Source: Pelobacter seleniigenes DSM 18267
GTDB lineage: Bacteria; Desulfobacterota; Desulfuromonadia; Desulfuromonadales; Geopsychrobacteraceae
DNA: 64,000 nt
Reading direction: 5' to 3'
Assembly: GCF_000711225.1 (NCBI RefSeq)
Contig: NZ_JOMG01000005.1
Span: 310,001-374,000 of the forward strand
Shown: positions 1-64,000 of the stretch, piece by piece
How the letters are laid out: each line of letters starts with the position of its first letter
Position numbering within the stretch: position 1 is the first letter of the stretch
Translations under genes and position numbers: made by a program
Notes under the pieces: model-generated
Told to the model about the DNA's origin: nothing
Databases searched by the model: none
Seen by the model: only the letters and a program-made list of their open reading frames with translations

Positions 1-1
1 C

Positions 2-952
2 TGCGGCGCTATCCTGGCGGTGCTTTTCGACCTGCCCCTGCTCTGGAGTGCCAGCATCTCAACCCTGTTGGTGATCCTCTTCACCCTGGGAGGCGGTATG
101 AAAGCCGCCGGCCTGACCGGGATGATCAAGATGTTTCTCATCTACCTGACCATGATTGCAGCCGGCGGTCTGGCTTTCTACAAACTCGGCGGTTGGCAGG
201 GGCTGCAGAGTACCTTCCCGCGCTTTCCCTGGTTCAGTTTGTTCGGTTATGGTGTTTCCGAAGGGGTGTCTGATCTGTTGTCGATGCTGGTCGGGGTTAT
301 CTCCACCCAGACATATCTGCAGGCTGTGTTTTCCGCGCGCGACACGGGGACAGCACGGCGCGGGGCGCTGCTGAGCGCGGCCTTGATTCCGCCCCTGGGG
401 CTGTTAGGGGTGCTGGTCGGGCTGTTTATGAGACACTCGGCTCCTGAGTTGCAAAGCGCTCTGGCGTTACCGACTTTTATCCTCGACTATTTGCCAACCG
501 CCGTGGCCGGGGTTTCTTTTGCAGCGCTGCTGATTGCGGCCGTAGGCACCGCCTCCGGCTTGGCCCTCGGGGTGGCCACAACTCTCAAAGTCGATGTCCT
601 GCCGCGCTGGTTTTCCGGGAGCGACCGGGAACTTCCACTGTTCAGGACTTTGACCGCAGGCGTGGTGCTGTCTGCTTTTGTTCTGTTGTTGTTCAACCTC
701 GGCTCGGCGATCATGGATTGGAGCTTTCTCTCCATGGGGTTGCGCGGAGCAACCCTGTGCTTTCCGTTGTTGTTTGCCGTATTCCTGCCAGGTACGGACC
801 TGCGACGGGCCGGGGCGCTTTCCATCTTTATCGCCCCGACCTGTGTCATTGCCGCCGGGATCTTCAAGCTGCCGCTGGTTCAGCCTCTATACCTGGGGCT
901 GGGGATTTCGTTGTTGATTTTCCTGACCGCTAAATTCAGTCGACGGGCGTAG
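2..952 (+). CDS. Sodium:solute symporter family permease, 5'-truncated by window edge
   Basis: The reading frame is open to the left edge, so the start lies outside the window; 316 residues are visible. The protein is a polytopic inner-membrane protein: I see about eight hydrophobic segments separated by short loops. The Gly-rich stretch LGGGMKAAG followed by a hydrophobic helix, and the YGVSEGVSDLL region followed by a TQTYLQAVFSARD loop, resemble the SSS (sodium/solute symporter, LeuT-fold) family, in which sodium gradient drives uptake of a small solute. The substrate cannot be told. The GTG at 20 is an internal codon, not a likely start. The gene converges on cowN with a 5-bp gap and no clear terminator between them. 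Family call is fairly confident, substrate unknown. Confidence 0.7.
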   Translation, partial: CGAILAVLFDLPLLWSASISTLLVILFTLGGGMKAAGLTGMIKMFLIYLTMIAAGGLAFYKLGGWQGLQSTFPRFPWFSLFGYGVSEGVSDLLSMLVGVISTQTYLQAVFSARDTGTARRGALLSAALIPPLGLLGVLVGLFMRHSAPELQSALALPTFILDYLPTAVAGVSFAALLIAAVGTASGLALGVATTLKVDVLPRWFSGSDRELPLFRTLTAGVVLSAFVLLLFNLGSAIMDWSFLSMGLRGATLCFPLLFAVFLPGTDLRRAGALSIFIAPTCVIAAGIFKLPLVQPLYLGLGISLLIFLTAKFSRRA

Positions 953-957
953 CTGGA

Positions 958-1251
958 TCAGCAGCATTCGACCTCGATTTTTTTCAGTAAGCGCAGGGCT
1001 TCCTGATCCGCCACGTCTTCAAAAAATTCTTCAAGATTGTTGATGTAACTATGGATCAGAAAAAGATAATCCTTGCCTGAGACACCGCTTTCGACATCCT
1101 TCAGCAGCTGTTCGAATTTTTCCCAGAACGGGTTGGATTTTTCCGGGTCTGTAAGATGCTGACGCAACATGGCGATCAGCTGGTTAGTGTTTTTTTCACA
1201 CTCGATCCCTTTGAAAGAGACATAACGATCCGGTTTTTCCTGGGCTTGCAT
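958..1251 (-). CDS. cowN: CowN, N2-fixation sustaining protein (protects nitrogenase from CO)
   Basis: A 97-residue protein. Near the N-terminus it has DRYVSFKGIECEKN, in the middle NPFWEKFEQLL and HSYINNLEEFFED, and it ends in a Cys pair (VECC); this arrangement matches the small CowN family as I recall it from Rhodospirillum rubrum. CowN is known to let diazotrophs keep fixing nitrogen in the presence of carbon monoxide by shielding nitrogenase; it acts in the cytoplasm. The ATG is preceded by a very strong ribosome binding site (AGGAGGT, 8 bases upstream). No nitrogenase gene lies in the window, so the functional link rests on the family. It is separated from the IS110 element by ~370 nt. 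I looked for a sigma-54 or CooA/CRP-like site upstream and found none that convinced me. Confidence 0.85.
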   Translation of the reverse strand: MQAQEKPDRYVSFKGIECEKNTNQLIAMLRQHLTDPEKSNPFWEKFEQLLKDVESGVSGKDYLFLIHSYINNLEEFFEDVADQEALRLLKKIEVECC

Positions 1252-1620
1252 GTGTTCTTACCTCCTGATGAGAAGTGATGACCTGCAAACCCCGTTGTTC
1301 ACATTCAGAACCAAGCTTCTTCGCTTAAAAAACAATCCGCGTCACACGCAGAATGACTGTGGAGGAAGAAAATACCACAAGATCAGTTGCAGAGCAAAAC
1401 CGATCCATACCGCCTAGCTCTGCCGTTGGCTGCCGCCGGTCGACCTTTCGTTATGTTTAGCAAAGTGCGATTTTCTCCACCTTACAAAATCAATGATTTA
1501 CAAGGCCGCTATTGTTTCCGCACGCCCGTCCATGTGCTCATCAGGCTGTTTTTCAACAGTCTGCTGATATGGCTGACAATTACAAGAGTAAACGCACTGC
1601 TCCTTGAAAACTGTGGTTAA
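1252..1620. other. Intergenic region upstream of cowN
   Basis: About 370 nt between cowN and the presumed edge of the IS110 element. It must hold the cowN promoter. I see no convincing -35/-10 pair, sigma-54 site or palindromic operator. A 77-codon frame at 1387-1620 has no ribosome binding site and no family resemblance, so I do not call it a gene. Confidence 0.4.
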
Positions 1621-1840
1621 ATCTCTGTCACGAAAAAACGGGGCCGCTTTTTACGACGGTAGATCACGCTGATATTCGCGGGTTGGTTACCGCCTGTCTT
1701 GGCTACGTCGTGGAGCTGCCTCTCGCTAGAGCCGGGAGTTCGGCAAATGCCTGATCCCATAACAGGCCCGAGGATTCTCCGTTACCGGGGCCGCGCTTTT
1801 TCGCGACAGAAGCTGGTTCCGTTGTTCCTTGACTCCTTCG
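1621..1840 (-). ncRNA. Candidate IS1111-type bridge RNA region of IS copy A
   Basis: Read on the minus strand, this non-coding stretch contains several hairpins, for example GCCTG/CAGGC around 1749-1767. It also carries an imperfect direct repeat (GTCG-purine-rich-GCGGCCCCG type) at about 1787-1809 and 1637-1659. Known biology: IS110-family recombinases use a bridge RNA made from the element's non-coding end, placed downstream of the transposase in the IS1111 subgroup. That this segment is such an RNA is an inference from position and structure; guide loops were not identified. Confidence 0.35.
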
Positions 1841-2950
1841 CTATGCCGGGCGTGGCACCGTTTGGGCGATGGCCCAGATAAATGCTGATAACTCACGGGC
1901 GATGGCCGCAATGACCACCTGACTGCGTTTCCCCTTGGCGGTCAGCAGTCGATAGCGGGAGCAGAGCCTCAATTGTGCTTTCCAGGCGATCTCCCAAACA
2001 GCCTGCGGTAGGTGCCTCTGCCGTTCAAGCAGCCGACGACTGACCCGAGCCGGAAGTCGATACGACCAAGCCGCTTCGACCAGCATGCGCCGGGCATGTC
2101 CGTTCCCGGTTTTGGTGATCCCGCCACGCTTGACCGTCTCGCCGCTGGAGTGTTCCGAGGGAACCAACCCCAGGTACGCCATGAGCTGTCGAGGATGATC
2201 AAAGCGGGTCAGGTCTCCCAATTCGGCAACCGTTGTTGTCGCAACAATCAGGGAGACGCCTCGCAGGGCCTGAATCGCCTCGACGACAGGATTCATGCGC
2301 CACGGCTCGGCAAGTTGGCGAATCTGTTCAGTCATGCGTTCAACTCGTTCTGTGCAGGAACGTACGGCATCAATATATTCCTGCAAGGTGATCTGCTGGG
2401 CCGGATGCGGCATCTTGATGCAAGAGATCCAGTTCCAGTGAGCCTTGCTCCAGGGTGTTTTCCCGCTGTAGCGGAACCCGCTGCGCAGGAGAAAGGCCCC
2501 CAGTTGTTGGCGCGCTTTGCGTTCAGCACTTTTGCTGTCGATGCGGGCTCTGCACAAGTCGCGCATCGCCTCATCTTCGAGACAAGGGACATAGACCGGA
2601 GTCAGTTCTCCAGCACGATGCAGCCGCGCCAGCATCTCAGCGTCGCGGCGATCATTCTTGATGCGGTCGCCGCTTTTTCGCGGAATCAGCGATGGGGCAA
2701 CCACCTTGCAATCGTATCCTTGCTGTGTCAGATGCCGATAGATTTCATAGCCACAGGGTCCGGCCTCGTAAACAAAGGAGGGTCTGGTTCCCCGTGAGAC
2801 CAGTTTACGGATCACCTTGTCCAGTGAGGCAAGATCTCCGTTAATGGTGCCGTAATAGCGGATCTCACTCTCGCGGCCAGCATCGGCTAACGCGACATCG
2901 ATCGAGTTTTTATGAACATCGAAACCAACATAAGTGATAGACTTTGTCAT
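1841..2950 (-). CDS. IS110-family transposase (DEDD recombinase)
   Basis: 369 residues, the normal length for the family. The N-terminus begins VGFDVHKNSIDVALAD, with the first catalytic Asp of the RuvC-like DEDD domain; a second part of that domain is seen in YEAGPCGYEIYRHL and NDRRDAEMLARL (residues ~60-110). The C-terminal Transposase_20 domain is visible as ALRGVSLIVATTTVAELGDL and YLGLVPSEHSSG with the later GNGHARRMLVEAAW segment, which includes the Ser of this domain. The enzyme catalyses RNA-guided excision and insertion of the element. The frame is intact, so the element may still be active. Its ribosome binding site (AAGGAG) lies inside a nested stem-loop (see 2951-3028). It differs clearly in sequence from the second IS110 transposase at 23561-24634. 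Confidence 0.93.
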   Translation of the reverse strand: MTKSITYVGFDVHKNSIDVALADAGRESEIRYYGTINGDLASLDKVIRKLVSRGTRPSFVYEAGPCGYEIYRHLTQQGYDCKVVAPSLIPRKSGDRIKNDRRDAEMLARLHRAGELTPVYVPCLEDEAMRDLCRARIDSKSAERKARQQLGAFLLRSGFRYSGKTPWSKAHWNWISCIKMPHPAQQITLQEYIDAVRSCTERVERMTEQIRQLAEPWRMNPVVEAIQALRGVSLIVATTTVAELGDLTRFDHPRQLMAYLGLVPSEHSSGETVKRGGITKTGNGHARRMLVEAAWSYRLPARVSRRLLERQRHLPQAVWEIAWKAQLRLCSRYRLLTAKGKRSQVVIAAIARELSAFIWAIAQTVPRPA

Positions 2951-3028
2951 GACCTGTCTCCTTGGTTATGGCTCTGTGCCGGTTGTTTCAACGACTCCAG
3001 CATAACCCATGTTTGCAAGGGGCAGGTC
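2951..3028 (-). promoter_or_regulatory. Nested stem-loop covering the ribosome binding site of IS copy A transposase
   Basis: Three nested complementary segments: 2951-2956 with 3023-3028 (6 bp), 2960-2963 with 3017-3020 (4 bp) and 2964-2970 with 3001-3007 (7 bp). The arms next to the gene contain the AAGGAG ribosome binding site and end directly at the ATG. Such a fold in read-through transcripts would block translation initiation, a known way in which insertion sequences avoid activation by outside promoters. Confidence 0.55.
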
Positions 3029-3057
3029 TTCTCTTTTTTAACTGTCAGCCATGATGG

Positions 3058-5448
3058 CTAGTGCGTTTCCGCAGCCAGATTCCTGAACATAAGACCATGG
3101 AACATTTCCAGATAGCGCCTGGTCTCTTCCCGCTCCAGATTGGATACATATTTCCAGAAGCCGTACACACGTGATAGGGTCAGCAGCCGCTTCGCGTAAA
3201 GTGACCAGGTGTATTTTTCCTGAACCCGATCAATGGCGGCACGAGAAAGCTTGTCCCAGTATTGCGGTTCTTTATGTACCCGTTCGAAAAAATCCGCCAG
3301 TTTGTCGGCCAGTTCGGCATTGTTGTTGGGGTCGATATGAAAGCCGTTCTTGCCGTTCTGGATGATTTCCAGCGGCCCGCCGTACATGGTGGCAAAAATC
3401 GGCAGACCGGTCACCATGGCCTCGATAACGGTCAGTCCGAACGCTTCGAACAACGCCGGTTGAACGAACACGCCCCGGTGGTCGGCGACATAACGGTACA
3501 GCTCCCCGGCCTTGTTCTTTTGCAGATGTTTTCCCAGCCAGCGGACCTGTTGGTCAAGGCCGTACTGCTCGAACAGTCGATGCATGGTTTCGATTTGGTA
3601 ACGCTCTTCCGCGTCGGCAGAGTCATTCTGATCGACACTGCCGGCTACCACCAGCAGATTGGCTTGCTCCCTGAGGCGTGGCGATTGGGCGTAGGCGGCA
3701 ACCAGGCCGGTAATGTTTTTCACTTTGTCGAGCCGGGCCATGGTGAAGATCAGGGGCTTTTCCCGGTCGTGCAGAACCCCGCGCGAGAACTCGGTCGCAG
3801 TGCCGAAGATCAACTCATTGAGCTCATCATGGGTCTCGGTGAGGCGTCTTTCCTTCTCGTAATAGGGGAAATAGACCCGCTCGTCTGCGCCCGGTGAAAC
3901 AATGTTGAATTTTGGATCATAGATATTGATGCCGTTGATCACCCGATACAGGGCCGGCATGGTAAAGGAACTGTAACTTTCATACTGGCCAATGGAATCT
4001 TCGGTACCGGCGATTTCCTGGTAGGTGCTCGAAATAATAAAGTCGGCTGCGTTCATACTGACCAGGTCGGCGGTAAACTGGGTCTGGAAATTATATTCCG
4101 GGTTTTCTTTCCAATACAATCCGCTGAACAGGTACTTGGCCTTTTCCAGGGCGTGAGCGATGATACATTGGGTCACTTTCATCCGCCGCGACAGTAAGAA
4201 GGACACCAGATTCCCGTCCGAATAGTTGCCAATGATCAGATCCGGCCTGGCCCCGAGGTAAGACAGCAGCTTACGTTCGGATTCACGACTGAAGCGTTCC
4301 AGATAGGGCCAGATTTTAAATCGGGAAATCCATTGATTGAGCACTTCGCCGCCTTCGTTGCGAAATGGCACCCGTAGAATGACCGAACCGGAGGTCCCGG
4401 CGATCTGTTCTTCGCGCTGGTTGCATGAAGTTCCATGGCTGTCGGGGATGAGGCGGGTGAGAACGACGATATTCGGTTCAATATCCAGCCCCTGGTGATA
4501 GATTTGCTCCTTCATCTCTTTTTCCAGGGCTCTGACCTGGTCGAGGATATAGACGACCTGACCGCCGGTGTCGGGCAGCCCGAGAACATTTTCCTGGCCG
4601 AAAAAACCGTGGGGGGAAACAATGACAATACTGAAAATCATCGGAATGCGGCCAAGGAACTGCTCAAGAATGGTCGGATCTGGTGCTTCCAGGATATCCA
4701 TCAGCATATGGAACATGGCCAGGATGTCCTCGACTTTGCGGCCCCAGCCGGGCTGGAAACCGTAGCTGGCCAAGGTGGCATGGACGTCCTCCCATTCGGC
4801 GTCGGCATCAACCTGATTGAGATAACGCACCCCTTTGCGCAAAGCCGTCTGCAGGCTGTCGACGTCATCGACCATGCCGTTAAGCATCAGCTGTGTCCCA
4901 CGGTGCTGGTGAACGCGCAGAAAATTAAGCATCATCCGGTCGCCGTCACTGGCTTCGACAAACAATTTGCTGGACAGCTGGCGGTTGAGAAACTCAACCC
5001 CTTTGCCGATAGAGCGGGGTTCCTGCAGCTTGGGAAAATCACGATTGAAGGGGGTCATATCCAACTCGAGGAGGAATTCATCAGTAGGAGGAGTATAGCC
5101 GACCAGGCGTTCCTTGAATTCCAGGTAATCGGTCACATCGATCTCGTCGATTTCGACTTCTTCGCTATGAATACGGAAGTAGCGGAATTTGCCGATGGCG
5201 ACACGCGCGGCCAGGTAAATCCATGGTTCGCTCCGAGAAATTTCCTGCGCGCTGGAAAACAGTTCGCTCATGATCGACTTATTCAGCTGAGCCCCTTGTT
5301 CGGAGTCCAGGAAATCGTTGTAGAGTTTCTGAATATCGCTCCTTAACAGAAATGGAGATCCTTCGCTTTCTTTCTGCAGCAGCTGTTGGAACAGGGAATA
5401 GATAGCGCTGCGGTGATTATTGTGAAATTCCTTGAGTTTGTTCAGCAT
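3058..5448 (-). CDS. sus: Sucrose synthase
   Basis: 796 residues, the usual length of sucrose synthases. The enzyme makes or cleaves sucrose reversibly (NDP-glucose + fructose <-> sucrose + NDP) in the cytoplasm. The N-terminal ~270 residues form the sucrose-synthase regulatory region; then follows a GT4/GT-B glycosyltransferase core beginning at [17 protein letters not shown] (~residue 295) and containing the E-x7-E motif in [16 protein letters not shown] (~residue 670), which binds the nucleotide sugar. ATG start chosen because the encoded N-terminus ([13 protein letters not shown]) matches the family; a usable AAAGGA lies 9 bases upstream. It follows the sucrose-phosphate synthase gene by 158 nt, suggesting co-transcription. 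A weak A/T hairpin (5477-5502) lies in that gap. An IS110 element has landed just behind its stop codon. Confidence 0.93.
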
Positions 5449-5606
5449 GGTTAGCGTCCTTTCTCAGCGGGTTGTTGAAAAAATCACAGTGCAGATTTTT
5501 TCAGGGAGGCTCGATAAATGCGTTTTCCCCGCTCTTCTGAAATCAAGAATCGAACCGGCTGGCATTGTTCATGAGGCACCACTCCATGGGCAGGGCAGGC
5601 GGTTTT

Positions 5607-7748
5607 TCAACCCTCTGGCAAATTGTCGAGAAAATCATAGTGCCGCATGCCTTCGAGCACGCCATCAGCGTAGGTGGCGGTCGCGAAATAGATGGCATGC
5701 TTCCCTCTCAGCCGTCCGAGTTCCTTGCTGTAGTTGCCGACCACAACCCCGAGGGTGTTGCCGTTGAGCATTTCTTCATCGTTGCCGGAATCGCCGGCAA
5801 CCAGGATGTCTTCATATTCATACCCCCAACTCATCGCCAGATACCTGACCGCATGTCCCTTGGAGGCCCTGATCGGCAGGACATCAAGATACTGGCCATG
5901 GGACATGATGAGCTTGGCGTGAACGTTGTTGTTGCGCAGAATTCGCCGCATCTCTCCAGCTTTAGGTGCTTTGTCCGGATCATAGAAATAACTGATTTTA
6001 AACTGCCGCTGTTCCCGCTTTTCCTGCAGCACCAGGCCCGGCAAGTTGTCCAGCAGACTGCGGACTTTGTCCGGTTCCCATTGATAAGAGATGTGGTTGG
6101 CCCAGTTTCGGTCCAGCCGCGGTTCCTTGCCTTTGTAATGAATTTCGGTCCCTACGGCAGAAATATAGATGTCCGGCTCCGGGATATTCCATTCCTTGAG
6201 GATTGCCCTGGCGCTTTCAACCCGCCTGCCGGTTGCGACGGCAAAACCGAGCTGACCCTGACTGGCGCGCAGCACCTCGGCTATCCTGGCCGCGGCAGCC
6301 CGATCCCCAAGCAAGGTATTGTCGATATCGCTGACCAAGAGCTTCCTGGCCGCAGGAATCACAGTTTTTCTGGCTGCGAACAGCTTGTTGACTTTGCGTT
6401 GCCGGAGTTTTTTATTCAGGTTGCTGAGGTATTTGCGAACATGACCGTCCCAGGAATAGTGCTTTTTGACCCCTTTCAGACCGTTGGCCGCAGATGTCCG
6501 CCAAGTGTCCCGGGTGCCGAGGATTTCAGTCAGTGCCGTGGAAATTTGCTCTTCATCCAACGGGTCAATCAGAATCCCGTTATGACAATTATCGATGATG
6601 TCCCGGGGACCGCCGTCGTTGGTGGCGACAATGGGCAAACCGCTGGCGGCCGCTTCTATCAGGGTCAATCCGAAAGGTTCGGTCAGCGCTGGATTGATAA
6701 AGACCCCGTGAAACCTGGCTGCGAGTCGATACAACTCGGGAATGTCGTCGGGATTGTGCTGCTTTGGGTAACAGACCTTGCCGTACAGGTCGAATTTATC
6801 AATCCCCAGCAGCAGGCCTTCGAGAACCTGCCTGGTCCCTTTATCCATGTGGCGGATATCGTCCCGATTCCCGGCGATAATGATCAAGTTGGCCAGCTCC
6901 TGCAGTTGCTGACTGGTGCCGTAAGCGTTGAGCAGGGAGATAATGTTTTTGCGCTCATCGGCTCGGGAGATGGCGAGGATACAGGGCTTGGTCGGTTCGC
7001 TCAGAAATCTTTTCAAGTAACTGATCGCGGCCGGATAACGGCCTCTGCGACTGGGCGGATAGAACCTGTCCAGATCGACACCAGGCGGAATAACCCGCAT
7101 CTGATCGGGCCGATAATTTTCATAGTCGGCATACTGCTGGCTGGTTTCCTGCTGAGTGCTGGCAATGACCATGATGGCGTTATCGAGAGCGACTTCCTCG
7201 GCCTCGATGCGTCTGGCCATATTGTAGCGTTTTTCGATGGTCTCCTCGGTCAACCCGTTCTCAAGCAGGCGGCGCTTTTTTTCGCGGCCGAGGGAGTGCC
7301 CGGTAAAGATAAGGGGGACTCCGAGGATATTGGACAGATTGGCACCAACCAGGCCGGCGTCTGCATAGTGAGCATGGACCAAATCCGGAACGGCCCGCAT
7401 TTTCCTGAAATGCTTGATGGCGTTATCGGAAAAAATATCCAGATACGGCCACAGACTTTCTTTTTTAATATAGCGACGTGGTCCGCACGCTAAGCGGATG
7501 ATATGCACGTTGTCGCCGAGAGGTTCAGCATCAACGGAATAATCTTCCGCAACCCGCTCGTCGACAATCTTACGGGTGAACAGCTCCACCCGTTCGACGT
7601 CCTTATGCTGGCCCAGGGCTCTGGCCAATTCGACTACATATTTGGTTTGCCCTCCGGTGTCCGCATCGCGCCCCAGTTCCAGGTCCTTCCCGCGGATCAG
7701 GCCGTGAATACTGATTAATACGATGTATAGTCCCTTATCTTTCTGCAC
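5607..7748 (-). CDS. sps: Sucrose-phosphate synthase fused to sucrose-phosphatase (HAD) domain
   Basis: About 713 residues from the GTG at 7748; an ATG at 7790 and a TTG at 7832 are in frame, but they would overlap the upstream kinase by 56 and 98 bp and lack a ribosome binding site, whereas the GTG has AGGA upstream. The first ~450 residues are a GT4 sucrose-phosphate synthase domain: SIHGLIRG and DTGGQTKYVVELARALG near the start, HSLGREKKRRLL, and the E-x7-E motif in EPFGLTLIEAAASGLP. The C-terminal ~240 residues are a HAD phosphatase: DIDNT (nucleophile and acid/base Asp, at about 6320-6335), SKG lysine motif and GDSGNDE. All HAD catalytic motifs are intact, so the protein can plausibly make sucrose-6-phosphate from UDP-glucose and fructose-6-phosphate and also dephosphorylate it to sucrose. 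It sits between a sugar kinase and sucrose synthase. Confidence 0.9.
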   Translation of the reverse strand: MQKDKGLYIVLISIHGLIRGKDLELGRDADTGGQTKYVVELARALGQHKDVERVELFTRKIVDERVAEDYSVDAEPLGDNVHIIRLACGPRRYIKKESLWPYLDIFSDNAIKHFRKMRAVPDLVHAHYADAGLVGANLSNILGVPLIFTGHSLGREKKRRLLENGLTEETIEKRYNMARRIEAEEVALDNAIMVIASTQQETSQQYADYENYRPDQMRVIPPGVDLDRFYPPSRRGRYPAAISYLKRFLSEPTKPCILAISRADERKNIISLLNAYGTSQQLQELANLIIIAGNRDDIRHMDKGTRQVLEGLLLGIDKFDLYGKVCYPKQHNPDDIPELYRLAARFHGVFINPALTEPFGLTLIEAAASGLPIVATNDGGPRDIIDNCHNGILIDPLDEEQISTALTEILGTRDTWRTSAANGLKGVKKHYSWDGHVRKYLSNLNKKLRQRKVNKLFAARKTVIPAARKLLVSDIDNTLLGDRAAAARIAEVLRASQGQLGFAVATGRRVESARAILKEWNIPEPDIYISAVGTEIHYKGKEPRLDRNWANHISYQWEPDKVRSLLDNLPGLVLQEKREQRQFKISYFYDPDKAPKAGEMRRILRNNNVHAKLIMSHGQYLDVLPIRASKGHAVRYLAMSWGYEYEDILVAGDSGNDEEMLNGNTLGVVVGNYSKELGRLRGKHAIYFATATYADGVLEGMRHYDFLDNLPEG

Positions 7749-8646
7749 CTGCTTCCCATCCTGCGGAGATCGTTCGGTAGAGAGCTTCATCGCTGGGCAA
7801 TGCGCCGCGCTCTCCGCAAATCGCGGCAGCAAAGGCCGCTGCCCTTGCCAGGCTCAATTTCGTCGGCCAGCCATTCAGTAAGCCGAGGATACAAACGGCG
7901 GTAAAGGCATCTCCGGCCCCGACACTGTCCTTGAAGGAGTGGTGTTCCAGCGCCGCTTGATAGTCCATAGCACCATCTTGCCAGCAGTAGCTGCCGTTTT
8001 CGCCGTCGGTTATAAAGAGTGTTTTCAGCCGGTAGCGCGCGGTGACTGTTTTGGCGGCAGCGGCGAGTGAGGACATGTCAATACCGGAAAAGGCGGTCAC
8101 CTCTCTTAGTTCATCAAGGCTCATTTTTGCCCAGGTTGCGTTCTGCAGTGCTGTCTGAACGATTTCCGGCTGCCACCAGGGTTGACGCAAATTCAGGTCG
8201 ACAAAGATTGGGCTTTGCAACTCGGCAGTGATTTTTGCAAGGGTGTTGCGGTTGTTCTCTTCGCGCAGGGCCAGGGTTCCATGGTAGATCAGGTTGAACA
8301 CAGTGTCCTGGTCTCCTTTGCATGAGACCGGCTGGATATGGTCGTAGGCCTGATTTTCCCTGATGGTATAGCTCGGCTGCCCAGCCTGTTCCGCGACCCA
8401 CACTTGACCGGTTTCATGGTCCGGGTCAAGCTGGATCGCGGAGGTATCGAGCTGCCAGTGTCTCATCCGTGCCAGGATCTGCTGACCAAGTTCGTCCATG
8501 CCGATGCGGCTGATGAACAGAGGTTCTAATCCGAAACCTTTGAGATGGCGGACGACGTTGAACGGAGCCCCGCCGATGACGGATTTATCGGCAAAAATAT
8601 CAAAAAGAACCTCCCCGAAAAGGAGAGGGCGGTTTAGACGTTGCAT
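7735..8646 (-). CDS. PfkB-family carbohydrate kinase, probably fructokinase
   Basis: 303 residues. Ribokinase/PfkB fold: N-terminal GGAPFNVVRHL substrate-binding region and the C-terminal signature DSVGAGDAFTAV (~residue 240) with the catalytic Asp of GAGD. The start is taken at 8646 because an upstream ATG at 8712 lies inside the likely -35 element of the promoter (8685-8712), so it cannot be on the mRNA. The gene is first in the sucrose cluster and overlaps the sps start slightly. In this setting phosphorylation of fructose released by sucrose synthase, giving fructose-6-phosphate for re-synthesis, is the most sensible role; substrate specificity is inferred from context. Confidence 0.85.
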   Translation of the reverse strand: MQRLNRPLLFGEVLFDIFADKSVIGGAPFNVVRHLKGFGLEPLFISRIGMDELGQQILARMRHWQLDTSAIQLDPDHETGQVWVAEQAGQPSYTIRENQAYDHIQPVSCKGDQDTVFNLIYHGTLALREENNRNTLAKITAELQSPIFVDLNLRQPWWQPEIVQTALQNATWAKMSLDELREVTAFSGIDMSSLAAAAKTVTARYRLKTLFITDGENGSYCWQDGAMDYQAALEHHSFKDSVGAGDAFTAVCILGLLNGWPTKLSLARAAAFAAAICGERGALPSDEALYRTISAGWEAGAER

Positions 8647-8684
8647 AAGTAAAATTCTATAGTTTTTATCATTCGGTTGGGAAA

Positions 8685-8712
8685 AGTATAACAGGCTAGG
8701 TGGGCTTTTCAA
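8685..8712 (-). promoter_or_regulatory. Sigma-70-type promoter of the sucrose cluster (extended -10)
   Basis: On the minus strand: TTGAAA at 8707-8712, a 16-bp spacer and TATACT at 8685-8690 preceded by TG one base upstream (extended -10). Transcription would start near 8678, ~32 nt before the kinase start codon at 8646. It decides the kinase start. Confidence 0.65.
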
Positions 8713-8760
8713 ATTTCACGACTCTGTTACCGGTCGCAGGCTGTTTGAACGGGCCGTTTT

Positions 8761-8789
8761 TTGAAGAACTGGCAAAGATGCTTTACAAT
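8761..8789 (+). promoter_or_regulatory. Sigma-70-type promoter of tamA-tamB
   Basis: TTGAAG at 8761-8766, exactly 17 bp, then TACAAT at 8784-8789. Start of transcription expected near 8796, ~100 nt before the tamA ATG. Together with the minus-strand promoter it forms a divergent promoter region between the sucrose cluster and tamA. Confidence 0.6.
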
Positions 8790-8893
8790 GGACTGTGGAC
8801 AGAGCCCTTGTATTGAGCGAAAGTGTTGGTTTGTTACCGTCGGCTGACAAATGATCCTTTCGGCTTACTGATATCCTGCTGAAATGAGTCCTC

Positions 8894-10636
8894 ATGACCC
8901 GTTTTCTTCTCTTCTTACTGTTTTTCCAGATGGCGGCTTCCGTGGGCTGCGCCGAGAGTCTGCGCATGGACATCGACGGGGTCGACAAGGAGCTCAAAAG
9001 CATTCTTGCCACGGGACTGGACCTGCCGCCGGGGATTGTAAAGAACGACCAGATCAACCAGAATTGGCTGAACCGTTATCAACAACGCCTGCCGCAAAAA
9101 GTGAAAGATATTCTTGAGCCTTACGGGTATTTTTATCCGCAGATCAACACTTCCGTCAGCCGGCATGCCGACGAGTTTGTCTTAACCGTAACCGTAGCTG
9201 CCGGGGAGCCATTGCGCGTGACCAGTTTGGATGTCAAGCTGCGCGGCCCCGGAGAAACCGATACCGGTCTGCAGCAGGCTGTGGCCGCGTTTCCACTGCG
9301 GGTTGGCGATATTCTGCTGCAACGCAGTTACGAGCAGGGCAAGAGCACCCTTCAGCAGGAGGCCTTAGACAGTGGATTTCTTGATGCCGATTACAGTGCA
9401 CACGAAATCCGTGTCAGCCTAGAAAAAAGGACTGCCGCCATTGTTTTAACCTTGAATACGGGGGCCAGATACCGTTTTGGGGAAACCCGGTTTTCCGGTG
9501 AGGAGAGTTACCCGGACAAATTTCTACGCCGCTTTCTCAGCTACAACCAAGGGGAAAAGTTCAGTTATCGGCTGTTGAATCAGAGTCAGTTGAATTTTAT
9601 CAATGCGGATCTTTTTAAAACAGCTGCGGTCAGGCCCCTGCTGGGAGAAAAAAAGGATCAGGTCGTCCCGGTTCTGGTCGAACTGGATCCGATGCCCAGG
9701 CATCAACTACGTCCCGGAATCGGTTATGGCACAGATACCGGAGGGCGGCTTTCGCTCCGCTATCGGAATTTAAACCTGCTGCAGCGGGGGCACGAATTCA
9801 AGGGAAATATCCTTCTTGCCGAACGCCAGCAGTCTCTGCTGTCGACCTATATTATCCCCGATTCCAGACGCATCGACAGCCAGCTTTTGCTCCATGCCGG
9901 TATCAACCGGGAAGATACCGACAGCTATCTCAGCCGGGAACTGTTTGGCGAAATCGAATACCAGAGAGCCTTGTCGAAACGTCTGAGCGGATCGCTGTTT
10001 ATTCGTTACAGCTCCGAATTTTCCCGCATTGCCGACGAAGAGGACGCCTCCGAACTGTTGCTGCCGGGGATCAGGCTGGCCTGGACCGCGGTGGATGATC
10101 CACTGCAGGGCCGGCGGGGATTTCAGGCCAAGCTGACCCTGCAGGGGAGCCAACAGAGTGTGGTGTCTGATACCAGTCTGGTTCAGCTCATCGGCCAGGT
10201 GACCGGATTGCAACCGCTTTCCGAAAACTTCAGTTTACTGGTGCGCTTGCAAGGGGGAACCACCTGGCTCGACGATCCCTTCGATACCTTACCGGCCTCA
10301 CTACGGTTTTTTGCTGGTGGCGACAAAACCGTGCGCGGTTATGCCTATCAATCTTTGGGTCCGGAGGATGAGGATGGCAATGTGGTTGGCGGCCAGCATA
10401 TGCTGGCCGCATCAATGGAATTGGAACGGCGCTTTTTCAAAGATTACGGAGTGGCCATGTTCTATGATATCGGCAATGCCTTTAATTCCTTCAATGATTA
10501 TGAATTGAAGCAGGGGGCCGGGATCGGGCTGCGCTATTATACCCGGATCGGTGCGCTACGGCTTGATCTTGCGCGCCAGGTCGGGGAACCAAAGAATAAA
10601 TATCGGGTTCATTTCAGTGTGGGGATCGGATGGTAA
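8894..10636 (+). CDS. tamA: TamA-type Omp85/BamA-family outer membrane protein
   Basis: 580 residues, close to E. coli TamA. It starts with a signal peptide (MTRFLLFLLFFQMAASVGCA; the Cys near the cleavage site could even be a lipobox, less likely). Residues ~25-265 look like three POTRA domains (alternating beta-alpha-beta segments), followed by a 16-stranded-barrel domain ending in an aromatic-rich strand (YRVHFSVGIGW), the usual C-terminal barrel signal. The Omp85 loop-6 motif is present as GGDKTVRGYAYQSLG (~residue 475). TamA works with TamB to insert outer-membrane proteins and to move phospholipids between the membranes. The stop overlaps the tamB start by 7 nt, confirming the pair. Which POTRA architecture it has would need modelling. 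Confidence 0.88.
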   Translation: MTRFLLFLLFFQMAASVGCAESLRMDIDGVDKELKSILATGLDLPPGIVKNDQINQNWLNRYQQRLPQKVKDILEPYGYFYPQINTSVSRHADEFVLTVTVAAGEPLRVTSLDVKLRGPGETDTGLQQAVAAFPLRVGDILLQRSYEQGKSTLQQEALDSGFLDADYSAHEIRVSLEKRTAAIVLTLNTGARYRFGETRFSGEESYPDKFLRRFLSYNQGEKFSYRLLNQSQLNFINADLFKTAAVRPLLGEKKDQVVPVLVELDPMPRHQLRPGIGYGTDTGGRLSLRYRNLNLLQRGHEFKGNILLAERQQSLLSTYIIPDSRRIDSQLLLHAGINREDTDSYLSRELFGEIEYQRALSKRLSGSLFIRYSSEFSRIADEEDASELLLPGIRLAWTAVDDPLQGRRGFQAKLTLQGSQQSVVSDTSLVQLIGQVTGLQPLSENFSLLVRLQGGTTWLDDPFDTLPASLRFFAGGDKTVRGYAYQSLGPEDEDGNVVGGQHMLAASMELERRFFKDYGVAMFYDIGNAFNSFNDYELKQGAGIGLRYYTRIGALRLDLARQVGEPKNKYRVHFSVGIGW

Positions 10637-13600
10637 GGCTCAGTGTCATTCTGGCAGGCCTGATCCTGGTGACCACGGCAATGCTTGCTGGCTGCGGTTG
10701 GCTTTTCAATACCGCTGCCGGCACCCGTTGGCTGGTTGAACATGCCCTGGTCTGGAGCGGACAGGACATCACTGTCGGCCAGATTGACGGAACATTGCTG
10801 GACTCGCTGGAGCTCGGTGAGGTGAGGGTCAATTCTGGTACGGAGCGGATTTTGATTGATCGGCTGAGCGCTGACAGCCGTTTGATCAAGCTCTGGCCGC
10901 TACATATTCGGATTGCGACCCTGGAGCTTGGTGAAGTCCGGCTGGTGGCGACGGAGGCCGCTCCGGACACTGATGCGAGCCCGGATATCAACCTGCCGAG
11001 CTGGCCATTAGCTCCCGGATTTGTCGATTTTTTTGATGTGGAGATCGACCGGCTGACGGTTCACAAGGTCGTACGCGTGCAAAGCGGTGGGACGGACCTG
11101 CTCTGTGAAAATCTTCAGACCCGGCTCCGTCTGCAAAATGCTCAATTGCGGATTGATCAACTCAGCCTGCAAACACCGCCAGCGACTCTGACCGGTTCTG
11201 CGCAGCTCAATCTGGCGCAACCCGACCTGAAAACAGAGCTTTCCGCCGTGGCCCGCCAGCCATCATCAGCCTGGCAGCAGGTCCATGTGGATGGGAGCCT
11301 GAACGCAGCAAAAAACGGCGCGGAGTTGAGTGGACCGGTAATGGTGCGTTTGACGGAGCAGGACGGTGTCGAGACCCGGGCCAATGGAACCCTGACCCTG
11401 GCCCCGCAAACCTTGATTCTTAATGATATGGCCGTTCACCGTTCCGATCGACAGGGGACGCTCGGCGGCTCGATTCGCCTGTCGACAAATGGTCCGGCTC
11501 CGCAGATTCAAGGGCATTTGCTGGTTGATCAGGTTGATCTCGAACCTGAAGCCGGACGCCCCCTAAAATTGTCCGGAGACGTGCTGGCCGTGGGGAATCT
11601 CGATTCCTATAGTGGTCACTTTACCCTGAATAGCGCAGGTCCGGAACTTTATTCCACCAAGCTGAAGGGGCGTTTCCAGGGATCCTGGTACGCTGTGACT
11701 GTGTCCCAGCTGGACGGCTCGGTACTGAACGGGCAGGTTACCGGGACGCTGCGCGCTGCCTGGAATAATGGTTTGCAACTGCAGACCACCCTGACCGGAA
11801 CGGCACTTGATCCTGAACTGCTGTGGGAGCAATTAAGTGGACAACTTAATGTCACAGCCAGCGCCGAGTATACGCACAGCCCCGGTCAACAACAGCAGGG
11901 ACAACTCGAGATCAAGCTGGCAGAATCGACCTTGCAGCAAAAGACCCTGCAAGGTCAGGCCAAGGTTTCCCTGCACAACGAGAAAATCATGCTGGAGATT
12001 TTGCAACTGCATGGCGAGGGCGTTTCCATTTCCGCCACGGGTAACCCGGCCGAACGTCTGCAGGTCACGGCCAAGGTCGCGGACCTGTCCGCAATCAGCA
12101 AAGATGCCGGCGGGCGGTTGACCGCTGCGGGCTGGGTTCAGCTCCAGGCACACCCCGCCGCCGACCTGACCGTGCAGGGGGAAAACCTCTTTTTTCAGGA
12201 CTGGGCGCTCAAAAAACTGGCTTTGTCAGGAAAAATCACAGAACCGAGCGGCGCGCTTAAGATTTCCGCCGAATTGACCTCGCTGTCAGCACAGGGGGGA
12301 GCGCAAAATCTATTCGATGAGGCTCAGGTTCAGGTCAGCGGTGCGCTGAACGATCATTCCATTGCCGTGCGGGCGCGGCAGCAGGATAGCCTTCTGGCAC
12401 TCACGGCCGGTGGAAGCTGGGATAACCAGCAATGGCTTGGAACACTGCACACTTTACACATGTCCGAACCGCATCTGGGCGAGTGGGATCTGCGCAGCCC
12501 CGCCTCTGTAACCGTCTCGCCGCAGCAGGTGCAGGTTGACGCCATTTCTTTGCAAGGAGGCGGCAACCAACGGGTAAAGGCCGAGGGGAACTATTCCATA
12601 CCGGATCACGATTACGCAGTGACCCTGTCCTGGCAAGATCTCAATCTTACTCCACTGGAGTTCTGGTTGCCCGAATGGACTATTTCCGGTTCCAGCAGTG
12701 GTCAGTTCCAGGGGCAGCAGGGGGCACGCAACAGCCTGCAAGGTGAGTTCACTTTAATGGCTGAAGTGGAACGGGAGCACTTGAAGTTAACGGTCCATAA
12801 AGGGGAAGGGGAGGTCCTTTGGAACGGAACCGATATCAGCGGCCGCATCAATTTGAATCTGGCTGAGATGGGGTCTGTGCAGGGGCGGGTCAACGGTAAG
12901 CTGAAGGACTTGAAGAGCCTGCCCAGCCAGTTGCAGGCTACCCTGAGCGCTCAGCATATGCCGCTTGCTGCGGCTGATCCCTGGTTGCCGCCTCACACCA
13001 CCCTGACCGGAAGCTTCGGCTGGGATCTGGAGACCGCCTGGACTCCGGCTGCAGGGCTGACCGGAAGTGGCACCTTCCATGCCGAGGATGGACAATTGAG
13101 CTGGCCGGTGCTGGATGAAACCATCAACATCAGGCTGAACTCTATTGCCGTAAACTGCGCACTGAGTGATGTTTTTTCCCTGAACCTTACTGCCGATCTT
13201 GGCGAAACCGGACAGCTGTCCGCCCAGGCCCGGCTCCCTCTCAAAATGACCATGCCACCGGCTTTCGATCGCAGCGCCGCCTGGAATATCGCCATAAAAG
13301 GGGAATTTCGAGACCAGGGGCTGGTTGAAATGCTCGCCGGAGACTGGGTACAGGACACCGCCGGGATCATTTCCCTCGATTATCAAATGAGCGGAAGCTA
13401 TATGAAACCACTGATGAAGGGCAGTTTTCAACTCAGTCAGGGGGCCGCATTCATCCCACGGCTCGGGATAAAGGTCAATCGCATCGAACTTGCCGGACTG
13501 TTCGATGCTGAACGGATTTCCGTCACCGGTTTGTCGGCTGAGGCAGGGGAGGGGAAGCTGACCGGGGATGGTTATTTAACCTTGAAAAACTGGCGACCCA

Positions 13601-14553
13601 AGACTTATCATTTCAACTTAACAGGGGAACGGTTCCAGTTGTTCAATCTTCCCGAACTGCAGGTCGCCATTAATCCGGATCTTGAAATTTCCGGAACCGA
13701 ACGACAGCTTAAAGTCCGGGGAGAGGTTCTTTTCCCGGATGTTCTGGTGCGTGAAAGTGGCAACAAGGAGCTGGCCCGGAACAGCCCGGATCTGGTCATT
13801 GTTGACCGGCAACAGAAACCTTCCACAACGCTGCCACTGACTCAGGATATCGACATCAAACTGGTGGTCGGCGAGCGAGTCCTGGTCGATTTCGGCGGGA
13901 TCGAAGCCAAACTCGACGGTCAAATTCGGCTGACTTCCACTGCTGACAACGATTATGCGGCGACAGGAAAAATCGCTATCAGCAAAGGTAAATTCTCCAG
14001 CTACGGGGTAAGCCTGGATATCACCCGCGGGGACCTGTATTTTGCCGGAGGCCCTCTGCAACGGCCGATTCTGGATATCCTGGCATTGCGCACTGTCGGT
14101 GAAGTGAAAGCCGGGGTTAAGGTGAGCGGCACTGCCCAGAATCCGGTTGTCACCCTCTATTCTGAACCTTCCATGGCGGATACGGATATCCTTTCCTATA
14201 TGGTTCTCGGGCGACCACTGGATTCGAGCAGCGGCGGCGATTCCAACTTGCTGATGAGTGCTGCCGGCGCACTGTTGTCGCAAGGTGAATCCGTGGTCCT
14301 GCAGGAGAAGCTGAAAGGGGTGCTCGGCCTTGATGTCCTGACCTTCAGTGCCGGTAACGGCAACCTGAAGGATTCCGTTCTGACCACCGGCAAATACCTG
14401 AGTCCGGATCTCTATGTGAGCCTCGGCTACTCAGTTTTCAAAAATACCAATGAATTTACTCTCCGTTATCATTTAACGCCCAAGTGGGAAGTTGAATCGA
14501 ATATCGGCGAACAAAGCGGGGTTGATCTCTTCTATCGAATCGAGATCGAATAA
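10630..14553 (+). CDS. tamB: TamB (translocation and assembly module, AsmA-like/DUF490 protein)
   Basis: 1307 residues, typical for TamB. An N-terminal membrane anchor (residues ~5-25, ILAGLILVTTAMLAGCGWL) is followed by more than a thousand residues of low-complexity beta-strand repeats (many LxGxxxL/QGxLxL patterns), consistent with the periplasm-spanning beta-taco groove. The last ~350 residues match the conserved TamB C-terminal domain: LPLTQDIDIKLVVGERV, GKFSSYGVSLDITRGDLYFAG, and MADTDILSYMVLGRP, finishing with a strand that can dock in TamA. It bridges inner and outer membrane and is thought to carry lipids. Coupled to tamA by overlapping codons. The sirtuin gene follows 45 bp later. 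Confidence 0.9.
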   Translation: MVRLSVILAGLILVTTAMLAGCGWLFNTAAGTRWLVEHALVWSGQDITVGQIDGTLLDSLELGEVRVNSGTERILIDRLSADSRLIKLWPLHIRIATLELGEVRLVATEAAPDTDASPDINLPSWPLAPGFVDFFDVEIDRLTVHKVVRVQSGGTDLLCENLQTRLRLQNAQLRIDQLSLQTPPATLTGSAQLNLAQPDLKTELSAVARQPSSAWQQVHVDGSLNAAKNGAELSGPVMVRLTEQDGVETRANGTLTLAPQTLILNDMAVHRSDRQGTLGGSIRLSTNGPAPQIQGHLLVDQVDLEPEAGRPLKLSGDVLAVGNLDSYSGHFTLNSAGPELYSTKLKGRFQGSWYAVTVSQLDGSVLNGQVTGTLRAAWNNGLQLQTTLTGTALDPELLWEQLSGQLNVTASAEYTHSPGQQQQGQLEIKLAESTLQQKTLQGQAKVSLHNEKIMLEILQLHGEGVSISATGNPAERLQVTAKVADLSAISKDAGGRLTAAGWVQLQAHPAADLTVQGENLFFQDWALKKLALSGKITEPSGALKISAELTSLSAQGGAQNLFDEAQVQVSGALNDHSIAVRARQQDSLLALTAGGSWDNQQWLGTLHTLHMSEPHLGEWDLRSPASVTVSPQQVQVDAISLQGGGNQRVKAEGNYSIPDHDYAVTLSWQDLNLTPLEFWLPEWTISGSSSGQFQGQQGARNSLQGEFTLMAEVEREHLKLTVHKGEGEVLWNGTDISGRINLNLAEMGSVQGRVNGKLKDLKSLPSQLQATLSAQHMPLAAADPWLPPHTTLTGSFGWDLETAWTPAAGLTGSGTFHAEDGQLSWPVLDETINIRLNSIAVNCALSDVFSLNLTADLGETGQLSAQARLPLKMTMPPAFDRSAAWNIAIKGEFRDQGLVEMLAGDWVQDTAGIISLDYQMSGSYMKPLMKGSFQLSQGAAFIPRLGIKVNRIELAGLFDAERISVTGLSAEAGEGKLTGDGYLTLKNWRPKTYHFNLTGERFQLFNLPELQVAINPDLEISGTERQLKVRGEVLFPDVLVRESGNKELARNSPDLVIVDRQQKPSTTLPLTQDIDIKLVVGERVLVDFGGIEAKLDGQIRLTSTADNDYAATGKIAISKGKFSSYGVSLDITRGDLYFAGGPLQRPILDILALRTVGEVKAGVKVSGTAQNPVVTLYSEPSMADTDILSYMVLGRPLDSSSGGDSNLLMSAAGALLSQGESVVLQEKLKGVLGLDVLTFSAGNGNLKDSVLTTGKYLSPDLYVSLGYSVFKNTNEFTLRYHLTPKWEVESNIGEQSGVDLFYRIEIE

Positions 14554-14598
14554 TCCCGCATCTCCAAACCCACGCTCTGACCCGAAGGAGAATCCGTC

Positions 14599-15378
14599 AT
14601 GAAAAAACCACCCCTCACCCCTGAGCATTGTGCTGAGCTCTTGCATGGAGCCAAAGCCATTGTCGCCCTGACCGGCGCAGGCATCTCCACTGCCGCCGGA
14701 ATACCTGATTTCCGTGGCCCCAAAGGGCTTTATGTTACCCGCCGCTACGATCCAATGAAGGTTTTCGAAATCGATTCTTTTCAACGCCAACCGGAATATT
14801 TTTATGAATTTTCCCGTGACTTCGTTGCGACGGCCAATACCATTAAACCGACCTTTACCCATAATTTCCTGGCCCGGCTGGAGCAGGGGCAGCGCCTTGC
14901 CAGTGTCGTTACCCAGAATATCGACCTGCTCCATCATCAGGCTGGCAACAAGAAGATCATCGAACTGCACGGTTCCTACAGCAGTGCGACCTGTCAGGCT
15001 TGCGGGCAACATTTTCACAATCTCAGCTATGCCTGGTGGGAAAGACTAATGGCTGAGAGCCCAACTCCGCCGGTCGCCCGCTGCCCTGACTGTCACGGTG
15101 TTCTGAAACCGGATATCGTATTTTTCGGGGAGATGGTTCATCAGTTTGCTGCTGCTGAGGAGCTGGTGGCCGAATGCGATCTGCTGTTGGTGCTCGGTTC
15201 CTCCCTGCAGGTGTCGCCGGCCTCCCATTTGCCATACCTGACAACCGCGCCGACGATTATTGTCAGCCAGGGGGAAGTGATGTTGCCGGCCGCAGAGCAG
15301 CGTTTTTTTGTCGATACCGATCTGGATGGCTATTTCATGGACGTGGCGAAATACCTGCCGGAGGTTGTGGATTGTTAA
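14599..15378 (+). CDS. SIR2-family NAD-dependent protein deacetylase/deacylase
   Basis: 259 residues. Sirtuin motifs in order: GAGISTAAGIPDFRG (NAD binding, residues ~25-40), TQNIDLLHHQAG, ELHGS with the catalytic His (~residue 122), a four-Cys zinc module (CQAC then CPDC ~30 residues on), KPDIVFFGE, and LGSSLQVSPASHLP. All catalytic residues are present. The class removes acyl groups from lysines using NAD+, e.g. on acetyl-CoA synthetase. The long segment between TRRYDPMKVFEI and the NID motif resembles the type found in many bacteria, not the CobB Tyr/Arg desuccinylase motif, but I cannot assign acyl preference. ATG has GAAGGAG upstream. Probably co-transcribed with tamAB and ends at the terminator at 15424-15463. 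Confidence 0.9.
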   Translation: MKKPPLTPEHCAELLHGAKAIVALTGAGISTAAGIPDFRGPKGLYVTRRYDPMKVFEIDSFQRQPEYFYEFSRDFVATANTIKPTFTHNFLARLEQGQRLASVVTQNIDLLHHQAGNKKIIELHGSYSSATCQACGQHFHNLSYAWWERLMAESPTPPVARCPDCHGVLKPDIVFFGEMVHQFAAAEELVAECDLLLVLGSSLQVSPASHLPYLTTAPTIIVSQGEVMLPAAEQRFFVDTDLDGYFMDVAKYLPEVVDC

Positions 15379-15423
15379 ACCGGTCCTGGCCTGTTTAAGC
15401 GAATTTGTTTAGGATAAATAGTG

Positions 15424-15463
15424 AAAGGCCCGCTGAGCATGTTGTCTGCGGGCCTTCTGTTTG
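15424..15463 (+). terminator. Rho-independent terminator after tamA-tamB-sirtuin
   Basis: Perfect 9-bp stem AAGGCCCGC (15425-15433) / GCGGGCCTT (15448-15456), 14-nt loop, followed by a T-rich tail. Confidence 0.75.
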
Positions 15464-15718
15464 TATGTTAATCCTTACACGGGATGATCCGCCATTTTGA
15501 CATGCCGGATGGGTGGAAAACCTTCTCAACTGCTCTGTCTCGTCTTCGATAGGCATCACTCCTTTCCTGTACCTGTAAGTATATCGCTATCCGGGGCGGA
15601 ACGGAAGCCTTGCCCTTGATTTTTGTGCTATGGTAAGGCAACGTTTGGGAATTGGTCCACTGCGCCTGTAACAGACTGTCTGGCCTTAAGCTTTGTTGTC
15701 AGGAAGAAGGTAACCCAT
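15464..15718. other. Intergenic region before the 57-residue membrane protein
   Basis: About 255 nt. It contains no open frame with a ribosome binding site. The segment near 15600-15640 is T-rich and may hold the downstream promoter, but no -35/-10 pair has acceptable spacing. Confidence 0.3.
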
Positions 15719-15892
15719 ATGGAATACTTGCTGATCTGGATACTGTTCGCCTGCGCTGCATACGCTGTCGCCGGCAGCCGTGGCCGAAATAAATACCTCT
15801 GGTTTGTCATTGCCCTGTTTATTGGACCTTTTGCGGTTCTGGTTGTCGCCTTGATCCCCCTTGGGAAAGATCCAGAGCAGGGCTATAAATAA
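15719..15892 (+). CDS. Small hypothetical membrane protein (57 aa)
   Basis: The start ATG at 15719 is chosen because AGGAAGAAGG stands 7 bases upstream; an earlier in-frame start at 15623 has none. The protein has two hydrophobic segments, residues 2-18 (EYLLIWILFACAAYAVA) and ~27-47 (LWFVIALFIGPFAVLVVALI), joined by a short basic turn (GSRGRNK), so a two-helix hairpin in the inner membrane is likely. I do not recognise a family with certainty; small proteins of this form occur in many proteobacteria as PMP3-like or superinfection/phage-shock-like peptides, but no motif decides. It stands alone, 129 nt before the zinc-ribbon gene. Confidence 0.65.
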   Translation: MEYLLIWILFACAAYAVAGSRGRNKYLWFVIALFIGPFAVLVVALIPLGKDPEQGYK

Positions 15893-16021
15893 GTTGGCTC
15901 GGTTAAATCAATCTGGGCAACCAACCAAAAAGTTTTGAATTCTGGTACTATTTGATGAGCAGGATGCAAACATGAATTCCCTGGTTGAACAACAATTTGT
16001 TTGATCTTAAGGAGCTTGCCC

Positions 16022-16522
16022 ATGCCAGAAGACGATCAGGTTAAAAACGGGAAAAAAGATGTCAGCCTGTATGAAAAACTGCTTGCCAGGACGGAAAAAC
16101 TGCTTGAAAGCGGTCGCAAAAACCTCGACGAAGCCTTAAAAAAGGCGGGGGACGAACTGGAAGCGGCCGGAGAGTTTACCCGAGAGCAGGCAGACAAGAT
16201 CTCTCAGTTTGTACGCCGGGATCTTGAACATACGGTCAAAGATGCCAATAAGGCGAAAGAATCCCTCAAGGAAGCGGTCGATCCCAGCCGCATTGCCGCC
16301 GGGGCCCAAAGCATCTTTGCCAGAATCCTGTCGGCTTCGGCAGACACGCTGAACGAGTGGGCTCAAAAATCTCAGCAGAATATCGAGTTCAAAACCGGGG
16401 AAGTGACCAGCCCGGGGACTTTGACTTGCAAAAACTGCGGTGAGCAGATTCATATGAAAAAAACCGCACGGATTCCGCCGTGTCCGAAGTGCTTTCACCC
16501 GCACTTTCGTAAATCGTATTGA
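16022..16522 (+). CDS. Zinc-ribbon-containing coiled-coil protein (DUF1451/YbeL-like)
   Basis: 166 residues from ATG 16022, which has TAAGGAGC 7-8 bases upstream; the earlier frame start at 16001 is not supported. The first ~125 residues are highly charged and helical with Lys/Glu/Ala heptads (LARTEKLLESGRKNLDEALKKA), likely coiled coil. The C-terminus has a zinc ribbon: CKNCG then, 18 residues later, CPKC, ending HPHFRKSY. This layout resembles the DUF1451 family (E. coli YbeL), whose function is unknown. Cytoplasmic; no signal peptide. Confidence 0.75.
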   Translation: MPEDDQVKNGKKDVSLYEKLLARTEKLLESGRKNLDEALKKAGDELEAAGEFTREQADKISQFVRRDLEHTVKDANKAKESLKEAVDPSRIAAGAQSIFARILSASADTLNEWAQKSQQNIEFKTGEVTSPGTLTCKNCGEQIHMKKTARIPPCPKCFHPHFRKSY

Positions 16523-16648
16523 TTTTGAAGAACAAATGAAAGGCCGGGATACGGTTCTGTCACACCAAATAAAGTGATTGGCCAAGTTGTCTAATTATCA
16601 ACCCAGGCAATATCGAAATTTTAAGAATTTGTGATCGCTTTTTGCCTT

Positions 16649-16857
16649 TCGGGCTTGAGGCTTGCGGGTTTCCCTTGTCTGCCTGCCAATGGCATTGAAA
16701 AATGCCTGCATAAAGTGCACAATACGTCTTTCGCGGACCAGCCGTTATCCGGTCATCGTCTCTTCTGACGTATCCCGAGAACCCACCTGGGTTCTTAGGC
16801 GCTGTCGAGAGCAGTGGTGTGCCTCAAAATGTTTATGTTTGAGACGACTCTGCCCGA
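16649..16857 (+). ncRNA. Candidate structured RNA, resembles 6S RNA (ssrS)
   Basis: A 209-nt non-coding stretch folds into a long imperfect rod. Closing stems are TCGGGC (16649-16654)/GCCCGA (16852-16857) and TTGAGGC (16655-16661)/GCCTCAA (16821-16827). The apical part is closed by ATACGTC (16722-16728)/GACGTAT (16767-16773). Between these lie a hairpin on the 5' strand (GGCATT-GAAA-AATGCC, 16691-16706) and one on the 3' strand (AGAACCC-ACCT-GGGTTCT, 16778-16795). A rod with a central bubble carrying a 3'-strand hairpin of this kind is the hallmark of 6S RNA, the RNA polymerase sigma-70 regulator. The strand is inferred from this comparison. No covariance model was run. Confidence 0.5.
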
Positions 16858-16945
16858 GATTTGGTAATTTTCAATGATTCAAGATTGTAACTGATGGCTT
16901 TAGGCTATTTTTTCCTTTCCAGATGGATTTTCCCAGGTTGTTAAT

Positions 16946-17926
16946 ATGTCGTTAGTGGTTCCTGCTCTTGTTCTTCTTGCCGGACTGGTCGTGCTGGTCT
17001 GGAGTGCCGATAAATTTGTCGAAGGCGCAGCGGCAACAGCACGTCATGCCGGGATGCCATCATTGCTGATCGGGATGGTGATCATCGGGTTTGGTACCTC
17101 CGCTCCTGAGATGGTTGTTTCCGCTATTTCCGCGGCCCAGGGGAACCCGGGTTTGGCACTCGGAAATGCTTATGGCTCAAATATTTCGAACATTGCGTTG
17201 ATTCTTGGTGTGACCGCGGTTATCAGTCCGATATCGATACAATCAGGCATATTGCGCAAGGAATTGCCCATCTTACTCCTGACCACTTTGTTGGCTGCCG
17301 GCCAACTCTTTGACCTGTATCTGAGCCGCCTTGATGCCGTAGTTCTGCTGGTCGTGTTCTTCGCGGTTATGGGCTGGTGGATCTGGCTGGGGCTTCATCA
17401 AAGGCGGGACAGTCTGGAAGTTGATCTGGATGTTGAACTGGAAATGAACCCGATCCCCCTGAAAACGGCTCTGTTCTGGCTGATCATGGGAATGATCCTG
17501 TTGATTCTCAGTTCCCGCGCCCTGGTCTGGGGAGCTGTCGAAATCGCCCAGGCTTTCGGCGTCAGCGATCTGATCATCGGCCTGACCGTTGTTGCTATCG
17601 GGACTTCATTGCCTGAGCTTGCTTCCGCCATTGCCGCGACCCGCAAAGGCGAACACGACCTGGCTCTTGGTAATGTTCTTGGCTCCAACCTGTTCAACAC
17701 TCTTGCCGTTGTCGGGATTGCCGGACTTATCCACCCGCTGACCGTCGGACCTGAAATCCTCTATCGGGACTGTTCGGTCATGGGCGGATTGACCCTTGCT
17801 CTGTTTTTTGTTGGCAGGGGTCGCAAAGGGCAGCGACGGATCACCCGCCCCATGGGTGCTCTGCTGATCCTCGTTTATCTCTGTTATTCCGGATATCTGC
17901 TGGGTAAAGTTGTCGGTATCGTTTAG
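16946..17926 (+). CDS. Calcium/sodium antiporter (CaCA family, YrbG-like)
   Basis: 326 residues in ten to eleven transmembrane helices arranged as two inverted halves. Each half carries the cation-binding alpha repeat: GFGTSAPEMVVS plus GNAYGSNISNIALILG in the first half, AIGTSLPELASA plus GNVLGSNLFNTLAVVG in the second. The acidic residues of both PE motifs are present. The family exchanges Na+ (or K+/H+) for Ca2+ across the inner membrane. A charged cytosolic loop (VDLDVELEMNP, ~residue 160) separates the halves. Stands alone; a Fur-box-like palindrome and the Lrp-type gene follow. Confidence 0.9.
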   Translation: MSLVVPALVLLAGLVVLVWSADKFVEGAAATARHAGMPSLLIGMVIIGFGTSAPEMVVSAISAAQGNPGLALGNAYGSNISNIALILGVTAVISPISIQSGILRKELPILLLTTLLAAGQLFDLYLSRLDAVVLLVVFFAVMGWWIWLGLHQRRDSLEVDLDVELEMNPIPLKTALFWLIMGMILLILSSRALVWGAVEIAQAFGVSDLIIGLTVVAIGTSLPELASAIAATRKGEHDLALGNVLGSNLFNTLAVVGIAGLIHPLTVGPEILYRDCSVMGGLTLALFFVGRGRKGQRRITRPMGALLILVYLCYSGYLLGKVVGIV

Positions 17927-18053
17927 CCTGGACTTGACCGCCAATCTTTTTTGACTGTTCTGTTTTTGTCATTTCATTACATTCACTTTTGTGAGCGCCT
18001 CCCGGATTCACTGCCTGCCTGTACGGTTGAAGCTTGTCCATTAGTCATTTCAG

Positions 18054-18068
18054 TGAAAATCATTTTCA
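18054..18068. promoter_or_regulatory. Perfect 7-1-7 palindrome, Fur-box-like
   Basis: TGAAAATCATTTTCA is a perfect 7-1-7 inverted repeat and differs from the Fur 7-1-7 consensus (TGATAATNATTATCA) at one position per half. It lies between the antiporter and the Lrp-type gene, ~89 bp upstream of the latter's -35. Binding protein is an inference. Confidence 0.35.
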
Positions 18069-18142
18069 AAATACAATGAACACCTCTAACCTACGGACAT
18101 TTTTTAAGTCTGAATTGATTCGACACGAACTGAACGATGGAG

Positions 18143-18171
18143 TTGACTTTCTTTTTCAAAAAGAATAATAT
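18143..18171 (+). promoter_or_regulatory. Sigma-70 promoter with palindromic spacer, upstream of Lrp-type gene
   Basis: TTGACT at 18143-18148, 17 bp, TAATAT at 18166-18171. The spacer itself, 18149-18165, is a perfect 8-1-8 palindrome (TTCTTTTTCAAAAAGAA), placed where a bound repressor would block polymerase. The start codon of the regulator is at 18196, only ~18 nt after the expected transcription start. Autoregulation by the Lrp-type protein is plausible but unproven. Confidence 0.65.
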
Positions 18172-18195
18172 TCTATGGAAATGGAGAATTAGAGA

Positions 18196-18660
18196 ATGAT
18201 CGACGAAATTGACCACAAAATACTGGCGATCCTTCAGGAGAAAGCCCGTATCCCGAATGCCGAAGTTGCCCGTCAAGTTAATATGGCACCTTCCGCCGTG
18301 CTGGAAAGAATTCGCAAGCTCGAAGAACGGGGCATTATTGAAGGGTACGAGGTCCGCCTCAATCCGGCCGCCTTCAACCAGGGCCTGACCGCTTTTGTGC
18401 AGGTTTATGCGATCTCTTCGGATCGAGCCGACCTTGCGGGCCGATTAGCTCAGGTGACCGGGGTGCAGGATGTGCATCAGGTCGCTGGAGAAGATGGCCA
18501 CCTGCTCAAGCTCCGGGTTGCTGACAATACCGAACTTGGTAGAATTCTGGCCGAAGAGATCGGGACCATTCCAGGGGTTCAGCAAACCAAAACCAGTATC
18601 GTTTTAAATACCATCAAAGAAACCCGAAAAATTGACCTAACCCGGCTAGTAGCGGAATAA
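18196..18660 (+). CDS. Lrp/AsnC-family transcriptional regulator
   Basis: 154 residues, the standard family length. N-terminal winged helix-turn-helix: DEIDHKILAILQEKARIPNAEVA, with recognition helix in APSAVLERIRKLEERGII (residues ~5-55). The C-terminal RAM/ligand domain (residues ~65-145) shows GVQDVHQVAGEDGHLLKLRVADN. Members bind amino acids and form octamers. It lies 13 bp before the lysA-type gene and shares its strand, so both are probably in one transcript and the regulator may sense lysine or a precursor (inference). Start is preceded by GGAGAATTAGAGA. Confidence 0.9.
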   Translation: MIDEIDHKILAILQEKARIPNAEVARQVNMAPSAVLERIRKLEERGIIEGYEVRLNPAAFNQGLTAFVQVYAISSDRADLAGRLAQVTGVQDVHQVAGEDGHLLKLRVADNTELGRILAEEIGTIPGVQQTKTSIVLNTIKETRKIDLTRLVAE

Positions 18661-18673
18661 AAGGAGTCTGTTC

Positions 18674-19942
18674 ATGCCCATGTCACAGAGTTTTAAAGAG
18701 CGTTTGTTTCCCATTGCCCAGCAGTTGGTTGATCATTATGGTACGCCTTTTCATATTTACGATGAAGTCGGTATCCGCGAGACCGGTGAAGCACTGAAAA
18801 AAGCTTTCGCAGGGATTGACGGATTTCGTGAATACTATGCGGTTAAGGCATTGCCCAACCCTCGTATTCTCAAACTGATGCACGACATGGGTTTTGGGTT
18901 TGACTGCAGTTCCATCGCCGAATTGGTGCTGAGCCGGCAGATTGGTGCACGTGCCGAAGACCTCATGTTCACCTCAAACAATACCACTGCAGCCGAGTTT
19001 GCCGCAGCCGCAGCCGACGGGGGGAGCATCCTGAACCTGGACGATATGTCCCTGATTGAAAAAGTTCCCGAATTCCCTGAGCTGGTCTGCTTCCGTTACA
19101 ATCCGGGTCCGCGCCGGACCGGTAATGTGATTATCGGCAATCCGGTTGAGGCAAAATACGGGGTCAGCCATGAGCAGGTCGTCGAGGCCTACCGACTGGC
19201 TCGGGCCAGAGGCGCCAAGCGCTTCGGACTGCACACCATGGTCGCCTCCAACGAACTGGATTACACCTATATGGTTGAAACGGCCCGGATGGTCCTGGAG
19301 ATTGTTGAGACGGTCTCCGCCGAGTTGGATATCCGCTTTGAATTCGTCAATATCGGTGGTGGGTTCGGAATTCCTTATCGACCCGAGCAGGAAGCCCTGA
19401 ATATCTCTGCCCTGGCCGCCGAGGTTACCGGGTTGTTCAACGCGTTTAAAGAGCAACATGGCTATGCACCGCGCATGTACATGGAGAGCGGTCGGTTCAT
19501 GACCGGGCCGCATGGTTGCCTGGTGACCACGGCCATTAATCATAAGCAGATTTATCGCAACTATATCGGCCTTGATGCCTGCATGTCCTCGTTGATGCGT
19601 CCGGCCCTTTACGGCGCCTATCATCACATCGACATCCTTGGCAAAGAGGCGGCACCAAAGGATCATGTTTATGATCTGGTCGGTTCACTGTGCGAAAATA
19701 ATGACAAGTTTGCCGTTCAGCGGGAACTTCCGCAAATTGTTGATGGTGACATCGTGGTGATCCATGATACCGGTGCTCACGGTCATGCCATGGGATTCCA
19801 ATACAATGCACGCCTGCGGCCGAAGGAACTGCTCATGCGTGCTGACGGCAGTGTTGAATTGATCCGACGGGAAGAGACGTTAGAGGATTACTTCGCTACC
19901 CTGAATTTCGACGCCGACAGTTTCAAGCCGACTGCGAACTGA
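18674..19942 (+). CDS. lysA: Diaminopimelate decarboxylase-type fold-III PLP enzyme
   Basis: 422 residues, ATG 18674 (an internal ATG two codons on is equally possible), with AAGGAG upstream. It has the alanine-racemase-like TIM barrel: PLP-binding Lys in YAVKALPNP (~residue 57), FDCSSIAELVL, the phosphate-binding GGGFG (~residue 236), then ESGRFMTGP, the active-site Cys in SLCENND, and a C-terminal HDTGAHGHAMGFQYNARLR. Meso-DAP decarboxylases give lysine as the last biosynthetic step. Differences from the textbook pattern: HTMVASN replaces HIGSQ, ESGR replaces EPGR, and the usual Tyr of AGAYG is His (GAHG). These are shared by a recognised branch of the family as far as I recall, but a different amino-acid substrate is possible. 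Confidence 0.75.
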   Translation: MPMSQSFKERLFPIAQQLVDHYGTPFHIYDEVGIRETGEALKKAFAGIDGFREYYAVKALPNPRILKLMHDMGFGFDCSSIAELVLSRQIGARAEDLMFTSNNTTAAEFAAAAADGGSILNLDDMSLIEKVPEFPELVCFRYNPGPRRTGNVIIGNPVEAKYGVSHEQVVEAYRLARARGAKRFGLHTMVASNELDYTYMVETARMVLEIVETVSAELDIRFEFVNIGGGFGIPYRPEQEALNISALAAEVTGLFNAFKEQHGYAPRMYMESGRFMTGPHGCLVTTAINHKQIYRNYIGLDACMSSLMRPALYGAYHHIDILGKEAAPKDHVYDLVGSLCENNDKFAVQRELPQIVDGDIVVIHDTGAHGHAMGFQYNARLRPKELLMRADGSVELIRREETLEDYFATLNFDADSFKPTAN

Positions 19943-19950
19943 TAACGACC

Positions 19951-21267
19951 GTGTCCAGATCTGTAACAAGCACCACTCCTGAAATCCTGCCGCCGTTGTC
20001 CGTTGAAGCACTGGTCAATGGCGGGGCAGGGCTGGTTCGCCATGAGGGGCAGGTCGTTTTCGTCCCGCATACCGCTGTCGGCGATGTCATTACCTGTGCG
20101 ATTAGCAAGCGTAAAAAAACCTATGCCGAGGCTCGGCTGGTCGATCTGGTCGAACCCGGCCCGGGGCGCTGTCAACCGATTTGCCCGGTCGCCGGAGAGT
20201 GCGGTGGCTGTCAATGGCAGCATCTTGCCTATCCGGAACAGGCCTTCTGGAAAGATTATCTATTTCGGCAGACACTTATTCGCCGTTGCAGCATCAGTGA
20301 AGAGCGGATTCTGCCATTGCTGGTGGCTCCGGAACCATTTGCCTACCGCAGCCGTGTGCAGATCAAATGTCACAATACCGGGGCCGGTTTCATTACCGGA
20401 TTTTACCGGCCCCAAAGCCGCTATGTTGTTGGCGTGGAGCACTGTCCGCTGATTCCTGATAAGCTGAACGGATTACTAGGTGAATTGCGTATCCGTATCA
20501 ATGGTTCATTTTTTGCGGGGGAGATTCCCCAGATCGATCTGGCCATTGACGACCACGACAAATGCACTGCGGTGGTCCACTACCTTGGCCATCACAGCTC
20601 GGACCTTGCTGACCGGCTTGGGGCTTTGCAGGGGCTGGCTGATATTTTTCTGCAGCAGGGCACCAAGAAAAAGATTCAGACGGTCTGTGGCGATGGCCGA
20701 CTGGGTATTCTCGTCGACGAACCTCCATTGGAATTGAAGTATTTGGTTGGCGGATTTGCCCAAATCAATCTGGCCCAGAATCGGGTGATGGTGGCAAAGG
20801 TTCTCGATTTGCTGAACTGGTCCAAAAATGACCGGGTTGTTGACCTGTATTGCGGGATGGGCAATTTTTCTCTGCCGCTGGCCCGACGGGTTGATCGGGT
20901 GCTAGGCGTTGAAGAGTCGCCGTTGTCGATCGCGATGGCAAAACAGAACGCTGTCGATAACGGACTTTTGAATGCACATTTTCAGTGCCATTCGGCCGAA
21001 CAGGACCTGAGCGGATTGCTCGCCTCGTTTCCGGTTGACATCCTGATCCTTGATCCGCCCCGAAGCGGCGCATACGAGGTAATGAAACAGATTGCCGAGA
21101 AAATGGTCAGTCATGTTATATATATATCCTGCGACCCGCAGACTTTTGCCCGCGATCTGTGCCGGCTCATCCATTGTGGCTACGAGGTGGTTTCAAGTCA
21201 GCCATTGGACATGTTTCCACAGACATATCATTGTGAAAGTATCACTTATCTGAGGAGACGGCCCTAG
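19951..21267 (+). CDS. rlmD: 23S rRNA (uracil-5-)-methyltransferase, RlmD/TrmA family
   Basis: 438 residues, GTG start at 19951 only 8 bp after lysA. An N-terminal TRAM-like RNA-binding domain (residues ~15-65) precedes a Cys cluster (CQPICPVAGECGGCQWQH) typical of the 4Fe-4S site of RlmD-type enzymes. The C-terminal Rossmann methyltransferase has VVDLYCGMGNFSLPLARR (SAM binding), DPPRSGAYEV, and the catalytic Cys in YISCDPQTFARDL. The family methylates C5 of U1939 (or U747) in 23S rRNA; which site is not decidable here. No clear terminator follows. Confidence 0.88.
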   Translation: MSRSVTSTTPEILPPLSVEALVNGGAGLVRHEGQVVFVPHTAVGDVITCAISKRKKTYAEARLVDLVEPGPGRCQPICPVAGECGGCQWQHLAYPEQAFWKDYLFRQTLIRRCSISEERILPLLVAPEPFAYRSRVQIKCHNTGAGFITGFYRPQSRYVVGVEHCPLIPDKLNGLLGELRIRINGSFFAGEIPQIDLAIDDHDKCTAVVHYLGHHSSDLADRLGALQGLADIFLQQGTKKKIQTVCGDGRLGILVDEPPLELKYLVGGFAQINLAQNRVMVAKVLDLLNWSKNDRVVDLYCGMGNFSLPLARRVDRVLGVEESPLSIAMAKQNAVDNGLLNAHFQCHSAEQDLSGLLASFPVDILILDPPRSGAYEVMKQIAEKMVSHVIYISCDPQTFARDLCRLIHCGYEVVSSQPLDMFPQTYHCESITYLRRRP

Positions 21268-21422
21268 GCATCTGCCTTAATCTTATGCAGACCAGGATCG
21301 CTTTGGCTATTTATTAGGCAGGCATTGCAATAGATCCGGAACGCCCCAGATGTAATTTTTTTTGAGGTGGCTATCTGTTTGAAATTTTAACAATTTTATT
21401 TTATTGTCGGATAGATAATTGC

Positions 21423-21438
21423 TGGCAGGATCTTTGCT
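21423..21438 (+). promoter_or_regulatory. Sigma-54 promoter of glnB-glnA
   Basis: TGGCAGGATCTTTGCT fits the -24/-12 consensus (TGGCAC-N5-TTGCW) with GG and GC elements at the required spacing and one mismatch. Expected transcription start ~21449, ~59 nt before glnB. This predicts nitrogen control by an NtrC-type activator; no NtrC site was found. Confidence 0.75.
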
Positions 21439-21474
21439 TGTATCCTGTCCAGTTTAAACGTCAGATTTTTTTGA

Positions 21475-21846
<372 letters not shown>

Positions 21847-21922
21847 TTCTAAATTGTTCTTCATTTAGAATTGAATAGGTGGTCTTTAAGAGGAAATCAT
21901 CAATCAAAAGGAGAAATCAACG

Positions 21923-23332
21923 ATGACCCCAAGTGAAGTAGTTAAGTTTGCAGAAGAAAATGATGTGCAGTTTGTTGATTACAAGTTTCTCGACTTCGTC
22001 GGTATCTGGCAGCATTTTACCACTCCGATTTGTGAGTTCAGCGAAGAAACCTTCGAAGAAGGCATCGGTTTTGATGGTTCCTCGATCCGTGGCTGGCAGC
22101 CGATTCACAATTCCGACATGCTGATCATGCCCGACCCGAAAACCGCCAAGATCGACCCCTTTGTGGAAATGACCACCCTGAGCCTGATCTGCAACATCAT
22201 CGACCCGATTACCCGTGAAGGTTACTCCCGCGACCCACGCTACATCGCTCAGAAAGCAGAAGCTTACCTTAAATCGACCGGCATTGCCGACACCGCTTAT
22301 TTCGGTCCGGAACCGGAGTGCTTCGTTTTTGACGATGTTCGCTATGCTTCCAGCTCCAATGAATCTTTCTACAGCGTCGATTCCGTTGAAGGGATCTGGA
22401 ACACCGGCCGCGAAGAGTTCCCCAACCTTGGCTACAAGCCGCGTCACAAAGAAGGCTACTTCCCCTGCGCACCGACTGACAGCATGATCGATCTGCGGAA
22501 TGAAATGGTTGCTGTCCTGCAACAAGTCGGTCTGCACATTGAATGTGCTCACCACGAAGTTGCGACTGGCGGTCAGATTGAAATCGATATGCGCTTCGAC
22601 TCCCTGCTCAGCATGGGCGATAATCTACAGTGGTTTAAATACGTCATCAAAAACGTTGCCGTCCGCAACGGTAAAACCGTCACCTTCATGCCGAAGCCGA
22701 TCTACAATGATAACGGCTCCGGTATGCACTGCCACCAGTCCCTGTGGAAAGACGGCAAAAACCTGTTTGCCGGCGACGGCTACGGCGGCCTTTCCAAAAT
22801 CGCCATGTACTATATCGGCGGCATTATGAAACATGCCAAGGCGCTGTGTGCTTTCACCAACCCCAGCACCAACTCTTACAAGCGTTTGGTTCCTGGTTTC
22901 GAAGCCCCTGTCAATCTGGCTTACTCCAACCGGAACCGCTCAGCTTCGTTGCGTATTCCGGTCACCAACAACGAAAAAGCCAAGCGGGTCGAGTACCGGA
23001 CTCCCGATGCTGCTGCCAACGGTTACCTCGCTTTTGCAGCGATGGTCATGGCCGGTCTGGATGGCATCGAAAACAAAATCGATCCGGGTCAACCGCTGGA
23101 TAAAGACATCTACGGTTTGTCTCCTGAAGAACTTAAAGACATCCCAAGTGTTGCCACTTCACTTGAAGATGCTCTCAAAAACCTCAAAGAAGATCATGAG
23201 TTCCTGCTCAAAGGCGATGTCTTCACCGAGGATGTCATTGACATGTGGATCAGCTACAAAACTGCCGCTGAAGTTGACGCTGTTCGTATGCGTCCCTGCC
23301 CGGAAGAATTCGCTCTCTACTTCGATTGCTAA
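21923..23332 (+). CDS. glnA: Glutamine synthetase type I
   Basis: 469 residues, normal for GSI-beta. Conserved signatures: FDGSSIRGW (residues ~50-58), [62 protein letters not shown], and RIEYRTPD-like [13 protein letters not shown]. The adenylylation Tyr is present in [11 protein letters not shown] (~residue 397), so the enzyme should be controlled by GlnE. It catalyses glutamate + NH3 + ATP -> glutamine in the cytoplasm as a dodecamer. AAAGGAG stands upstream of the ATG. A strong terminator follows, and an IS110 element sits directly behind it. Confidence 0.97.
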
Positions 23333-23351
23333 TTCTTACTCCGCACAGCAA

Positions 23352-23384
23352 AAAAGCCCCCGGAATTATCCGGGGGCTTTTCTT
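23352..23384 (+). terminator. Rho-independent terminator of glnB-glnA
   Basis: 12-bp perfect stem AAAAGCCCCCGG (23352-23363)/CCGGGGGCTTTT (23370-23381) with a 6-nt loop and T-rich tail. Confidence 0.92.
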
Positions 23385-23399
23385 ATGTGGCCCCTTGTC

Positions 23400-23560
23400 A
23401 AGACATAACTTTCCTGTTGTTAAAAACCGAGGGTGTTTGAGCACTATCCTTTTCTTATTCGCGTCTCATATCGCCAAGTACCAATTCGGTACGCTCAAAG
23501 AACCTCGCCATTTTATTTCCGCCACCCGAAGTGGCCAAAAGCCCGTCGCGTCAGACCTGT
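23400..23560 (-). ncRNA. Candidate bridge RNA region of IS copy B
   Basis: Non-coding stretch downstream of the transposase. On the minus strand it has hairpins GCCAC-ttcgg-GTGGC (around 23521-23535) and GTACC-gaatt-GGTAC (around 23480-23494). As in copy A, the longer non-coding end is downstream, where IS1111-subgroup elements carry the bridge RNA. Assignment is by position and structure only. Confidence 0.3.
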
Positions 23561-24634
23561 TTATACTGAAGGTCGGTAGGCCCTTTGTTCGATGCTCAAG
23601 CGCCAGAGAATAATCGCCAGTTTTCTTGCCAATGCTGTAATCGCTTTTTGCGGAATACCGGTTTTACTGAGCAGTTTGTTGTACATTTCGCTAGCTTTTG
23701 CATCTTTTGCTCGCCATATCCAGGCCGCTTCAATCAACAAGGATCGTAAGCGTTTTTGCCCAACCGGCATCAAGTACCCGCGAGGTGTCTTTTCGCCACT
23801 GTGCCGAACGGTTGGTGCGAGCCCAAGATAGCTGGTGACCTCTTCTGAACGATGAAAACGTTCAGGACGAAATAGTTCCAGATGAAAAGTTGTGGCAACC
23901 ACTTTGCCAACACCAGGAACACTTGTCAGCGCTCGAATCACAGGCCGGTGTTTGGGATGCCGGTTGAGTTGCTCCAGTTGACCTGCCACTTCACTTAGCT
24001 CCTGTTGAAGAAATTCCAGCTCTCGCAAGTGGCTGTCAATAGTTAAGCGGCCCTCGGGCAAAAGAGGAAGTGCTGCGATATTCTCTCTAGAGTCCGATCG
24101 CCAGTTTCTGACGGCCTCCGTTTCCTCGAAACCATGGTAAAGCAGAAACCCCTTAATCCTCTGCTTGCATTGACGAACTCGATCTATCAATTGATGTCGA
24201 CGACGCAGCAAAGAACGCTGAGCCTCTTCTGCGGCTGACGGCACAGCAATCGGTCGAATCAATCCTTTTGAGCAATAGTGCGCTAGCTTCAAACAGTCGA
24301 GTCGATCTGTTTTCGATCCAGGACTGACGCTTCTCGGGATTTTACTCGGGGCGGCAACGGTCACAGGGAATCCTGTTGCCTGGAGGGCGCGAGCAAGAGA
24401 GAATCCTGTTGGCCCTGCTTCGTAGGCAACTCCTGCAACCTGAATATTGAGCTGGGATAATTGCTTTACAAACACTTCTGGATTAGCAACTGTTGTAAAT
24501 GCAAACGCCTTGTCGTCTGCCCTGAGTAAGGCGACATGATAGCTGCGCTTGTGAACATCCAGGCCGATCCAGAAAGGCTCATCTTGATATATTGAGAGAA
24601 AAGACTGCAGAGCTGATAAACTGTACTTTGCCAT
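23561..24634 (-). CDS. IS110-family transposase (DEDD recombinase)
   Basis: 357 residues, intact. N-terminal DEDD domain: WIGLDVHKRSYHVALLRAD with the first Asp, YEAGPTGFSLARALQ, and KTDRLDCLKLAHY (residues ~25-120). The middle is a helical linker with QQELSEVAGQLEQL. The C-terminal Transposase_20 domain shows LTSVPGVGKVVATTFHLEL, SYLGLAPTVRHSGEK, and GQKRLRSLLIEAAW. It would catalyse RNA-guided recombination of its element. The gene opens with ATG in a perfect 13-bp inverted repeat that also covers the AGGAGG ribosome binding site. Confidence 0.93.
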   Translation of the reverse strand: MAKYSLSALQSFLSIYQDEPFWIGLDVHKRSYHVALLRADDKAFAFTTVANPEVFVKQLSQLNIQVAGVAYEAGPTGFSLARALQATGFPVTVAAPSKIPRSVSPGSKTDRLDCLKLAHYCSKGLIRPIAVPSAAEEAQRSLLRRRHQLIDRVRQCKQRIKGFLLYHGFEETEAVRNWRSDSRENIAALPLLPEGRLTIDSHLRELEFLQQELSEVAGQLEQLNRHPKHRPVIRALTSVPGVGKVVATTFHLELFRPERFHRSEEVTSYLGLAPTVRHSGEKTPRGYLMPVGQKRLRSLLIEAAWIWRAKDAKASEMYNKLLSKTGIPQKAITALARKLAIILWRLSIEQRAYRPSV

Positions 24635-24698
24635 GTTGGCCTCCTGACTTGTTCAGAAATGGGGATTTCCTTCAAGTCTACCGCAGAGGCCAACATGG
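24631..24698 (-). promoter_or_regulatory. Perfect 13-bp inverted repeat burying start codon and ribosome binding site
   Basis: Arm 24631-24643 (CCATGTTGGCCTC on plus) pairs perfectly with 24686-24698; 42-nt loop. On the mRNA the downstream arm contains the ATG of the transposase and four bases of its AGGAGG. The fold would keep translation low. Confidence 0.7.
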
Positions 24699-24767
24699 TA
24701 TTTTATTTAAAGGGCGGTGCCTGGATTTGTCAGTTTTGAATCAAGGCGCCGATACGACACCACAAGC

Positions 24768-25589
24768 TCAGGCGACAGCATCCTCTTTGACGATATGGAT
24801 ATCGCGCTGCGGGAAGGGGATGGAAATCCCTTCGGCATCGAAGCGCAGTTTGACATTCTCATGGAAGTCGAACAGCACCGGCCAGTAGTCACCGCTTTTG
24901 ACCCACGGACGGACGGCAAAATTAATGCTGCTGTCACCCAGTTCCAGAACCCCGATGGTGGGGGCAGGGTCAGCCAGAATTCGTGCGTCCTGATTCAGCA
25001 GATCCTCGATAACGGAGCGCACTTTTTTTAGATCATCACTGTAGCTGACCCCGACGACCATATCCACCCGCCGGGTTTCCTTGGCGGAGTAATTGGTAAT
25101 GGTCGTGCCAATAATTTGCCCGTTGGGAACAATGATTTCCTTGTTGTCCGGAGAGCGCATTTTGGTGCTGAAAATCTGAATTTCTTCAATGATTCCAGAA
25201 ACTCCTCCCGCATCGACAAAATCTCCGACCTTGAAAGGCCGAAACAGGATCAGCATCACCCCGGAAGAAAAATTCCCCAGAGTTCCCTGCAGGGACAAGC
25301 CGATAGCAAGACCGGCGGCAGCAATGACCGCTGCAAATGATGTGGTCTGAATGCCCAGTTTACTAAGGGCCGCCAAGACGACAAAGGTCATCAGCGCGAT
25401 ATAGGTCAGGCTTCTGGCAAATTTGACGAGGGTTTCATCGACCCGGCTTTTATGCATCATTTTTGCCACGCCGTTCGCAAGCACACCGGAGACGATGCGC
25501 CCGATGACAAAAATGATAATCGCCCAGATCAAAGGTAGACCATAGGTTTGAACTAATTCAATGACTTTATCCGCTGAAATGGCATCCAT
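24768..25589 (-). CDS. mscS: Small-conductance mechanosensitive channel (MscS family)
   Basis: 273 residues, close to E. coli MscS (286). Three transmembrane helices in the first ~110 residues; the pore-lining TM3 with Gly/Ala pattern reads AAAGLAIGLSLQGTLGNFSSGVMLILFRP. The beta domain follows: FKVGDFVDAGGVSGIIEEI, VPNGQIIGTTITNYS, RRVDMVVGVSYSDDL, and a C-terminal vestibule part. It opens under membrane tension to release solutes in osmotic downshock, fitting a cell that may accumulate sucrose. Minus strand, downstream of thrC with a 141-bp gap holding a 13-bp stem-loop. Confidence 0.92.
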   Translation of the reverse strand: MDAISADKVIELVQTYGLPLIWAIIIFVIGRIVSGVLANGVAKMMHKSRVDETLVKFARSLTYIALMTFVVLAALSKLGIQTTSFAAVIAAAGLAIGLSLQGTLGNFSSGVMLILFRPFKVGDFVDAGGVSGIIEEIQIFSTKMRSPDNKEIIVPNGQIIGTTITNYSAKETRRVDMVVGVSYSDDLKKVRSVIEDLLNQDARILADPAPTIGVLELGDSSINFAVRPWVKSGDYWPVLFDFHENVKLRFDAEGISIPFPQRDIHIVKEDAVA

Positions 25590-25642
25590 TCCGACCTCCC
25601 TGGCTCATTTTTTAACAGGTTATTTTTCAGATGGCTACTGAG

Positions 25643-25674
25643 AGTTGTTATCCGGCAAGCACCGGATAACAACT
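25643..25674 (-). terminator. 13-bp stem-loop between thrC and mscS
   Basis: Perfect stem AGTTGTTATCCGG (25643-25655)/CCGGATAACAACT (25662-25674), loop CAAGCA. On the minus strand no T-tract follows, so termination may be weak; on plus the tail is TTTAAT. It could instead be a processing site. Confidence 0.45.
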
Positions 25675-25730
25675 TTAATGAGAAAATTTAGCATGAGTCG
25701 GCAGGTTTGCAAGTGGAGAGAAGGGGATTC

Positions 25731-27119
25731 TCAACCGGCTTTTTGAGAAATATAGTTTTTGATAACTTCAACCTTAGCTTCAAGAACTTCGACCCTGCGT
25801 TCACGACGCTCCAGGTCGGCAAAAGCCTCCGGCAGCGCTGGAGTCTCACCGGTAGCCTGTTCGACGGTGTCGCCGAATTTGGCCGGGTGGGCCGTGGCAA
25901 GGCAGAGCAGGGGAGAATCGGGGCTGCGGAGCTGGCGGCCGACCGCAACGCCCACGGCAGTGTGAGGATCGAGGGTATAGCCGGTTTTTGCCTTGAACTC
26001 GCGGATCGTTGCAACGGTCTCTTCATCATCAATGGAAGCTGCGGCGAAGATTTCAGTCACCTGCTTTCGTTGCTCTTCATTAACGGAAATCGCGCCTGTT
26101 TCCTTGAACCGATCCATGGCCGCGCAGACCTTGTCAGCCTGGCCGTCATAAAGATAAAACAGGTAGCGTTCAAAGTTGCTGGCCACTTGAATGTCCATTG
26201 ACGGGGACAGTGAATGGTGAACTGTCGCCTTGGAATAATCGCCGTGGTTGATAAAACGGCTGAGGATATTGTTCGAATTGGTGGCCAGGATCAGGCGCTT
26301 GATCGGGACACCCATGGCTTTGGCCACATATCCGGCGAAAATATCACCGAAATTGCCGGTCGGCACGGCGACATCCATCTCCGTGGCAGAGGTTTTGGCC
26401 TGGACCTGGAACCAGGCATAAAAATAGTAAACCACCTGCGCCAGAACCCGGGCCCAGTTAATGGAGTTAACCGCGCCCAGGGCAAAGTTCTGTTTGAAAT
26501 CAAGGTCACCGAAGATATCTTTGACGATGGCCTGGGCATCGTCAAAGGTTCCCGTTACGGCGATGTTGAAAACATTCTTATCCAGCACCGTGGTCATCTG
26601 CATCTCCTGAACAGGAGAAACCTTCCCCTGCGGGTGGAGGATGAAGATATTGATCTTATCCTTGCCGCGGACACCGTAAATTGCTGCACTGCCGGTATCT
26701 CCGCTGGTGGCGCCAATAATATTCATATGGCGGTCCTGCTTGGCGAGGACATATTCAAACAGGTTGCCGAGGAACTGCAAGGCGACATCCTTGAACGCCA
26801 GGGTCGGGCCATGGAACAATTCAAGAATAAACAGGTCATCCTGATGTACAACCGGGGTGACGTCCGGGTGGTTGAAGCTGGCGTATGATCGCTCAATGAT
26901 CTTTCGCAAATCCGCTGCCGGGATATCGGTAGCAAATTTAGAAATGATATTGAAAGCAAGCTCCGGGTAGGGGAGCTTGGCGAGTTGCTGCAGTTCATCC
27001 TTGCTCAGAGTCGGGATCTGTTCGGGGAGAAGCAGGCCGCCGTCATCTGCTAGGCCCATCATAATCGTTTCAGTGAAACTTAAACCGCTCACTTTTCCGC
27101 GTGTGCTGCAATATTTCAT
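25731..27119 (-). CDS. thrC: Threonine synthase
   Basis: 462 residues, the longer (class 1, E. coli/yeast-like) form. MKYCSTRGKVSGLSFTETIMMGLADDGGL at the N-terminus is typical. The PLP Lys lies in HGPTLAFKDVALQFLG (~residue 112); the phosphate loop is GATSGDTGSAAIYGV (~residue 160). It turns O-phosphohomoserine into threonine. The carboxy-terminal ~60 residues (EVLEAKVEVIKNYI) are helical. The start is the ATG at 27119; no strong ribosome binding site is seen, and no T-box or other threonine leader peptide was found in the 258-bp gap upstream. The gene lies behind maeB but after that gene's terminator, so it should have its own promoter. Confidence 0.94.
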   Translation of the reverse strand: MKYCSTRGKVSGLSFTETIMMGLADDGGLLLPEQIPTLSKDELQQLAKLPYPELAFNIISKFATDIPAADLRKIIERSYASFNHPDVTPVVHQDDLFILELFHGPTLAFKDVALQFLGNLFEYVLAKQDRHMNIIGATSGDTGSAAIYGVRGKDKINIFILHPQGKVSPVQEMQMTTVLDKNVFNIAVTGTFDDAQAIVKDIFGDLDFKQNFALGAVNSINWARVLAQVVYYFYAWFQVQAKTSATEMDVAVPTGNFGDIFAGYVAKAMGVPIKRLILATNSNNILSRFINHGDYSKATVHHSLSPSMDIQVASNFERYLFYLYDGQADKVCAAMDRFKETGAISVNEEQRKQVTEIFAAASIDDEETVATIREFKAKTGYTLDPHTAVGVAVGRQLRSPDSPLLCLATAHPAKFGDTVEQATGETPALPEAFADLERRERRVEVLEAKVEVIKNYISQKAG

Positions 27120-27300
27120 TGAGGGACTCTTTCTGTTTCAGTTGGAAATTTAAAGGCTTGGGTCTCTTTAAGAACGAAGCAACCGGTCTGCCTGGTTCCC
27201 TGGGAACATTCTTTGGGCATTGCTCATCCGGCTATTGCAGTGGCATCCTAGCAGGAAACCGTCAGGAAGGAAAGTTGCTATTGAAAACAGCTGGTTGAAT

Positions 27301-27332
27301 AAAAACGGGAGCTTCCCATAGGAAAGCTCCCG
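27301..27332 (-). terminator. Rho-independent terminator of maeB
   Basis: Stem CGGGAGCTT (27306-27314)/AAGCTCCCG (27324-27332). On the minus strand it is followed by CGTTTTTATT, i.e. a good T-tract, directly after the maeB stop at 27378. Confidence 0.85.
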
Positions 27333-27377
27333 GCTGTTATCGGCTTACTTTGTCTCTGCTTCGCAGCGGGTGGTGGG

Positions 27378-29636
27378 TTAACGGGAATCCTCCTGCGCAT
27401 CCACCACGGCAACGGCGGCCATGTTGATAATGTCGGTAACGTCGTCACCACGCTGCAGCACATGAACCGGTTTCTGCATCCCCATCAGGATCGGTCCGAC
27501 CGCTTCGGCGCCGCCCAGCTTATTGAGCAGCTTATAGCTGATATTGCCGGATTGCAGGTCCGGGAAGATAAACACATTGGCATTCCCTTTGAGTACTGAA
27601 AACGGGTATTGCTCTTCCATCAATTCGGGGTCGAGGGCAACATTAGCCTGCATCTCTCCTTCGACGATGAGATCCGGAGCTTGCTGTTTGACCAGGGCTG
27701 TGGCTTTTTTAACTTTCAGCGCGGACGGATGGCTGGAACTGCCGAAGTTGGAAAAAGACAGCATGGCGACACGCGGCTCGATATCGAACTGGCGGACCTT
27801 CTCCGCGGTCAGGATTGCGGTCTCGGCAAGTTCTTCGGGAGTTGGATCGATATCCACGGTTGCGTCCGAAAAGAACACCACCTTTTTCTTGAAGACCATC
27901 ATGTACATGCCATGGACTTTTGACAGCTTGTCCTGCTTGCCGATGACTTCAAGGGCGGGGCGGATGGTTTCTGGATAGTGCTGGTTAATGCCCGACAACA
28001 TGGTATCGGCATCCCCTTTGTTGACCATCATCGCGCCAAAGTAGTTGTTGTTGGTCATAATGCGACGTTTGGCTCCGGACTTGGTGACCCCTTTGCGTTG
28101 CCGCTTGATGAGCATACTGTCGATATATTCACTGCACTTGTCGCAGGTCATGGGATCGACAATCTCCACATCATCAAGGTCCAGGAACAATTCCTTGGCC
28201 CGTTTACGGATGGTGTCCTCAACCCCGAGCAGGATCGGTATAGCAATTTTCTCATTGATCAGGATCTGGGCCGCACGCAGGATCTTGTCCTCTTCACCTT
28301 CCGGGAAGACGACCCGTTTCGGATTGGCTTTTGCCTTGTTGATCAGGCCGCGCATGATTTCTTTGGAACGTCCCTGCATTGCTTCGAGGGATTCAAGATA
28401 TTTTTCCATGTTTTCGATGGGCCGTCTGGCCACACCGCTGTCCATGGCGGCCTGCGCGACGGCAGGAGCGACATAGAGCAGGACCCGTGGGTCAAACGGT
28501 TTGGGAATAATGTATTCACGACCGAATTGAATGCTCTCGCCGGCATATGCTTTACGTACCGAATCCGGGACATCCAACTTGGCCAAGTCGGCCAGGGCCT
28601 TGACGGCGGCCAGTTTCATTTCATCGTTGATGGCGGTGGCATGGGTGTCCAAAGCGCCGCGGAACAGGAACGGAAAGCAGAGCACGTTATTAACCTGATT
28701 GGCATAGTCGGAACGGCCGGTGCCGATAATGACATCGCCGCGCACCGATTTTGCATCCGGCGGGGTAATCTCCGGGTCCGGGTTGGCCATGGCAAAAACG
28801 ATCGGGTCTTTGGCCATCGATTTCAGCATGTCTGTGGTCAAAGCCCCTTTGGCGGAGACACCAAAGAAGATATCGGCATCAACCATGGCATCGGCCAGGG
28901 TTCTGGCCTCGGTTTCGGCAGCCAGGCGTTCCTTGTAGGGGTTCATCCCTTCCGTCCGGCCTTTATAGATAACCCCCTTGGTGTCGCAGAGGATGACGTT
29001 GTTTTTATCGATCCCCATGCTGATGGCCAAGTTTGCGCAAGCGATACCGGCGGCCCCGGCCCCGTTAACAACAATGCGAACATCTTCGATCTTCTTGCCG
29101 ACGATCTCCAGCGCGTTGACCATGCCGGCCGCGGCAATAATGGCGGTGCCGTGCTGGTCATCATGAAACACCGGGATGTCCATGATCTCCTTGAGCTTTT
29201 CCTCGATATAGAAGCACTCCGGCCCCTTGATATCTTCCAGATTGATCCCGCCGAAGGTCGGTTCCAGCAGTTTCACCGTCCGAATGATTTCATCCGGGTC
29301 CTGGGTGTCGAGCTCAATATCGAAGACATCGACATCGGCAAAGCTTTTGAAGAGGACGCCTTTTCCTTCCATGACCGGTTTGCCGGCCAACGCGCCGATG
29401 TTGCCAAGGCCGAGAACTGCCGAGCCGTTGGAGACGACAGCGACCAGATTCCCTTTCGCGGTATACTTGTAGGCGTCATCAGGGTTTTTCTCGATTTCAA
29501 GACAGGGCTCGGCAACTCCTGGGCTATAGGCCAGTGACAGGTCGCGGCTGGTTGCGCAAGGCTTGGTGGTGATAACTTCAATTTTGCCCTTTCGTCCGGA
29601 ACTGTGGTAGTTGAGTGCATCTTCGCGCATTGACAT
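27378..29636 (-). CDS. maeB: NADP-dependent malic enzyme with phosphotransacetylase domain
   Basis: 752 residues from ATG 29636, chosen because GGGAGGAG precedes it; a further upstream ATG (29678) lacks this. Domain order: malic enzyme N-terminal domain (residues ~15-150, with [13 protein letters not shown] and [13 protein letters not shown]), NAD(P)-binding domain (~160-400, [17 protein letters not shown]), and a C-terminal phosphate acetyl/butyryl transferase domain (~430-745, [32 protein letters not shown]). The malic part decarboxylates malate to pyruvate; in this MaeB type the PTA-like part is generally regulatory (acetyl-CoA sensing) rather than catalytic. Monocistronic with its own terminator. 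Confidence 0.94.
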
Positions 29637-29971
29637 GTGGGTCTCTCCTCCCGTAAATAATGTGCGGTCGTCAATCAAGTGGTCAAATATCGTTGTAAAA
29701 CGACGGAATGTTGGACCACATACAAAATTAATGAAGCTGAAAAATTATAGGCGCACTAAATGAAAGTCAAGCTCAATTGGTCTATCATATTGAATATAAA
29801 CTTTTTTTTCTACATCGCAATGCTAATGCCAAGAATGGCAATAAATAAAAAAACCGTTAAAACAGAGTGTTGCAAAGACCTCTGCGGTATATGGGAAATT
29901 TTGAGATCAAAAAATGGCGAAAAACTAAAAAACATGGCGGGATCTGACCACCTTGAAAAGGCCAAACAGAT
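29637..29971. other. AT-rich intergenic region between maeB and phosphoesterase gene
   Basis: 335 nt of AT-rich sequence holding the divergent promoters. A 71-codon open frame (29760-29975) overlaps the next gene by 4 nt, but has no ribosome binding site, odd composition (Lys/Asn rich) and no resemblance, so I leave it uncalled. Small interrupted inverted repeats (GTGGTC 29679-29684/GACCAC 29714-29719 around TCGTT/AACGA) lie just upstream of maeB and might bind a regulator. Confidence 0.35.
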
Positions 29972-30466
29972 ATGAACTCAAGAATCGGTGTCCTGTCTGA
30001 CACCCATGTCAACTCATTGGCGGATGCCGCCAATCTTGCAGAGCTGCTATTGAACGGACCCTTCCGGGGGGTAGATGCAATCCTGCATGCCGGGGACCAG
30101 GTCTGCCCGGAGCTGGAAAGCTGTTTTTATCCGCTCCCGTGGTATGGGGTCCGCGGTAATATGGACATGGGGCGCAGTGATTTACCCGACTGGCGAATTA
30201 TCGACTTTGCTCCCTGGCGGATCGGTCTGATTCACGGCTGGGGAGCAGCGGCGGGGATTGAAAAACGGGTCTTGACAGTGTTCACCGACCGGGATATCGA
30301 TATCCTGGTATTCGGCCACAGTCATCAGCCGCTCTCTCAGCGCCAGGGTAAACTCCTCCTCTTCAACCCAGGGAGCCCGACCCAACGACGAGGGGCGCCT
30401 TTTCACAGTGTCGGAGTTCTGCATCTTGGGGATGTCGTCCACGCTGAAATCATTCGGCTGGACTGA
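29972..30466 (+). CDS. YfcE/MJ0936-family metallophosphoesterase
   Basis: 164 residues. Calcineurin-like phosphoesterase metal ligands are all visible: GVLSDTHVN (D9, H11), LHAGDQV (D), GNMD (N/D), IGLIHGWG (H), and GHSHQPL (H-x-H) followed by LFNPGSPTQRRG. This family (YfcE) hydrolyses phosphodiesters with Mn2+; its natural substrate is unknown. Stand-alone gene, 149 nt before exbB. Confidence 0.9.
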   Translation: MNSRIGVLSDTHVNSLADAANLAELLLNGPFRGVDAILHAGDQVCPELESCFYPLPWYGVRGNMDMGRSDLPDWRIIDFAPWRIGLIHGWGAAAGIEKRVLTVFTDRDIDILVFGHSHQPLSQRQGKLLLFNPGSPTQRRGAPFHSVGVLHLGDVVHAEIIRLD

Positions 30467-30615
30467 GCTGACATCAATTCATAACGAAATTCAAATTTCA
30501 TTTGTTCCGGTTCGGTGTTACCGTTAGCCTTTGTAACGCAGACCGCTGCCTTATTGGCAGGGAATTGATTGCACGTTCAAGTCTATGGAAATGTTTTTTA
30601 AAAAGGTTATTGGGA

Positions 30616-31215
30616 ATGATTGAAATCTTTAAACATGGCGGACCGTTGATGTATCCGATCCTGCTTTGCTCCATCATCGGCTGGGCCATCTTCATGGAGC
30701 GGGTCTTTGCCTTTTTCAAGGTCCGTCGGCAGCTCATCGGCTTACGCAAGAACATCCTCAAGTTACTGCAGACCGATAACAAAGAACAGGCGCTTGGCTT
30801 GTGCAGCGAGCAAGGTTCGCCGCTGGCCAGAATCCTTTATGTGGTCCTTAAGCATCACGGGCGTCAACGTAGCGAGCTCAAAAGCCTCGCCGAGGAAGTT
30901 GGAGAGCGGGAAGCCGTGGCTTTGCAACGTTATCTGGGACTGCTGGGAACCATTGCCAACATCACCCCGCTGCTCGGATTGTTGGGGACTGTCGTCGGGA
31001 TGATCGAGGCCTTCAATATTATTGCCAGCCAGGGGGTCGGTTCCCCGTCTACTCTTGGTGGAGGGATTTCCCAGGCCCTGATTACCACCGCCGCTGGATT
31101 GACGGTTGCGGTCCCCATGATTCTGCTGCACCGTTACCTGCTGAGCCGGTCTGACCGACTGGTCCTTGAACTTGAGGAAGTCACCATGCAGGTTATCGAT
31201 CTTATTGAGGAATAG
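30616..31215 (+). CDS. exbB: ExbB/TolQ/MotA-type proton channel protein
   Basis: 199 residues from ATG 30616 (GGTTATTGGGA precedes; the longer in-frame start at 30502 is not supported). Three transmembrane helices: GGPLMYPILLCSIIGWAIFM near the N-terminus, then two in the C-terminal half with the signature LLGTIANITPLLGLLGTVVGMIEAF and ALITTAAGLTVAVPMIL. With ExbD it forms the proton-driven motor that energises TonB- or Tol-type outer-membrane functions. No tonB lies nearby, so partner is open. Followed after 4 bp by exbD. Confidence 0.92.
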   Translation: MIEIFKHGGPLMYPILLCSIIGWAIFMERVFAFFKVRRQLIGLRKNILKLLQTDNKEQALGLCSEQGSPLARILYVVLKHHGRQRSELKSLAEEVGEREAVALQRYLGLLGTIANITPLLGLLGTVVGMIEAFNIIASQGVGSPSTLGGGISQALITTAAGLTVAVPMILLHRYLLSRSDRLVLELEEVTMQVIDLIEE

Positions 31216-31219
31216 CGTT

Positions 31220-31660
31220 ATGGGTTTTCGCCGCCGCATTCCTGAATCACCCAAGGTTGATCTGACACCGATGATCGATGTGGTTTTCTTGCTGCTGATC
31301 TTTTTTATGATTTCCACAACCTTTATCGAAAAACCCGGCTTGACCATTGATCTGCCGCAAACCGGATCCGATTCGATCATCAAGGAAAATAAAGAGGTTC
31401 ATGTGTATCTGACCGATAAGGGCGAGGTCTTTCTGCAGCGCCGGAAAGTGACTCTGGACGAACTGACTGCCCAGTTGCGCTCCTATAAGCCCGATCAGGC
31501 CAGGCAGACGACTTTCTTGTTGATGGCTGATCGCAATGCCCTGCATGGCCAGGTCATCCGCTTGATGGATATCGCCAAGCAGGCCGGGTTCAGCCAGTTG
31601 GCCATCGCCACTGATCCTGACCGAAATACGACTTCAGGCCAGGAAGCAAAGGAGAAGTAG
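31220..31660 (+). CDS. exbD: ExbD/TolR-type biopolymer transport protein
   Basis: 146 residues from ATG 31220. Single N-terminal transmembrane helix with the proton-carrying Asp: VDLTPMIDVVFLLLIFFMIS (Asp ~residue 22), then a periplasmic ExbD/TolR domain (residues ~45-135) ending in a polar tail. Acts with ExbB as the stator. Lies 5 bp upstream of pfkA with which it may be co-transcribed, an arrangement that looks accidental for function. Confidence 0.92.
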   Translation: MGFRRRIPESPKVDLTPMIDVVFLLLIFFMISTTFIEKPGLTIDLPQTGSDSIIKENKEVHVYLTDKGEVFLQRRKVTLDELTAQLRSYKPDQARQTTFLLMADRNALHGQVIRLMDIAKQAGFSQLAIATDPDRNTTSGQEAKEK

Positions 31661-31665
31661 CCGAT

Positions 31666-32754
31666 ATGTCCAAAACCTTGGCAATATTGACTGGTGGTGG
31701 CGACTGCCCGGGGTTGAATGCCGTTATCCGGGCGGTTGTCAAGACCGCTGTCAATCAGCATGGCTGGCGGGTTCTTGGTATCGAAGATGGCTTTGACGGT
31801 CTGGTCGGCAAGCTGCGCTGGCGTGAACTGGGGCTGGCTGATGTGCGCGGCATCCTGCCCCGTGGTGGAACGATTCTTGGGACAAGTAATCACGGTAATC
31901 CATTTAGTTATCCTGTAGAAGTTGATGGTAAACTTGAACTTCATGATGCCTCTGATCGGGTCGTGGAAACTTTTAAAAATCTTGGTGCTGATGTCCTCAT
32001 TGCCGTGGGCGGTGACGGTACCTTGAAGATTGCCCTTGGTCTTGCTGAGAAGGGGCTTCCGGTTGTTGGCGTGCCGAAGACCATCGACAACGATCTGAAA
32101 GCGACCGATGTCACCTTTGGCTACCGCACCGCGGTCGGCATTGTGACCGAGGCGCTTGATCGCCTCCACACCACTGCGGAGAGCCATCATCGGGCTATGG
32201 TGGTTGAGGTGATGGGCCGGGATGCCGGTTGGATCGCCCTGGAAGCCGGGATCGCCGGCTCAGCCGATGCTATTCTGATTCCGGAGATTCCTTACTCTGT
32301 CAATAAGTTATGTCACGCTATTGAAAAACGCCGTGAGCACGGCAGCCGGTTTTCGATTATTGTGGTTGCGGAAGGGGCTTTCCCGGTTTCCGGTGAGAAA
32401 ATCGTCCAAAAATCAGCTGCGCAAAATCTCGGAGTTGCCCAACTCGGTGGAGTCGGTTACCAAGTGGCACGGCAAATCGAGCAGTGTAACGACATCGAAA
32501 CCCGGGTTGTTACTCTCGGCCATTTGCAGCGGGGCGGGACCCCGACCCCATACGACAGGATTCTGGCTTCCCGGTTCGGGGTCAAGGCGGTGGAACTGAT
32601 CGCGCAGGGCGAATACGGGAAAATGGTTGCCCTAAAAGGGACTCAGGTCATCGGAGTTGAAATTGCCAGTGCCGTTGCCCACTTAAATCTGGTCGATCCG
32701 GACGGTGAATTGGTCGCAACGGCCGAAGCCCTGGGGATTATGGTCGGCCGCTAA
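31666..32754 (+). CDS. pfkA: 6-phosphofructokinase (group III type)
   Basis: 362 residues. Substrate and nucleotide motifs: LTGGGDCPGLNAVIR at the N-terminus, AVGGDGTL (~residue 105), VGVPKTIDNDL (~residue 127), VEVMGRDAGWIALEAG, and LGHLQRGGTPTPYDR. The Gly in GGDGT is the residue linked with ATP use, whereas Lys in PKTIDND (instead of Gly) occurs in PPi-dependent and group III ATP enzymes. This mixed signature fits group III PFKs (actinobacterial-type), which are mostly ATP-dependent; phosphoryl donor should be tested. It catalyses fructose-6-phosphate to fructose-1,6-bisphosphate. Converges with the CDF gene; the two stops overlap by 4 bp. Confidence 0.92.
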   Translation: MSKTLAILTGGGDCPGLNAVIRAVVKTAVNQHGWRVLGIEDGFDGLVGKLRWRELGLADVRGILPRGGTILGTSNHGNPFSYPVEVDGKLELHDASDRVVETFKNLGADVLIAVGGDGTLKIALGLAEKGLPVVGVPKTIDNDLKATDVTFGYRTAVGIVTEALDRLHTTAESHHRAMVVEVMGRDAGWIALEAGIAGSADAILIPEIPYSVNKLCHAIEKRREHGSRFSIIVVAEGAFPVSGEKIVQKSAAQNLGVAQLGGVGYQVARQIEQCNDIETRVVTLGHLQRGGTPTPYDRILASRFGVKAVELIAQGEYGKMVALKGTQVIGVEIASAVAHLNLVDPDGELVATAEALGIMVGR

Positions 32755-33716
32755 CGTTTTGCCGAGCCGTCGAGATCCTGAGCAAAGCCGGTCATTGCCG
32801 GATTGCCCGGTCTTCTGCCGCAGGTCGCTTGACCCGGACATTGGCGAACGGAGCAGGGATCGATGTGGATAATCACATCGGCGCCGGGGATCTCCCTGAC
32901 GATCTCCTCCTGCAGCCGATCGGCCAGATCATGTGCTTCGGACACGCTCATGTCTTTGCAAACCTCGAGATGAAAATCCATGATTTTCAGGGATCCGGCG
33001 CGGCGGGTCCGCAGGCCGTGATAACCGCACAGCGGGCCGTTGTGGTTGGTGATAACGCGATGGATGGTCTGCTGAATCGACTCGGGGAGTTCCTGATCGA
33101 GCATATCGTTCAGGCTCCTTTTGATCAACTGGACGGCCTCATGAAGAATGTAAGAGGCCACCAGAATTGACAGGGCCGGATCGAGCCAGCCAACATGGAA
33201 GAAGCGAATGAACAGCAAGCCGGCCATCAGGCCAAGGTTGCTGTAAATATCCATACGAAAATGCAGAGAGTCCGCCTCCAGTGCGGAGGAATCGGTTTGT
33301 TTGGCAATCCTGCGCAGGTAACGTGCAATAAACCAAGAGACCACAGAACTGAAAGCCAGAACCCCGATCCCCTGATCCAATTGGGCCAATTGGATGCCTT
33401 GACTCAGCCGCATCACCGACTCGTAGATGATCCAGGCTCCGGAACCGAAAATGACCAGTGCCTGAAACAGGGTCGCCAGGGTTTCGAATTTGCCGTGCCC
33501 GAAGGGATGGCGCTGATCCGGCGGCTGCTCAGCGTGGCGGATGGCCATGAAATTGACCCCTGACATGAGGATGTCGAGGAGCGAATCGATGGCTGAAGCC
33601 ATCACGGCCATGGAACCGCTGAAAAACGCGACAATGAGTTTGATAACGGCCAGGCTGAACGCGCAGGAAATGGAGAAGGTTGCGGCGCGCACCTTCAAGT
33701 TGTCGGATAATATCAC
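32751..33716 (-). CDS. Cation diffusion facilitator (CDF) family transporter
   Basis: 321 residues with six transmembrane helices in the first ~210. The metal-binding D-x3-D of helix 2 is seen in SAIDSLLDILMSGVN, followed by the family's HPFGHGKFE loop; helix 5 has LDPALSILVASYILHEA. The cytoplasmic C-terminal domain contains GYHGLRTRRAGSLKIMDFHLEV and VIIHIDP. It exports divalent cations (Zn2+, Fe2+, Mn2+ or Co2+) in exchange for protons. Unusual: the tail after residue ~285 is Cys-rich (CSVRQCPGQATCGRRPG), which could bind metal. The gene's promoter must lie within ~18 nt of, or inside, the MITE-like element at 33734-33911. Confidence 0.9.
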   Translation of the reverse strand: MILSDNLKVRAATFSISCAFSLAVIKLIVAFFSGSMAVMASAIDSLLDILMSGVNFMAIRHAEQPPDQRHPFGHGKFETLATLFQALVIFGSGAWIIYESVMRLSQGIQLAQLDQGIGVLAFSSVVSWFIARYLRRIAKQTDSSALEADSLHFRMDIYSNLGLMAGLLFIRFFHVGWLDPALSILVASYILHEAVQLIKRSLNDMLDQELPESIQQTIHRVITNHNGPLCGYHGLRTRRAGSLKIMDFHLEVCKDMSVSEAHDLADRLQEEIVREIPGADVIIHIDPCSVRQCPGQATCGRRPGNPAMTGFAQDLDGSAKR

Positions 33717-33733
33717 AGGCGTACCTTTTACTT

Positions 33734-33911
33734 AGTTATCACCCGGAAGCGGCCCTTTTCCGCCGTGTCGGTGTCTATCTGCGGGCTTATTTGCGCGGCG
33801 TAAAGAACTACGCCTCCGCATCAGCCCTTGATTTCCTAGCCACAACGAAAAATTGCTCGTTTCCAATCTGAAAACTTATGCGTTGGCATCCGGAGTTTCC
33901 GGCTGCCAACT
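33734..33911 (+). mobile_element. MITE-like element, copy 1 (178 bp)
   Basis: Begins AGTTATCACCCGGAA and ends TTTCCGGCTGCCAACT. Its ends form imperfect terminal inverted repeats (AGTT..C..CCGGAA type) and it is flanked by a 4-bp direct repeat ACTT (33730-33733 and 33912-33915). Almost the same sequence occurs inverted at 60389-60565; the alignment runs the full length (e.g. GCGGCGTAAAG-ACTACGCCTCCGC, CTTGATTTCCT-GCCACAACGAAAA and TTTCCAATCTGAAAAC are shared). No coding frame. It abuts the stop of the 168-residue gene and the 5' end of the CDF gene. Confidence 0.8.
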
Positions 33912-34416
33912 ACTTATCAGGGCACAGGCGATTCCAGTTGCTAAAACCATCACCGCTCAAGGCGTGAAAGTCATCGATTCGTTGACGGTAATAGCTCAGG
34001 TCTGAGCAAGCCTGTTCAATATCGTCGTGCTGCTCTGGTGCTGAAAGTTTACGGGCGCTGCAGAACAGATAGAAATCCCTTATCCCCAGCAGGATATTTT
34101 CAAGTTCTACCAGATTCGGTTCCAAAGTCGAGATAATATACCAGTTACCGGCAAAACCCTTAACCTGTGCTGCGGAAAAATGGAAAATATTCATCCGGCA
34201 ATGATCGATCAGGTAATCACGCAGAAAATAATCAGCGCCGGCGGCACGCAATCCGGCCTCCAGTGGGGGGAGCCGTTTTTCGCTCAACAGGTCTTGATGA
34301 AAGTGTTTCAGCAACTCTTTACAGGCCAGATCGGCACGAATCTCATCGGCCAGGGTTTGAACCTCATAGGTTGATGAGGCAAAGATTTCAGTGGTGGAAA
34401 ATGAATACTGTTCCAT
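33910..34416 (-). CDS. Hypothetical protein (168 aa), 3' end at MITE junction
   Basis: No family recognised. The protein is soluble, without signal peptide or membrane segment; it is rich in aromatic residues and charged helices (LADEIRADLACKELLKHF, DDIEQACSDLSYYRQRIDDF) and appears all-helical. Cys, Asp and His are scattered without a clear motif. The stop codon TAG is made of one base of the 4-bp target duplication plus two bases of the MITE-like element, so the original C-terminus may have been longer before the insertion. Start ATG at 34416 has AGGATCCTGC-like sequence upstream (weak). Base composition is like its neighbours. Function unknown. Confidence 0.65.
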   Translation of the reverse strand: MEQYSFSTTEIFASSTYEVQTLADEIRADLACKELLKHFHQDLLSEKRLPPLEAGLRAAGADYFLRDYLIDHCRMNIFHFSAAQVKGFAGNWYIISTLEPNLVELENILLGIRDFYLFCSARKLSAPEQHDDIEQACSDLSYYRQRIDDFHALSGDGFSNWNRLCPDK

Positions 34417-34695
34417 GCAGGATCCTCGTCAGCAGGCGATAACTCGCTAAAGTTTGGGACTTCTTAGCATTTCCGGGCCAGCAGGGTCAAGCAATGAGAG
34501 GGCCGTGGAGAAAACGGATCAAGTACAGGACCACGGGCAAGCCGTTTGGGGACGAAAGATTTATTAAGTGGTTCCAGTTTACTTGTCTTAAGGCCTTTGC
34601 TACCATACCGCCTTCATTTCGATGCTATTGCTGAACATGCTGCTCAGCCGACAACGAATTCTCTCATCCATGATGAGTCAAGCAGGAACAGAAAA
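34417..34695. other. Intergenic region upstream of mutS
   Basis: 279 nt with divergent promoters for the 168-residue gene and mutS. An in-frame extension of mutS to 34546 exists but does not look like MutS sequence. I see no clear -35/-10 pair, terminator or operator. Confidence 0.3.
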
Positions 34696-37311
34696 ATGTC
34701 TACAACAACACCGTTGATGCGCCAATACCTCGAAATCAAGGCTGATTACGAGGATGCCATTTTGTTTTTCAGGCTTGGTGACTTCTATGAAATGTTCATG
34801 GACGATGCCGTCCTCGCCTCCCGGGTGCTCGGCATCACCCTGACCTCCAGGAATAAAGGAGACGCCGACGCAATTCCGCTTTGCGGCGTGCCTTACCACA
34901 GCAGCCAGGGGTATATCGCTAAATTGATCGCGGAAGGGCATAAAGTCGCGATCTGCGAACAGGTTGAGGATCCCAAGGCCGCCAAGGGGATCGTTAAGCG
35001 CGAGGTGGTCAAGGTTGTTACGCCCGGCCTGGTGACCGACACCGACACCCTTGAGCCTAAAGAGAATAACTATCTGCTCGCCATTGCCGGGCAGGACAGC
35101 GGTTACGGGATTTCCCATATCGACATCACCACCGGGGAGTTTCGCGTTACCCAGGTTGAAACTCTCGCCCAGGTTGAAAGCGAACTTGGGTCGTTACGAC
35201 CGCGGGAAGTCCTGCTCAATGAAAATGAATCGGGCCGGGCAATAAAAAAACAGATTGATTCCTTGCTTGACGGATTGATGTGCAGTTTTCTCCCGGAGTG
35301 GTCCTTTGAACCGGATTATGTCCGCGAGCAACTCTGTTCGTTCTTTGGCGTCTCCGGGCTCGAATCTTTCGGCTGTCAGGAGCTGCCTGCCGCGCTACAA
35401 GCGGCGTCCGGCGTGCTCTTCTATCTGCAACAGACCCAGAAAGGCGAGTTGCGCCATATCAGGCCGCTGCAGACTTATCATACCCGCAGCTTTATGGTCC
35501 TTGATGAATCTACCCGGCGTAACCTGGAGTTGACCGCCACTTTGCTGGATGGCAAAAAAAGAGGTTCGCTGCTGGGGGTTCTGGATCGTACCGTGACCGC
35601 CATGGGCGGTCGAACCTTGCGCCACTGGATCCACTATCCGTTGATCGACCGTGACCAGATTCTGGCCCGTCAGGCTGCGGTTGCCGAACTGGTTGATGAA
35701 AGCCTGCAGCGGATTGAACTGATTGAAGCCCTGGATGGCGTCTATGACCTGGAACGGCTGAACAGTAAGATAGCCATGGCCAGCGCCAACGCTAAAGACC
35801 TGAGTGCATTGCGATCTTCCCTGGAAAAACTTCCCAAACTCGATGACCTGCTGATGCCTTTTGGTTCGACCTGTCTCAAAGAAATTCGCTCCCGGATTGA
35901 TCTGCTGCCGGAGTTGGTTGAACTGCTGGATCGCGCCATTGTTGATGATCCGCCCTTTGTCTTGCGTGACGGCGGTATCATCAAAGACGGTTATAATGAA
36001 GAACTGGACGAACTGCGAACCATCAGTCGCGAAGGGAAGGGCTGGATCGCCGGGCTTGAACAGGAGGAGAAGGAGCGTTCCGGGATATCTTCCCTGAAGG
36101 TTAAATACAATAAGGTTTTCGGTTATTTTATCGAGATCACCCGGCGCCATCTGGACCGGATACCGGAAGACTATCAGCGTAAGCAGACTCTCAGCAATGC
36201 GGAGCGATTCATTACCCCGCGACTGAAGGAATATGAGGCCAAGGTCCTTGGTGCGGAAGAGCGGATGATCGATCTGGAGTTCAATCTGTTCCAGGAGATT
36301 CGTCTGACTGCTGCTACGGAAAGTCGACGTATTCAGCAAAGTGCGGAAGCGCTTGCCGAGCTCGATGCCCTGCTGTCTCTTGCCGATCTTGCCCATGAAC
36401 GCAACTATGTTGCTCCGCAGATCGACGATTCCGGGATCATCCGGATCGAAGCCGGCCGCCATCCCGTTGTCGAGGGCATGCCTTTGAAAGAGGCCTTTGT
36501 TCCCAATGACGTCCACCTCGACCTGGAGAAAAACCAGCTGCTGATCATCACCGGTCCGAACATGGCCGGTAAGTCGACTTTTATGCGTCAGGTGGCCCTG
36601 ATTACCCTGATGGCTCAGCTGGGTAGCTTCGTTCCTGCAGAAAGTGCCCGTATCGGCGTGGTCGACCGCATCTTTACTCGCGTCGGAGCTAGTGATAATC
36701 TGGCCAGAGGGCAATCGACGTTCATGGTCGAAATGAATGAAACTGCCAACATTCTGCGTCACGCGACCTCACGCAGTCTGATTATTCTGGACGAAATCGG
36801 TCGCGGCACTTCGACCTTTGACGGCATTAGCATTGCCTGGGCGGTTGCGGAATATCTCCATGATAATGCCCAGGTTGCCGCCAAGACCCTGTTTGCAACC
36901 CATTATCACGAGTTGACCGATCTGGCCCTGACTCGCGGTCGGATTAAAAACTACAACGTAGCGGTCAAAGAGTGGAATGACCAGATTATCTTTTTGCGAA
37001 AGATTGTCTCCGGAGGAGCCAGCAGGTCGTACGGAATTCAAGTCGGCAGACTGGCCGGGTTGCCGGACACGGTCATCAGCCGCGCCAAGGAGATCTTGCG
37101 CAACCTGGAGGCCGGGGAATTCATCCGGGCAGGCGAACCGCGCCTGGGCGGCAGTGAAAAGAGCCCGAAAAAACCGGAAAACACCCAGCTGTCCCTGTTT
37201 AATACCGGGCTAGAGGACGCTTTTCGTGCCCGCCTGGAAAGCATCGATCTGAGCAACACGACGCCGTTGGAAGCAATGAATATTCTGGACGATCTGAAAA
37301 AGTTACTGTGA
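34696..37311 (+). CDS. mutS: DNA mismatch repair protein MutS
   Basis: 871 residues. Start at ATG 34696 gives the canonical N-terminus ([18 protein letters not shown]) with the mismatch-binding Phe-x-Glu motif in RLGDFYEMF. Following are connector, core/lever and clamp domains, then the C-terminal ABC ATPase: Walker [10 protein letters not shown] (~residue 620), Walker [17 protein letters not shown], and the helix-turn-helix dimer region with [12 protein letters not shown]. The C-terminal tail carries a QLSLF clamp-binding-like motif (TQLSLFNT). It recognises mismatches and recruits MutL. First gene of a compact plus-strand run through 45450. Confidence 0.97.
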
Positions 37312-37313
37312 GA

Positions 37314-39011
37314 ATGAAGACAAAATATATTCTGCCCTTGATCGTGACGATTTTACTCCTCGCAGGCCTGGTAACAACAGGTTTAGCCGAGAGCTATGCC
37401 GCCATCAGGGAAGATTATCTGCAATTAAGTCAGTCGTCCCAACTGCAGCGGCAGCGCAGCAATTGGGACAATCTCATTCAGCGGTTTGAGCGCTTTATCA
37501 AAAACAACCCGCAAGATTCTGAGGTTGATAAGGCTTGCTTCCTGCTGGGGAAAACCTGGGATGGTTTATCCAAAGCTTCGGGCAGTTCACGTGATGCCCG
37601 GGAGGCGGTCAATGCTTATCTGACCATGGCAGATCGCTTTCCGACCAATGCCTTGGCGGATGACGCCCTGTTTCTGGCCGGGCAGGCTGCCGAATATCGG
37701 CTCGACGATAAAACCCGTGCTTTTCAAATATACCGCAAGTTGATCACGGATCTGCCTGAGGGTGATATGGTTGGGGCTGCCAGGGAACGCTTGGCAAAGT
37801 TGCGACCCGGACAGGGTAATTCCACCCAAGAGGAGGAGGACGACTATCAGGCGGTCGGCGAAGCCCCGCGCCTGGAGCGCATCCGTTTCTGGAGCGGCCC
37901 GGAATATACCCGGGTGGTTCTGGATCTGACCGCGCCGGTGGTTGCCCGCCCGAATTATCTCAAAGGTGATAATCCGCGCCTGTATTTTGATCTTTTGTAT
38001 ACCGATTTAGAGGCGGGGTTACCAGCGAGTTTGCCGATCAACAACGGCCTTATCCAACGGATCCGCACCAGCCGCTTTGATGAACAACGCTCGCGCGTGG
38101 TTCTAGACCTCGATCATGTCGCGGATTATGAATTGATTACCCTGAACAATCCGAATCGATTGGTTATCGATGTCAAAGGACAGCCGACCAAGGCCGCATT
38201 TACCGCTCCTCCGGGCAGCACCGGAGCCGGCGCTAGTGCCCTTGATGATTCCATCAGCTCAATCCTTGATCAATCAAAGGATGTCAGCCCGGTTTTGCAT
38301 ATTCCCCAGGAAACCCGCGATGAAGGGATCCGCCTGATTGTGGTCGATGCCGGCCACGGCGGCAAGGACCCGGGGGCCATTGGGCCGAACAACATCATGG
38401 AGAAAGATGTCACGCTTGCAATGGCCAAGTCCCTGGCCGAAGTGCTCCGTCAGCAGCTGGGGGTCAAGGTCATGTTGACCCGATCGGATGACCGTTTCCT
38501 GGAACTGCGGGAAAGAACCGATTTCGCAAACCGGGTCGGGGCGGATCTGTTTATCTCCTTGCATGCCAATGCCAGTCACAGTCACGGCGCTTATGGTGTC
38601 GAGACCTATTTTCTCAACCTCTCCAAAAACAATCAAGCCGCAGAGGTCGCCGCTCGTGAGAACGGCACCTCGTTACAGGAGGTCGGCAACCTTGAGGCGA
38701 TCCTCTTCGATCTGATGGCCAACGCCAAGATCAACGAATCCAGCCGGCTTGCCGCTGAAGTACAGCAGGCACTGATGTCCGGCTTGAAACCTCACTACAG
38801 TAAAATCAGGGACCTTGGCGTCAAGCAGGGGCCTTTTCATGTTCTGCTTGGGGCAACCATGCCTTCCGTACTGGTTGAGGCTGCTTTTATCAGTAATCCC
38901 CGCGAAGAAAAACGACTCGTCTCCAGTGGCTACCAGAATCGCGTTGCTGCGGCCATTGTCAAAGGCGTTAAACATTATTCCGCAGCAATGGACCAGGTTG
39001 CCAAACGATGA
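37314..39011 (+). CDS. amiC: N-acetylmuramoyl-L-alanine amidase with TPR-like and AMIN domains
   Basis: 565 residues from ATG 37314 (a GTG at 37308 overlapping the mutS stop is also possible). Signal peptide: MKTKYILPLIVTILLLAGLVTTGLAES. Residues ~25-165 are a TPR-like helical region with SEVDKACFLLGK and FLAGQAAEYRLDDKTRAF repeats. An AMIN domain follows (residues ~180-290, RIRFWSGPEYTRVVLDL), which targets the enzyme to the septum. The C-terminal Amidase_3 domain (~340-560) has the zinc ligands in VVDAGHGGKDPGA (His), EKDVTL (Glu), and SLHANASHSH (His), and the catalytic Glu in VLVEAAFISN. It cleaves peptidoglycan stem peptides for daughter-cell separation, in the periplasm. Stop overlaps glnD by 4 bp. 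Confidence 0.92.
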   Translation: MKTKYILPLIVTILLLAGLVTTGLAESYAAIREDYLQLSQSSQLQRQRSNWDNLIQRFERFIKNNPQDSEVDKACFLLGKTWDGLSKASGSSRDAREAVNAYLTMADRFPTNALADDALFLAGQAAEYRLDDKTRAFQIYRKLITDLPEGDMVGAARERLAKLRPGQGNSTQEEEDDYQAVGEAPRLERIRFWSGPEYTRVVLDLTAPVVARPNYLKGDNPRLYFDLLYTDLEAGLPASLPINNGLIQRIRTSRFDEQRSRVVLDLDHVADYELITLNNPNRLVIDVKGQPTKAAFTAPPGSTGAGASALDDSISSILDQSKDVSPVLHIPQETRDEGIRLIVVDAGHGGKDPGAIGPNNIMEKDVTLAMAKSLAEVLRQQLGVKVMLTRSDDRFLELRERTDFANRVGADLFISLHANASHSHGAYGVETYFLNLSKNNQAAEVAARENGTSLQEVGNLEAILFDLMANAKINESSRLAAEVQQALMSGLKPHYSKIRDLGVKQGPFHVLLGATMPSVLVEAAFISNPREEKRLVSSGYQNRVAAAIVKGVKHYSAAMDQVAKR

Positions 39012-41710
39012 GCATACATATCGAAGCTTCAGTCGATTCGGTTTTTGAAAACTTCCCGACCGATATCAAAAATGGTGTTGTCTCCTTTGCAAACAGCCGG
39101 GATGAGTTGCTCAAGGTTGCAACTGCGTTCCTGCAAAAACACCTCGCCCGGATCAACGAGATGAACGCCGAAGGGGCTTCGGGGCGACTGGTCGTGCAGG
39201 AGTTGACGGCTGTCTTTGATCAGCTGATCACCGTACTTTTCAAGGCCGTTTGTGCCGATCTGGATCCGCAGGGAGTTGACGGGTGCAGCCTTATCGCTCT
39301 GGGCGGCTATGGCCGCGCCGAAATGAATCCGCGCTCGGATCTGGACCTGATGTTTTTTTATGTCCCGGCGGGGGCCGATACGGCGAAAGCCCTGTCCGAT
39401 CGTATGCTCTATCTGCTTTGGGATATGAATCTCGACATCGGTTACAGCGTTCGTAACAGCAGCAGCTGTATCGAAGAGTCGCGAGACAGTACGGTGAGAA
39501 CCTCCTTGCTTGACGCGCGCTTTCTTGCCGGCAACCTGGAGGTTTATGAACACTTCAAGACCACTGTGACACCCCATGTCCTCAATCACGATACCCAGAA
39601 TTTCATCAACTGCAAACTGGAGGAGCGGGAAGAACGGCAAAAAAAATACGGCTCATCTGTCTATTTGCTCGAGCCGAACCTGAAAGAGGGGGAGGGGGGC
39701 TTAAGAGAACTGCAGGATGCGCTCTGGATCGCCAGGGTCAAGTACAAGGCCGGCAGCCTTCGGGAATTGCTCATCAAAGGGGTTTTGACAGAAGAGGAAA
39801 TCGACCAATACCTCAAAGCCCAGGATTACCTCTGGAAAATCCGCAATTTTCTGCATTTTAACAGTCAGCGCAAAAGTGATCAGCTGACCTTTGACCTGCA
39901 GGAGCAGATCGCCACCTTTCTTGGTTTCAGCAGCAAAAGCAACGGATCGGCGGTTGAACAGTTCATGCAGGCATACTACGCCCAGGCCATCAGCATCGAG
40001 CACCTTTCTTCCAGAATCATTCTTAACGCGACCCTGCGTCCACAAGGGCAGAAAAGTGTCTTCAGTTTTCTGGGCCGGCGTAACCTTGAAGATGGTTTTT
40101 ATGTGATCCGAGGGGAACTGCGTCTTAAGGATGACAACCTGCTTCTGCAGGAGCCTGCGTTGATGATGGTCGCTTTCGAATTGGCTCAGAAGCACGAAAT
40201 CAACCTGTGCATTGAGCTGAAGCAGCTGATCCGTGAGAACCTCCATCTGATCAATGACCGGGTACGCCGTTCGCGGCGGATGAACGATTCGTTCATGGCG
40301 ATCCTGCGTCATACCAAGGGGGTCGGTGAGATTCTGCGCAAGATGCACCATCTGCAGCTCCTTAACGCCTATATCCCTGAATTCAAGAATATTTACTGCA
40401 AAGTTCAGTTCGATCTCTACCATATTTATACGGTGGATATTCATTCCCTCTTTGCTATGGAGGAGATCGAAAAGTTATGGCTTGGCGAATATGCCGAAAC
40501 CCAGCCGCTGCTGACCGAGGTCGCTAACAATATCGAAAAAAGAGAATTGTTGCTGCTGGCCATCATGTTCCATGATATCGGCAAAGGCAGCGGGAAAGAC
40601 CACAGTATTCGCGGCGCCGAAATGATTCCGACCATTGCTCGGCGCATGCGTTTGAATCGGGAAGACGCCCAAAGACTGGAATTTCTGGTCATGCATCATC
40701 TGAAAATGGCGCATATCTCCCAACGTCGTGATCTTCAGGACATGAAAATGATCGCCCAGTTTGCCGAGCTGATGGGGATGAGCGAGAATCTGCGGATGCT
40801 GTTTCTGCTTACTTTTGCCGATATCAAAGCGGTCGGCCCCGAGGTTTGGTCCGACTGGAAAGGGACCTTGCTGCGGGAACTTTATGAAAAGACTTACGAT
40901 ATCATTGAAAAGAAGGATTTTTACCAGGAGCAACGTTCCGAAAAAGCCCGTAATCGAAAACGGAAAATCCGCCAGGCGCTGCTCGGCGAATTTCCCGAGC
41001 ACCGGGTCAACAAGGCTCTCAACAGTCTCAATAACCGCTACCTGATGAGCTATCGTTCCAAAGAGATCATCCCCCATTTACGGTTGGCCCTGGGGCGGGA
41101 CAAACAGACCCTGGCCATGCAAATCGAGCACAACGTAGCCGCAAGTTATACCGAGATGACCTTGGCCACCATCGACAGCCCCGGGCTGTTTTCCTATATC
41201 GCCGGCGTTCTGGCCGCTAACTCCATCAATATCCTCGGTGCCCAGATTCATACCCGGAAAACTGGAGCGGTTCTCGATATCCTGCAGGTGAATAGCCCGG
41301 TAGGTGGAATTGTCGATAAGCCGCAGAAGTGGAAGCGGGTCGAGGAAGAACTCAGCGCGGTCATTGAAGGGCGCCTGACAATTGAGAAGCTGATGGCAAA
41401 ATGTCATCAGCCGGAATATCTGAAAAAGAAACGCGATAGACCCAAACGTCCCAATAAGGTCGAGTTCGACAACGAAGTCTCGGATAAGTATACGGTTATC
41501 GATATTTTTGCGACGGATAAGGTGGGGTTGCTCTACCAAATCACTCGAACCCTCAATGAGCTGGGACTGTATATTGCCGTGTCCAAGATCGCCACCAAGG
41601 TCGATCAGGCTGCCGACGTATTTTATGTGCAGGATATCTTCGGGCAAAAAATCGTTGATCCGAAGAAAATTGAGGAGATCAAAGAGGTCATGCTGAGCCG
41701 GCTTGATTAG
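39008..41710 (+). CDS. glnD: Bifunctional [protein-PII] uridylyltransferase/uridylyl-removing enzyme
   Basis: 900 residues, typical for GlnD. Domain order: nucleotidyltransferase with IALGGYGRAEMNPRSDLDLMFF (residues ~95-117; two catalytic Asp), a GlnD PII-uridylyltransferase helical linker, an HD domain for deuridylylation (IMFHDIGKGSGKDHSIRG, ~residue 520; MHHL), and two C-terminal ACT domains (~residues 710-790 and 825-895) that sense glutamine. It uridylylates GlnB at Tyr51 when glutamine is low and reverses this when glutamine is high. glnB and glnA lie 16 kb away. ATGA overlap with the amidase gene; 5' end overlaps none further. Confidence 0.95.
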   Translation: MSIHIEASVDSVFENFPTDIKNGVVSFANSRDELLKVATAFLQKHLARINEMNAEGASGRLVVQELTAVFDQLITVLFKAVCADLDPQGVDGCSLIALGGYGRAEMNPRSDLDLMFFYVPAGADTAKALSDRMLYLLWDMNLDIGYSVRNSSSCIEESRDSTVRTSLLDARFLAGNLEVYEHFKTTVTPHVLNHDTQNFINCKLEEREERQKKYGSSVYLLEPNLKEGEGGLRELQDALWIARVKYKAGSLRELLIKGVLTEEEIDQYLKAQDYLWKIRNFLHFNSQRKSDQLTFDLQEQIATFLGFSSKSNGSAVEQFMQAYYAQAISIEHLSSRIILNATLRPQGQKSVFSFLGRRNLEDGFYVIRGELRLKDDNLLLQEPALMMVAFELAQKHEINLCIELKQLIRENLHLINDRVRRSRRMNDSFMAILRHTKGVGEILRKMHHLQLLNAYIPEFKNIYCKVQFDLYHIYTVDIHSLFAMEEIEKLWLGEYAETQPLLTEVANNIEKRELLLLAIMFHDIGKGSGKDHSIRGAEMIPTIARRMRLNREDAQRLEFLVMHHLKMAHISQRRDLQDMKMIAQFAELMGMSENLRMLFLLTFADIKAVGPEVWSDWKGTLLRELYEKTYDIIEKKDFYQEQRSEKARNRKRKIRQALLGEFPEHRVNKALNSLNNRYLMSYRSKEIIPHLRLALGRDKQTLAMQIEHNVAASYTEMTLATIDSPGLFSYIAGVLAANSINILGAQIHTRKTGAVLDILQVNSPVGGIVDKPQKWKRVEEELSAVIEGRLTIEKLMAKCHQPEYLKKKRDRPKRPNKVEFDNEVSDKYTVIDIFATDKVGLLYQITRTLNELGLYIAVSKIATKVDQAADVFYVQDIFGQKIVDPKKIEEIKEVMLSRLD

Positions 41711-41771
41711 TGTCGCACCAGCCAGCATAGCCTATGGGCTTGAGAACCAAGGGGAGCGGATTCAGGAGATT

Positions 41772-42665
41772 ATGACGGACGCACTGCTCGATAGCTATCT
41801 GGATTATCTGACGATAGAGAAGGGGCTGTCGAATAACACGGTCAGTGCTTATTATCGTGACCTCAGCGGATATTTCGCGTTTCTGAAGAAACAGCCGGGG
41901 ATCGCTTCAGCGGCAGATATCAGCCGTAGCGACCTGCTGGCCTATCTGACCGGGTTACGTCACCAGGGACTGGCGCCGCGGACCCGGGCCAGGGTGCTCA
42001 GCACCTTGCGTAGCTTTCACCGTTTTCTGGTTCGGGAAAATCATGTCAGTCATGATCCTTCCGCCCTGATCGAATCTCCCAAGATCCTGCGGGCACTGCC
42101 GAAACTGCTCTCTGCGCAAGAGGTTGAACAACTTCTTGCCGCACCGCAGGGCGATGGCAAGATCGCTTTGCGGGATCGGGCCATGCTTGAAGTGCTCTAT
42201 GCGACCGGAATCAGGGTCTCCGAGTTAATTGACCTGAGATCTGCAGATTTGAAGCTCGATATCGGTTGCCTGACTGTATTTGGGAAAGGCTCGAAGCAGC
42301 GCCTGGTGCCACTGGGGGAAGTGGCACTTGAAATTGTTCAGGAATATCTGCAGAATGGGCGGCCGAAATTATTGAAGGAGGGGCCGATTGAGGCCGTTTT
42401 CCCAAACAGCCGCGGTCGTCACATGAGCCGCCAGGGATTCTGGAAAATTCTCCGGAATCATGCTCTGGCGGCAGGGATCAACCGGCCTGTCCATCCGCAT
42501 ATGCTGCGGCATTCTTTCGCAACCCACTTGCTTGAAAACGGTGCGGATTTAAGAGCAGTGCAAAGCATGCTGGGGCATGCTGATATTTCAACGACTCAAA
42601 TATACACCCACGTTTTGCAGGAACGTTTGAAACAAATCCACCAGCAGTATCATCCACGCGGATGA
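41772..42665 (+). CDS. xerD: Tyrosine recombinase XerD/XerC
   Basis: 297 residues from ATG 41772, chosen because AGGAG stands close upstream and because the resulting N-terminus matches XerD; an ORF extension to 41703 overlaps glnD. The N-terminal SAM-like core-binding domain spans residues ~1-85 (YLDYLTIEKGLSNNTVSAYYRDL). The catalytic domain has all conserved residues: Arg in ATGIRVSEL, Lys in FGKGSKQR, H-x-x-R in HMLRHSFATHLL, His in LGHADISTTQIYTH and the nucleophile Tyr in the same segment. It resolves chromosome dimers at dif. Naming XerD rather than XerC is by similarity of length and motifs only. Confidence 0.92.
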   Translation: MTDALLDSYLDYLTIEKGLSNNTVSAYYRDLSGYFAFLKKQPGIASAADISRSDLLAYLTGLRHQGLAPRTRARVLSTLRSFHRFLVRENHVSHDPSALIESPKILRALPKLLSAQEVEQLLAAPQGDGKIALRDRAMLEVLYATGIRVSELIDLRSADLKLDIGCLTVFGKGSKQRLVPLGEVALEIVQEYLQNGRPKLLKEGPIEAVFPNSRGRHMSRQGFWKILRNHALAAGINRPVHPHMLRHSFATHLLENGADLRAVQSMLGHADISTTQIYTHVLQERLKQIHQQYHPRG

Positions 42666-42685
42666 GCAATGAGGGCGAAGCAATC

Positions 42686-43897
42686 ATGAAATATATTATT
42701 TTACTCGGTGACGGCATGGCCGACGAACCGATGGCTGAATTAAACGGGAAAACACCGCTGCAGGCGGCGCATACACCCAATATGGATCGCTTGTGTCAAG
42801 CCGGCAGCAGCGGCCTGGCGGCAACCGTCCCGGCAGGCTTCCCGCCCGGCAGTGATGTTGCCAACCTGTCGGTGTTCGGCTACAATCCGGGCGACTGCTA
42901 TACCGGACGCTCTCCGCTGGAAGCTGCCAGCATGGGGGTCGAACTGACACCGACGGATGTTGCCTTCCGATTGAATCTGGTCTGGCTGGAAGCCCATTTT
43001 GGAAAACTGTATATGGGCGATTTTTCCGCCGGGCATATCAGCACCGCTGAAGCTGACCAATTAATCCGGACCTTGCAGCAGGAGCTTGGTGGTGGCGAAT
43101 TCAACTTTTATACCGGGGTCTCGTACCGACATCTGCTGGTCTGGAAAAACGGTAAAGATCGGCTCAGTTTTACCCCGCCCCATGATATCTCCACTCTCAG
43201 CATCGAAGATTATCTGCCCCAGGGGGATGGCGCTGCCAAGTTGCTCGATCTGACCAATTCGGCCCAGATGCTGCTTAATGACCATCCGATCAATAATCGC
43301 CGCGTCCAGGAGCAAAAGGTACCGGCAAATTCGATCTGGCTGTGGGGGCATGGTCGCCGGCCGGCGATGCAGACCTTCCAGGAGCTGCATGGCTTGACGG
43401 GCTCGGTCATTTCCGCTGTTGATCTGATCAAAGGGATCGGAATCAACGCTGGGCTGAACGTTATCGATGTCCCCGGTGCCACCGGTTATCTTGATACCAA
43501 CTATCGAGGCAAAGCCGAGTATGCCGTGAATTCCCTGCGCGACAATGATTTTGTCTATGTTCATGTCGAGGCTCCGGACGAAGCGGCCCACGGCGGCTTG
43601 CTACAGGAAAAGATCGAGGCGATCGAAAGCTTTGATCGTGAGGTCGTCGGCACCATTCTGGAGAATCTGGCCACGATCGGCGATTGCCGGATTCTGGTCA
43701 CCCCGGATCATCCGACCCCGGTTAATAAACGTACGCATACGTCTGACCCGGTTCCCTATATCCTGTTTGATTCACGTCAATCCGAAGGTTCTGGGCCCAG
43801 CGGATATTCAGAGGAAAACGCTGCCCGTTGCGGCACCATCGTACCCGGTCATCAGCTGTTGTCGCTGCTGCTGGACCGGAACCCGAGCCGTTCATGA
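42686..43897 (+). CDS. apgM: Cofactor-independent phosphoglycerate mutase (ApgM type)
   Basis: 403 residues from ATG 42686 (GAGGGCGAAG upstream). Alkaline-phosphatase-fold metalloenzyme of the archaeal-type iPGM family, not the 510-residue GpmI form: MKYIILLGDGMADEPM with the metal-binding Asp, HTPNMDRL, GSDVANLSVFGYNP with the catalytic Ser (SDVANLS), VHVEAPDEAAHGG and the metal-binding LVTPDHPTPV. It interconverts 3- and 2-phosphoglycerate in glycolysis/gluconeogenesis. Its 3' end overlaps holC by 4 bp. Related homoserine-kinase-like members (ThrB2 of Bacteroidetes) exist in the same superfamily; since this window has thrC but no thrB, that alternative role is worth keeping in mind. Confidence 0.88.
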   Translation: MKYIILLGDGMADEPMAELNGKTPLQAAHTPNMDRLCQAGSSGLAATVPAGFPPGSDVANLSVFGYNPGDCYTGRSPLEAASMGVELTPTDVAFRLNLVWLEAHFGKLYMGDFSAGHISTAEADQLIRTLQQELGGGEFNFYTGVSYRHLLVWKNGKDRLSFTPPHDISTLSIEDYLPQGDGAAKLLDLTNSAQMLLNDHPINNRRVQEQKVPANSIWLWGHGRRPAMQTFQELHGLTGSVISAVDLIKGIGINAGLNVIDVPGATGYLDTNYRGKAEYAVNSLRDNDFVYVHVEAPDEAAHGGLLQEKIEAIESFDREVVGTILENLATIGDCRILVTPDHPTPVNKRTHTSDPVPYILFDSRQSEGSGPSGYSEENAARCGTIVPGHQLLSLLLDRNPSRS

Positions 43898-44331
43898 CCA
43901 CGACCCGGGTTCTGTTTGCCCGCCAGGAGAGGCCGGAAAAGGCCCGCCTGCTTTGCAGCCTGGTCGATGATTGCTTTCGCGACCGGGCACGGATTCTGGT
44001 TTTTTTACAGGATGATCAGCAGGCCATGGCCATGGACCGCTTCCTCTGGACCTGGGATAAGGGATCCTTCCTTCCCCATGCTTACGACAGCGGTGCGGTC
44101 GAGTGTGTCGACGAGCCGATTGTCATCACCTGCAAGGAAGAAAACCCGAACGGGGCCAGCGTGTTGATTATGGGAGGGGCATGTTCTCTTGGTTTCATGG
44201 GGCGTTTTGAGTTGGCCATCGATCTGGCGGAGGTCTATGATGAGACTCTACTGCAGAAGTCACGACAGCGGTTCAAAAATTACCGCGACCACGGTTTCCA
44301 ACCGGCCATGTACCCGCCACCGCAATCGTAA
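43894..44331 (+). CDS. holC: DNA polymerase III chi subunit (HolC)
   Basis: 145 residues from the ATG overlapping the apgM stop (ATGA). HolC traits: LDFVFLLQ-like LVFLQDDQQAMAMDRFLWTWDKGSFLPH (residues ~35-62), followed by PIVITCKEENPNGASVLI, and YRDHGFQ near the C-terminus. Chi binds single-strand binding protein and the psi subunit in the clamp-loader complex. No holD is visible. Family chi proteins are ~145-150 residues, so it is complete. Confidence 0.85.
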   Translation: MTTTRVLFARQERPEKARLLCSLVDDCFRDRARILVFLQDDQQAMAMDRFLWTWDKGSFLPHAYDSGAVECVDEPIVITCKEENPNGASVLIMGGACSLGFMGRFELAIDLAEVYDETLLQKSRQRFKNYRDHGFQPAMYPPPQS

Positions 44332-44348
44332 TTTCAAAGGAGTTTTCG

Positions 44349-45104
44349 TTGTTTGATAATAAACTTGCGATCGTCCTGGTCGAGCCTCAGGGCGCTCGTA
44401 ATATCGGTTCCGTTTGCCGGGCCATGCTTAATTTCGGCTTTACCGACCTGCGGCTGGTTAACCCGCAGGTGGATCATCTGTCTTTTGATGCCAGACAGAT
44501 GGCGGTTAAAGCTGCTTGGTTGCTGGAGCAGGCGAAGGTCTTTCCGTCATTGCAGGAAGCTCTGGCGGATTGTCGGCTCAGCTTCGGTACGACCCGGCGC
44601 TTCGGCCGTTATCGGGAAGGGCTGCTGCACCCTGAAGAAGCGGCTGAAAAACTTATTCCAGTGGTTGCCGAAGATCCGGCCGCGCTGGTCTTCGGGAGGG
44701 AAGACAAAGGGCTGTTCACTAGCGAGTTGGACCTTTGTCAACATTTCATAACCATTCCCACCAACGATGAGCTGCCTTCCATGAACCTGGCACAGGCAGT
44801 CGGGGTGTGCCTTTATGAGACGGTCAGGGTCGAGGGACAGATGGCCGGACGCACCCATGGCCCGCAAAAACTGGCTGGCAACCAACAGCTTGAAAGCATG
44901 TTCCAGCACATGAAGCAGTCGTTGGTCAATATCGGCTATCTCAACCCGCAGAATCCCGACCATATCTTGCGCAGCTTCAGGCGGATTTTCGGGCGCGCGG
45001 AATTGAGTGAACGCGAAGTGAGAATTTTGCGGGGACTGTTCAATCAGATCGATCTTTTTTCCGGACAGAAAATGACCAGAAAGCAAGAACAGGGTCATGG
45101 CTGA
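44349..45104 (+). CDS. trmJ: tRNA (cytidine/uridine-2'-O-)-methyltransferase TrmJ (SpoU family)
   Basis: 251 residues with a TTG start at 44349, supported by AAAGGAG 6-7 bases upstream and a family-typical N-terminus (MFDNKLAIVLVEPQGARNIGSV). SPOUT trefoil-knot methyltransferase: RNIGSVCRAMLNFGF, FGREDKGLFTSELDLC, and the SAM-binding IPTNDELPSMNLAQAVGVCLYE. The ~60-residue C-terminal extension (QQLESMFQHMKQ) is typical of TrmJ, which methylates position 32 of tRNAs. The stop overlaps orf117. Confidence 0.9.
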   Translation: MFDNKLAIVLVEPQGARNIGSVCRAMLNFGFTDLRLVNPQVDHLSFDARQMAVKAAWLLEQAKVFPSLQEALADCRLSFGTTRRFGRYREGLLHPEEAAEKLIPVVAEDPAALVFGREDKGLFTSELDLCQHFITIPTNDELPSMNLAQAVGVCLYETVRVEGQMAGRTHGPQKLAGNQQLESMFQHMKQSLVNIGYLNPQNPDHILRSFRRIFGRAELSEREVRILRGLFNQIDLFSGQKMTRKQEQGHG

Positions 45105-45450
45105 TCCTTTTTTAATCCTCCCGCTGGAAAATGGCGGTCAGTTGCATTTCATTGATTTGAGCAATCGTTACTTCGGCGATTTTCACAAAGTCAGAGTGCA
45201 GATTGTCGGTGACCTGCCGGTGGGTGAAGATTGTGGCGCCGGTGCCAACTTTATCCGTTATGAAACCGAACTGACCCAGATGGCGGTCAGGTCGGCGGAG
45301 ATAGTGACTGTTCGCAGTCGGCTGGTGGATAACTTTATCGCGACCAGTGTACCGTATCTGATCAAAAAGGGTTTTGGTCTCCAGCTGCAACGCAAGATCC
45401 AAGAGGGAGGACGGAGAGCTAAAAAAGGATCTTCAGTCATCGATAGATAA
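45097..45450 (+). CDS. Hypothetical protein (117 aa) behind trmJ
   Basis: Start ATG at 45097 overlaps trmJ by 8 nt. The protein has an N-terminal mixed beta region (FLILPLENGGQLHFIDLSNRYFGDFHKVRVQIV), a central acidic segment, and a basic C-terminus (RKIQEGGRRAKKGSS). No signal peptide or membrane helix. I do not recognise a family. Its tight coupling to trmJ and its strong basic tail hint at an RNA-related or nucleic acid-associated role, but this is only a guess. Terminates ~90 nt before the stem-loop at 45543. Confidence 0.6.
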   Translation: MADPFLILPLENGGQLHFIDLSNRYFGDFHKVRVQIVGDLPVGEDCGAGANFIRYETELTQMAVRSAEIVTVRSRLVDNFIATSVPYLIKKGFGLQLQRKIQEGGRRAKKGSSVIDR

Positions 45451-45489
45451 AAATAATGGCTCTGATTGGACATCTGACCAGGATTTTTC

Positions 45490-45518
45490 TTGCCAGTTGC
45501 TGTTTGAGATGTTATATA
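45490..45518 (+). promoter_or_regulatory. Sigma-70-type promoter for the rimP-nusA operon
   Basis: TTGCCA at 45490-45495, exactly 17 bp, then TATATA at 45513-45518. Expected start near 45525. The terminator-like hairpin at 45543 lies inside the resulting leader, ahead of rimP. Confidence 0.6.
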
Positions 45519-45542
45519 AGCGTGGTTTTAGTGTTTAAGGAA

Positions 45543-45569
45543 AGTGAGCCCGGTGGCTCGCTTTTTTTA
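45543..45569 (+). terminator. Terminator/attenuator hairpin in front of rimP
   Basis: Stem AGTGAGCC (45543-45550)/GGCTCGCT (45555-45562) with one G-U pair and a CGGT loop, followed by seven T. It ends the mutS-trmJ run. As it stands ~18 nt after the predicted transcription start at 45525 and 24 nt before the rimP ATG, it may also work as an attenuator. Confidence 0.8.
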
Positions 45570-45592
45570 TTACCTGGAGATAGATTGTTTCA

Positions 45593-46072
45593 ATGTCAGT
45601 CACAGAACAAATAGCTGCACTGGTTCAACCCCTGCTGGAAGATGCCGGGCTTGAGCTGGTTGATCTTGAATACAAGCGGGAACAGAATGGTTGGACGCTG
45701 AGATTTTTCCTTGATAAGGAAGGTGGCATCAGTCTTGACGACTGCGCCGATGCGAGCCGTGAAATCAGTTCCTTGCTGGATGTTGAAGATATTATCCAGA
45801 CCGCTTACAATCTGGAGGTATCATCCCCGGGAATTGAACGACCGCTGAAAAAAATGGCCGATTTTGAGCGCTTCTCCGGAAAGCTGGCTAAAATCAAGAC
45901 TTCTGAGGCACTGGATCCAAGCGGCACAGGCAAACCCCAGAAAACTTTTACCGGGGTGCTGGCCGGAGTCGAGGGTGACGATATACTCATGAATTTGTCC
46001 GGCCAAGGGGAATCTTTGGTCAGGATTTCTTTTCAACAGATAGAGAAGGCGAACCTGCAGTACGAATTTTAG
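45593..46072 (+). CDS. rimP: Ribosome maturation factor RimP
   Basis: 159 residues. Conserved LVQPLLEDAGLELVDLEYKREQNGWTLRFFLDKEGGISLDDC (N-terminal alpha/beta domain, residues ~8-50) and the SPGIERPLK motif (~residue 81) before the SH3-like C-terminal domain. Binds the 30S subunit and helps assemble it. First gene of the rimP-nusA-ylxRQ-infB operon. The GGAG upstream of the ATG is unusually distant (~13 nt). Confidence 0.95.
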   Translation: MSVTEQIAALVQPLLEDAGLELVDLEYKREQNGWTLRFFLDKEGGISLDDCADASREISSLLDVEDIIQTAYNLEVSSPGIERPLKKMADFERFSGKLAKIKTSEALDPSGTGKPQKTFTGVLAGVEGDDILMNLSGQGESLVRISFQQIEKANLQYEF

Positions 46073-46144
46073 AACTCCGCAGGTTCAACAGATTTTCACG
46101 TCTGGTCGAAGGGCCGGCAAAGCTTTTTAAAGGGGATTAGCAGG

Positions 46145-47311
46145 ATGGTGGGTAATCTCAATCACATCATCGATCAGGTTGTAAAGGACAAGGGGATCAA
46201 TCGCGATATCCTTATCGATGCTCTTGAGTCGGCAGTGCTCTCTGCGGCCAATAAAAAATTCAGAAATACCCGTGACCTCGAAGCTCATTTTAATGATGAG
46301 ATCGGCGAGGTTGAGGTTTTTGAATTTGTGACCGTCGTTGAAGAAGTTGTTGACTCCTATAAAGAGATTGATATCGATGAAGCACGCGAGGTCGACCCGG
46401 ATGTTGAGGTCGGCGATTCCCTCGGGATGATGCTTGAGGCAGGCAGCTTCAGCCGGATTGCCGCCCAGACCGCTAAGCAGGTCATCATTCAGAAGGTCCG
46501 TGAAGCTGAGCGTGAAGGTGTGTATACTGAATTCAAGGACCGCGTCGGTGAGGTTGTCAATGGTATTGTCCGTCGTTACGAGCGCGGTGATCTGATTGTC
46601 GATCTTGGCCGGGCTGAAGCCCTCCTGCCGAACCGTGAACAGGTCCCGCGGGAGAACTACCGCCAGTCCGATCGGGTTAGAGCTTATATTTCCGAAGTCA
46701 AAATGTCTGCCAAGGGTCCGCAGATTATCCTTTCCCGTACTCATCCGGGCTTGCTGATTTCGCTGTTTTCCTCTGAGGTTCCCGAAATCGCCGAAGGTAT
46801 CGTTGAAATCAAGGGTGCTGCCCGCGAGCCTGGCAGCCGTGCCAAGATTGCAGTCGTCTCCCATGACGTCGATGTCGATCCGGTTGGTGCCTGTGTCGGG
46901 ATGCGCGGTTCGCGGGTGCAGAATGTCGTGACCGAGTTGCGTGGCGAGCGGATCGATATTATTCCTTGGACGCCAGATCCGGCCCGTTTTGCCTGCGCAG
47001 CTCTTGCTCCGGCGGAAGTTTCCCGGGTTTATATCGATGATGAAGAACAGGCGATGGAGATCATCGTTCCTGACGACCAGCTCTCTTTGGCTATTGGCAA
47101 AAAAGGGCAGAATGTTCGCCTTGCCGCCAAACTGATCGGTTGGAAAATCGATATTAAGAGCGAGACCCGAGCTCAGGAAGAAGAGCAGGAAGAAGCTGCT
47201 CCGCAGCCCCCTGCCCAGGAAGAAGAGAAGGAACTGGGCAAGCCCGAACTGCAGGTAGCAGAACCAGCCGTTGAGCTGGAAGAGGAACAACCTGACCAAG
47301 AGCAGGAATGA
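46145..47311 (+). CDS. nusA: Transcription termination/antitermination factor NusA
   Basis: 388 residues. NusA N-terminal RNAP-binding domain (residues ~1-125), S1 domain (~130-200, [23 protein letters not shown]), and two KH domains (~205-345, [57 protein letters not shown]). The last ~45 residues are a Glu/Gln/Pro-rich acidic tail ([13 protein letters not shown]...), in place of the two acidic repeat domains of E. coli NusA. The start overlaps nothing; a 72-bp gap to rimP. The 3' end overlaps the ylxRQ start. Confidence 0.96.
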
Positions 47312-47922
47312 CGACGGCGATAATGGCTGACGAAAAAAAAGGCCCGCAACGTTCCTGTGTCGCTTGCCGTTCAATTAACAACAAGGATCAATTGATTCGT
47401 TATGTTATTGACCCTGGCGGCCGGGTTCTGGTTGACTACCGCCAAAAACTGCCCGGACGGGGAGCCTATACATGCTTCTCTTTGCAGTGCATAGCAGCTG
47501 CAGTGAAAAGAAAAGCATTTCAACGCAGTTTCAGTGGACTTGCTCACCCGGTCGATGAGAGTTCGCTGGTGCTTGATCTGCGCGGCATGGTTGAACAGAA
47601 AATCGTTAGCCTGCTAGGTATGGCACGAAAATCGGGACAGACGGTCAGTGGAACCAATATGGTAACCGACCAACTTCGAAAAAAAGGATGCGCTCTGGCG
47701 CTGGTTCTGGTTGCGAAGGACATCTCATCCGCAATCGGCACCAAGCTGGAGAATCTGGCCCAACGCCAGAACGTAGAGTGCATCCATATGTTTGATAAAG
47801 AAAAAATCGGGCAGATACTCGGCAAAGAAGAAATCAGCGCTCTGGCGCTGGCATCCGGGGCATTGGCCGAGGCATTGCTGACTGAATTATCTAGATACAG
47901 GCAACTGGTAAGGGAGAATTGA
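47308..47922 (+). CDS. Fused YlxR (DUF448)-YlxQ (L7Ae-like) RNA-binding protein
   Basis: 204 residues. Residues ~12-85 form a YlxR domain ([27 protein letters not shown]). Residues ~95-195 form an L7Ae/L30e-like domain ([47 protein letters not shown]). In Firmicutes these are separate small genes between nusA and infB; here the two are one polypeptide. YlxR is reported to modulate transcription or RNase P; the L7Ae-like part binds kink-turn RNA. The ATG overlaps the nusA stop by 4 nt. Confidence 0.9.
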
Positions 47923-50714
47923 TGGGTAAGGTAAGAGTCTACGAACTCGCAAAAAAAATGGGTCTTGAAAATAAAGATTTAATGACAAAACTCACCGAAG
48001 CCGGTGTGGAAGTTGCGTCGCATACAAGTTCCCTGAGTGAGGAAGATCTCAAGAAACTCGAGGCCTTAAATACCCCGCAGCAGGAAAAGATCGAGGAGGC
48101 GAGGATTAAGCCGGGTCTCATCAGAAGACGCAAAACTGTCGTGCGTACACCTGCGGAAGATGAGCCTGCTGACGAGGATGACACTGCAACCGCTGAGGTT
48201 GAAGAAGCCCCCGTTGCTGAGGAACCAGCCCCTCAGGAGTCGAAACCGGCGGTCGAAGCCCCGGTGACGGCCGCTGAGCCTGACCATGCGGCAGCAGAAC
48301 CGATCCGGGAATCCGCTTCGGAACCGGTCGCTGAAAAAGAAATGAGCGCAGAGCAGCCAGTGGCTCAGGTGGAAGAAACGGTGCAAACAGTTGAAAAGCA
48401 GTCGGAGCCTGCCCCGGCAGAAGTTCCGGTGGTCGAAAGTAAAACTCCCGAGGTCGTTGCCGAGAAACCCGTTGAAAAGCGTCCTGCTGTAGAATCAAAA
48501 CAACAGCCGGTTGTTAAGAAAGCCGTCAAACCCAATATCGATCGCCCCACCGGTGACCGGGCCAAAATTCTTGGGCGGGTTGAACTGCCGCAGCGGCCTG
48601 CGCCCGGACAGCACCGCCAGAATCGCAACTCTGAGCGGCCGGCCCGGCCGCAACAGCGTCCGGCTCGACCTGAACCAGCCGGGGATGCCAATAAACCGCG
48701 TAAAAGGGTGGATGTTGCCCCAGTTGCGCCTATTGAACAGCCGGTTCCGGAAAAAGAAGGGCGTAACAACAAAAAACGCAAAAAAAGCCGGCGGAGCGAT
48801 GGTGCTTTTGAAGAGCAGGATGGGCGCGTTTCACGGCGCGGCCGCCGCGTTGAGGTGTTTGAACCAGGCCGGCTTGGCGCTAAGAAGAAGCGGGGCGGCA
48901 AACAGGGCAAGCAAATCAAACAGACCGAAGTCACCATCAGTAAGGCCATTAAACGGATTATTCGGATCAGCGATTCTATTACCGTTGGTGAATTGGCAAA
49001 AAGGATGGGGGTTAAAGCCAATGAGCTGATCGCCGAATTGATGCGCCAGGGTTCTATGGTGACCATTAACCATCCTCTTGATTATGAATCTGCTGCAATC
49101 CTTGCGGCTGAATTCAACTATGAAGTTGAAAACGTCGCTTTTGACGAAGAGACCATTCTCGAAGTCGAAACCAACAAAGAGAGCGAAGACAAAGCAGAGG
49201 ATCTGGTGTCCCGGCCCCCGGTTGTGACCATCATGGGCCACGTTGACCATGGTAAAACCAGTTTGCTGGATGCCATTCGTGAAGCCAACGTGACCGCTGG
49301 TGAGGCTGGTGGGATCACTCAGCATATCGGTGCTTATGACGTCGACCTGGATGGCCGGAAAATAACCTTCCTTGACACCCCGGGACACGAGGCTTTTACT
49401 GCCATGCGGGCGCGTGGTGCAGGCGTTACCGACATCGTTATCTTGGTGGTCGCTGCCGATGACGGCGTCATGCCGCAGACCAAGGAAGCGATCAATCACT
49501 CCAAAGCTGCCGGGGTGCCGATTATTGTCGCTGTCAATAAAATGGATAAGCCCGATGCCAATGCCGAACGGGTTAAGCAGGAATTGACTGAATTCGAACT
49601 GGTTCCGGAAGAGTGGGGCGGGGAGACTATCTTCGTTGAGGTTTCCGCTAAGAAACACACCAATCTTGATACGTTGCTGGAAATGGTTCTGCTCCAGGCC
49701 GAAGTGCTTGAGCTTAAGGCCAACCCTGATAAACGTGCAAAAGGTTCCATTGTAGAGGCCCGCCTTGATAAAGGCCGGGGTCCGGTGGCAACTGTCTTGG
49801 TTCAGGACGGCACCTTGAAAATCGGTGATTCCATTGTGGCCGGACTGCATTTTGGTCGGGTTCGCTCCATGACTACGGCCAACGGTGCGCAGGTCAAAGA
49901 AGCCGGTCCGTCCTTCCCGGTTGAGGTCACTGGTCTCGGCGGGGTTCCTGATGCCGGCGATATGTTCCATTCGGTTGAGAATGAAAAAGCCGCTAAGGAA
50001 GTGTCACATCACCGGCAGTCCAAACAGCGGGAAATTGATCTGGCCAAGAGCAGTAAGGTTTCTCTGGATCAGCTGTTCGCGCGGATGCAGGAAGGGGCGG
50101 TCGAAGAGCTGGCGGTTATTATCAAGGCGGACGTTCAGGGCTCGGTTGAAGCTGTTCGTGATGCACTCGAGAAACTGTCGACTGATGCCTGCCGACTCAA
50201 TGTTATTCATACCGGTGTCGGTGGTGTTTCTGAAAGCGATGTGACTCTGGCCACCGCCTCCAATGCGATTGTGCTCGGTTTCAACGTCAGACCGGAGACC
50301 AAGGCCAAAGCGCTTGCAGAAGCTGAAAAAGTCGATATCCGCCTTTACAGCGTCATTTACGATGCCGTCAACGATATTCGTGACGCCATGGAAGGGCTTC
50401 TGGCTCCGACCTTTAAGGAAAAAGAACTCGGTCGGGTGGAAGTTCGCGAAACTTTCCATGTTTCCCGCGTCGGAACCATTGCCGGTTGCTATGTGCTGGA
50501 AGGCAAAATCGTCAGGAACGCACAGACCCGTCTCGTTCGCGACAATGTGGTCATTTGGGAAGGCAAGCTGAGTTCCCTTAAGCGCTTTAAAGATGACGTC
50601 AAAGAAGTGAACAGCGGCTATGAGTGTGGTATCGGCCTCGAAAACTATAATGACATCAAATCTGGTGACATCATTGAAGTTTTCGAAATGGAAGAGGTTA
50701 AGACTTCACTTTAA
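47922..50714 (+). CDS. infB: Translation initiation factor IF-2
   Basis: 930 residues. The ATG at 47922 overlaps the previous stop (TGATG) and follows AAGGGAGAA. Domain order: first IF2_N domain ([19 protein letters not shown], residues ~4-55), a long Ala/Pro/Glu/Lys-rich linker (residues ~60-330), a second IF2_N domain ([22 protein letters not shown]), the GTPase domain (G1 GHVDHGKT, G3 DTPGH, G4 NKMD), and domains II-IV. It brings initiator tRNA to the 30S subunit and promotes subunit joining. Confidence 0.97.
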
Positions 50715-50730
50715 AAGGTGATTTTAACGT

Positions 50731-51033
50731 ATGGTTGTCGGTGTCATTCGACTCGACCTGCGCTTGTTCGGTATCCAATCGCTGAAGCAGAAGCGGTCCG
50801 TCGTAAGCCGTCTGCTGAATCGCCTACGGTCAAGGTTTCCGGTTTCCATTGCGGAAGTCGGACACCTCGACCTGCTCCAGAGAGCACTCTTAGGTGGGTC
50901 TATGAGTGCTGCGGACACCAAGAGTATTCAAGCTGTTTTCAAAAAACTTGAAAACGATGTTTATGCATCCGGTAGCGTGGAAATTATCGCTCTGGATTGC
51001 GAATATATTCATGTTGGAGAAGATTTTCATTGA
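50731..51033 (+). CDS. ylxP: DUF503 family protein (YlxP-like)
   Basis: 100 residues: MVVGVIRLDLRLFGIQSLKQKRSVV at the N-terminus and SIAEVGHLDLLQRALLGGSMSAA in the middle match DUF503, a small ferredoxin-like-fold family found between infB and rbfA in many bacteria. Its role is linked to ribosome maturation by gene position only. AAAAGGTGA precedes the ATG. The TGA stop overlaps the TTG start of rbfA. Confidence 0.9.
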   Translation: MVVGVIRLDLRLFGIQSLKQKRSVVSRLLNRLRSRFPVSIAEVGHLDLLQRALLGGSMSAADTKSIQAVFKKLENDVYASGSVEIIALDCEYIHVGEDFH

Positions 51034-51413
51034 GTCGTTACCGTCCCGAACGAATGGCTGAGCAGATTCATAAAGAAATTACCCGCTTGCTGATGTTCAG
51101 TATCAAAGATCCACGGGTTGCTCCGGTGACCATTACCGGGGTGAAGGTCTCCCGGGACCTGGGTTCCGCCCGGGTTTATTTTACCGTCTCTGGAGATGCT
51201 GCCGAAAGAAAAGAAGCCGTCCGCGGCCTGAAAAGTTCAGCTCCATTTATTCGGCGTGAACTTGGTCAGGTTATGCAGGTCCGTTTTATCCCGGAACTGC
51301 ATTTTCAGTACGATGAGTCAATCGGCTACGGCCAAAAGATAGATGCGCTATTGCGACAGGTACAGGACGATTTGAATGATTCTTCAACAGATCCATCAGC
51401 AGATCAAAACTAA
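51030..51413 (+). CDS. rbfA: Ribosome-binding factor A
   Basis: 127 residues, TTG start at 51030 (GGAGAAG upstream) overlapping the DUF503 stop. Conserved RPERMAEQIHKEITRLLMFSIKDPRV, VTITGVKVSRDLGSARVYFTV, LKSSAPFIRRELGQVMQVRFIPELHFQYDES. KH-type fold that binds the 30S subunit and helps 16S rRNA processing and cold adaptation. Its 3' end overlaps the nrnA start by 38 nt. Confidence 0.95.
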   Translation: MSRYRPERMAEQIHKEITRLLMFSIKDPRVAPVTITGVKVSRDLGSARVYFTVSGDAAERKEAVRGLKSSAPFIRRELGQVMQVRFIPELHFQYDESIGYGQKIDALLRQVQDDLNDSSTDPSADQN

Positions 51414-52326
51414 GCAACGCTTCCTGGTCGTCGCTCACGAAAATCCCGACGGTGACGCCATTGGCTCAACTCTGGGACTGGCCCTGGCCCTGCGCGATAT
51501 GGGCAAAGATGTTGTGGCCTTTAATATTGACGGGGTGCCGGATATCATGGGGTTTATTCCTGATCATGATTTCCTGGCCAGCCAGTTGCCAGAAAATGTT
51601 CATTTTGATGTGGCTTTTGTTCTTGATTCAGGAGAGTTGAGACGGGCCGGGATTGACGTAGCCGCGATCAGCGACTGCATTATCAATATCGATCATCATC
51701 CCCACTCCGATTTCGGAGATATCTGCTATCTCGATACATCCGCGAGTGCAACAGCGGCATTGATCTTTCGGCTGTTGCAGGAGTGCAAGTACCAGCTGAC
51801 CCCGTCGGTGGCCAAAAACCTTTACCTGGGAATCCTTTCGGATACCGGGTCATTCCGTTATTCCAGCGCCAATCGGGAAGCTTTTGAGATCGCTGGTTGT
51901 CTTATTGGCCACGGCGTTGATCCCTGGGAAATGGCGAGCAGCATTTACGAAAGCTATCCGCCTCAGCGCATGCGGTTGTTAGCCATGGTTCTGCCGACCC
52001 TGGAACTGTCAGCCTGTGGGCGCTATGCTTCGGTCAGCATGTTGCGTGAGGATCTGACCCGATCCGGGGCGACTGAAGAGCATGCCGACGGGTTCGTTAA
52101 TTACCCACGTGCTGTTCGAGGCGTTGAAGTCGCGTTGTTTTTCAGCCAGGTTGAGTCCGAACTCTTCAAAGTCAGTTTCCGCTCCAGAGGCAAAATCGAT
52201 GTGGGTAGCCTTGCCCGGCATCTGGGTGGCGGTGGCCATCACAATGCCGCCGGAGCTAAAGTCGCCGGAACTCTCGATGCTGCCAAAGCCAATGTTTACA
52301 ACCACCTTGACCGCCTGCTTGCCTGA
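51376..52326 (+). CDS. nrnA: Bifunctional oligoribonuclease/PAP phosphatase NrnA
   Basis: 316 residues. DHH-family motifs: VVAHENPDGDAIGSTLGL (H-x-n-D-x-D), LDSGELRR, IINIDHHPHSDFGD (DHH, ~residue 100), ILSDTGSF, and the DHHA1 domain with LGGGGHHNAAGAKV at the C-terminus. It degrades short RNA oligonucleotides (nanoRNA) and 3'-phosphoadenosine-5'-phosphate. Position between rbfA and truB is common. Start at 51376, within rbfA; translation probably coupled. Confidence 0.93.
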   Translation: MILQQIHQQIKTKQRFLVVAHENPDGDAIGSTLGLALALRDMGKDVVAFNIDGVPDIMGFIPDHDFLASQLPENVHFDVAFVLDSGELRRAGIDVAAISDCIINIDHHPHSDFGDICYLDTSASATAALIFRLLQECKYQLTPSVAKNLYLGILSDTGSFRYSSANREAFEIAGCLIGHGVDPWEMASSIYESYPPQRMRLLAMVLPTLELSACGRYASVSMLREDLTRSGATEEHADGFVNYPRAVRGVEVALFFSQVESELFKVSFRSRGKIDVGSLARHLGGGGHHNAAGAKVAGTLDAAKANVYNHLDRLLA

Positions 52327-52331
52327 TTCTC

Positions 52332-53237
52332 GTGCACGGACTTCTCCTTTTAGATAAACCCGCTGGGTTGACCTCGCATGATTGTGTGCGCCAGGTCAGA
52401 AGATTATTCAAAACCCGCAAAGTCGGCCATGCCGGAACCCTTGATCCACTGGCTACTGGGGTATTACCGATTGCCATTGGCAACGCAACCAAGATTTTGC
52501 AATTCCTGCTTGCTGAGGATAAAAGTTATCGCGCCACTTTTAAACTTGGCATAACCACGGATACGCTTGACAGTGACGGTCAGATTGTTCTGCAGCGTCC
52601 GGTCCCCTCAATATCGAGTCAGAGCCTTGCCGACATCTGTGCCCGCTTTACTGGTGAAATCGATCAGCAGCCACCGATGTATTCAGCTTTAAAAAAAGAC
52701 GGGGTGCCACTCTATAAGTTGGCCCGGCAGGGGAAGGAGATCGAACGGCCGACCCGTCGAATCAAAATCTTTCGCCTGGATATCATTGAATCAGTTGCAG
52801 ATCAGGTCACGATAGAAGTAGACTGTTCGAAAGGGACTTATATCCGTTCCCTGGCTCATGATATAGGTGAAGTGCTGGGGTGCGGTGCGCATATCACCTC
52901 GTTACGTCGGTTGTGGACGGGTCCTTTCTCCATCGACGAATGTACCACGCTGGAAGAATTAGGGAATACCGCTGATAAGCAACAGTTTCTAATATCAGCT
53001 GATTCGGCTCTACGCAACCTGCCGGCTGTCGTTTTGAACGATTCAGGTTTGGCCCGGTTGAAATTCGGCATCCCGCCCCAGGTTGAGGAGGTTGCTTTGG
53101 ATCAGACGCCTGAACCTGGAGTTGTGGTGCGTTTGCAGGCCGCAGGAGAGTTGGTCGCTATGGCGCGCTACGCACCTTTACGTGAAAATGAAAAACGCGG
53201 CGATTTCGAACTTATTCGCGTCTTTGTAAGTCATTAG
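52332..53237 (+). CDS. truB: tRNA pseudouridine(55) synthase
   Basis: 301 residues with a GTG start 5 bp behind nrnA. MHGLLLLDKPAGLTSHDCV, VGHAGTLDPLATGVLPIAIGNATK with the catalytic Asp (~residue 40), YRATFKLGITTDTLD, QQPPMYSALKKDGVPLYKLAR, and ECSKGTYIRSLA-like VDCSKGTYIRSLAHDIG. Makes pseudouridine 55 in the T-loop of all tRNAs. The C-terminal ~80 residues form the PUA-like part. Confidence 0.96.
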   Translation: MHGLLLLDKPAGLTSHDCVRQVRRLFKTRKVGHAGTLDPLATGVLPIAIGNATKILQFLLAEDKSYRATFKLGITTDTLDSDGQIVLQRPVPSISSQSLADICARFTGEIDQQPPMYSALKKDGVPLYKLARQGKEIERPTRRIKIFRLDIIESVADQVTIEVDCSKGTYIRSLAHDIGEVLGCGAHITSLRRLWTGPFSIDECTTLEELGNTADKQQFLISADSALRNLPAVVLNDSGLARLKFGIPPQVEEVALDQTPEPGVVVRLQAAGELVAMARYAPLRENEKRGDFELIRVFVSH

Positions 53238-53353
53238 AAAAAGATAGTTTAATCTTTACAGATACGCTTTAACTATGGTAGAAATCGCAGCCTGAAGATA
53301 TTGAAAAACAGCCACGCCACTGGCTTTATCGAAAACAAAAAAAGGAGACAACA

Positions 53354-53620
53354 GTGCTCGGCACAGAACGCAAACAAGAAATCATCGAAAAATTTAAGCG
53401 GCATGAAGGTGATACCGGTTCGCCGGAAGTCCAGATTGCTCTTCTGACAGAGAGAATCACCTATCTGACAGATCACTTCAAAACCCACAAAAAAGACCAT
53501 CATTCCCGCCGGGGACTGTTGAAAATGGTCGGTCAGCGTCGCCGTTTGCTTGATTACCTGATCAAGCAGGATGTTGAGCGTTACAGAACGGTCATCAAGG
53601 CTCTCGGTATCCGCCGTTAA
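53354..53620 (+). CDS. rpsO: 30S ribosomal protein S15
   Basis: 88 residues (standard 89) with GTG start preceded by AAAAAAAGGAG. Sequence [47 protein letters not shown] is canonical S15. It binds 16S rRNA early in assembly of the 30S platform and often autoregulates its mRNA; the 116-nt leader shows no clear pseudoknot by eye. Terminator follows. Confidence 0.97.
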
Positions 53621-53624
53621 AAAG

Positions 53625-53656
53625 AGCAGCATGTCCGTCAGGGACATGCTGCTTTT
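53625..53656 (+). terminator. Rho-independent terminator after rpsO
   Basis: 12-bp perfect stem AGCAGCATGTCC (53625-53636)/GGACATGCTGCT (53642-53653) with short loop and TTTT tail. Some read-through or a separate promoter must supply pnp. Confidence 0.9.
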
Positions 53657-53796
53657 GTCTTTTGGTCTGGTAGAGGAGGCTGTCCGGAGAGAATGTCCGG
53701 CTTTACGGCGGGTGTTGTCTCGGGCCATCCTCCTTACTGGAAATCATCACTGGAGTCCGGAAGGCCGGATTCCCTGTTTCAAGGAGTAAATATTTT

Positions 53797-55893
53797 ATGG
53801 CCTATCAAAAGGTTGAAGTAGAATTCAATGGTCAGCCCCTGACTATTGAAACTGGAAAAGTTGCCCGTCAAGCTGACGGTGCTGTCATTGTTACCTATGG
53901 CGAAACCAAAGTTCTCTGTACGGTCGTTTCCGCCAAAACCATGCGTGAAGGTCAGGATTTCTTTCCGCTGACCGTTAATTATTCTGAAAAATTCTATGCC
54001 AGCGGTAAAATTCCAGGTTCGTTCTTCCGCCGCGAGCGCGGAGCGACCGAGCGAGAAACCCTGATCTGCCGCCTCATCGACCGTCCCATGCGGCCGTTGT
54101 TCCCAAAAGGGTATATGTTTGAAACCCAATTGATGCCGACGGTTATTTCTGCCGACCTGGTCAATGATCCCGATACCCTCTCCATGGTCGCTGCTTCAGC
54201 TGCCGTCAGTGTTTCGGACATTCCTTTTGATGGCCCCATTGCCGCAGTTCGGGTTGGTCGGGTCGAAGGACAGCTTATTGCCAATCCGACCCTTGAGCAA
54301 ATGGAACAAAGCGATGTCGAAATCGTTATCGCCGGTTCTCGTGATGCGGTCATGATGGTTGAAGGTGAAGCTAAATTCCTCACCGAAACCGAAATGCTGG
54401 ATGCAATTTTCTTCGGTCATGAAGCACTGCAGCCGCTGATCACCATTCAGGAAGAGCTAGCCAAGCTGGTCGGCAAGGAAAAACGCGCTTTCCAACCGCC
54501 GCAGAAGGATGAGGAGCTGGTCGCCAAGGTTACCGAACTGGCCGAAGCCAAAGTCGTTGAAGCGGTCAAAATCCGGAGCAAACAGGAGCGTTATGCCGCC
54601 CTGGCCGATAATCGTGCTGCCATTCAGGAACAACTGGCTGAACAGTATGAAGGACGCGCTGATGAAATCGCCGCCGCCCTCGGCGCGGTTGAAAAAATGG
54701 TGGTCAGGAGAATGGTAACCCGTGACCGGATCCGCATTGACGGCCGGGACATGGAAACCATCCGCCCGATCACCTGCGAAGTCGGTGTTCTGCCGCGGGC
54801 CCATGGCAGCGCTCTGTTTACCCGTGGCGAAACCCAGGCCCTGGTAACCACCACTCTGGGAACCGCCGTTGATGAGCAACGGATGGACAACATCCAGGGC
54901 ATGGAATTCAAAAAATTCATGCTGCACTATAACTTTCCGCCGTTCTGTGTCGGTGAAACCAGCATGCGGTTGTTCCCCGGCCGTCGTGAAATCGGCCACG
55001 GTATGCTCGCCGAACGTAGTGCCGCCCAGGTGCTTCCCAAACATGAAGACTTTCCCTACACCATCCGGATCGTCTCCGATATTCTCGAGTCTAATGGATC
55101 TTCGTCCATGGCTTCCGTTTGCGGCGCTTCGTTGTCTTTGATGGATGCCGGGGTTCCGATCAAGGAGCCTCTCGCAGGTATCGCTATGGGACTGATTAAA
55201 GAAGGTGATGATATCGCTGTTCTTTCCGATATCCTTGGTGATGAAGATCATCTTGGGGATATGGATTTCAAAGTCACCGGTTCCGCAAACGGCGTGACCG
55301 CACTGCAGATGGATATCAAGATTTCCGGCGTAACCAAGGAAATCATGCAAAAAGCTTTGGAGCAGGCTCGGGCCGGCCGGATTCACATCCTCGGTGAAAT
55401 GGCCAAAGCTCTGGCAACTCCGCGTGGCGAATTGTCCAAATATGCACCGCAGATTACCAGTATCAAGGTCAAGCCCGACCAGGTCAGGACTGTTATCGGT
55501 TCCGGCGGGAAGAATGTGCGCGGCATCATCGATGCGACTGGTTGCGCCATCGATATCCAGGATGACGGCACCATCAATATTGCCTCTGCTGATGGCCTTG
55601 CTGCCAAGAAAGCCATCAAGATGATTCGTGACCTGACTCAGGAAGCTGAAGTCGACAAACTCTACATGGGTACCGTCAAAAAGATCATGGAGTTTGGTGC
55701 CTTTGTGGAAATTTTCCCGGGCACCGATGGTCTGGTCCATGTCTCTGAGCTGGCCAACGAGCGGGTGAGAAATGTCACCGACGTGCTCAATGAAGGGGAT
55801 CAGGTCCTGGTCAAATGTATCGGTGTTGATCGGCAAGGTAAAATCAAGCTGTCCCGCAAGGCAGCGCTAGGCCTGGAACTGCCCGAAGAATAA
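53797..55893 (+). CDS. pnp: Polyribonucleotide nucleotidyltransferase (PNPase)
   Basis: 698 residues. Two RNase PH-like domains (residues ~10-225 and ~310-545, with [26 protein letters not shown] and [35 protein letters not shown]), a helical linker, a KH domain ([22 protein letters not shown]) and an S1 domain ([18 protein letters not shown]). Degrades RNA 3'->5' with phosphate as part of the degradosome. The leader 53657-53796 contains a possible AGGAGG/CCTCCT stem (about 53673-53679 and 53722-53728), similar in idea to the RNase III-cut pnp leader of E. coli. AAGGAG ribosome site. Confidence 0.97.
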
Positions 55894-55923
55894 TCCTCAG
55901 CAGTTACAGCTACGAAATCAATC

Positions 55924-55952
55924 AGCCGGTGAAATTTTTTTCACCGGCTTTT
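55924..55952 (+). terminator. Rho-independent terminator after pnp
   Basis: 11-bp stem AGCCGGTGAAA (55924-55934)/TTTCACCGGCT (55939-55949) followed by TTTT. The dut gene begins 12 nt later. Confidence 0.85.
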
Positions 55953-55963
55953 GTATCAACGGG

Positions 55964-56446
55964 ATGAACAAAATGGACAAACCCTGCATTCAGGTTAAAA
56001 AGCTGCATGAAGATGCCGTGTTACCACGCTATATGACGGATCTCGCCGCCGGGATGGATGTCTGTGCCATGGTCAATGAAGAGCTGCGGCTGCAGCCGGG
56101 AGAACGTTGTCTGGTCCCAACCGGGCTGGCCTTTTCGATTCCGGTCGGTTTTGAAATCCAGGTCCGGCCTCGTTCCGGACTGGCGATCAAGCACGGGATT
56201 GCCCTGGTCAATTCACCGGGGACCATTGATGCCGATTATCGTGGCGAGGTGCGGATCATTATGATCAATCATGGTCATGAAGAATTTGTCATTCAAAGTG
56301 GTGATCGCATTGCCCAACTTATTGTTGCGCCGGTGTGTCAGGCGGTTTTAAAAGAAGTGGACGAATTGGACGACACAGCCAGAGGGGCAGGAGGATTCGG
56401 CCATACCGGTAAAAACGGAGAACAGCGTGAAACAAACCAACCCTGA
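55964..56446 (+). CDS. dut: Deoxyuridine 5'-triphosphate nucleotidohydrolase (dUTPase)
   Basis: 160 residues; starts at ATG 55964 or 55973. Trimeric dUTPase motifs in order: [10 protein letters not shown] (motif 1), [11 protein letters not shown] (motif 2), [11 protein letters not shown] (motif 3, catalytic Asp/Tyr), [12 protein letters not shown] (motif 4), and [11 protein letters not shown] (motif 5, Phe stacking on uracil). Hydrolyses dUTP to dUMP and keeps uracil out of DNA. The stop lies 20 nt inside the next gene's start. Confidence 0.94.
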
Positions 56447-56696
56447 AGAGTTGCTCGATTTTCCCTGCCATTTTCAATTTAAGGCGGTCGGCCTGGCCGG
56501 CGATATTTTTCAGGAAGGAATTATCGAAGCGGTGAAAAAGCATGCCATGGTGTCACAGGATGCAGTTCGCTGCCGCCCCAGCGGCCAAGGTAACTATCAG
56601 GCCGTATCAATTCTGGTCATGCTTCACAGTTATCAACAACTGACTGATATTTATGCAGAAATGCGCCAGGTTCCCAACCTGAAAATGTTGCTTTAA
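56427..56696 (+). CDS. DUF493 family protein (YbeD-like)
   Basis: 89 residues, GTG start at 56427 inside the dut 3' end (GAGAACAGC upstream). [21 protein letters not shown] and the later [20 protein letters not shown] pattern match the ACT-like DUF493 fold of E. coli YbeD. Function unknown; in E. coli it lies next to lipB. Translationally coupled to dut. Confidence 0.85.
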
Positions 56697-56751
56697 TGGG
56701 TTTCTCCGGCTACTATGGTAGGCGACACTGGACTCTACCGGGAGACTCGAT

Positions 56752-57360
56752 ATGCTTATTTCAATCAACCCTATTAATCCTCAACCGCGCCTGATTCGGC
56801 AGATTGTTGAATGCCTTAAACAGGGCGGGGTCATCATTTACCCCACGGACACAACCTATGGGATCGGCTGCGACATTTTCAACCGCAAAGGTGTAAAAAA
56901 GATTTTTCAGATTAAACAACGGGACAGTCATAAACCGTTTTCCTTTATTTGCACCGACCTCGCTGAAATTTCCAGCTATGCCCAGGTCAGTAATTTTGCC
57001 TTTAAAATTATGAAGCGCCATCTGCCGGGTCCGTATACTTTTGTTCTGGACGCTACCAAGGTGGTTCCAGACTCCTTGAGCACCAAACAAAAAACCGTCG
57101 GCATCAGAATCCCCGACAGCCCCATCTGCCAGGCTATTGTTAAGGAACTCGGCCATCCGTTGGTGACCACTTCCGCCAATATTTCCGGAGAACAGACCCC
57201 GGCTGACCCCTATGAAATCAATGAACACCTGGGACACCTGGTTGATATGGTTGTTGACGGCGGCATTTCCATGAATGAGGCTTCGACCGTCATTAGTCTG
57301 CTTAATGATAGTATCGAAGTTTTGCGACAGGGAAGCGGGGATACCGGTTGGATAGAGTAG
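56752..57360 (+). CDS. L-threonylcarbamoyladenylate synthase-type protein (YrdC/YciO/Sua5 family)
   Basis: 202 residues. YrdC fold signatures: YPTDTTYGIGCDIFNRKGVKKIFQIKQR (substrate pocket, K/R/S-T-N pattern), PFSFICTDL, RLPGPYTFVL-like HLPGPYTFVLDATK, VGIRIPDSPICQAIV, and PLVTTSANISG. The protein makes threonylcarbamoyl-AMP for t6A37 of tRNA, or belongs to the YciO branch, whose role is less clear; length and the DGGISMNEASTVI end favour YciO. Ends at a bidirectional terminator. Confidence 0.88.
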   Translation: MLISINPINPQPRLIRQIVECLKQGGVIIYPTDTTYGIGCDIFNRKGVKKIFQIKQRDSHKPFSFICTDLAEISSYAQVSNFAFKIMKRHLPGPYTFVLDATKVVPDSLSTKQKTVGIRIPDSPICQAIVKELGHPLVTTSANISGEQTPADPYEINEHLGHLVDMVVDGGISMNEASTVISLLNDSIEVLRQGSGDTGWIE

Positions 57361-57413
57361 CCGCAAGGTTGCGATAACTTCAGCAACAAAACAAGGAAAA
57401 ATAGTCACTATCC

Positions 57414-57449
57414 GGAAACGGCCATCAAAGACAGTTGATGGCCGTTTCC
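57414..57449. terminator. Bidirectional terminator between YrdC-type gene and pilT
   Basis: 15-bp perfect stem GGAAACGGCCATCAA (57414-57428)/TTGATGGCCGTTTCC (57435-57449). It lies between two converging genes; the T/A tracts are short on both sides (TATT and ATAGT), so it may act partly as a roadblock. Confidence 0.7.
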
Positions 57450-57472
57450 TATTGAAAACAGCAGAGCTGAGC

Positions 57473-58543
57473 TTAAGTAAAGGTGAGTTTTCGCTCCAGG
57501 TCCATTGAGGTCGAAACCCGTTTGGCTTCCCGAACCGTAATCAGGCCTTTCTTACACAATTGAATCAAATGCTGATCCATTGACTGCATCTGGTACTGGG
57601 CACTGCCTTTTTCAATATGACTGCCGATTTCGTCGAGGTTACCTTCACGGATACAGGCCTGAATGGTGGTGGTGGTTCGCATGACTTCCACCACGGGCAG
57701 AACCGCTTCCCCACTTTTGTCTTCAATTAACCGGAGAGAGACCGTTGCGACAAGAATGTCCGCCAGTCGCTGCCGGATGATCCCCTGAGTGTCCGGTGGA
57801 AAATGGCCGACAATCCGGTTGATAGTCGAAACCGCACTTTGGGTGTGCAAAGTTGAAAATACCAGGTGTCCGGTTTCCGATGCCTTGATACAGGCATCAA
57901 TAGTTTCAAGGTCCCGCAGCTCACCAACCATGATTACGTCCGGGTCCATGCGCAGCGACGCTTTCAGGGCCGAACTGAAGTTCTGGGTGTCAATGCCGAC
58001 TTCTCGCTGAATTATGCAGCTTTTTTGCGATTTGAAAAGAAATTCAATCGGGTCTTCGATGGTGATGATGTTATAGGCATATTTTTCGTTAATATGATTG
58101 ATCATCGATGCCAAGGTCGTGGATTTACCGTTGCCGGTTGGTCCGGTTACCAGCACCAGTCCGTTGGGAGCCTTGACGATCTCGGCCAGGACCCCAGGCA
58201 GTTTCAGATCCTGAAACGTGCCTATTTCAGGGGGGATAACCCGCATGACAATGCCGATATTCCCTCTTTGTCGAAAGATACTGACCCGAAACCGTCCACC
58301 ACTGTTAGCCAAGGCATAAGAGGCATCAAACTCGGAAAAATCTTCGGGCAACTTGCGTTTATTTTTCGCCATGATGGTGGCCGCGATGAACTCAGTGTCC
58401 TGCGGCTTCAGATCGGGCAGTTTGGAGCGCAAAAGCTGGCCATGGGCGCGAAAGAAAGGCGGATTGTCAACCTCAAAGTGGATGTCGGAGACGCGTTTTG
58501 CAAACGCGATTTCCAGAATCTGGTTGAGGGTTTTGATATCCAT
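57473..58543 (-). CDS. pilT: Type IV pilus twitching/retraction ATPase PilT
   Basis: 356 residues. N-terminal PAS-like domain (residues ~1-95), then the RecA-like ATPase: Walker A GPTGNGKSTT (~residue 132), Asp box IITIEDPIEF, Walker B DVIMVGELRDLETI, His box GHLVFSTLHTQSAVSTI, and the PilT-specific segment around CIREGN (analogue of AIRNLIRE, here ACIREGN). It is a cytoplasmic hexameric motor that retracts type IV pili. The preceding DUF4388 gene (58553-60367) shares the strand with a 9-nt gap, so it is co-transcribed. Confidence 0.92.
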   Translation of the reverse strand: MDIKTLNQILEIAFAKRVSDIHFEVDNPPFFRAHGQLLRSKLPDLKPQDTEFIAATIMAKNKRKLPEDFSEFDASYALANSGGRFRVSIFRQRGNIGIVMRVIPPEIGTFQDLKLPGVLAEIVKAPNGLVLVTGPTGNGKSTTLASMINHINEKYAYNIITIEDPIEFLFKSQKSCIIQREVGIDTQNFSSALKASLRMDPDVIMVGELRDLETIDACIKASETGHLVFSTLHTQSAVSTINRIVGHFPPDTQGIIRQRLADILVATVSLRLIEDKSGEAVLPVVEVMRTTTTIQACIREGNLDEIGSHIEKGSAQYQMQSMDQHLIQLCKKGLITVREAKRVSTSMDLERKLTFT

Positions 58544-58552
58544 GCGGACTCC

Positions 58553-60367
58553 TTAATGAACAACATCAGGCAATGCAGAATTCTTTAGCTGCTTTCTGAA
58601 TAATGCGTTTTCCATCGAGATTCCCGCCTGACCGGCAAAGAATTCCAGAAAATCCAGCGAAATATCTTTGGCTTTCTGATGGCCAAAATCTGCATAGGTA
58701 ACTGTAATGATTCGATCATTGCTTTTCAATGGCAAAAGCAGAATAGTCGGGTCGGCAGGGACGCCGATCTCAGGATAAAGCAGATCCCCCAGCATGTCGT
58801 CATCCGAACTGCCAAAAAAACTCTCCCCGCTGCTGATGACCTGTTGAAAAAGCGATTTTTTCCGAATCGGAATCCTGGTTTTCATGGGCGGGGCAGGGCC
58901 CGTAGCAAGATCACTGATAATCCCGATACTGCGTTCAGCAATCAGCGCATCACGATCAACAATCAGCGTCAGGCTGCGGGCAAAGAATTCGCCGACAAAC
59001 TGCAACAGCAACAAGGAAATATCCGGTGCTTTTTTAAGCAGGCGCAGGCTGGACAGGCAGTTGCGCAACTTGGAGAATTGCAGACGCCGTTCTTCATTGA
59101 AGCAGCTGCGGATATAGGTGCTGAACGAATTGAGAAATTGGATGGTATCCACTACCGGTGCATCATTTTGCTGTGAAGGGTCTGGGTAAGGGAAAACCGC
59201 CCTCATTCCATCATTCAATGATTCCAGTGAAAAAGAATAATCGCCCGGACTAGCCAGTTGAATCAATGAGATATCCGGATGCTGCAGCATCATGCGCGAG
59301 CGCAGTTCCATCAGCCCCTGCTTGGTAAAATGTTCTGCCGCCGGGTTAGGGCAGCCGAACACCACAATCGGTTCAAGGATTTTTTTCAGGGTTCGGTCAA
59401 CAACCCGCTCCAAATCTTCCTCGTCCTCGGGGGCAAAGGCCAGGATACCTTCGCGTTTGCAAACCGTCATAATCGCATGGCGCAAGAACTCGTCATCGCT
59501 GTAAAGAATGACCGCCTGCGATCTGACCGCCGGATGAAGGGCCAGTGGTTCGTCCGGCAGGGGCAAGGAGACGCGGGTCAGAAAGTCGACCATGGCATCA
59601 GAAAAACTTTCCGAAACAGTTGGCAGGGTGCGGGCAATGACCTGACGGTGAATATCCGCCGGATCGAACGCTTCCAGAACCTGAAATGTGGATGGTTTTT
59701 TCCGTTCGATTTTATCGAGATCGGCAAGACCCAGAATATCCTCGGAAACGACAACGTCCTCGCTGGTATACTCTGGCTGTTCTTCCTCAACAACCCCAAT
59801 TGGAGTAGACCCCTCCAGGTCTTCGCCTTCGTCTATTAATTTGATCTCCCCGGCATGAACCTTCTCATCAAAAATCCGCAGAGCGTCCATCAGCACCATT
59901 TGAGTGTCCAGGCTGACGTCCTGCAGGTGAGTGGGGAGATATTGATACTCATCGTTGATGAGAACCGTCTCCGTATCCAGTGTAAAAACCCCACGACTCC
60001 AGCTGACCATTTCCACGACAGTCATTTCAATCAGGGTCTCAAGGGCCTTGTAAGCCGAATCCTTGGACAGGCCGCAATGATCGTGCAGGGTCGCAATCAG
60101 CGGCTTACGATATTCGCCGGCCAGTTTTTGACTGATCAGAGCTCTTTTAAGGTCGCTCTCGTTGATGATCTTACTTTCGACGAGGATTTTACCGATTTTC
60201 AGATCATCACTTGAATGGGTTGCACAAATGATATAACCATCACGAAAAACCAGTTGCCCTTCGCCCTTGCGGCTATAAACATTCAGAGTCCCCGATTTTC
60301 TGGTGGAGTGGATCAATTGAATAACATCAACTATCGGCAGTTGTTCCAGTTCACCGGTCAGTGGCAT
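58553..60367 (-). CDS. DUF4388 (PATAN-like) and GAF-like domain protein
   Basis: 604 residues. Residues ~1-125 are a DUF4388/PATAN domain (LTGELEQLPIVDVIQLIHSTRKSGTLNV, DGYIICATHSS), a domain linked to gliding and type IV pilus signalling in delta-proteobacteria and cyanobacteria. The middle (~250-400) is a receiver-like region (QAVILYSDDEFLRHAIMTVCKREGILAFAPE, VVFGCPNP) that lacks a clear phosphoacceptor set. The C-terminal ~150 residues resemble a GAF domain (LLLPLKSNDRIITVTYADF, DFLEFFAGQAGISMENALF). No output DNA-binding domain. Operon with pilT suggests a scaffold/adapter for twitching motility (inference). Confidence 0.75.
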   Translation of the reverse strand: MPLTGELEQLPIVDVIQLIHSTRKSGTLNVYSRKGEGQLVFRDGYIICATHSSDDLKIGKILVESKIINESDLKRALISQKLAGEYRKPLIATLHDHCGLSKDSAYKALETLIEMTVVEMVSWSRGVFTLDTETVLINDEYQYLPTHLQDVSLDTQMVLMDALRIFDEKVHAGEIKLIDEGEDLEGSTPIGVVEEEQPEYTSEDVVVSEDILGLADLDKIERKKPSTFQVLEAFDPADIHRQVIARTLPTVSESFSDAMVDFLTRVSLPLPDEPLALHPAVRSQAVILYSDDEFLRHAIMTVCKREGILAFAPEDEEDLERVVDRTLKKILEPIVVFGCPNPAAEHFTKQGLMELRSRMMLQHPDISLIQLASPGDYSFSLESLNDGMRAVFPYPDPSQQNDAPVVDTIQFLNSFSTYIRSCFNEERRLQFSKLRNCLSSLRLLKKAPDISLLLLQFVGEFFARSLTLIVDRDALIAERSIGIISDLATGPAPPMKTRIPIRKKSLFQQVISSGESFFGSSDDDMLGDLLYPEIGVPADPTILLLPLKSNDRIITVTYADFGHQKAKDISLDFLEFFAGQAGISMENALFRKQLKNSALPDVVH

Positions 60368-60388
60368 ACGATACCTCTTTAATTAGCT

Positions 60389-60565
60389 AGTTGGCGTCCG
60401 GAAACTCCGGATGGCAACGGCTATGTTTTCAGATTGGAAACAAGCAAATTTTCGTTGTGGCAAGGAAATCAAGGGGTTGCGCGGAGGCGTAGTCCTTTAC
60501 GCCGCACAAGAAAACCCGTAGATTGACACCGCCACAACGAAAAGGGCCGTTTCCGGATGAAAACT
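60389..60565 (-). mobile_element. MITE-like element, copy 2 (177 bp, inverted relative to copy 1)
   Basis: On plus it begins AGTTGGCGTCCGGAAAC and ends GTTTCCGGATGAAAACT. It is the reverse complement counterpart of 33734-33911 and similar over its length. It is flanked by the 4-bp direct repeat AGCT (60385-60388 and 60566-60569). Terminal inverted repeats share AGTT--C-TCCGGAAAC. It lies 21 bp upstream of the DUF4388-pilT operon start. Confidence 0.8.
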
Positions 60566-60836
60566 AGCTAGCGATTCATGAACTGTCGACATCCCCCCGT
60601 AACTACACTTCAATAAAGTTAAAATATATTAAACTCAAAATAGTTAAAAGTTTCAAGTATTATCTAAAAATGTTCCCAATTGTTAATTAAAACAATCAAC
60701 ATAACAGTTGTGTAAAGAAGTACGTTGATCACTCAATAGGGACAGAATATGGATGAAATGTCCACGGTGGGCGCCCGGGAATGGATGGGATGTTTAAGCA
60801 TCAGGGATAGGGGGGGCAGCAGAGGCTGAATACAAA
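60566..60836. other. AT-rich intergenic region between MITE copy 2 and tRNA-Leu
   Basis: About 270 nt; 60600-60720 is strongly AT-rich. A 26-codon frame (60749-60829) has GGGACAGA upstream but no other support. No riboswitch motif recognised. It may contain the original promoter region of the DUF4388-pilT operon, now displaced by the MITE. Confidence 0.3.
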
Positions 60837-60872
60837 AAATCCCTGCAGAAGATAAATTCTGCAGGGATTTTT
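60837..60872. terminator. Bidirectional terminator downstream of tRNA-Leu
   Basis: Perfect 14-bp stem AAATCCCTGCAGAA (60837-60850)/TTCTGCAGGGATTT (60857-60870), loop GATAAA, followed by T on plus and preceded by six A (T-tract on minus). Serves the minus-strand tRNA gene. Confidence 0.88.
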
Positions 60873-60884
60873 GAGGGCTAACTT

Positions 60885-60971
60885 TGGTGCCGAAGGCGAG
60901 ACTCGAACTCGCACGACCAATTGGTCACCACCCCCTCAAGATGGCGTGTCTACCAGTTCCACCACTTCGGC
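60885..60971 (-). tRNA. tRNA-Leu (anticodon GAG)
   Basis: 87 nt including an encoded CCA end. Acceptor stem GCCGAAG/CTTCGGC with discriminator A. Anticodon stem CCATC/GGTGG encloses the loop TTGAGGG, giving anticodon GAG (reads CUC/CUU). A long variable arm (GACCAATTGGTC) is present, as expected for type II tRNA-Leu; D-loop GGTAGACA and T-arm GTTCGAGTC are normal. Confidence 0.95.
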
Positions 60972-60983
60972 AAGCGGGAAGTA

Positions 60984-61012
60984 TATATACTGAACGTCCT
61001 TCCAACTGTCAA
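60984..61012 (-). promoter_or_regulatory. Strong sigma-70 promoter of tRNA-Leu
   Basis: On minus: TTGACA (61007-61012), 17-bp spacer, TATATA (60984-60989). Perfect -35, strong -10; start near 60977, 6 nt before the mature tRNA 5' end at 60971. It lies just behind the secG stop. Confidence 0.85.
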
Positions 61013-61024
61013 TAGAGAATTTAA

Positions 61025-61357
61025 TTATTTTTTTTCCGGGGCAACCGGGGTCGGCGCAACCGGAGTTGCAGGAGCTGCCGGAGTCTGTACTGGTGCGGCA
61101 ACCGAGCTCGGCATAACCGTCTGAGAGGATGCGGAGCCATAAAAATAGGCCAGCGACAGACTGGTCAGCATAAAGATAATGGCAGCACCGGCAGTGATTT
61201 TACTCATGAAGTTCCCGCTTGTGGAACCGAACATGGCTTGGCTTCCACCTGCGCCGAACGAAGCGCCTGCCTGCGCTCCTTTACCCATTTGCAGTAGCAC
61301 GATAACGATCAAGGCAATTGATACGATAATATGCAGGCCAATCAAAACTGTTGTCAT
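61025..61357 (-). CDS. secG: Protein translocase subunit SecG
   Basis: 110 residues. Two transmembrane helices: LIGLHIIVSIALIVIVLLQ and AGAAIIFMLTSLSLAYFY, with the conserved cytoplasmic loop GKGAQAGASFGAGGSQAMFGS between. The C-terminus is a Pro/Ala-rich tail (PAAPATPVAPTPVAPEKK). SecG is part of the SecYEG channel. AAGGAG ribosome site. Gene lies immediately upstream of the tRNA gene on the same strand, a common arrangement in delta-proteobacteria. Confidence 0.94.
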   Translation of the reverse strand: MTTVLIGLHIIVSIALIVIVLLQMGKGAQAGASFGAGGSQAMFGSTSGNFMSKITAGAAIIFMLTSLSLAYFYGSASSQTVMPSSVAAPVQTPAAPATPVAPTPVAPEKK

Positions 61358-61459
61358 GCAATGTCTCCTTGTTGTTTTATTTTGAACCGCCGAAAATTAT
61401 CACAGTTGTAGTGCTATGAAAAGTTAATTTTCTTCAAACTTTTGTCTTTTTGGCTTCCG

Positions 61460-63175
61460 TTAGTGAATATAGGCCTCGGTGACATAGCGACGCATCATGA
61501 CGTGGGTGTTGAAGTAGTAAGCATTTTTACTGATTGCGTTTTTCATTACCGCAATCCAGCCCGCCCGATCCTGGTAAAAAAGCGGGATGATTTTTTGCTC
61601 GAGTTTGGAATACATGTCTTCCAGGTCTTCATCCACTCGATTATCTTCAACCCCGACCGTTTCCGGCGGCGGCCCGATGGCCCAACCGGTGATTCCTTCC
61701 ATATGTCCTTCGATCCACCAACCGTCCAGGACACTGAAGTTGGGCACGCCATTAAGTGCCGCCTTCATGCCGCTGGTTCCTGATGCCTCAAGGGGACGCA
61801 TGGGGTTGTTGAGCCAGAGATCCACGCCGGGGATGAACTGCCCGGCAATTTCCATATTGTAGTTTTCCAGATAAACCAGGGTCATCTTACCGCGCATTTT
61901 TTCGGCGTGCTGAATAATATTGCGAATGACCTGCTTCCCTTCGTTATCCCGGGGATGGGCTTTGCCGCCAAAAACCAGTTGCAATTTACCTGTGCCGATG
62001 TCTAGCAACCGGTCCAGGTTTTTAAAAATCAGGTCGCCGCGTTTATAGGTTGCAGCCCGTCTGGCAAAGCCTATGGTCAATTGATCCAGATTGAGGTCAA
62101 TTCCGGTTTTTTCACGGATATACTGAAAGAATAGCGCCTTTGAGCCACAGTGGGCGTCCCAGATTTCATGGTCTGGGATATGGTCGACCCGGACCAATAA
62201 TTCTGGTTCGTTAGCCCAGCCCGGCAGATACTCATCGAACAGGTTGACGAAAAAAGGGGAGCACCAGGTAAAAGGATGAATGCCGTTGGTGATCGCATGA
62301 ATTTTGAACCCTGGAAACAGGCGTTGAGAAATCTCGCCGTGGCGTTTGGCGACACCATTGATGAATTTACTCAGATTCATGGCCAGTAGCGTCATATTCA
62401 ATTCATTATCGTCTGAATGCTCTTTCAACATCTCGAGGCTGAATTCCGGCGGCATGAGTTTTTCGACCAGTGCGTAATCAAACCGATCATGCCCGGCCGG
62501 AACCGGAGTGTGGGTGGTAAAGACGCATTGATTGATAATCTGTTGGACCGCTACAGGGCTCCCGTTTTCGAGAAAAGATTGATCCAGGGGCATTCTGGCG
62601 CTATTTAGCAGCTCCACTGTGAGCAGACTCGCATGCCCTTCGTTCATATGATATTTTTTGATGGAAAAATTGAGGGTTCTCAAGATCCGCGCGCCACCGA
62701 TTCCGAGCACGATCTCCTGTTTTAAGCGCATGGTTTTATCACCGCCGTAGAGATGATCGGTAATGGCCCGATCCCGGTCGTCGTTCCCGGGAATATCGGT
62801 ATCCAGAAACAGCACCGGAACTTCGCCGCCGGTAGGACTTTTCACGCGATACAGCCAAGCCTGTAATTTAACATCGCGATTTTCGATCGTAATCATGGCT
62901 TTTTGTGGCAATAGTTCCATGTGATTTTCAGGAAACCATTCGATATCCGACTCTTGCTGCCAGCCAGTGGTGTCGAATTGCTGCAGGAAATAGCCTTTTC
63001 GATACAGCAGGGTTACCGCGACCATGGGTATCTTCAGATCGGCTGCGCTCTTGATCGTATCCCCGGCCAGCACGCCAAGCCCACCGCTATAGGTTGGAAT
63101 TTCAGCGCTCAGGCCGATCTCCATGGAAAAATAAGCGATACGCTGATCCTGAATATAAAATTTACATGCATCCAT
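61460..63175 (-). CDS. glgP: Alpha-glucan (glycogen/maltodextrin) phosphorylase, short form
   Basis: 571 residues from ATG 63175, which has GGGAGAA upstream; the frame runs on to 63202 without a site. This is the short GT35 form. Motifs: IAYFSMEIGLSAEIPTYSGGLGVLAGD at the N-terminus, EGHASLL, HTPVPAGHDRFD, GFARRAATYKR, LNNPMRPLEASGTSGMKAALNG with the PLP-binding Lys, and LDGWWIEG. It releases glucose-1-phosphate from alpha-1,4-glucans. It is probably the outlet for stored glycogen that feeds the sucrose and glycolysis enzymes. Divergent from the PAS-GAF sensor. Confidence 0.93.
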   Translation of the reverse strand: MDACKFYIQDQRIAYFSMEIGLSAEIPTYSGGLGVLAGDTIKSAADLKIPMVAVTLLYRKGYFLQQFDTTGWQQESDIEWFPENHMELLPQKAMITIENRDVKLQAWLYRVKSPTGGEVPVLFLDTDIPGNDDRDRAITDHLYGGDKTMRLKQEIVLGIGGARILRTLNFSIKKYHMNEGHASLLTVELLNSARMPLDQSFLENGSPVAVQQIINQCVFTTHTPVPAGHDRFDYALVEKLMPPEFSLEMLKEHSDDNELNMTLLAMNLSKFINGVAKRHGEISQRLFPGFKIHAITNGIHPFTWCSPFFVNLFDEYLPGWANEPELLVRVDHIPDHEIWDAHCGSKALFFQYIREKTGIDLNLDQLTIGFARRAATYKRGDLIFKNLDRLLDIGTGKLQLVFGGKAHPRDNEGKQVIRNIIQHAEKMRGKMTLVYLENYNMEIAGQFIPGVDLWLNNPMRPLEASGTSGMKAALNGVPNFSVLDGWWIEGHMEGITGWAIGPPPETVGVEDNRVDEDLEDMYSKLEQKIIPLFYQDRAGWIAVMKNAISKNAYYFNTHVMMRRYVTEAYIH

Positions 63176-63317
63176 GACAGGTTCTCCCGGGCAGCAGTGC
63201 ATTGATCTATAAAGTTTAACAAATGTGTTTGCATCTACAGGCAGATGTATTAATTTGATAGGCGGTCAGCTTCGAAAATACTCAAATACTTCCCTTCTTT
63301 TTTTCGGACTGGATTCA

Positions 63318-64000
63318 ATGGCAATCAATGACAACGAGCAACAATATTATCAATTGTTCCAGGAATTATCCGACCTGGTTTTGATTTGCGAATGTCTGCC
63401 GGATGGAACCCCGGGCAGGTATCTCGAAATGAATCGGTCGGCACGCAGCATTCTTGGCTATGACGAGGAGGAGCTGTGTCGTCTCAGCCCATTTGATATC
63501 GACAGAACTGCTCTTGAAGACGGCAATGCTTTTGTGCAGATTCTAAATGAACTACAGGCCGCAGGAGAGGCAATTTTCCGAACCGACCTGCTAGGCAAAG
63601 ACGGATCCTGGGCTCATGTGGAGATCAGTTGTCGCCAAGCCAGTCTGCATGGCAAAATGGTTTATTTGGCTGTTGCTCGCGATGTCAGTCTGAGGAACAA
63701 ATACGAAGATTCCATTAAAGCCCTGGTGCGGAGTACGGTCGGCCTGACCGGGCAGGAATGCCTTGAGGAAATTGTTAAAAATCTCTGCCTTTGGCTCAAT
63801 GTCGATGGCGCCTGTATCGGCGTTTTCAATGATAATCAATTACAGATCAGGGCGAGTTATTTTGCCGGGACATGGCAGACTCCTTCCCAGCTGTCGATTT
63901 TCGATTCACCATTTTCGGAGCTTCTCCAAGGGCAATTCTGTTTTTATCCGCGGGACGCCGGACTGCTTTTTCCCTCGTTAGACGCTTCTCAGCTGTGCGG
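63318..64000 (+). CDS. PAS-GAF sensor protein, 3' end outside window
   Basis: The frame opens at ATG 63318 (weak GGACTGGA upstream) and stays open to the window end, giving 227 residues. A PAS domain occupies residues ~8-125: YQLFQELSDLVLICECLPDG, NRSARSILGYDEEELCRLSP and WAHVEISCRQA end with VYLAVARDVSLRNKYE. A GAF-like domain begins at ~residue 148 (ECLEEIVKNLCLWLNVDGACIGVF). The rest is missing; a histidine kinase or diguanylate cyclase output is most likely. No membrane segment in the visible part. Confidence 0.75.
   Translation, partial: MAINDNEQQYYQLFQELSDLVLICECLPDGTPGRYLEMNRSARSILGYDEEELCRLSPFDIDRTALEDGNAFVQILNELQAAGEAIFRTDLLGKDGSWAHVEISCRQASLHGKMVYLAVARDVSLRNKYEDSIKALVRSTVGLTGQECLEEIVKNLCLWLNVDGACIGVFNDNQLQIRASYFAGTWQTPSQLSIFDSPFSELLQGQFCFYPRDAGLLFPSLDASQLC

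Follow-up and report, generated by a model that had tools for sequence, protein, structure and literature searches.

Bacterial MITEs in general are short and non-coding, with terminal inverted repeats, a target duplication and a high copy number; derivation of the interior from an autonomous element by deletion is one route of MITE origin, not all of them, and orphan MITEs are known, so that a missing partner does not exclude membership of this class. REP elements with a GTAG foot, located between genes, occur in other bacteria. Insertion sequences of the ISNCY group related to ISRle10 (NF033593) are full-length elements with a DDE transposase, an end type GTKNCCRTCC..AAAC, terminal GT..AC and 6-7-bp duplications, and an ISDol1 subgroup of ISNCY is mentioned in PMC8147514. 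For Geobacter metallireducens, a 24-member family of a 'predicted short RNA element' was printed in 2009 (for example Gmet_R1005 = GSU0160.1; PMC2700814), whose members are intergenic, with one member inside one transcription unit; a member between dapAB and dapL has a counterpart in G. sulfurreducens. 'Multicopy nucleotide sequences' are listed in the papers on Pelobacter carbinolicus (PMC3543383) and Geobacter bemidjiensis (PMC2996986). Among the papers listed on MITEs in connection with Geobacter, Desulfuromonas or ISNCY, and on REP elements in connection with Geobacter, no title or abstract opening describes the element analysed here, which is no proof of absence.

In comparison to these systems, the repeat analysed here is a real mobile MITE family with ISNCY-type ends and an unusual cargo, a hairpin also living on its own, and we hold it probable that an ISNCY-type transposase acted on it in trans. 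It shares the general features of bacterial MITEs, but it has two adjacent hairpins and not one inverted-repeat frame, a core conserved over much of the phylum, and a few arms apparently recopied from the flank. It shares the end type, the terminal GT..AC and the duplication length with the ISRle10-related sequences, whereas it has no gene, its interior is unrelated, and no full-length partner was found in the host. Like REP/BIME elements it comprises hairpins between genes, with a GTAG foot on half of the core-only copies, but the MITE is much longer and carries target duplications, and no association with a Y1 transposase gene was found at 30 loci. The central palindrome of the G. metallireducens family, GRCGTAGCGCTGCTACGCC, is found in three core-only loci (L311, L322 and L325); unlike for the MITE, no transposon ends or target duplications are described for that family in the excerpt of PMC2700814, and its identity with our core rests on palindrome and position. 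The preliminary description had regarded the family as new, which holds in part only: the palindrome of the inner hairpin was already in print in 2009, while the G. metallireducens family was not classed as mobile in that excerpt.

The window, which is the whole stretch of 64,000 nucleotides that was analysed, contains two copies, and the features of both are as follows (strand in brackets, a dot where none applies).

32751..33716 (-): flanking gene of copy 1, cation efflux transporter (PF01545)
33729..33734 (.): left target duplication of copy 1, TACTTA
33735..33910 (+): MITE copy 1 (GTT...AAC, 176 bp)
33735..33875 (+): hairpin 1 of copy 1 (left end, conserved core, inner end copy)
33876..33881 (+): 6-bp linker TTATGC of copy 1, joining both hairpins
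33882..33910 (+): hairpin 2 of copy 1 (29 bp, GTTGGC...GCCAAC; the 3' arm is the right transposon end)
33911..33916 (.): right target duplication of copy 1, TACTTA
33910..34416 (-): flanking gene of copy 1, 168 aa, without Pfam match; partner of the transporter gene in relatives
60384..60389 (.): target duplication of copy 2, TAGCTA
60390..60564 (-): MITE copy 2 (175 bp, inverted)
60390..60418 (-): hairpin 2 of copy 2
60425..60564 (-): hairpin 1 of copy 2
60565..60570 (.): target duplication of copy 2, TAGCTA

The end-to-end alignment of the two copies, with copy 2 inverted, was confirmed and is far beyond chance, and at 175-176 bp the element is, as had been stated, non-coding, its length leaving no room for a transposase gene. 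The TAG stop of the minus-strand gene 33910-34416 is formed by the end of the right duplication of copy 1 together with element base 33910, and copy 2 lies 22 bp ahead of the start codon of a DUF4388 gene (58553-60367). The element consists of two hairpins joined by a linker of usually 6 bp: in hairpin 1 (about 140 bp) the left end is paired with its own inner copy, and in hairpin 2 (about 29 bp) the same holds for the right end. An inner inverted repeat had been suggested; it is the stem of the long hairpin 33735-33875, followed by the 6-bp linker and the second hairpin. Shorter forms of about 131 bp and 73 bp and a minimal form of 50-51 bp retain the ends, and the minimal elements consist of the left end, a short linker and hairpin 2 only (L159, L181:2874-2923 and L188:4623-4673).

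The copy number was determined in the host genome (5.09 Mb, six contigs). BLAST with both copies gave at least 51 distinct loci, a few of them partial, from the 40 of 118 and 40 of 128 first-look candidates that were scored. With the covariance model (R1), 98 of 122 rows had at least 65 bits; two of these rows repeat the same DNA through the overlap of contigs C3 and C5, and the number of loci is therefore about 96, a lower bound given that 150 of 2042 first-look candidates were scored. The proposed family has many copies in this genome. Judged by position, most of the 24 rows that scored under 45 bits are either very short forms or echoes of palindromic copies on the opposite strand. The contig overlap (G000:C3:1-4068 with the C5 end, 99.8% over 4070 bases) is an assembly overlap. 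Tandem arrays were also observed, with three copies in L380 (G000:C2:187531-188066) and two in L023/L024, separated by 6-bp spacers; the spacer ACGCTG occurs twice in L380. The nearest-copy identity among 59 copies is up to 98.9% with a median of 95%, which suggests that the spread in this genome was fairly recent.

The results confirmed both terminal inverted repeats and target duplications. The motif GTTNNCATCCGGAAA is present at both element ends and occurs 123 times in the host genome, in comparison to 0 for the reversed control. Among 59 full-length host copies (9 partial ones and hits below 60 model positions were dropped), the 6-bp duplication is exact in 33 and agrees in 5 of 6 positions in another 16, while in 1000 rounds of shuffling the right flanks no more than 7 of the 59 matched exactly over 6 bp. 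Outside these 33, an exact duplication of 7 bp was found in four copies (L025, L039, L043 and L157). The consensus of the duplication is TARYTR and the commonest form TAGCTA. The preliminary description had placed the ends at AGTT...AACT with a duplication of 4 bp, and both points needed revision: the duplication is 6 bp (rarely 7 bp) and the element proper is GTT...AAC, because copies with an unusual outermost duplicated base have the same base on both sides, namely TAGCTG (L006, L037 and L038), GAGCTA (L036), CAGCTA (L041) and TATTTG (L047), and such flanks rule out the shorter duplication with the longer ends. The flanks are unequal in several host copies (L003, L005, L008, L016 and L017), mostly at the base adjoining the element.

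The preliminary description had further held that a transposase encoded at another place in the genome has to move the element, and no matching transposase was found in the host genome. A full-length transposon with the same ends, which it had also envisaged, does exist: intact elements with matching ends were found in two relatives, G009 and G048, from a set of 60 genomes including the host, that is, 59 relatives. The insertion sequence in G009 (L182:2505-4176, 1672 bp) is flanked by TAGTTA on each side and directly adjoins a MITE copy; its transposase, P0001, scored 472 bits against the NCBIfam family ISNCY_1 (NF033593, cut-off 325); the unit starts with GTTTCCGTCCGGAAAG and ends with the inverse of GTGTTCATCCGGAAAC. 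The one in G048 (L195:1308-2993, 1686 bp) has the ends GTGTCCGTCCGGAAAC and GTTTCCATCCGGAAAG and the duplication AAGCTA, and its transposase scored 485 bits and is 64% identical to that of G009. Transposase scores above the cut-off and inverted ends with a duplication place both elements in ISNCY_1. Residues D146, D355 and E406 (P0001 numbering) are common to three aligned transposases, and we read them as a putative catalytic triad. A copy annotated as ISRle10 in NC_008382 (a Rhizobium plasmid) has the ends GTGCCCGTCCATAAACG and a 7-bp duplication, TAGTCTA, and a Rhizobium leguminosarum copy of an ISRle10-like element has TAGCTA; for a plasmid copy annotated as ISRm17 (L200), the same script found no clear ends. 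The end sequence GTKNNCRTCCGGAAAC, the terminal GT..AC and the 6-7-bp duplication are common to the MITE and the ISNCY group, and beyond these ends, about 16 bp, the MITE and the insertion sequence have no sequence in common. Judged from these ends and the target, an ISNCY_1 enzyme would have moved the MITEs, and the type of mobiliser is likely an ISNCY-family element related to ISRle10.

In the host genome there were no matches to P0001 at E<=1e-10, and the best ISNCY_1 family match scored 51 bits in comparison to the cut-off of 325; the host MITEs look like orphans because no ISNCY_1 transposase was found in that genome. ISNCY_1 was above the cut-off in only 2 of the 59 relatives, and full partner elements were found only in these two (G009 and G048), with pieces in G012 and G031. 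Five MITE-rich relatives (G017, G018, G034, G039 and G059) gave no transposase match at E<=1e-10, the MITE-rich G031 has a transposase fragment at a contig end, and the MITE-rich G051 has a match only below the cut-off; G048, with its intact insertion sequence, gave no MITE match at E<=0.01. The transposase families covered by the searches were ISNCY_1, DDE_Tnp_1 and Y1_Tnp.

Several places where a longer element might lie were examined. Among 100 of the 123 host end motifs, those listed, no facing pair 0.8-3 kb apart was seen by eye that two separate short copies did not explain. For 20 stretches around seemingly unpaired ends, the profile matched in 19 (short pieces only in L154, L162 and L167), and L153 contains a lone end only. 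An autonomous partner in the host genome was rejected, there being neither an ISNCY_1 gene nor paired ends around the DDE_Tnp_1 genes found, and so was a long element behind the broken G009 contigs, which start inside seemingly ordinary copies of about 176 bp. At L174:2863 in the host, a single exact end of the MITE type is located some 0.2 kb away from a DDE_Tnp_1 gene that has different inverted repeats of its own; no partner end and no matching hexamer were found for it. A DDE_Tnp_1 gene is also present at three host places (L171-L173), and the inverted repeats TGCTGTCTCATAG that flank the genes in L171 and L173 represent an unrelated insertion sequence.

These data bear on the alternative that the MITE was moved by another transposase family, the shared ISNCY ends being convergent or a relic. 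The lack of an ISNCY_1 gene among the matches in the host and in most MITE-rich relatives, together with the limitation of the match to about 16 bp, is in keeping with it; however, the same ends, GT..AC termini and 6-bp-type duplication are found in two intact ISNCY_1 elements and in ISRle10-like copies, and no pair of such ends surrounds any host DDE_Tnp_1 gene found, and we consider this alternative improbable. Under the preferred explanation, ISNCY mobilisation in trans, an ISNCY_1-type transposase, once in the host lineage or passing through it, would have bound the short element at its 16-bp ends and, acting in trans, inserted it into TARYTR hexamers, and the later loss of the transposase gene would have left about 96 non-autonomous copies.

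The fold of the window copies is strong (z of -4.8 and -6.9), and its covariation was examined in 47 sequences, obtained from 117 full-length places which were reduced to 50 by similarity, less 5 shortened ones and plus the 2 window copies. The percentage of cells that pair is 84.1% in comparison to 79.1% in shuffles and 31-48% in slid controls, and 194 cells are altered on both sides in comparison to 94 in shuffles, a value reached by 0 of 500 shuffles; further pair types are less striking (83 in comparison to 77, 18 of 500 shuffles). The structure used was the fold of copy 2, which favours the copy-2 structure in these figures, while an unguided consensus fold has 22 pairs, of which 8 are altered in both partners. 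Compensatory stem changes are thus present in the MITE family, with template switching as an alternative cause. Rfam gave 0 matches at the gathering score in the window, and at E<=1 over 12 loci it gave four matches below that score, none of which was read as lying over the element. In L324:1-175, a T-box-like match (41 bits, below the gathering score, cut off at 5') lies just ahead of core copies.

A strict parser was given 131 sequences, some loci being fetched twice, and accepted 61 copies, while the others failed it; 49 of the accepted copies have a linker of 6 bp. In 5 of 106 copies (L005, L016, L159, L166 and L240), the linker and the right flank of the same copy, the latter being host DNA, are reverse complements of each other at 5 or 6 of 6 positions, in comparison to a mean of 0.59 and a maximum of 4 in 2000 rounds of shuffled linker-flank pairing; 121 copies had been found, 15 of them without a readable hairpin 2, and the thresholds were picked after looking. 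With a looser threshold (4 of 6) and the 61 copies with uncommon linkers, 7 were counted in comparison to a mean of 4.0 and a maximum of 11, no clear excess. Template switching is known as a mechanism for quasi-palindromes, and we read the five copies as ones whose inner arm of hairpin 2 was probably recopied from the outer arm and the flank in this way, in few events. Because inner arms seem to have been recopied from the outer arm and the host flank, covariation need not mean RNA function, and part of the arm pairing may be kept by template switching during replication. The linker may itself be a former target duplication between two elements joined in tandem, for which its predominant length of 6 bp and the spacing of 6 bp between tandem copies (L380) speak, but its letters are family-typical and mostly not TARYTR. 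Solo hairpin-1 units were considered as the original element and rejected, the flanks of about five of them, read in alignments, having no duplication.

The strong fold and the compensatory changes would also be expected of an old structured RNA family inherited in place and not mobile, and a core alone between the same two genes in L313 and L317 (two genomes of one genus) agrees with that view. The empty sites argue against it. The cation efflux gene that flanks copy 1 is present in 47 of the 59 relatives (E<=1e-60), and in all 29 relatives whose loci were kept for examination the copy-1 site is empty, with the transporter gene directly following the orthologue of 33910-34416 across gaps of 13-98 bp; one of these 29 loci (L289) carries a MITE copy elsewhere, outside the gap. 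At the place orthologous to copy 2, the DUF4388 orthologue of one syntenic relative (L077) is present with no element. Target duplications of 6 or 7 bp occur in 37 of the 59 full-length copies, and the copies face genes in either orientation: among 51 host copies, gene 3' ends within 60 bp of the MITE are 14 sense and 14 antisense, showing no orientation bias. The empty sites together with the duplications refute inheritance in place for the MITE copies but leave it standing for the core-only ones; as an explanation of the repeat as a whole we regard it as highly improbable. The mobility of the family is well supported: the element is short and without a gene, it has terminal inverted repeats and a target duplication, and it was inserted into formerly empty sites. 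Its interior does not derive from an autonomous element by deletion as far as the match goes, only the ends being alike, and the host genome (G000) yielded no autonomous element whose ends agree with those of the MITE.

Copies are also present in relatives, as had been anticipated, with matches to copy 2 in 36 of the 59 (E<=0.01, host not counted). In a phylum-wide draw of 395 genomes including the host, R1 matched in 59 (E<=1e-4), or in 45 of 246 genera, a lower bound owing to stricter filters. The best named matches to a protein of the window come from Desulfuromusa, Malonomonas and further Desulfuromonadales, and judged by these names the phylum is Desulfobacterota. No match to the element was found in plasmids and phages at distant sensitivity, no viral contig had one 29-base element pattern, and 80 loci of genome contigs (1.33 Mb) had no match with the element profile or R1.

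The interior core of about 116 bp is unrelated to the insertion sequence, and in some genomes of other families it occurs without the transposon ends. The core-only sample comprised 18 loci from six genomes of other families, three of the same order (G323, G363 and G040) and three of the same class (G157, G259 and G084), which were picked as many of their matches covered only the middle of the model. For the best ISNCY-type end up to 60 bases from the core, 3 to 5 mismatches were counted in these 18 loci, in comparison to 0 or 1 in 11 MITE-form loci. The base of the core lies within 8 bases of a same-strand reading-frame stop codon in 13 of the 18 loci (L310-L319, L322, L323 and L325), often between operon-like genes, in comparison to 1 of 18 for the mirror arrangement and 171 of 2000 random plus-strand points, the points being drawn from host-genome loci and not from the core-only genomes. 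The same test on 51 host MITE copies gave 15 sense and 19 antisense, mostly with a TAG formed by duplication and element. By Pfam, the neighbours of the core are YajC before it and ACCA, ABC transporter, 3HCDH_N or EVE after it; 4 of 9 neighbour fragments had no match above cut-off, among them one with a HycI match below its cut-off. The MITE most likely arose from ISNCY-type ends flanking a hairpin repeat, because its interior is not derived from the insertion sequence and exists elsewhere without the ends; such ends would have come to flank a pre-existing repeat.

That the core is instead a REP-like element moved by a RAYT (Y1 tyrosine transposase), the MITE ends being secondary, finds an echo in the GTAG that 9 of the 18 core-only loci have at the 5' foot of the core, but this GTAG coincides with stop codons of upstream frames, the model had 0 hits in 30 Y1_Tnp loci (30 of 88 rows), and the MITE copies carry target duplications, which to our knowledge Y1 enzymes do not make, and we give this explanation very little credence. 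G259 has 28 Y1_Tnp matches, many at contig ends, and probably contains a high-copy Y1 transposon.

For the biology of the family, a bolder reading is that the core of about 116 bp is a functional RNA element of the phylum acting in the sense strand behind stop codons, which was captured by ISNCY-type ends into a phylum-wide MITE and scattered to about 96 places in one genome; we put it forward tentatively, as possible but rather unlikely, and candidate roles of the core would be intercistronic processing or protection of the upstream message. The analysis links the multicopy 'short RNA' elements of Geobacter genomes with a transposon family able to spread such a hairpin, and the few copies in which a palindrome arm was seemingly recopied from host DNA may be a footprint of template switching. 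Should the core act on messages, the MITE would be a natural means of placing a regulatory hairpin at many sites of a genome; should it have no such action, the family still represents a clear example of apparently orphan MITEs that are present in high copy number and have a probable type of mobiliser.
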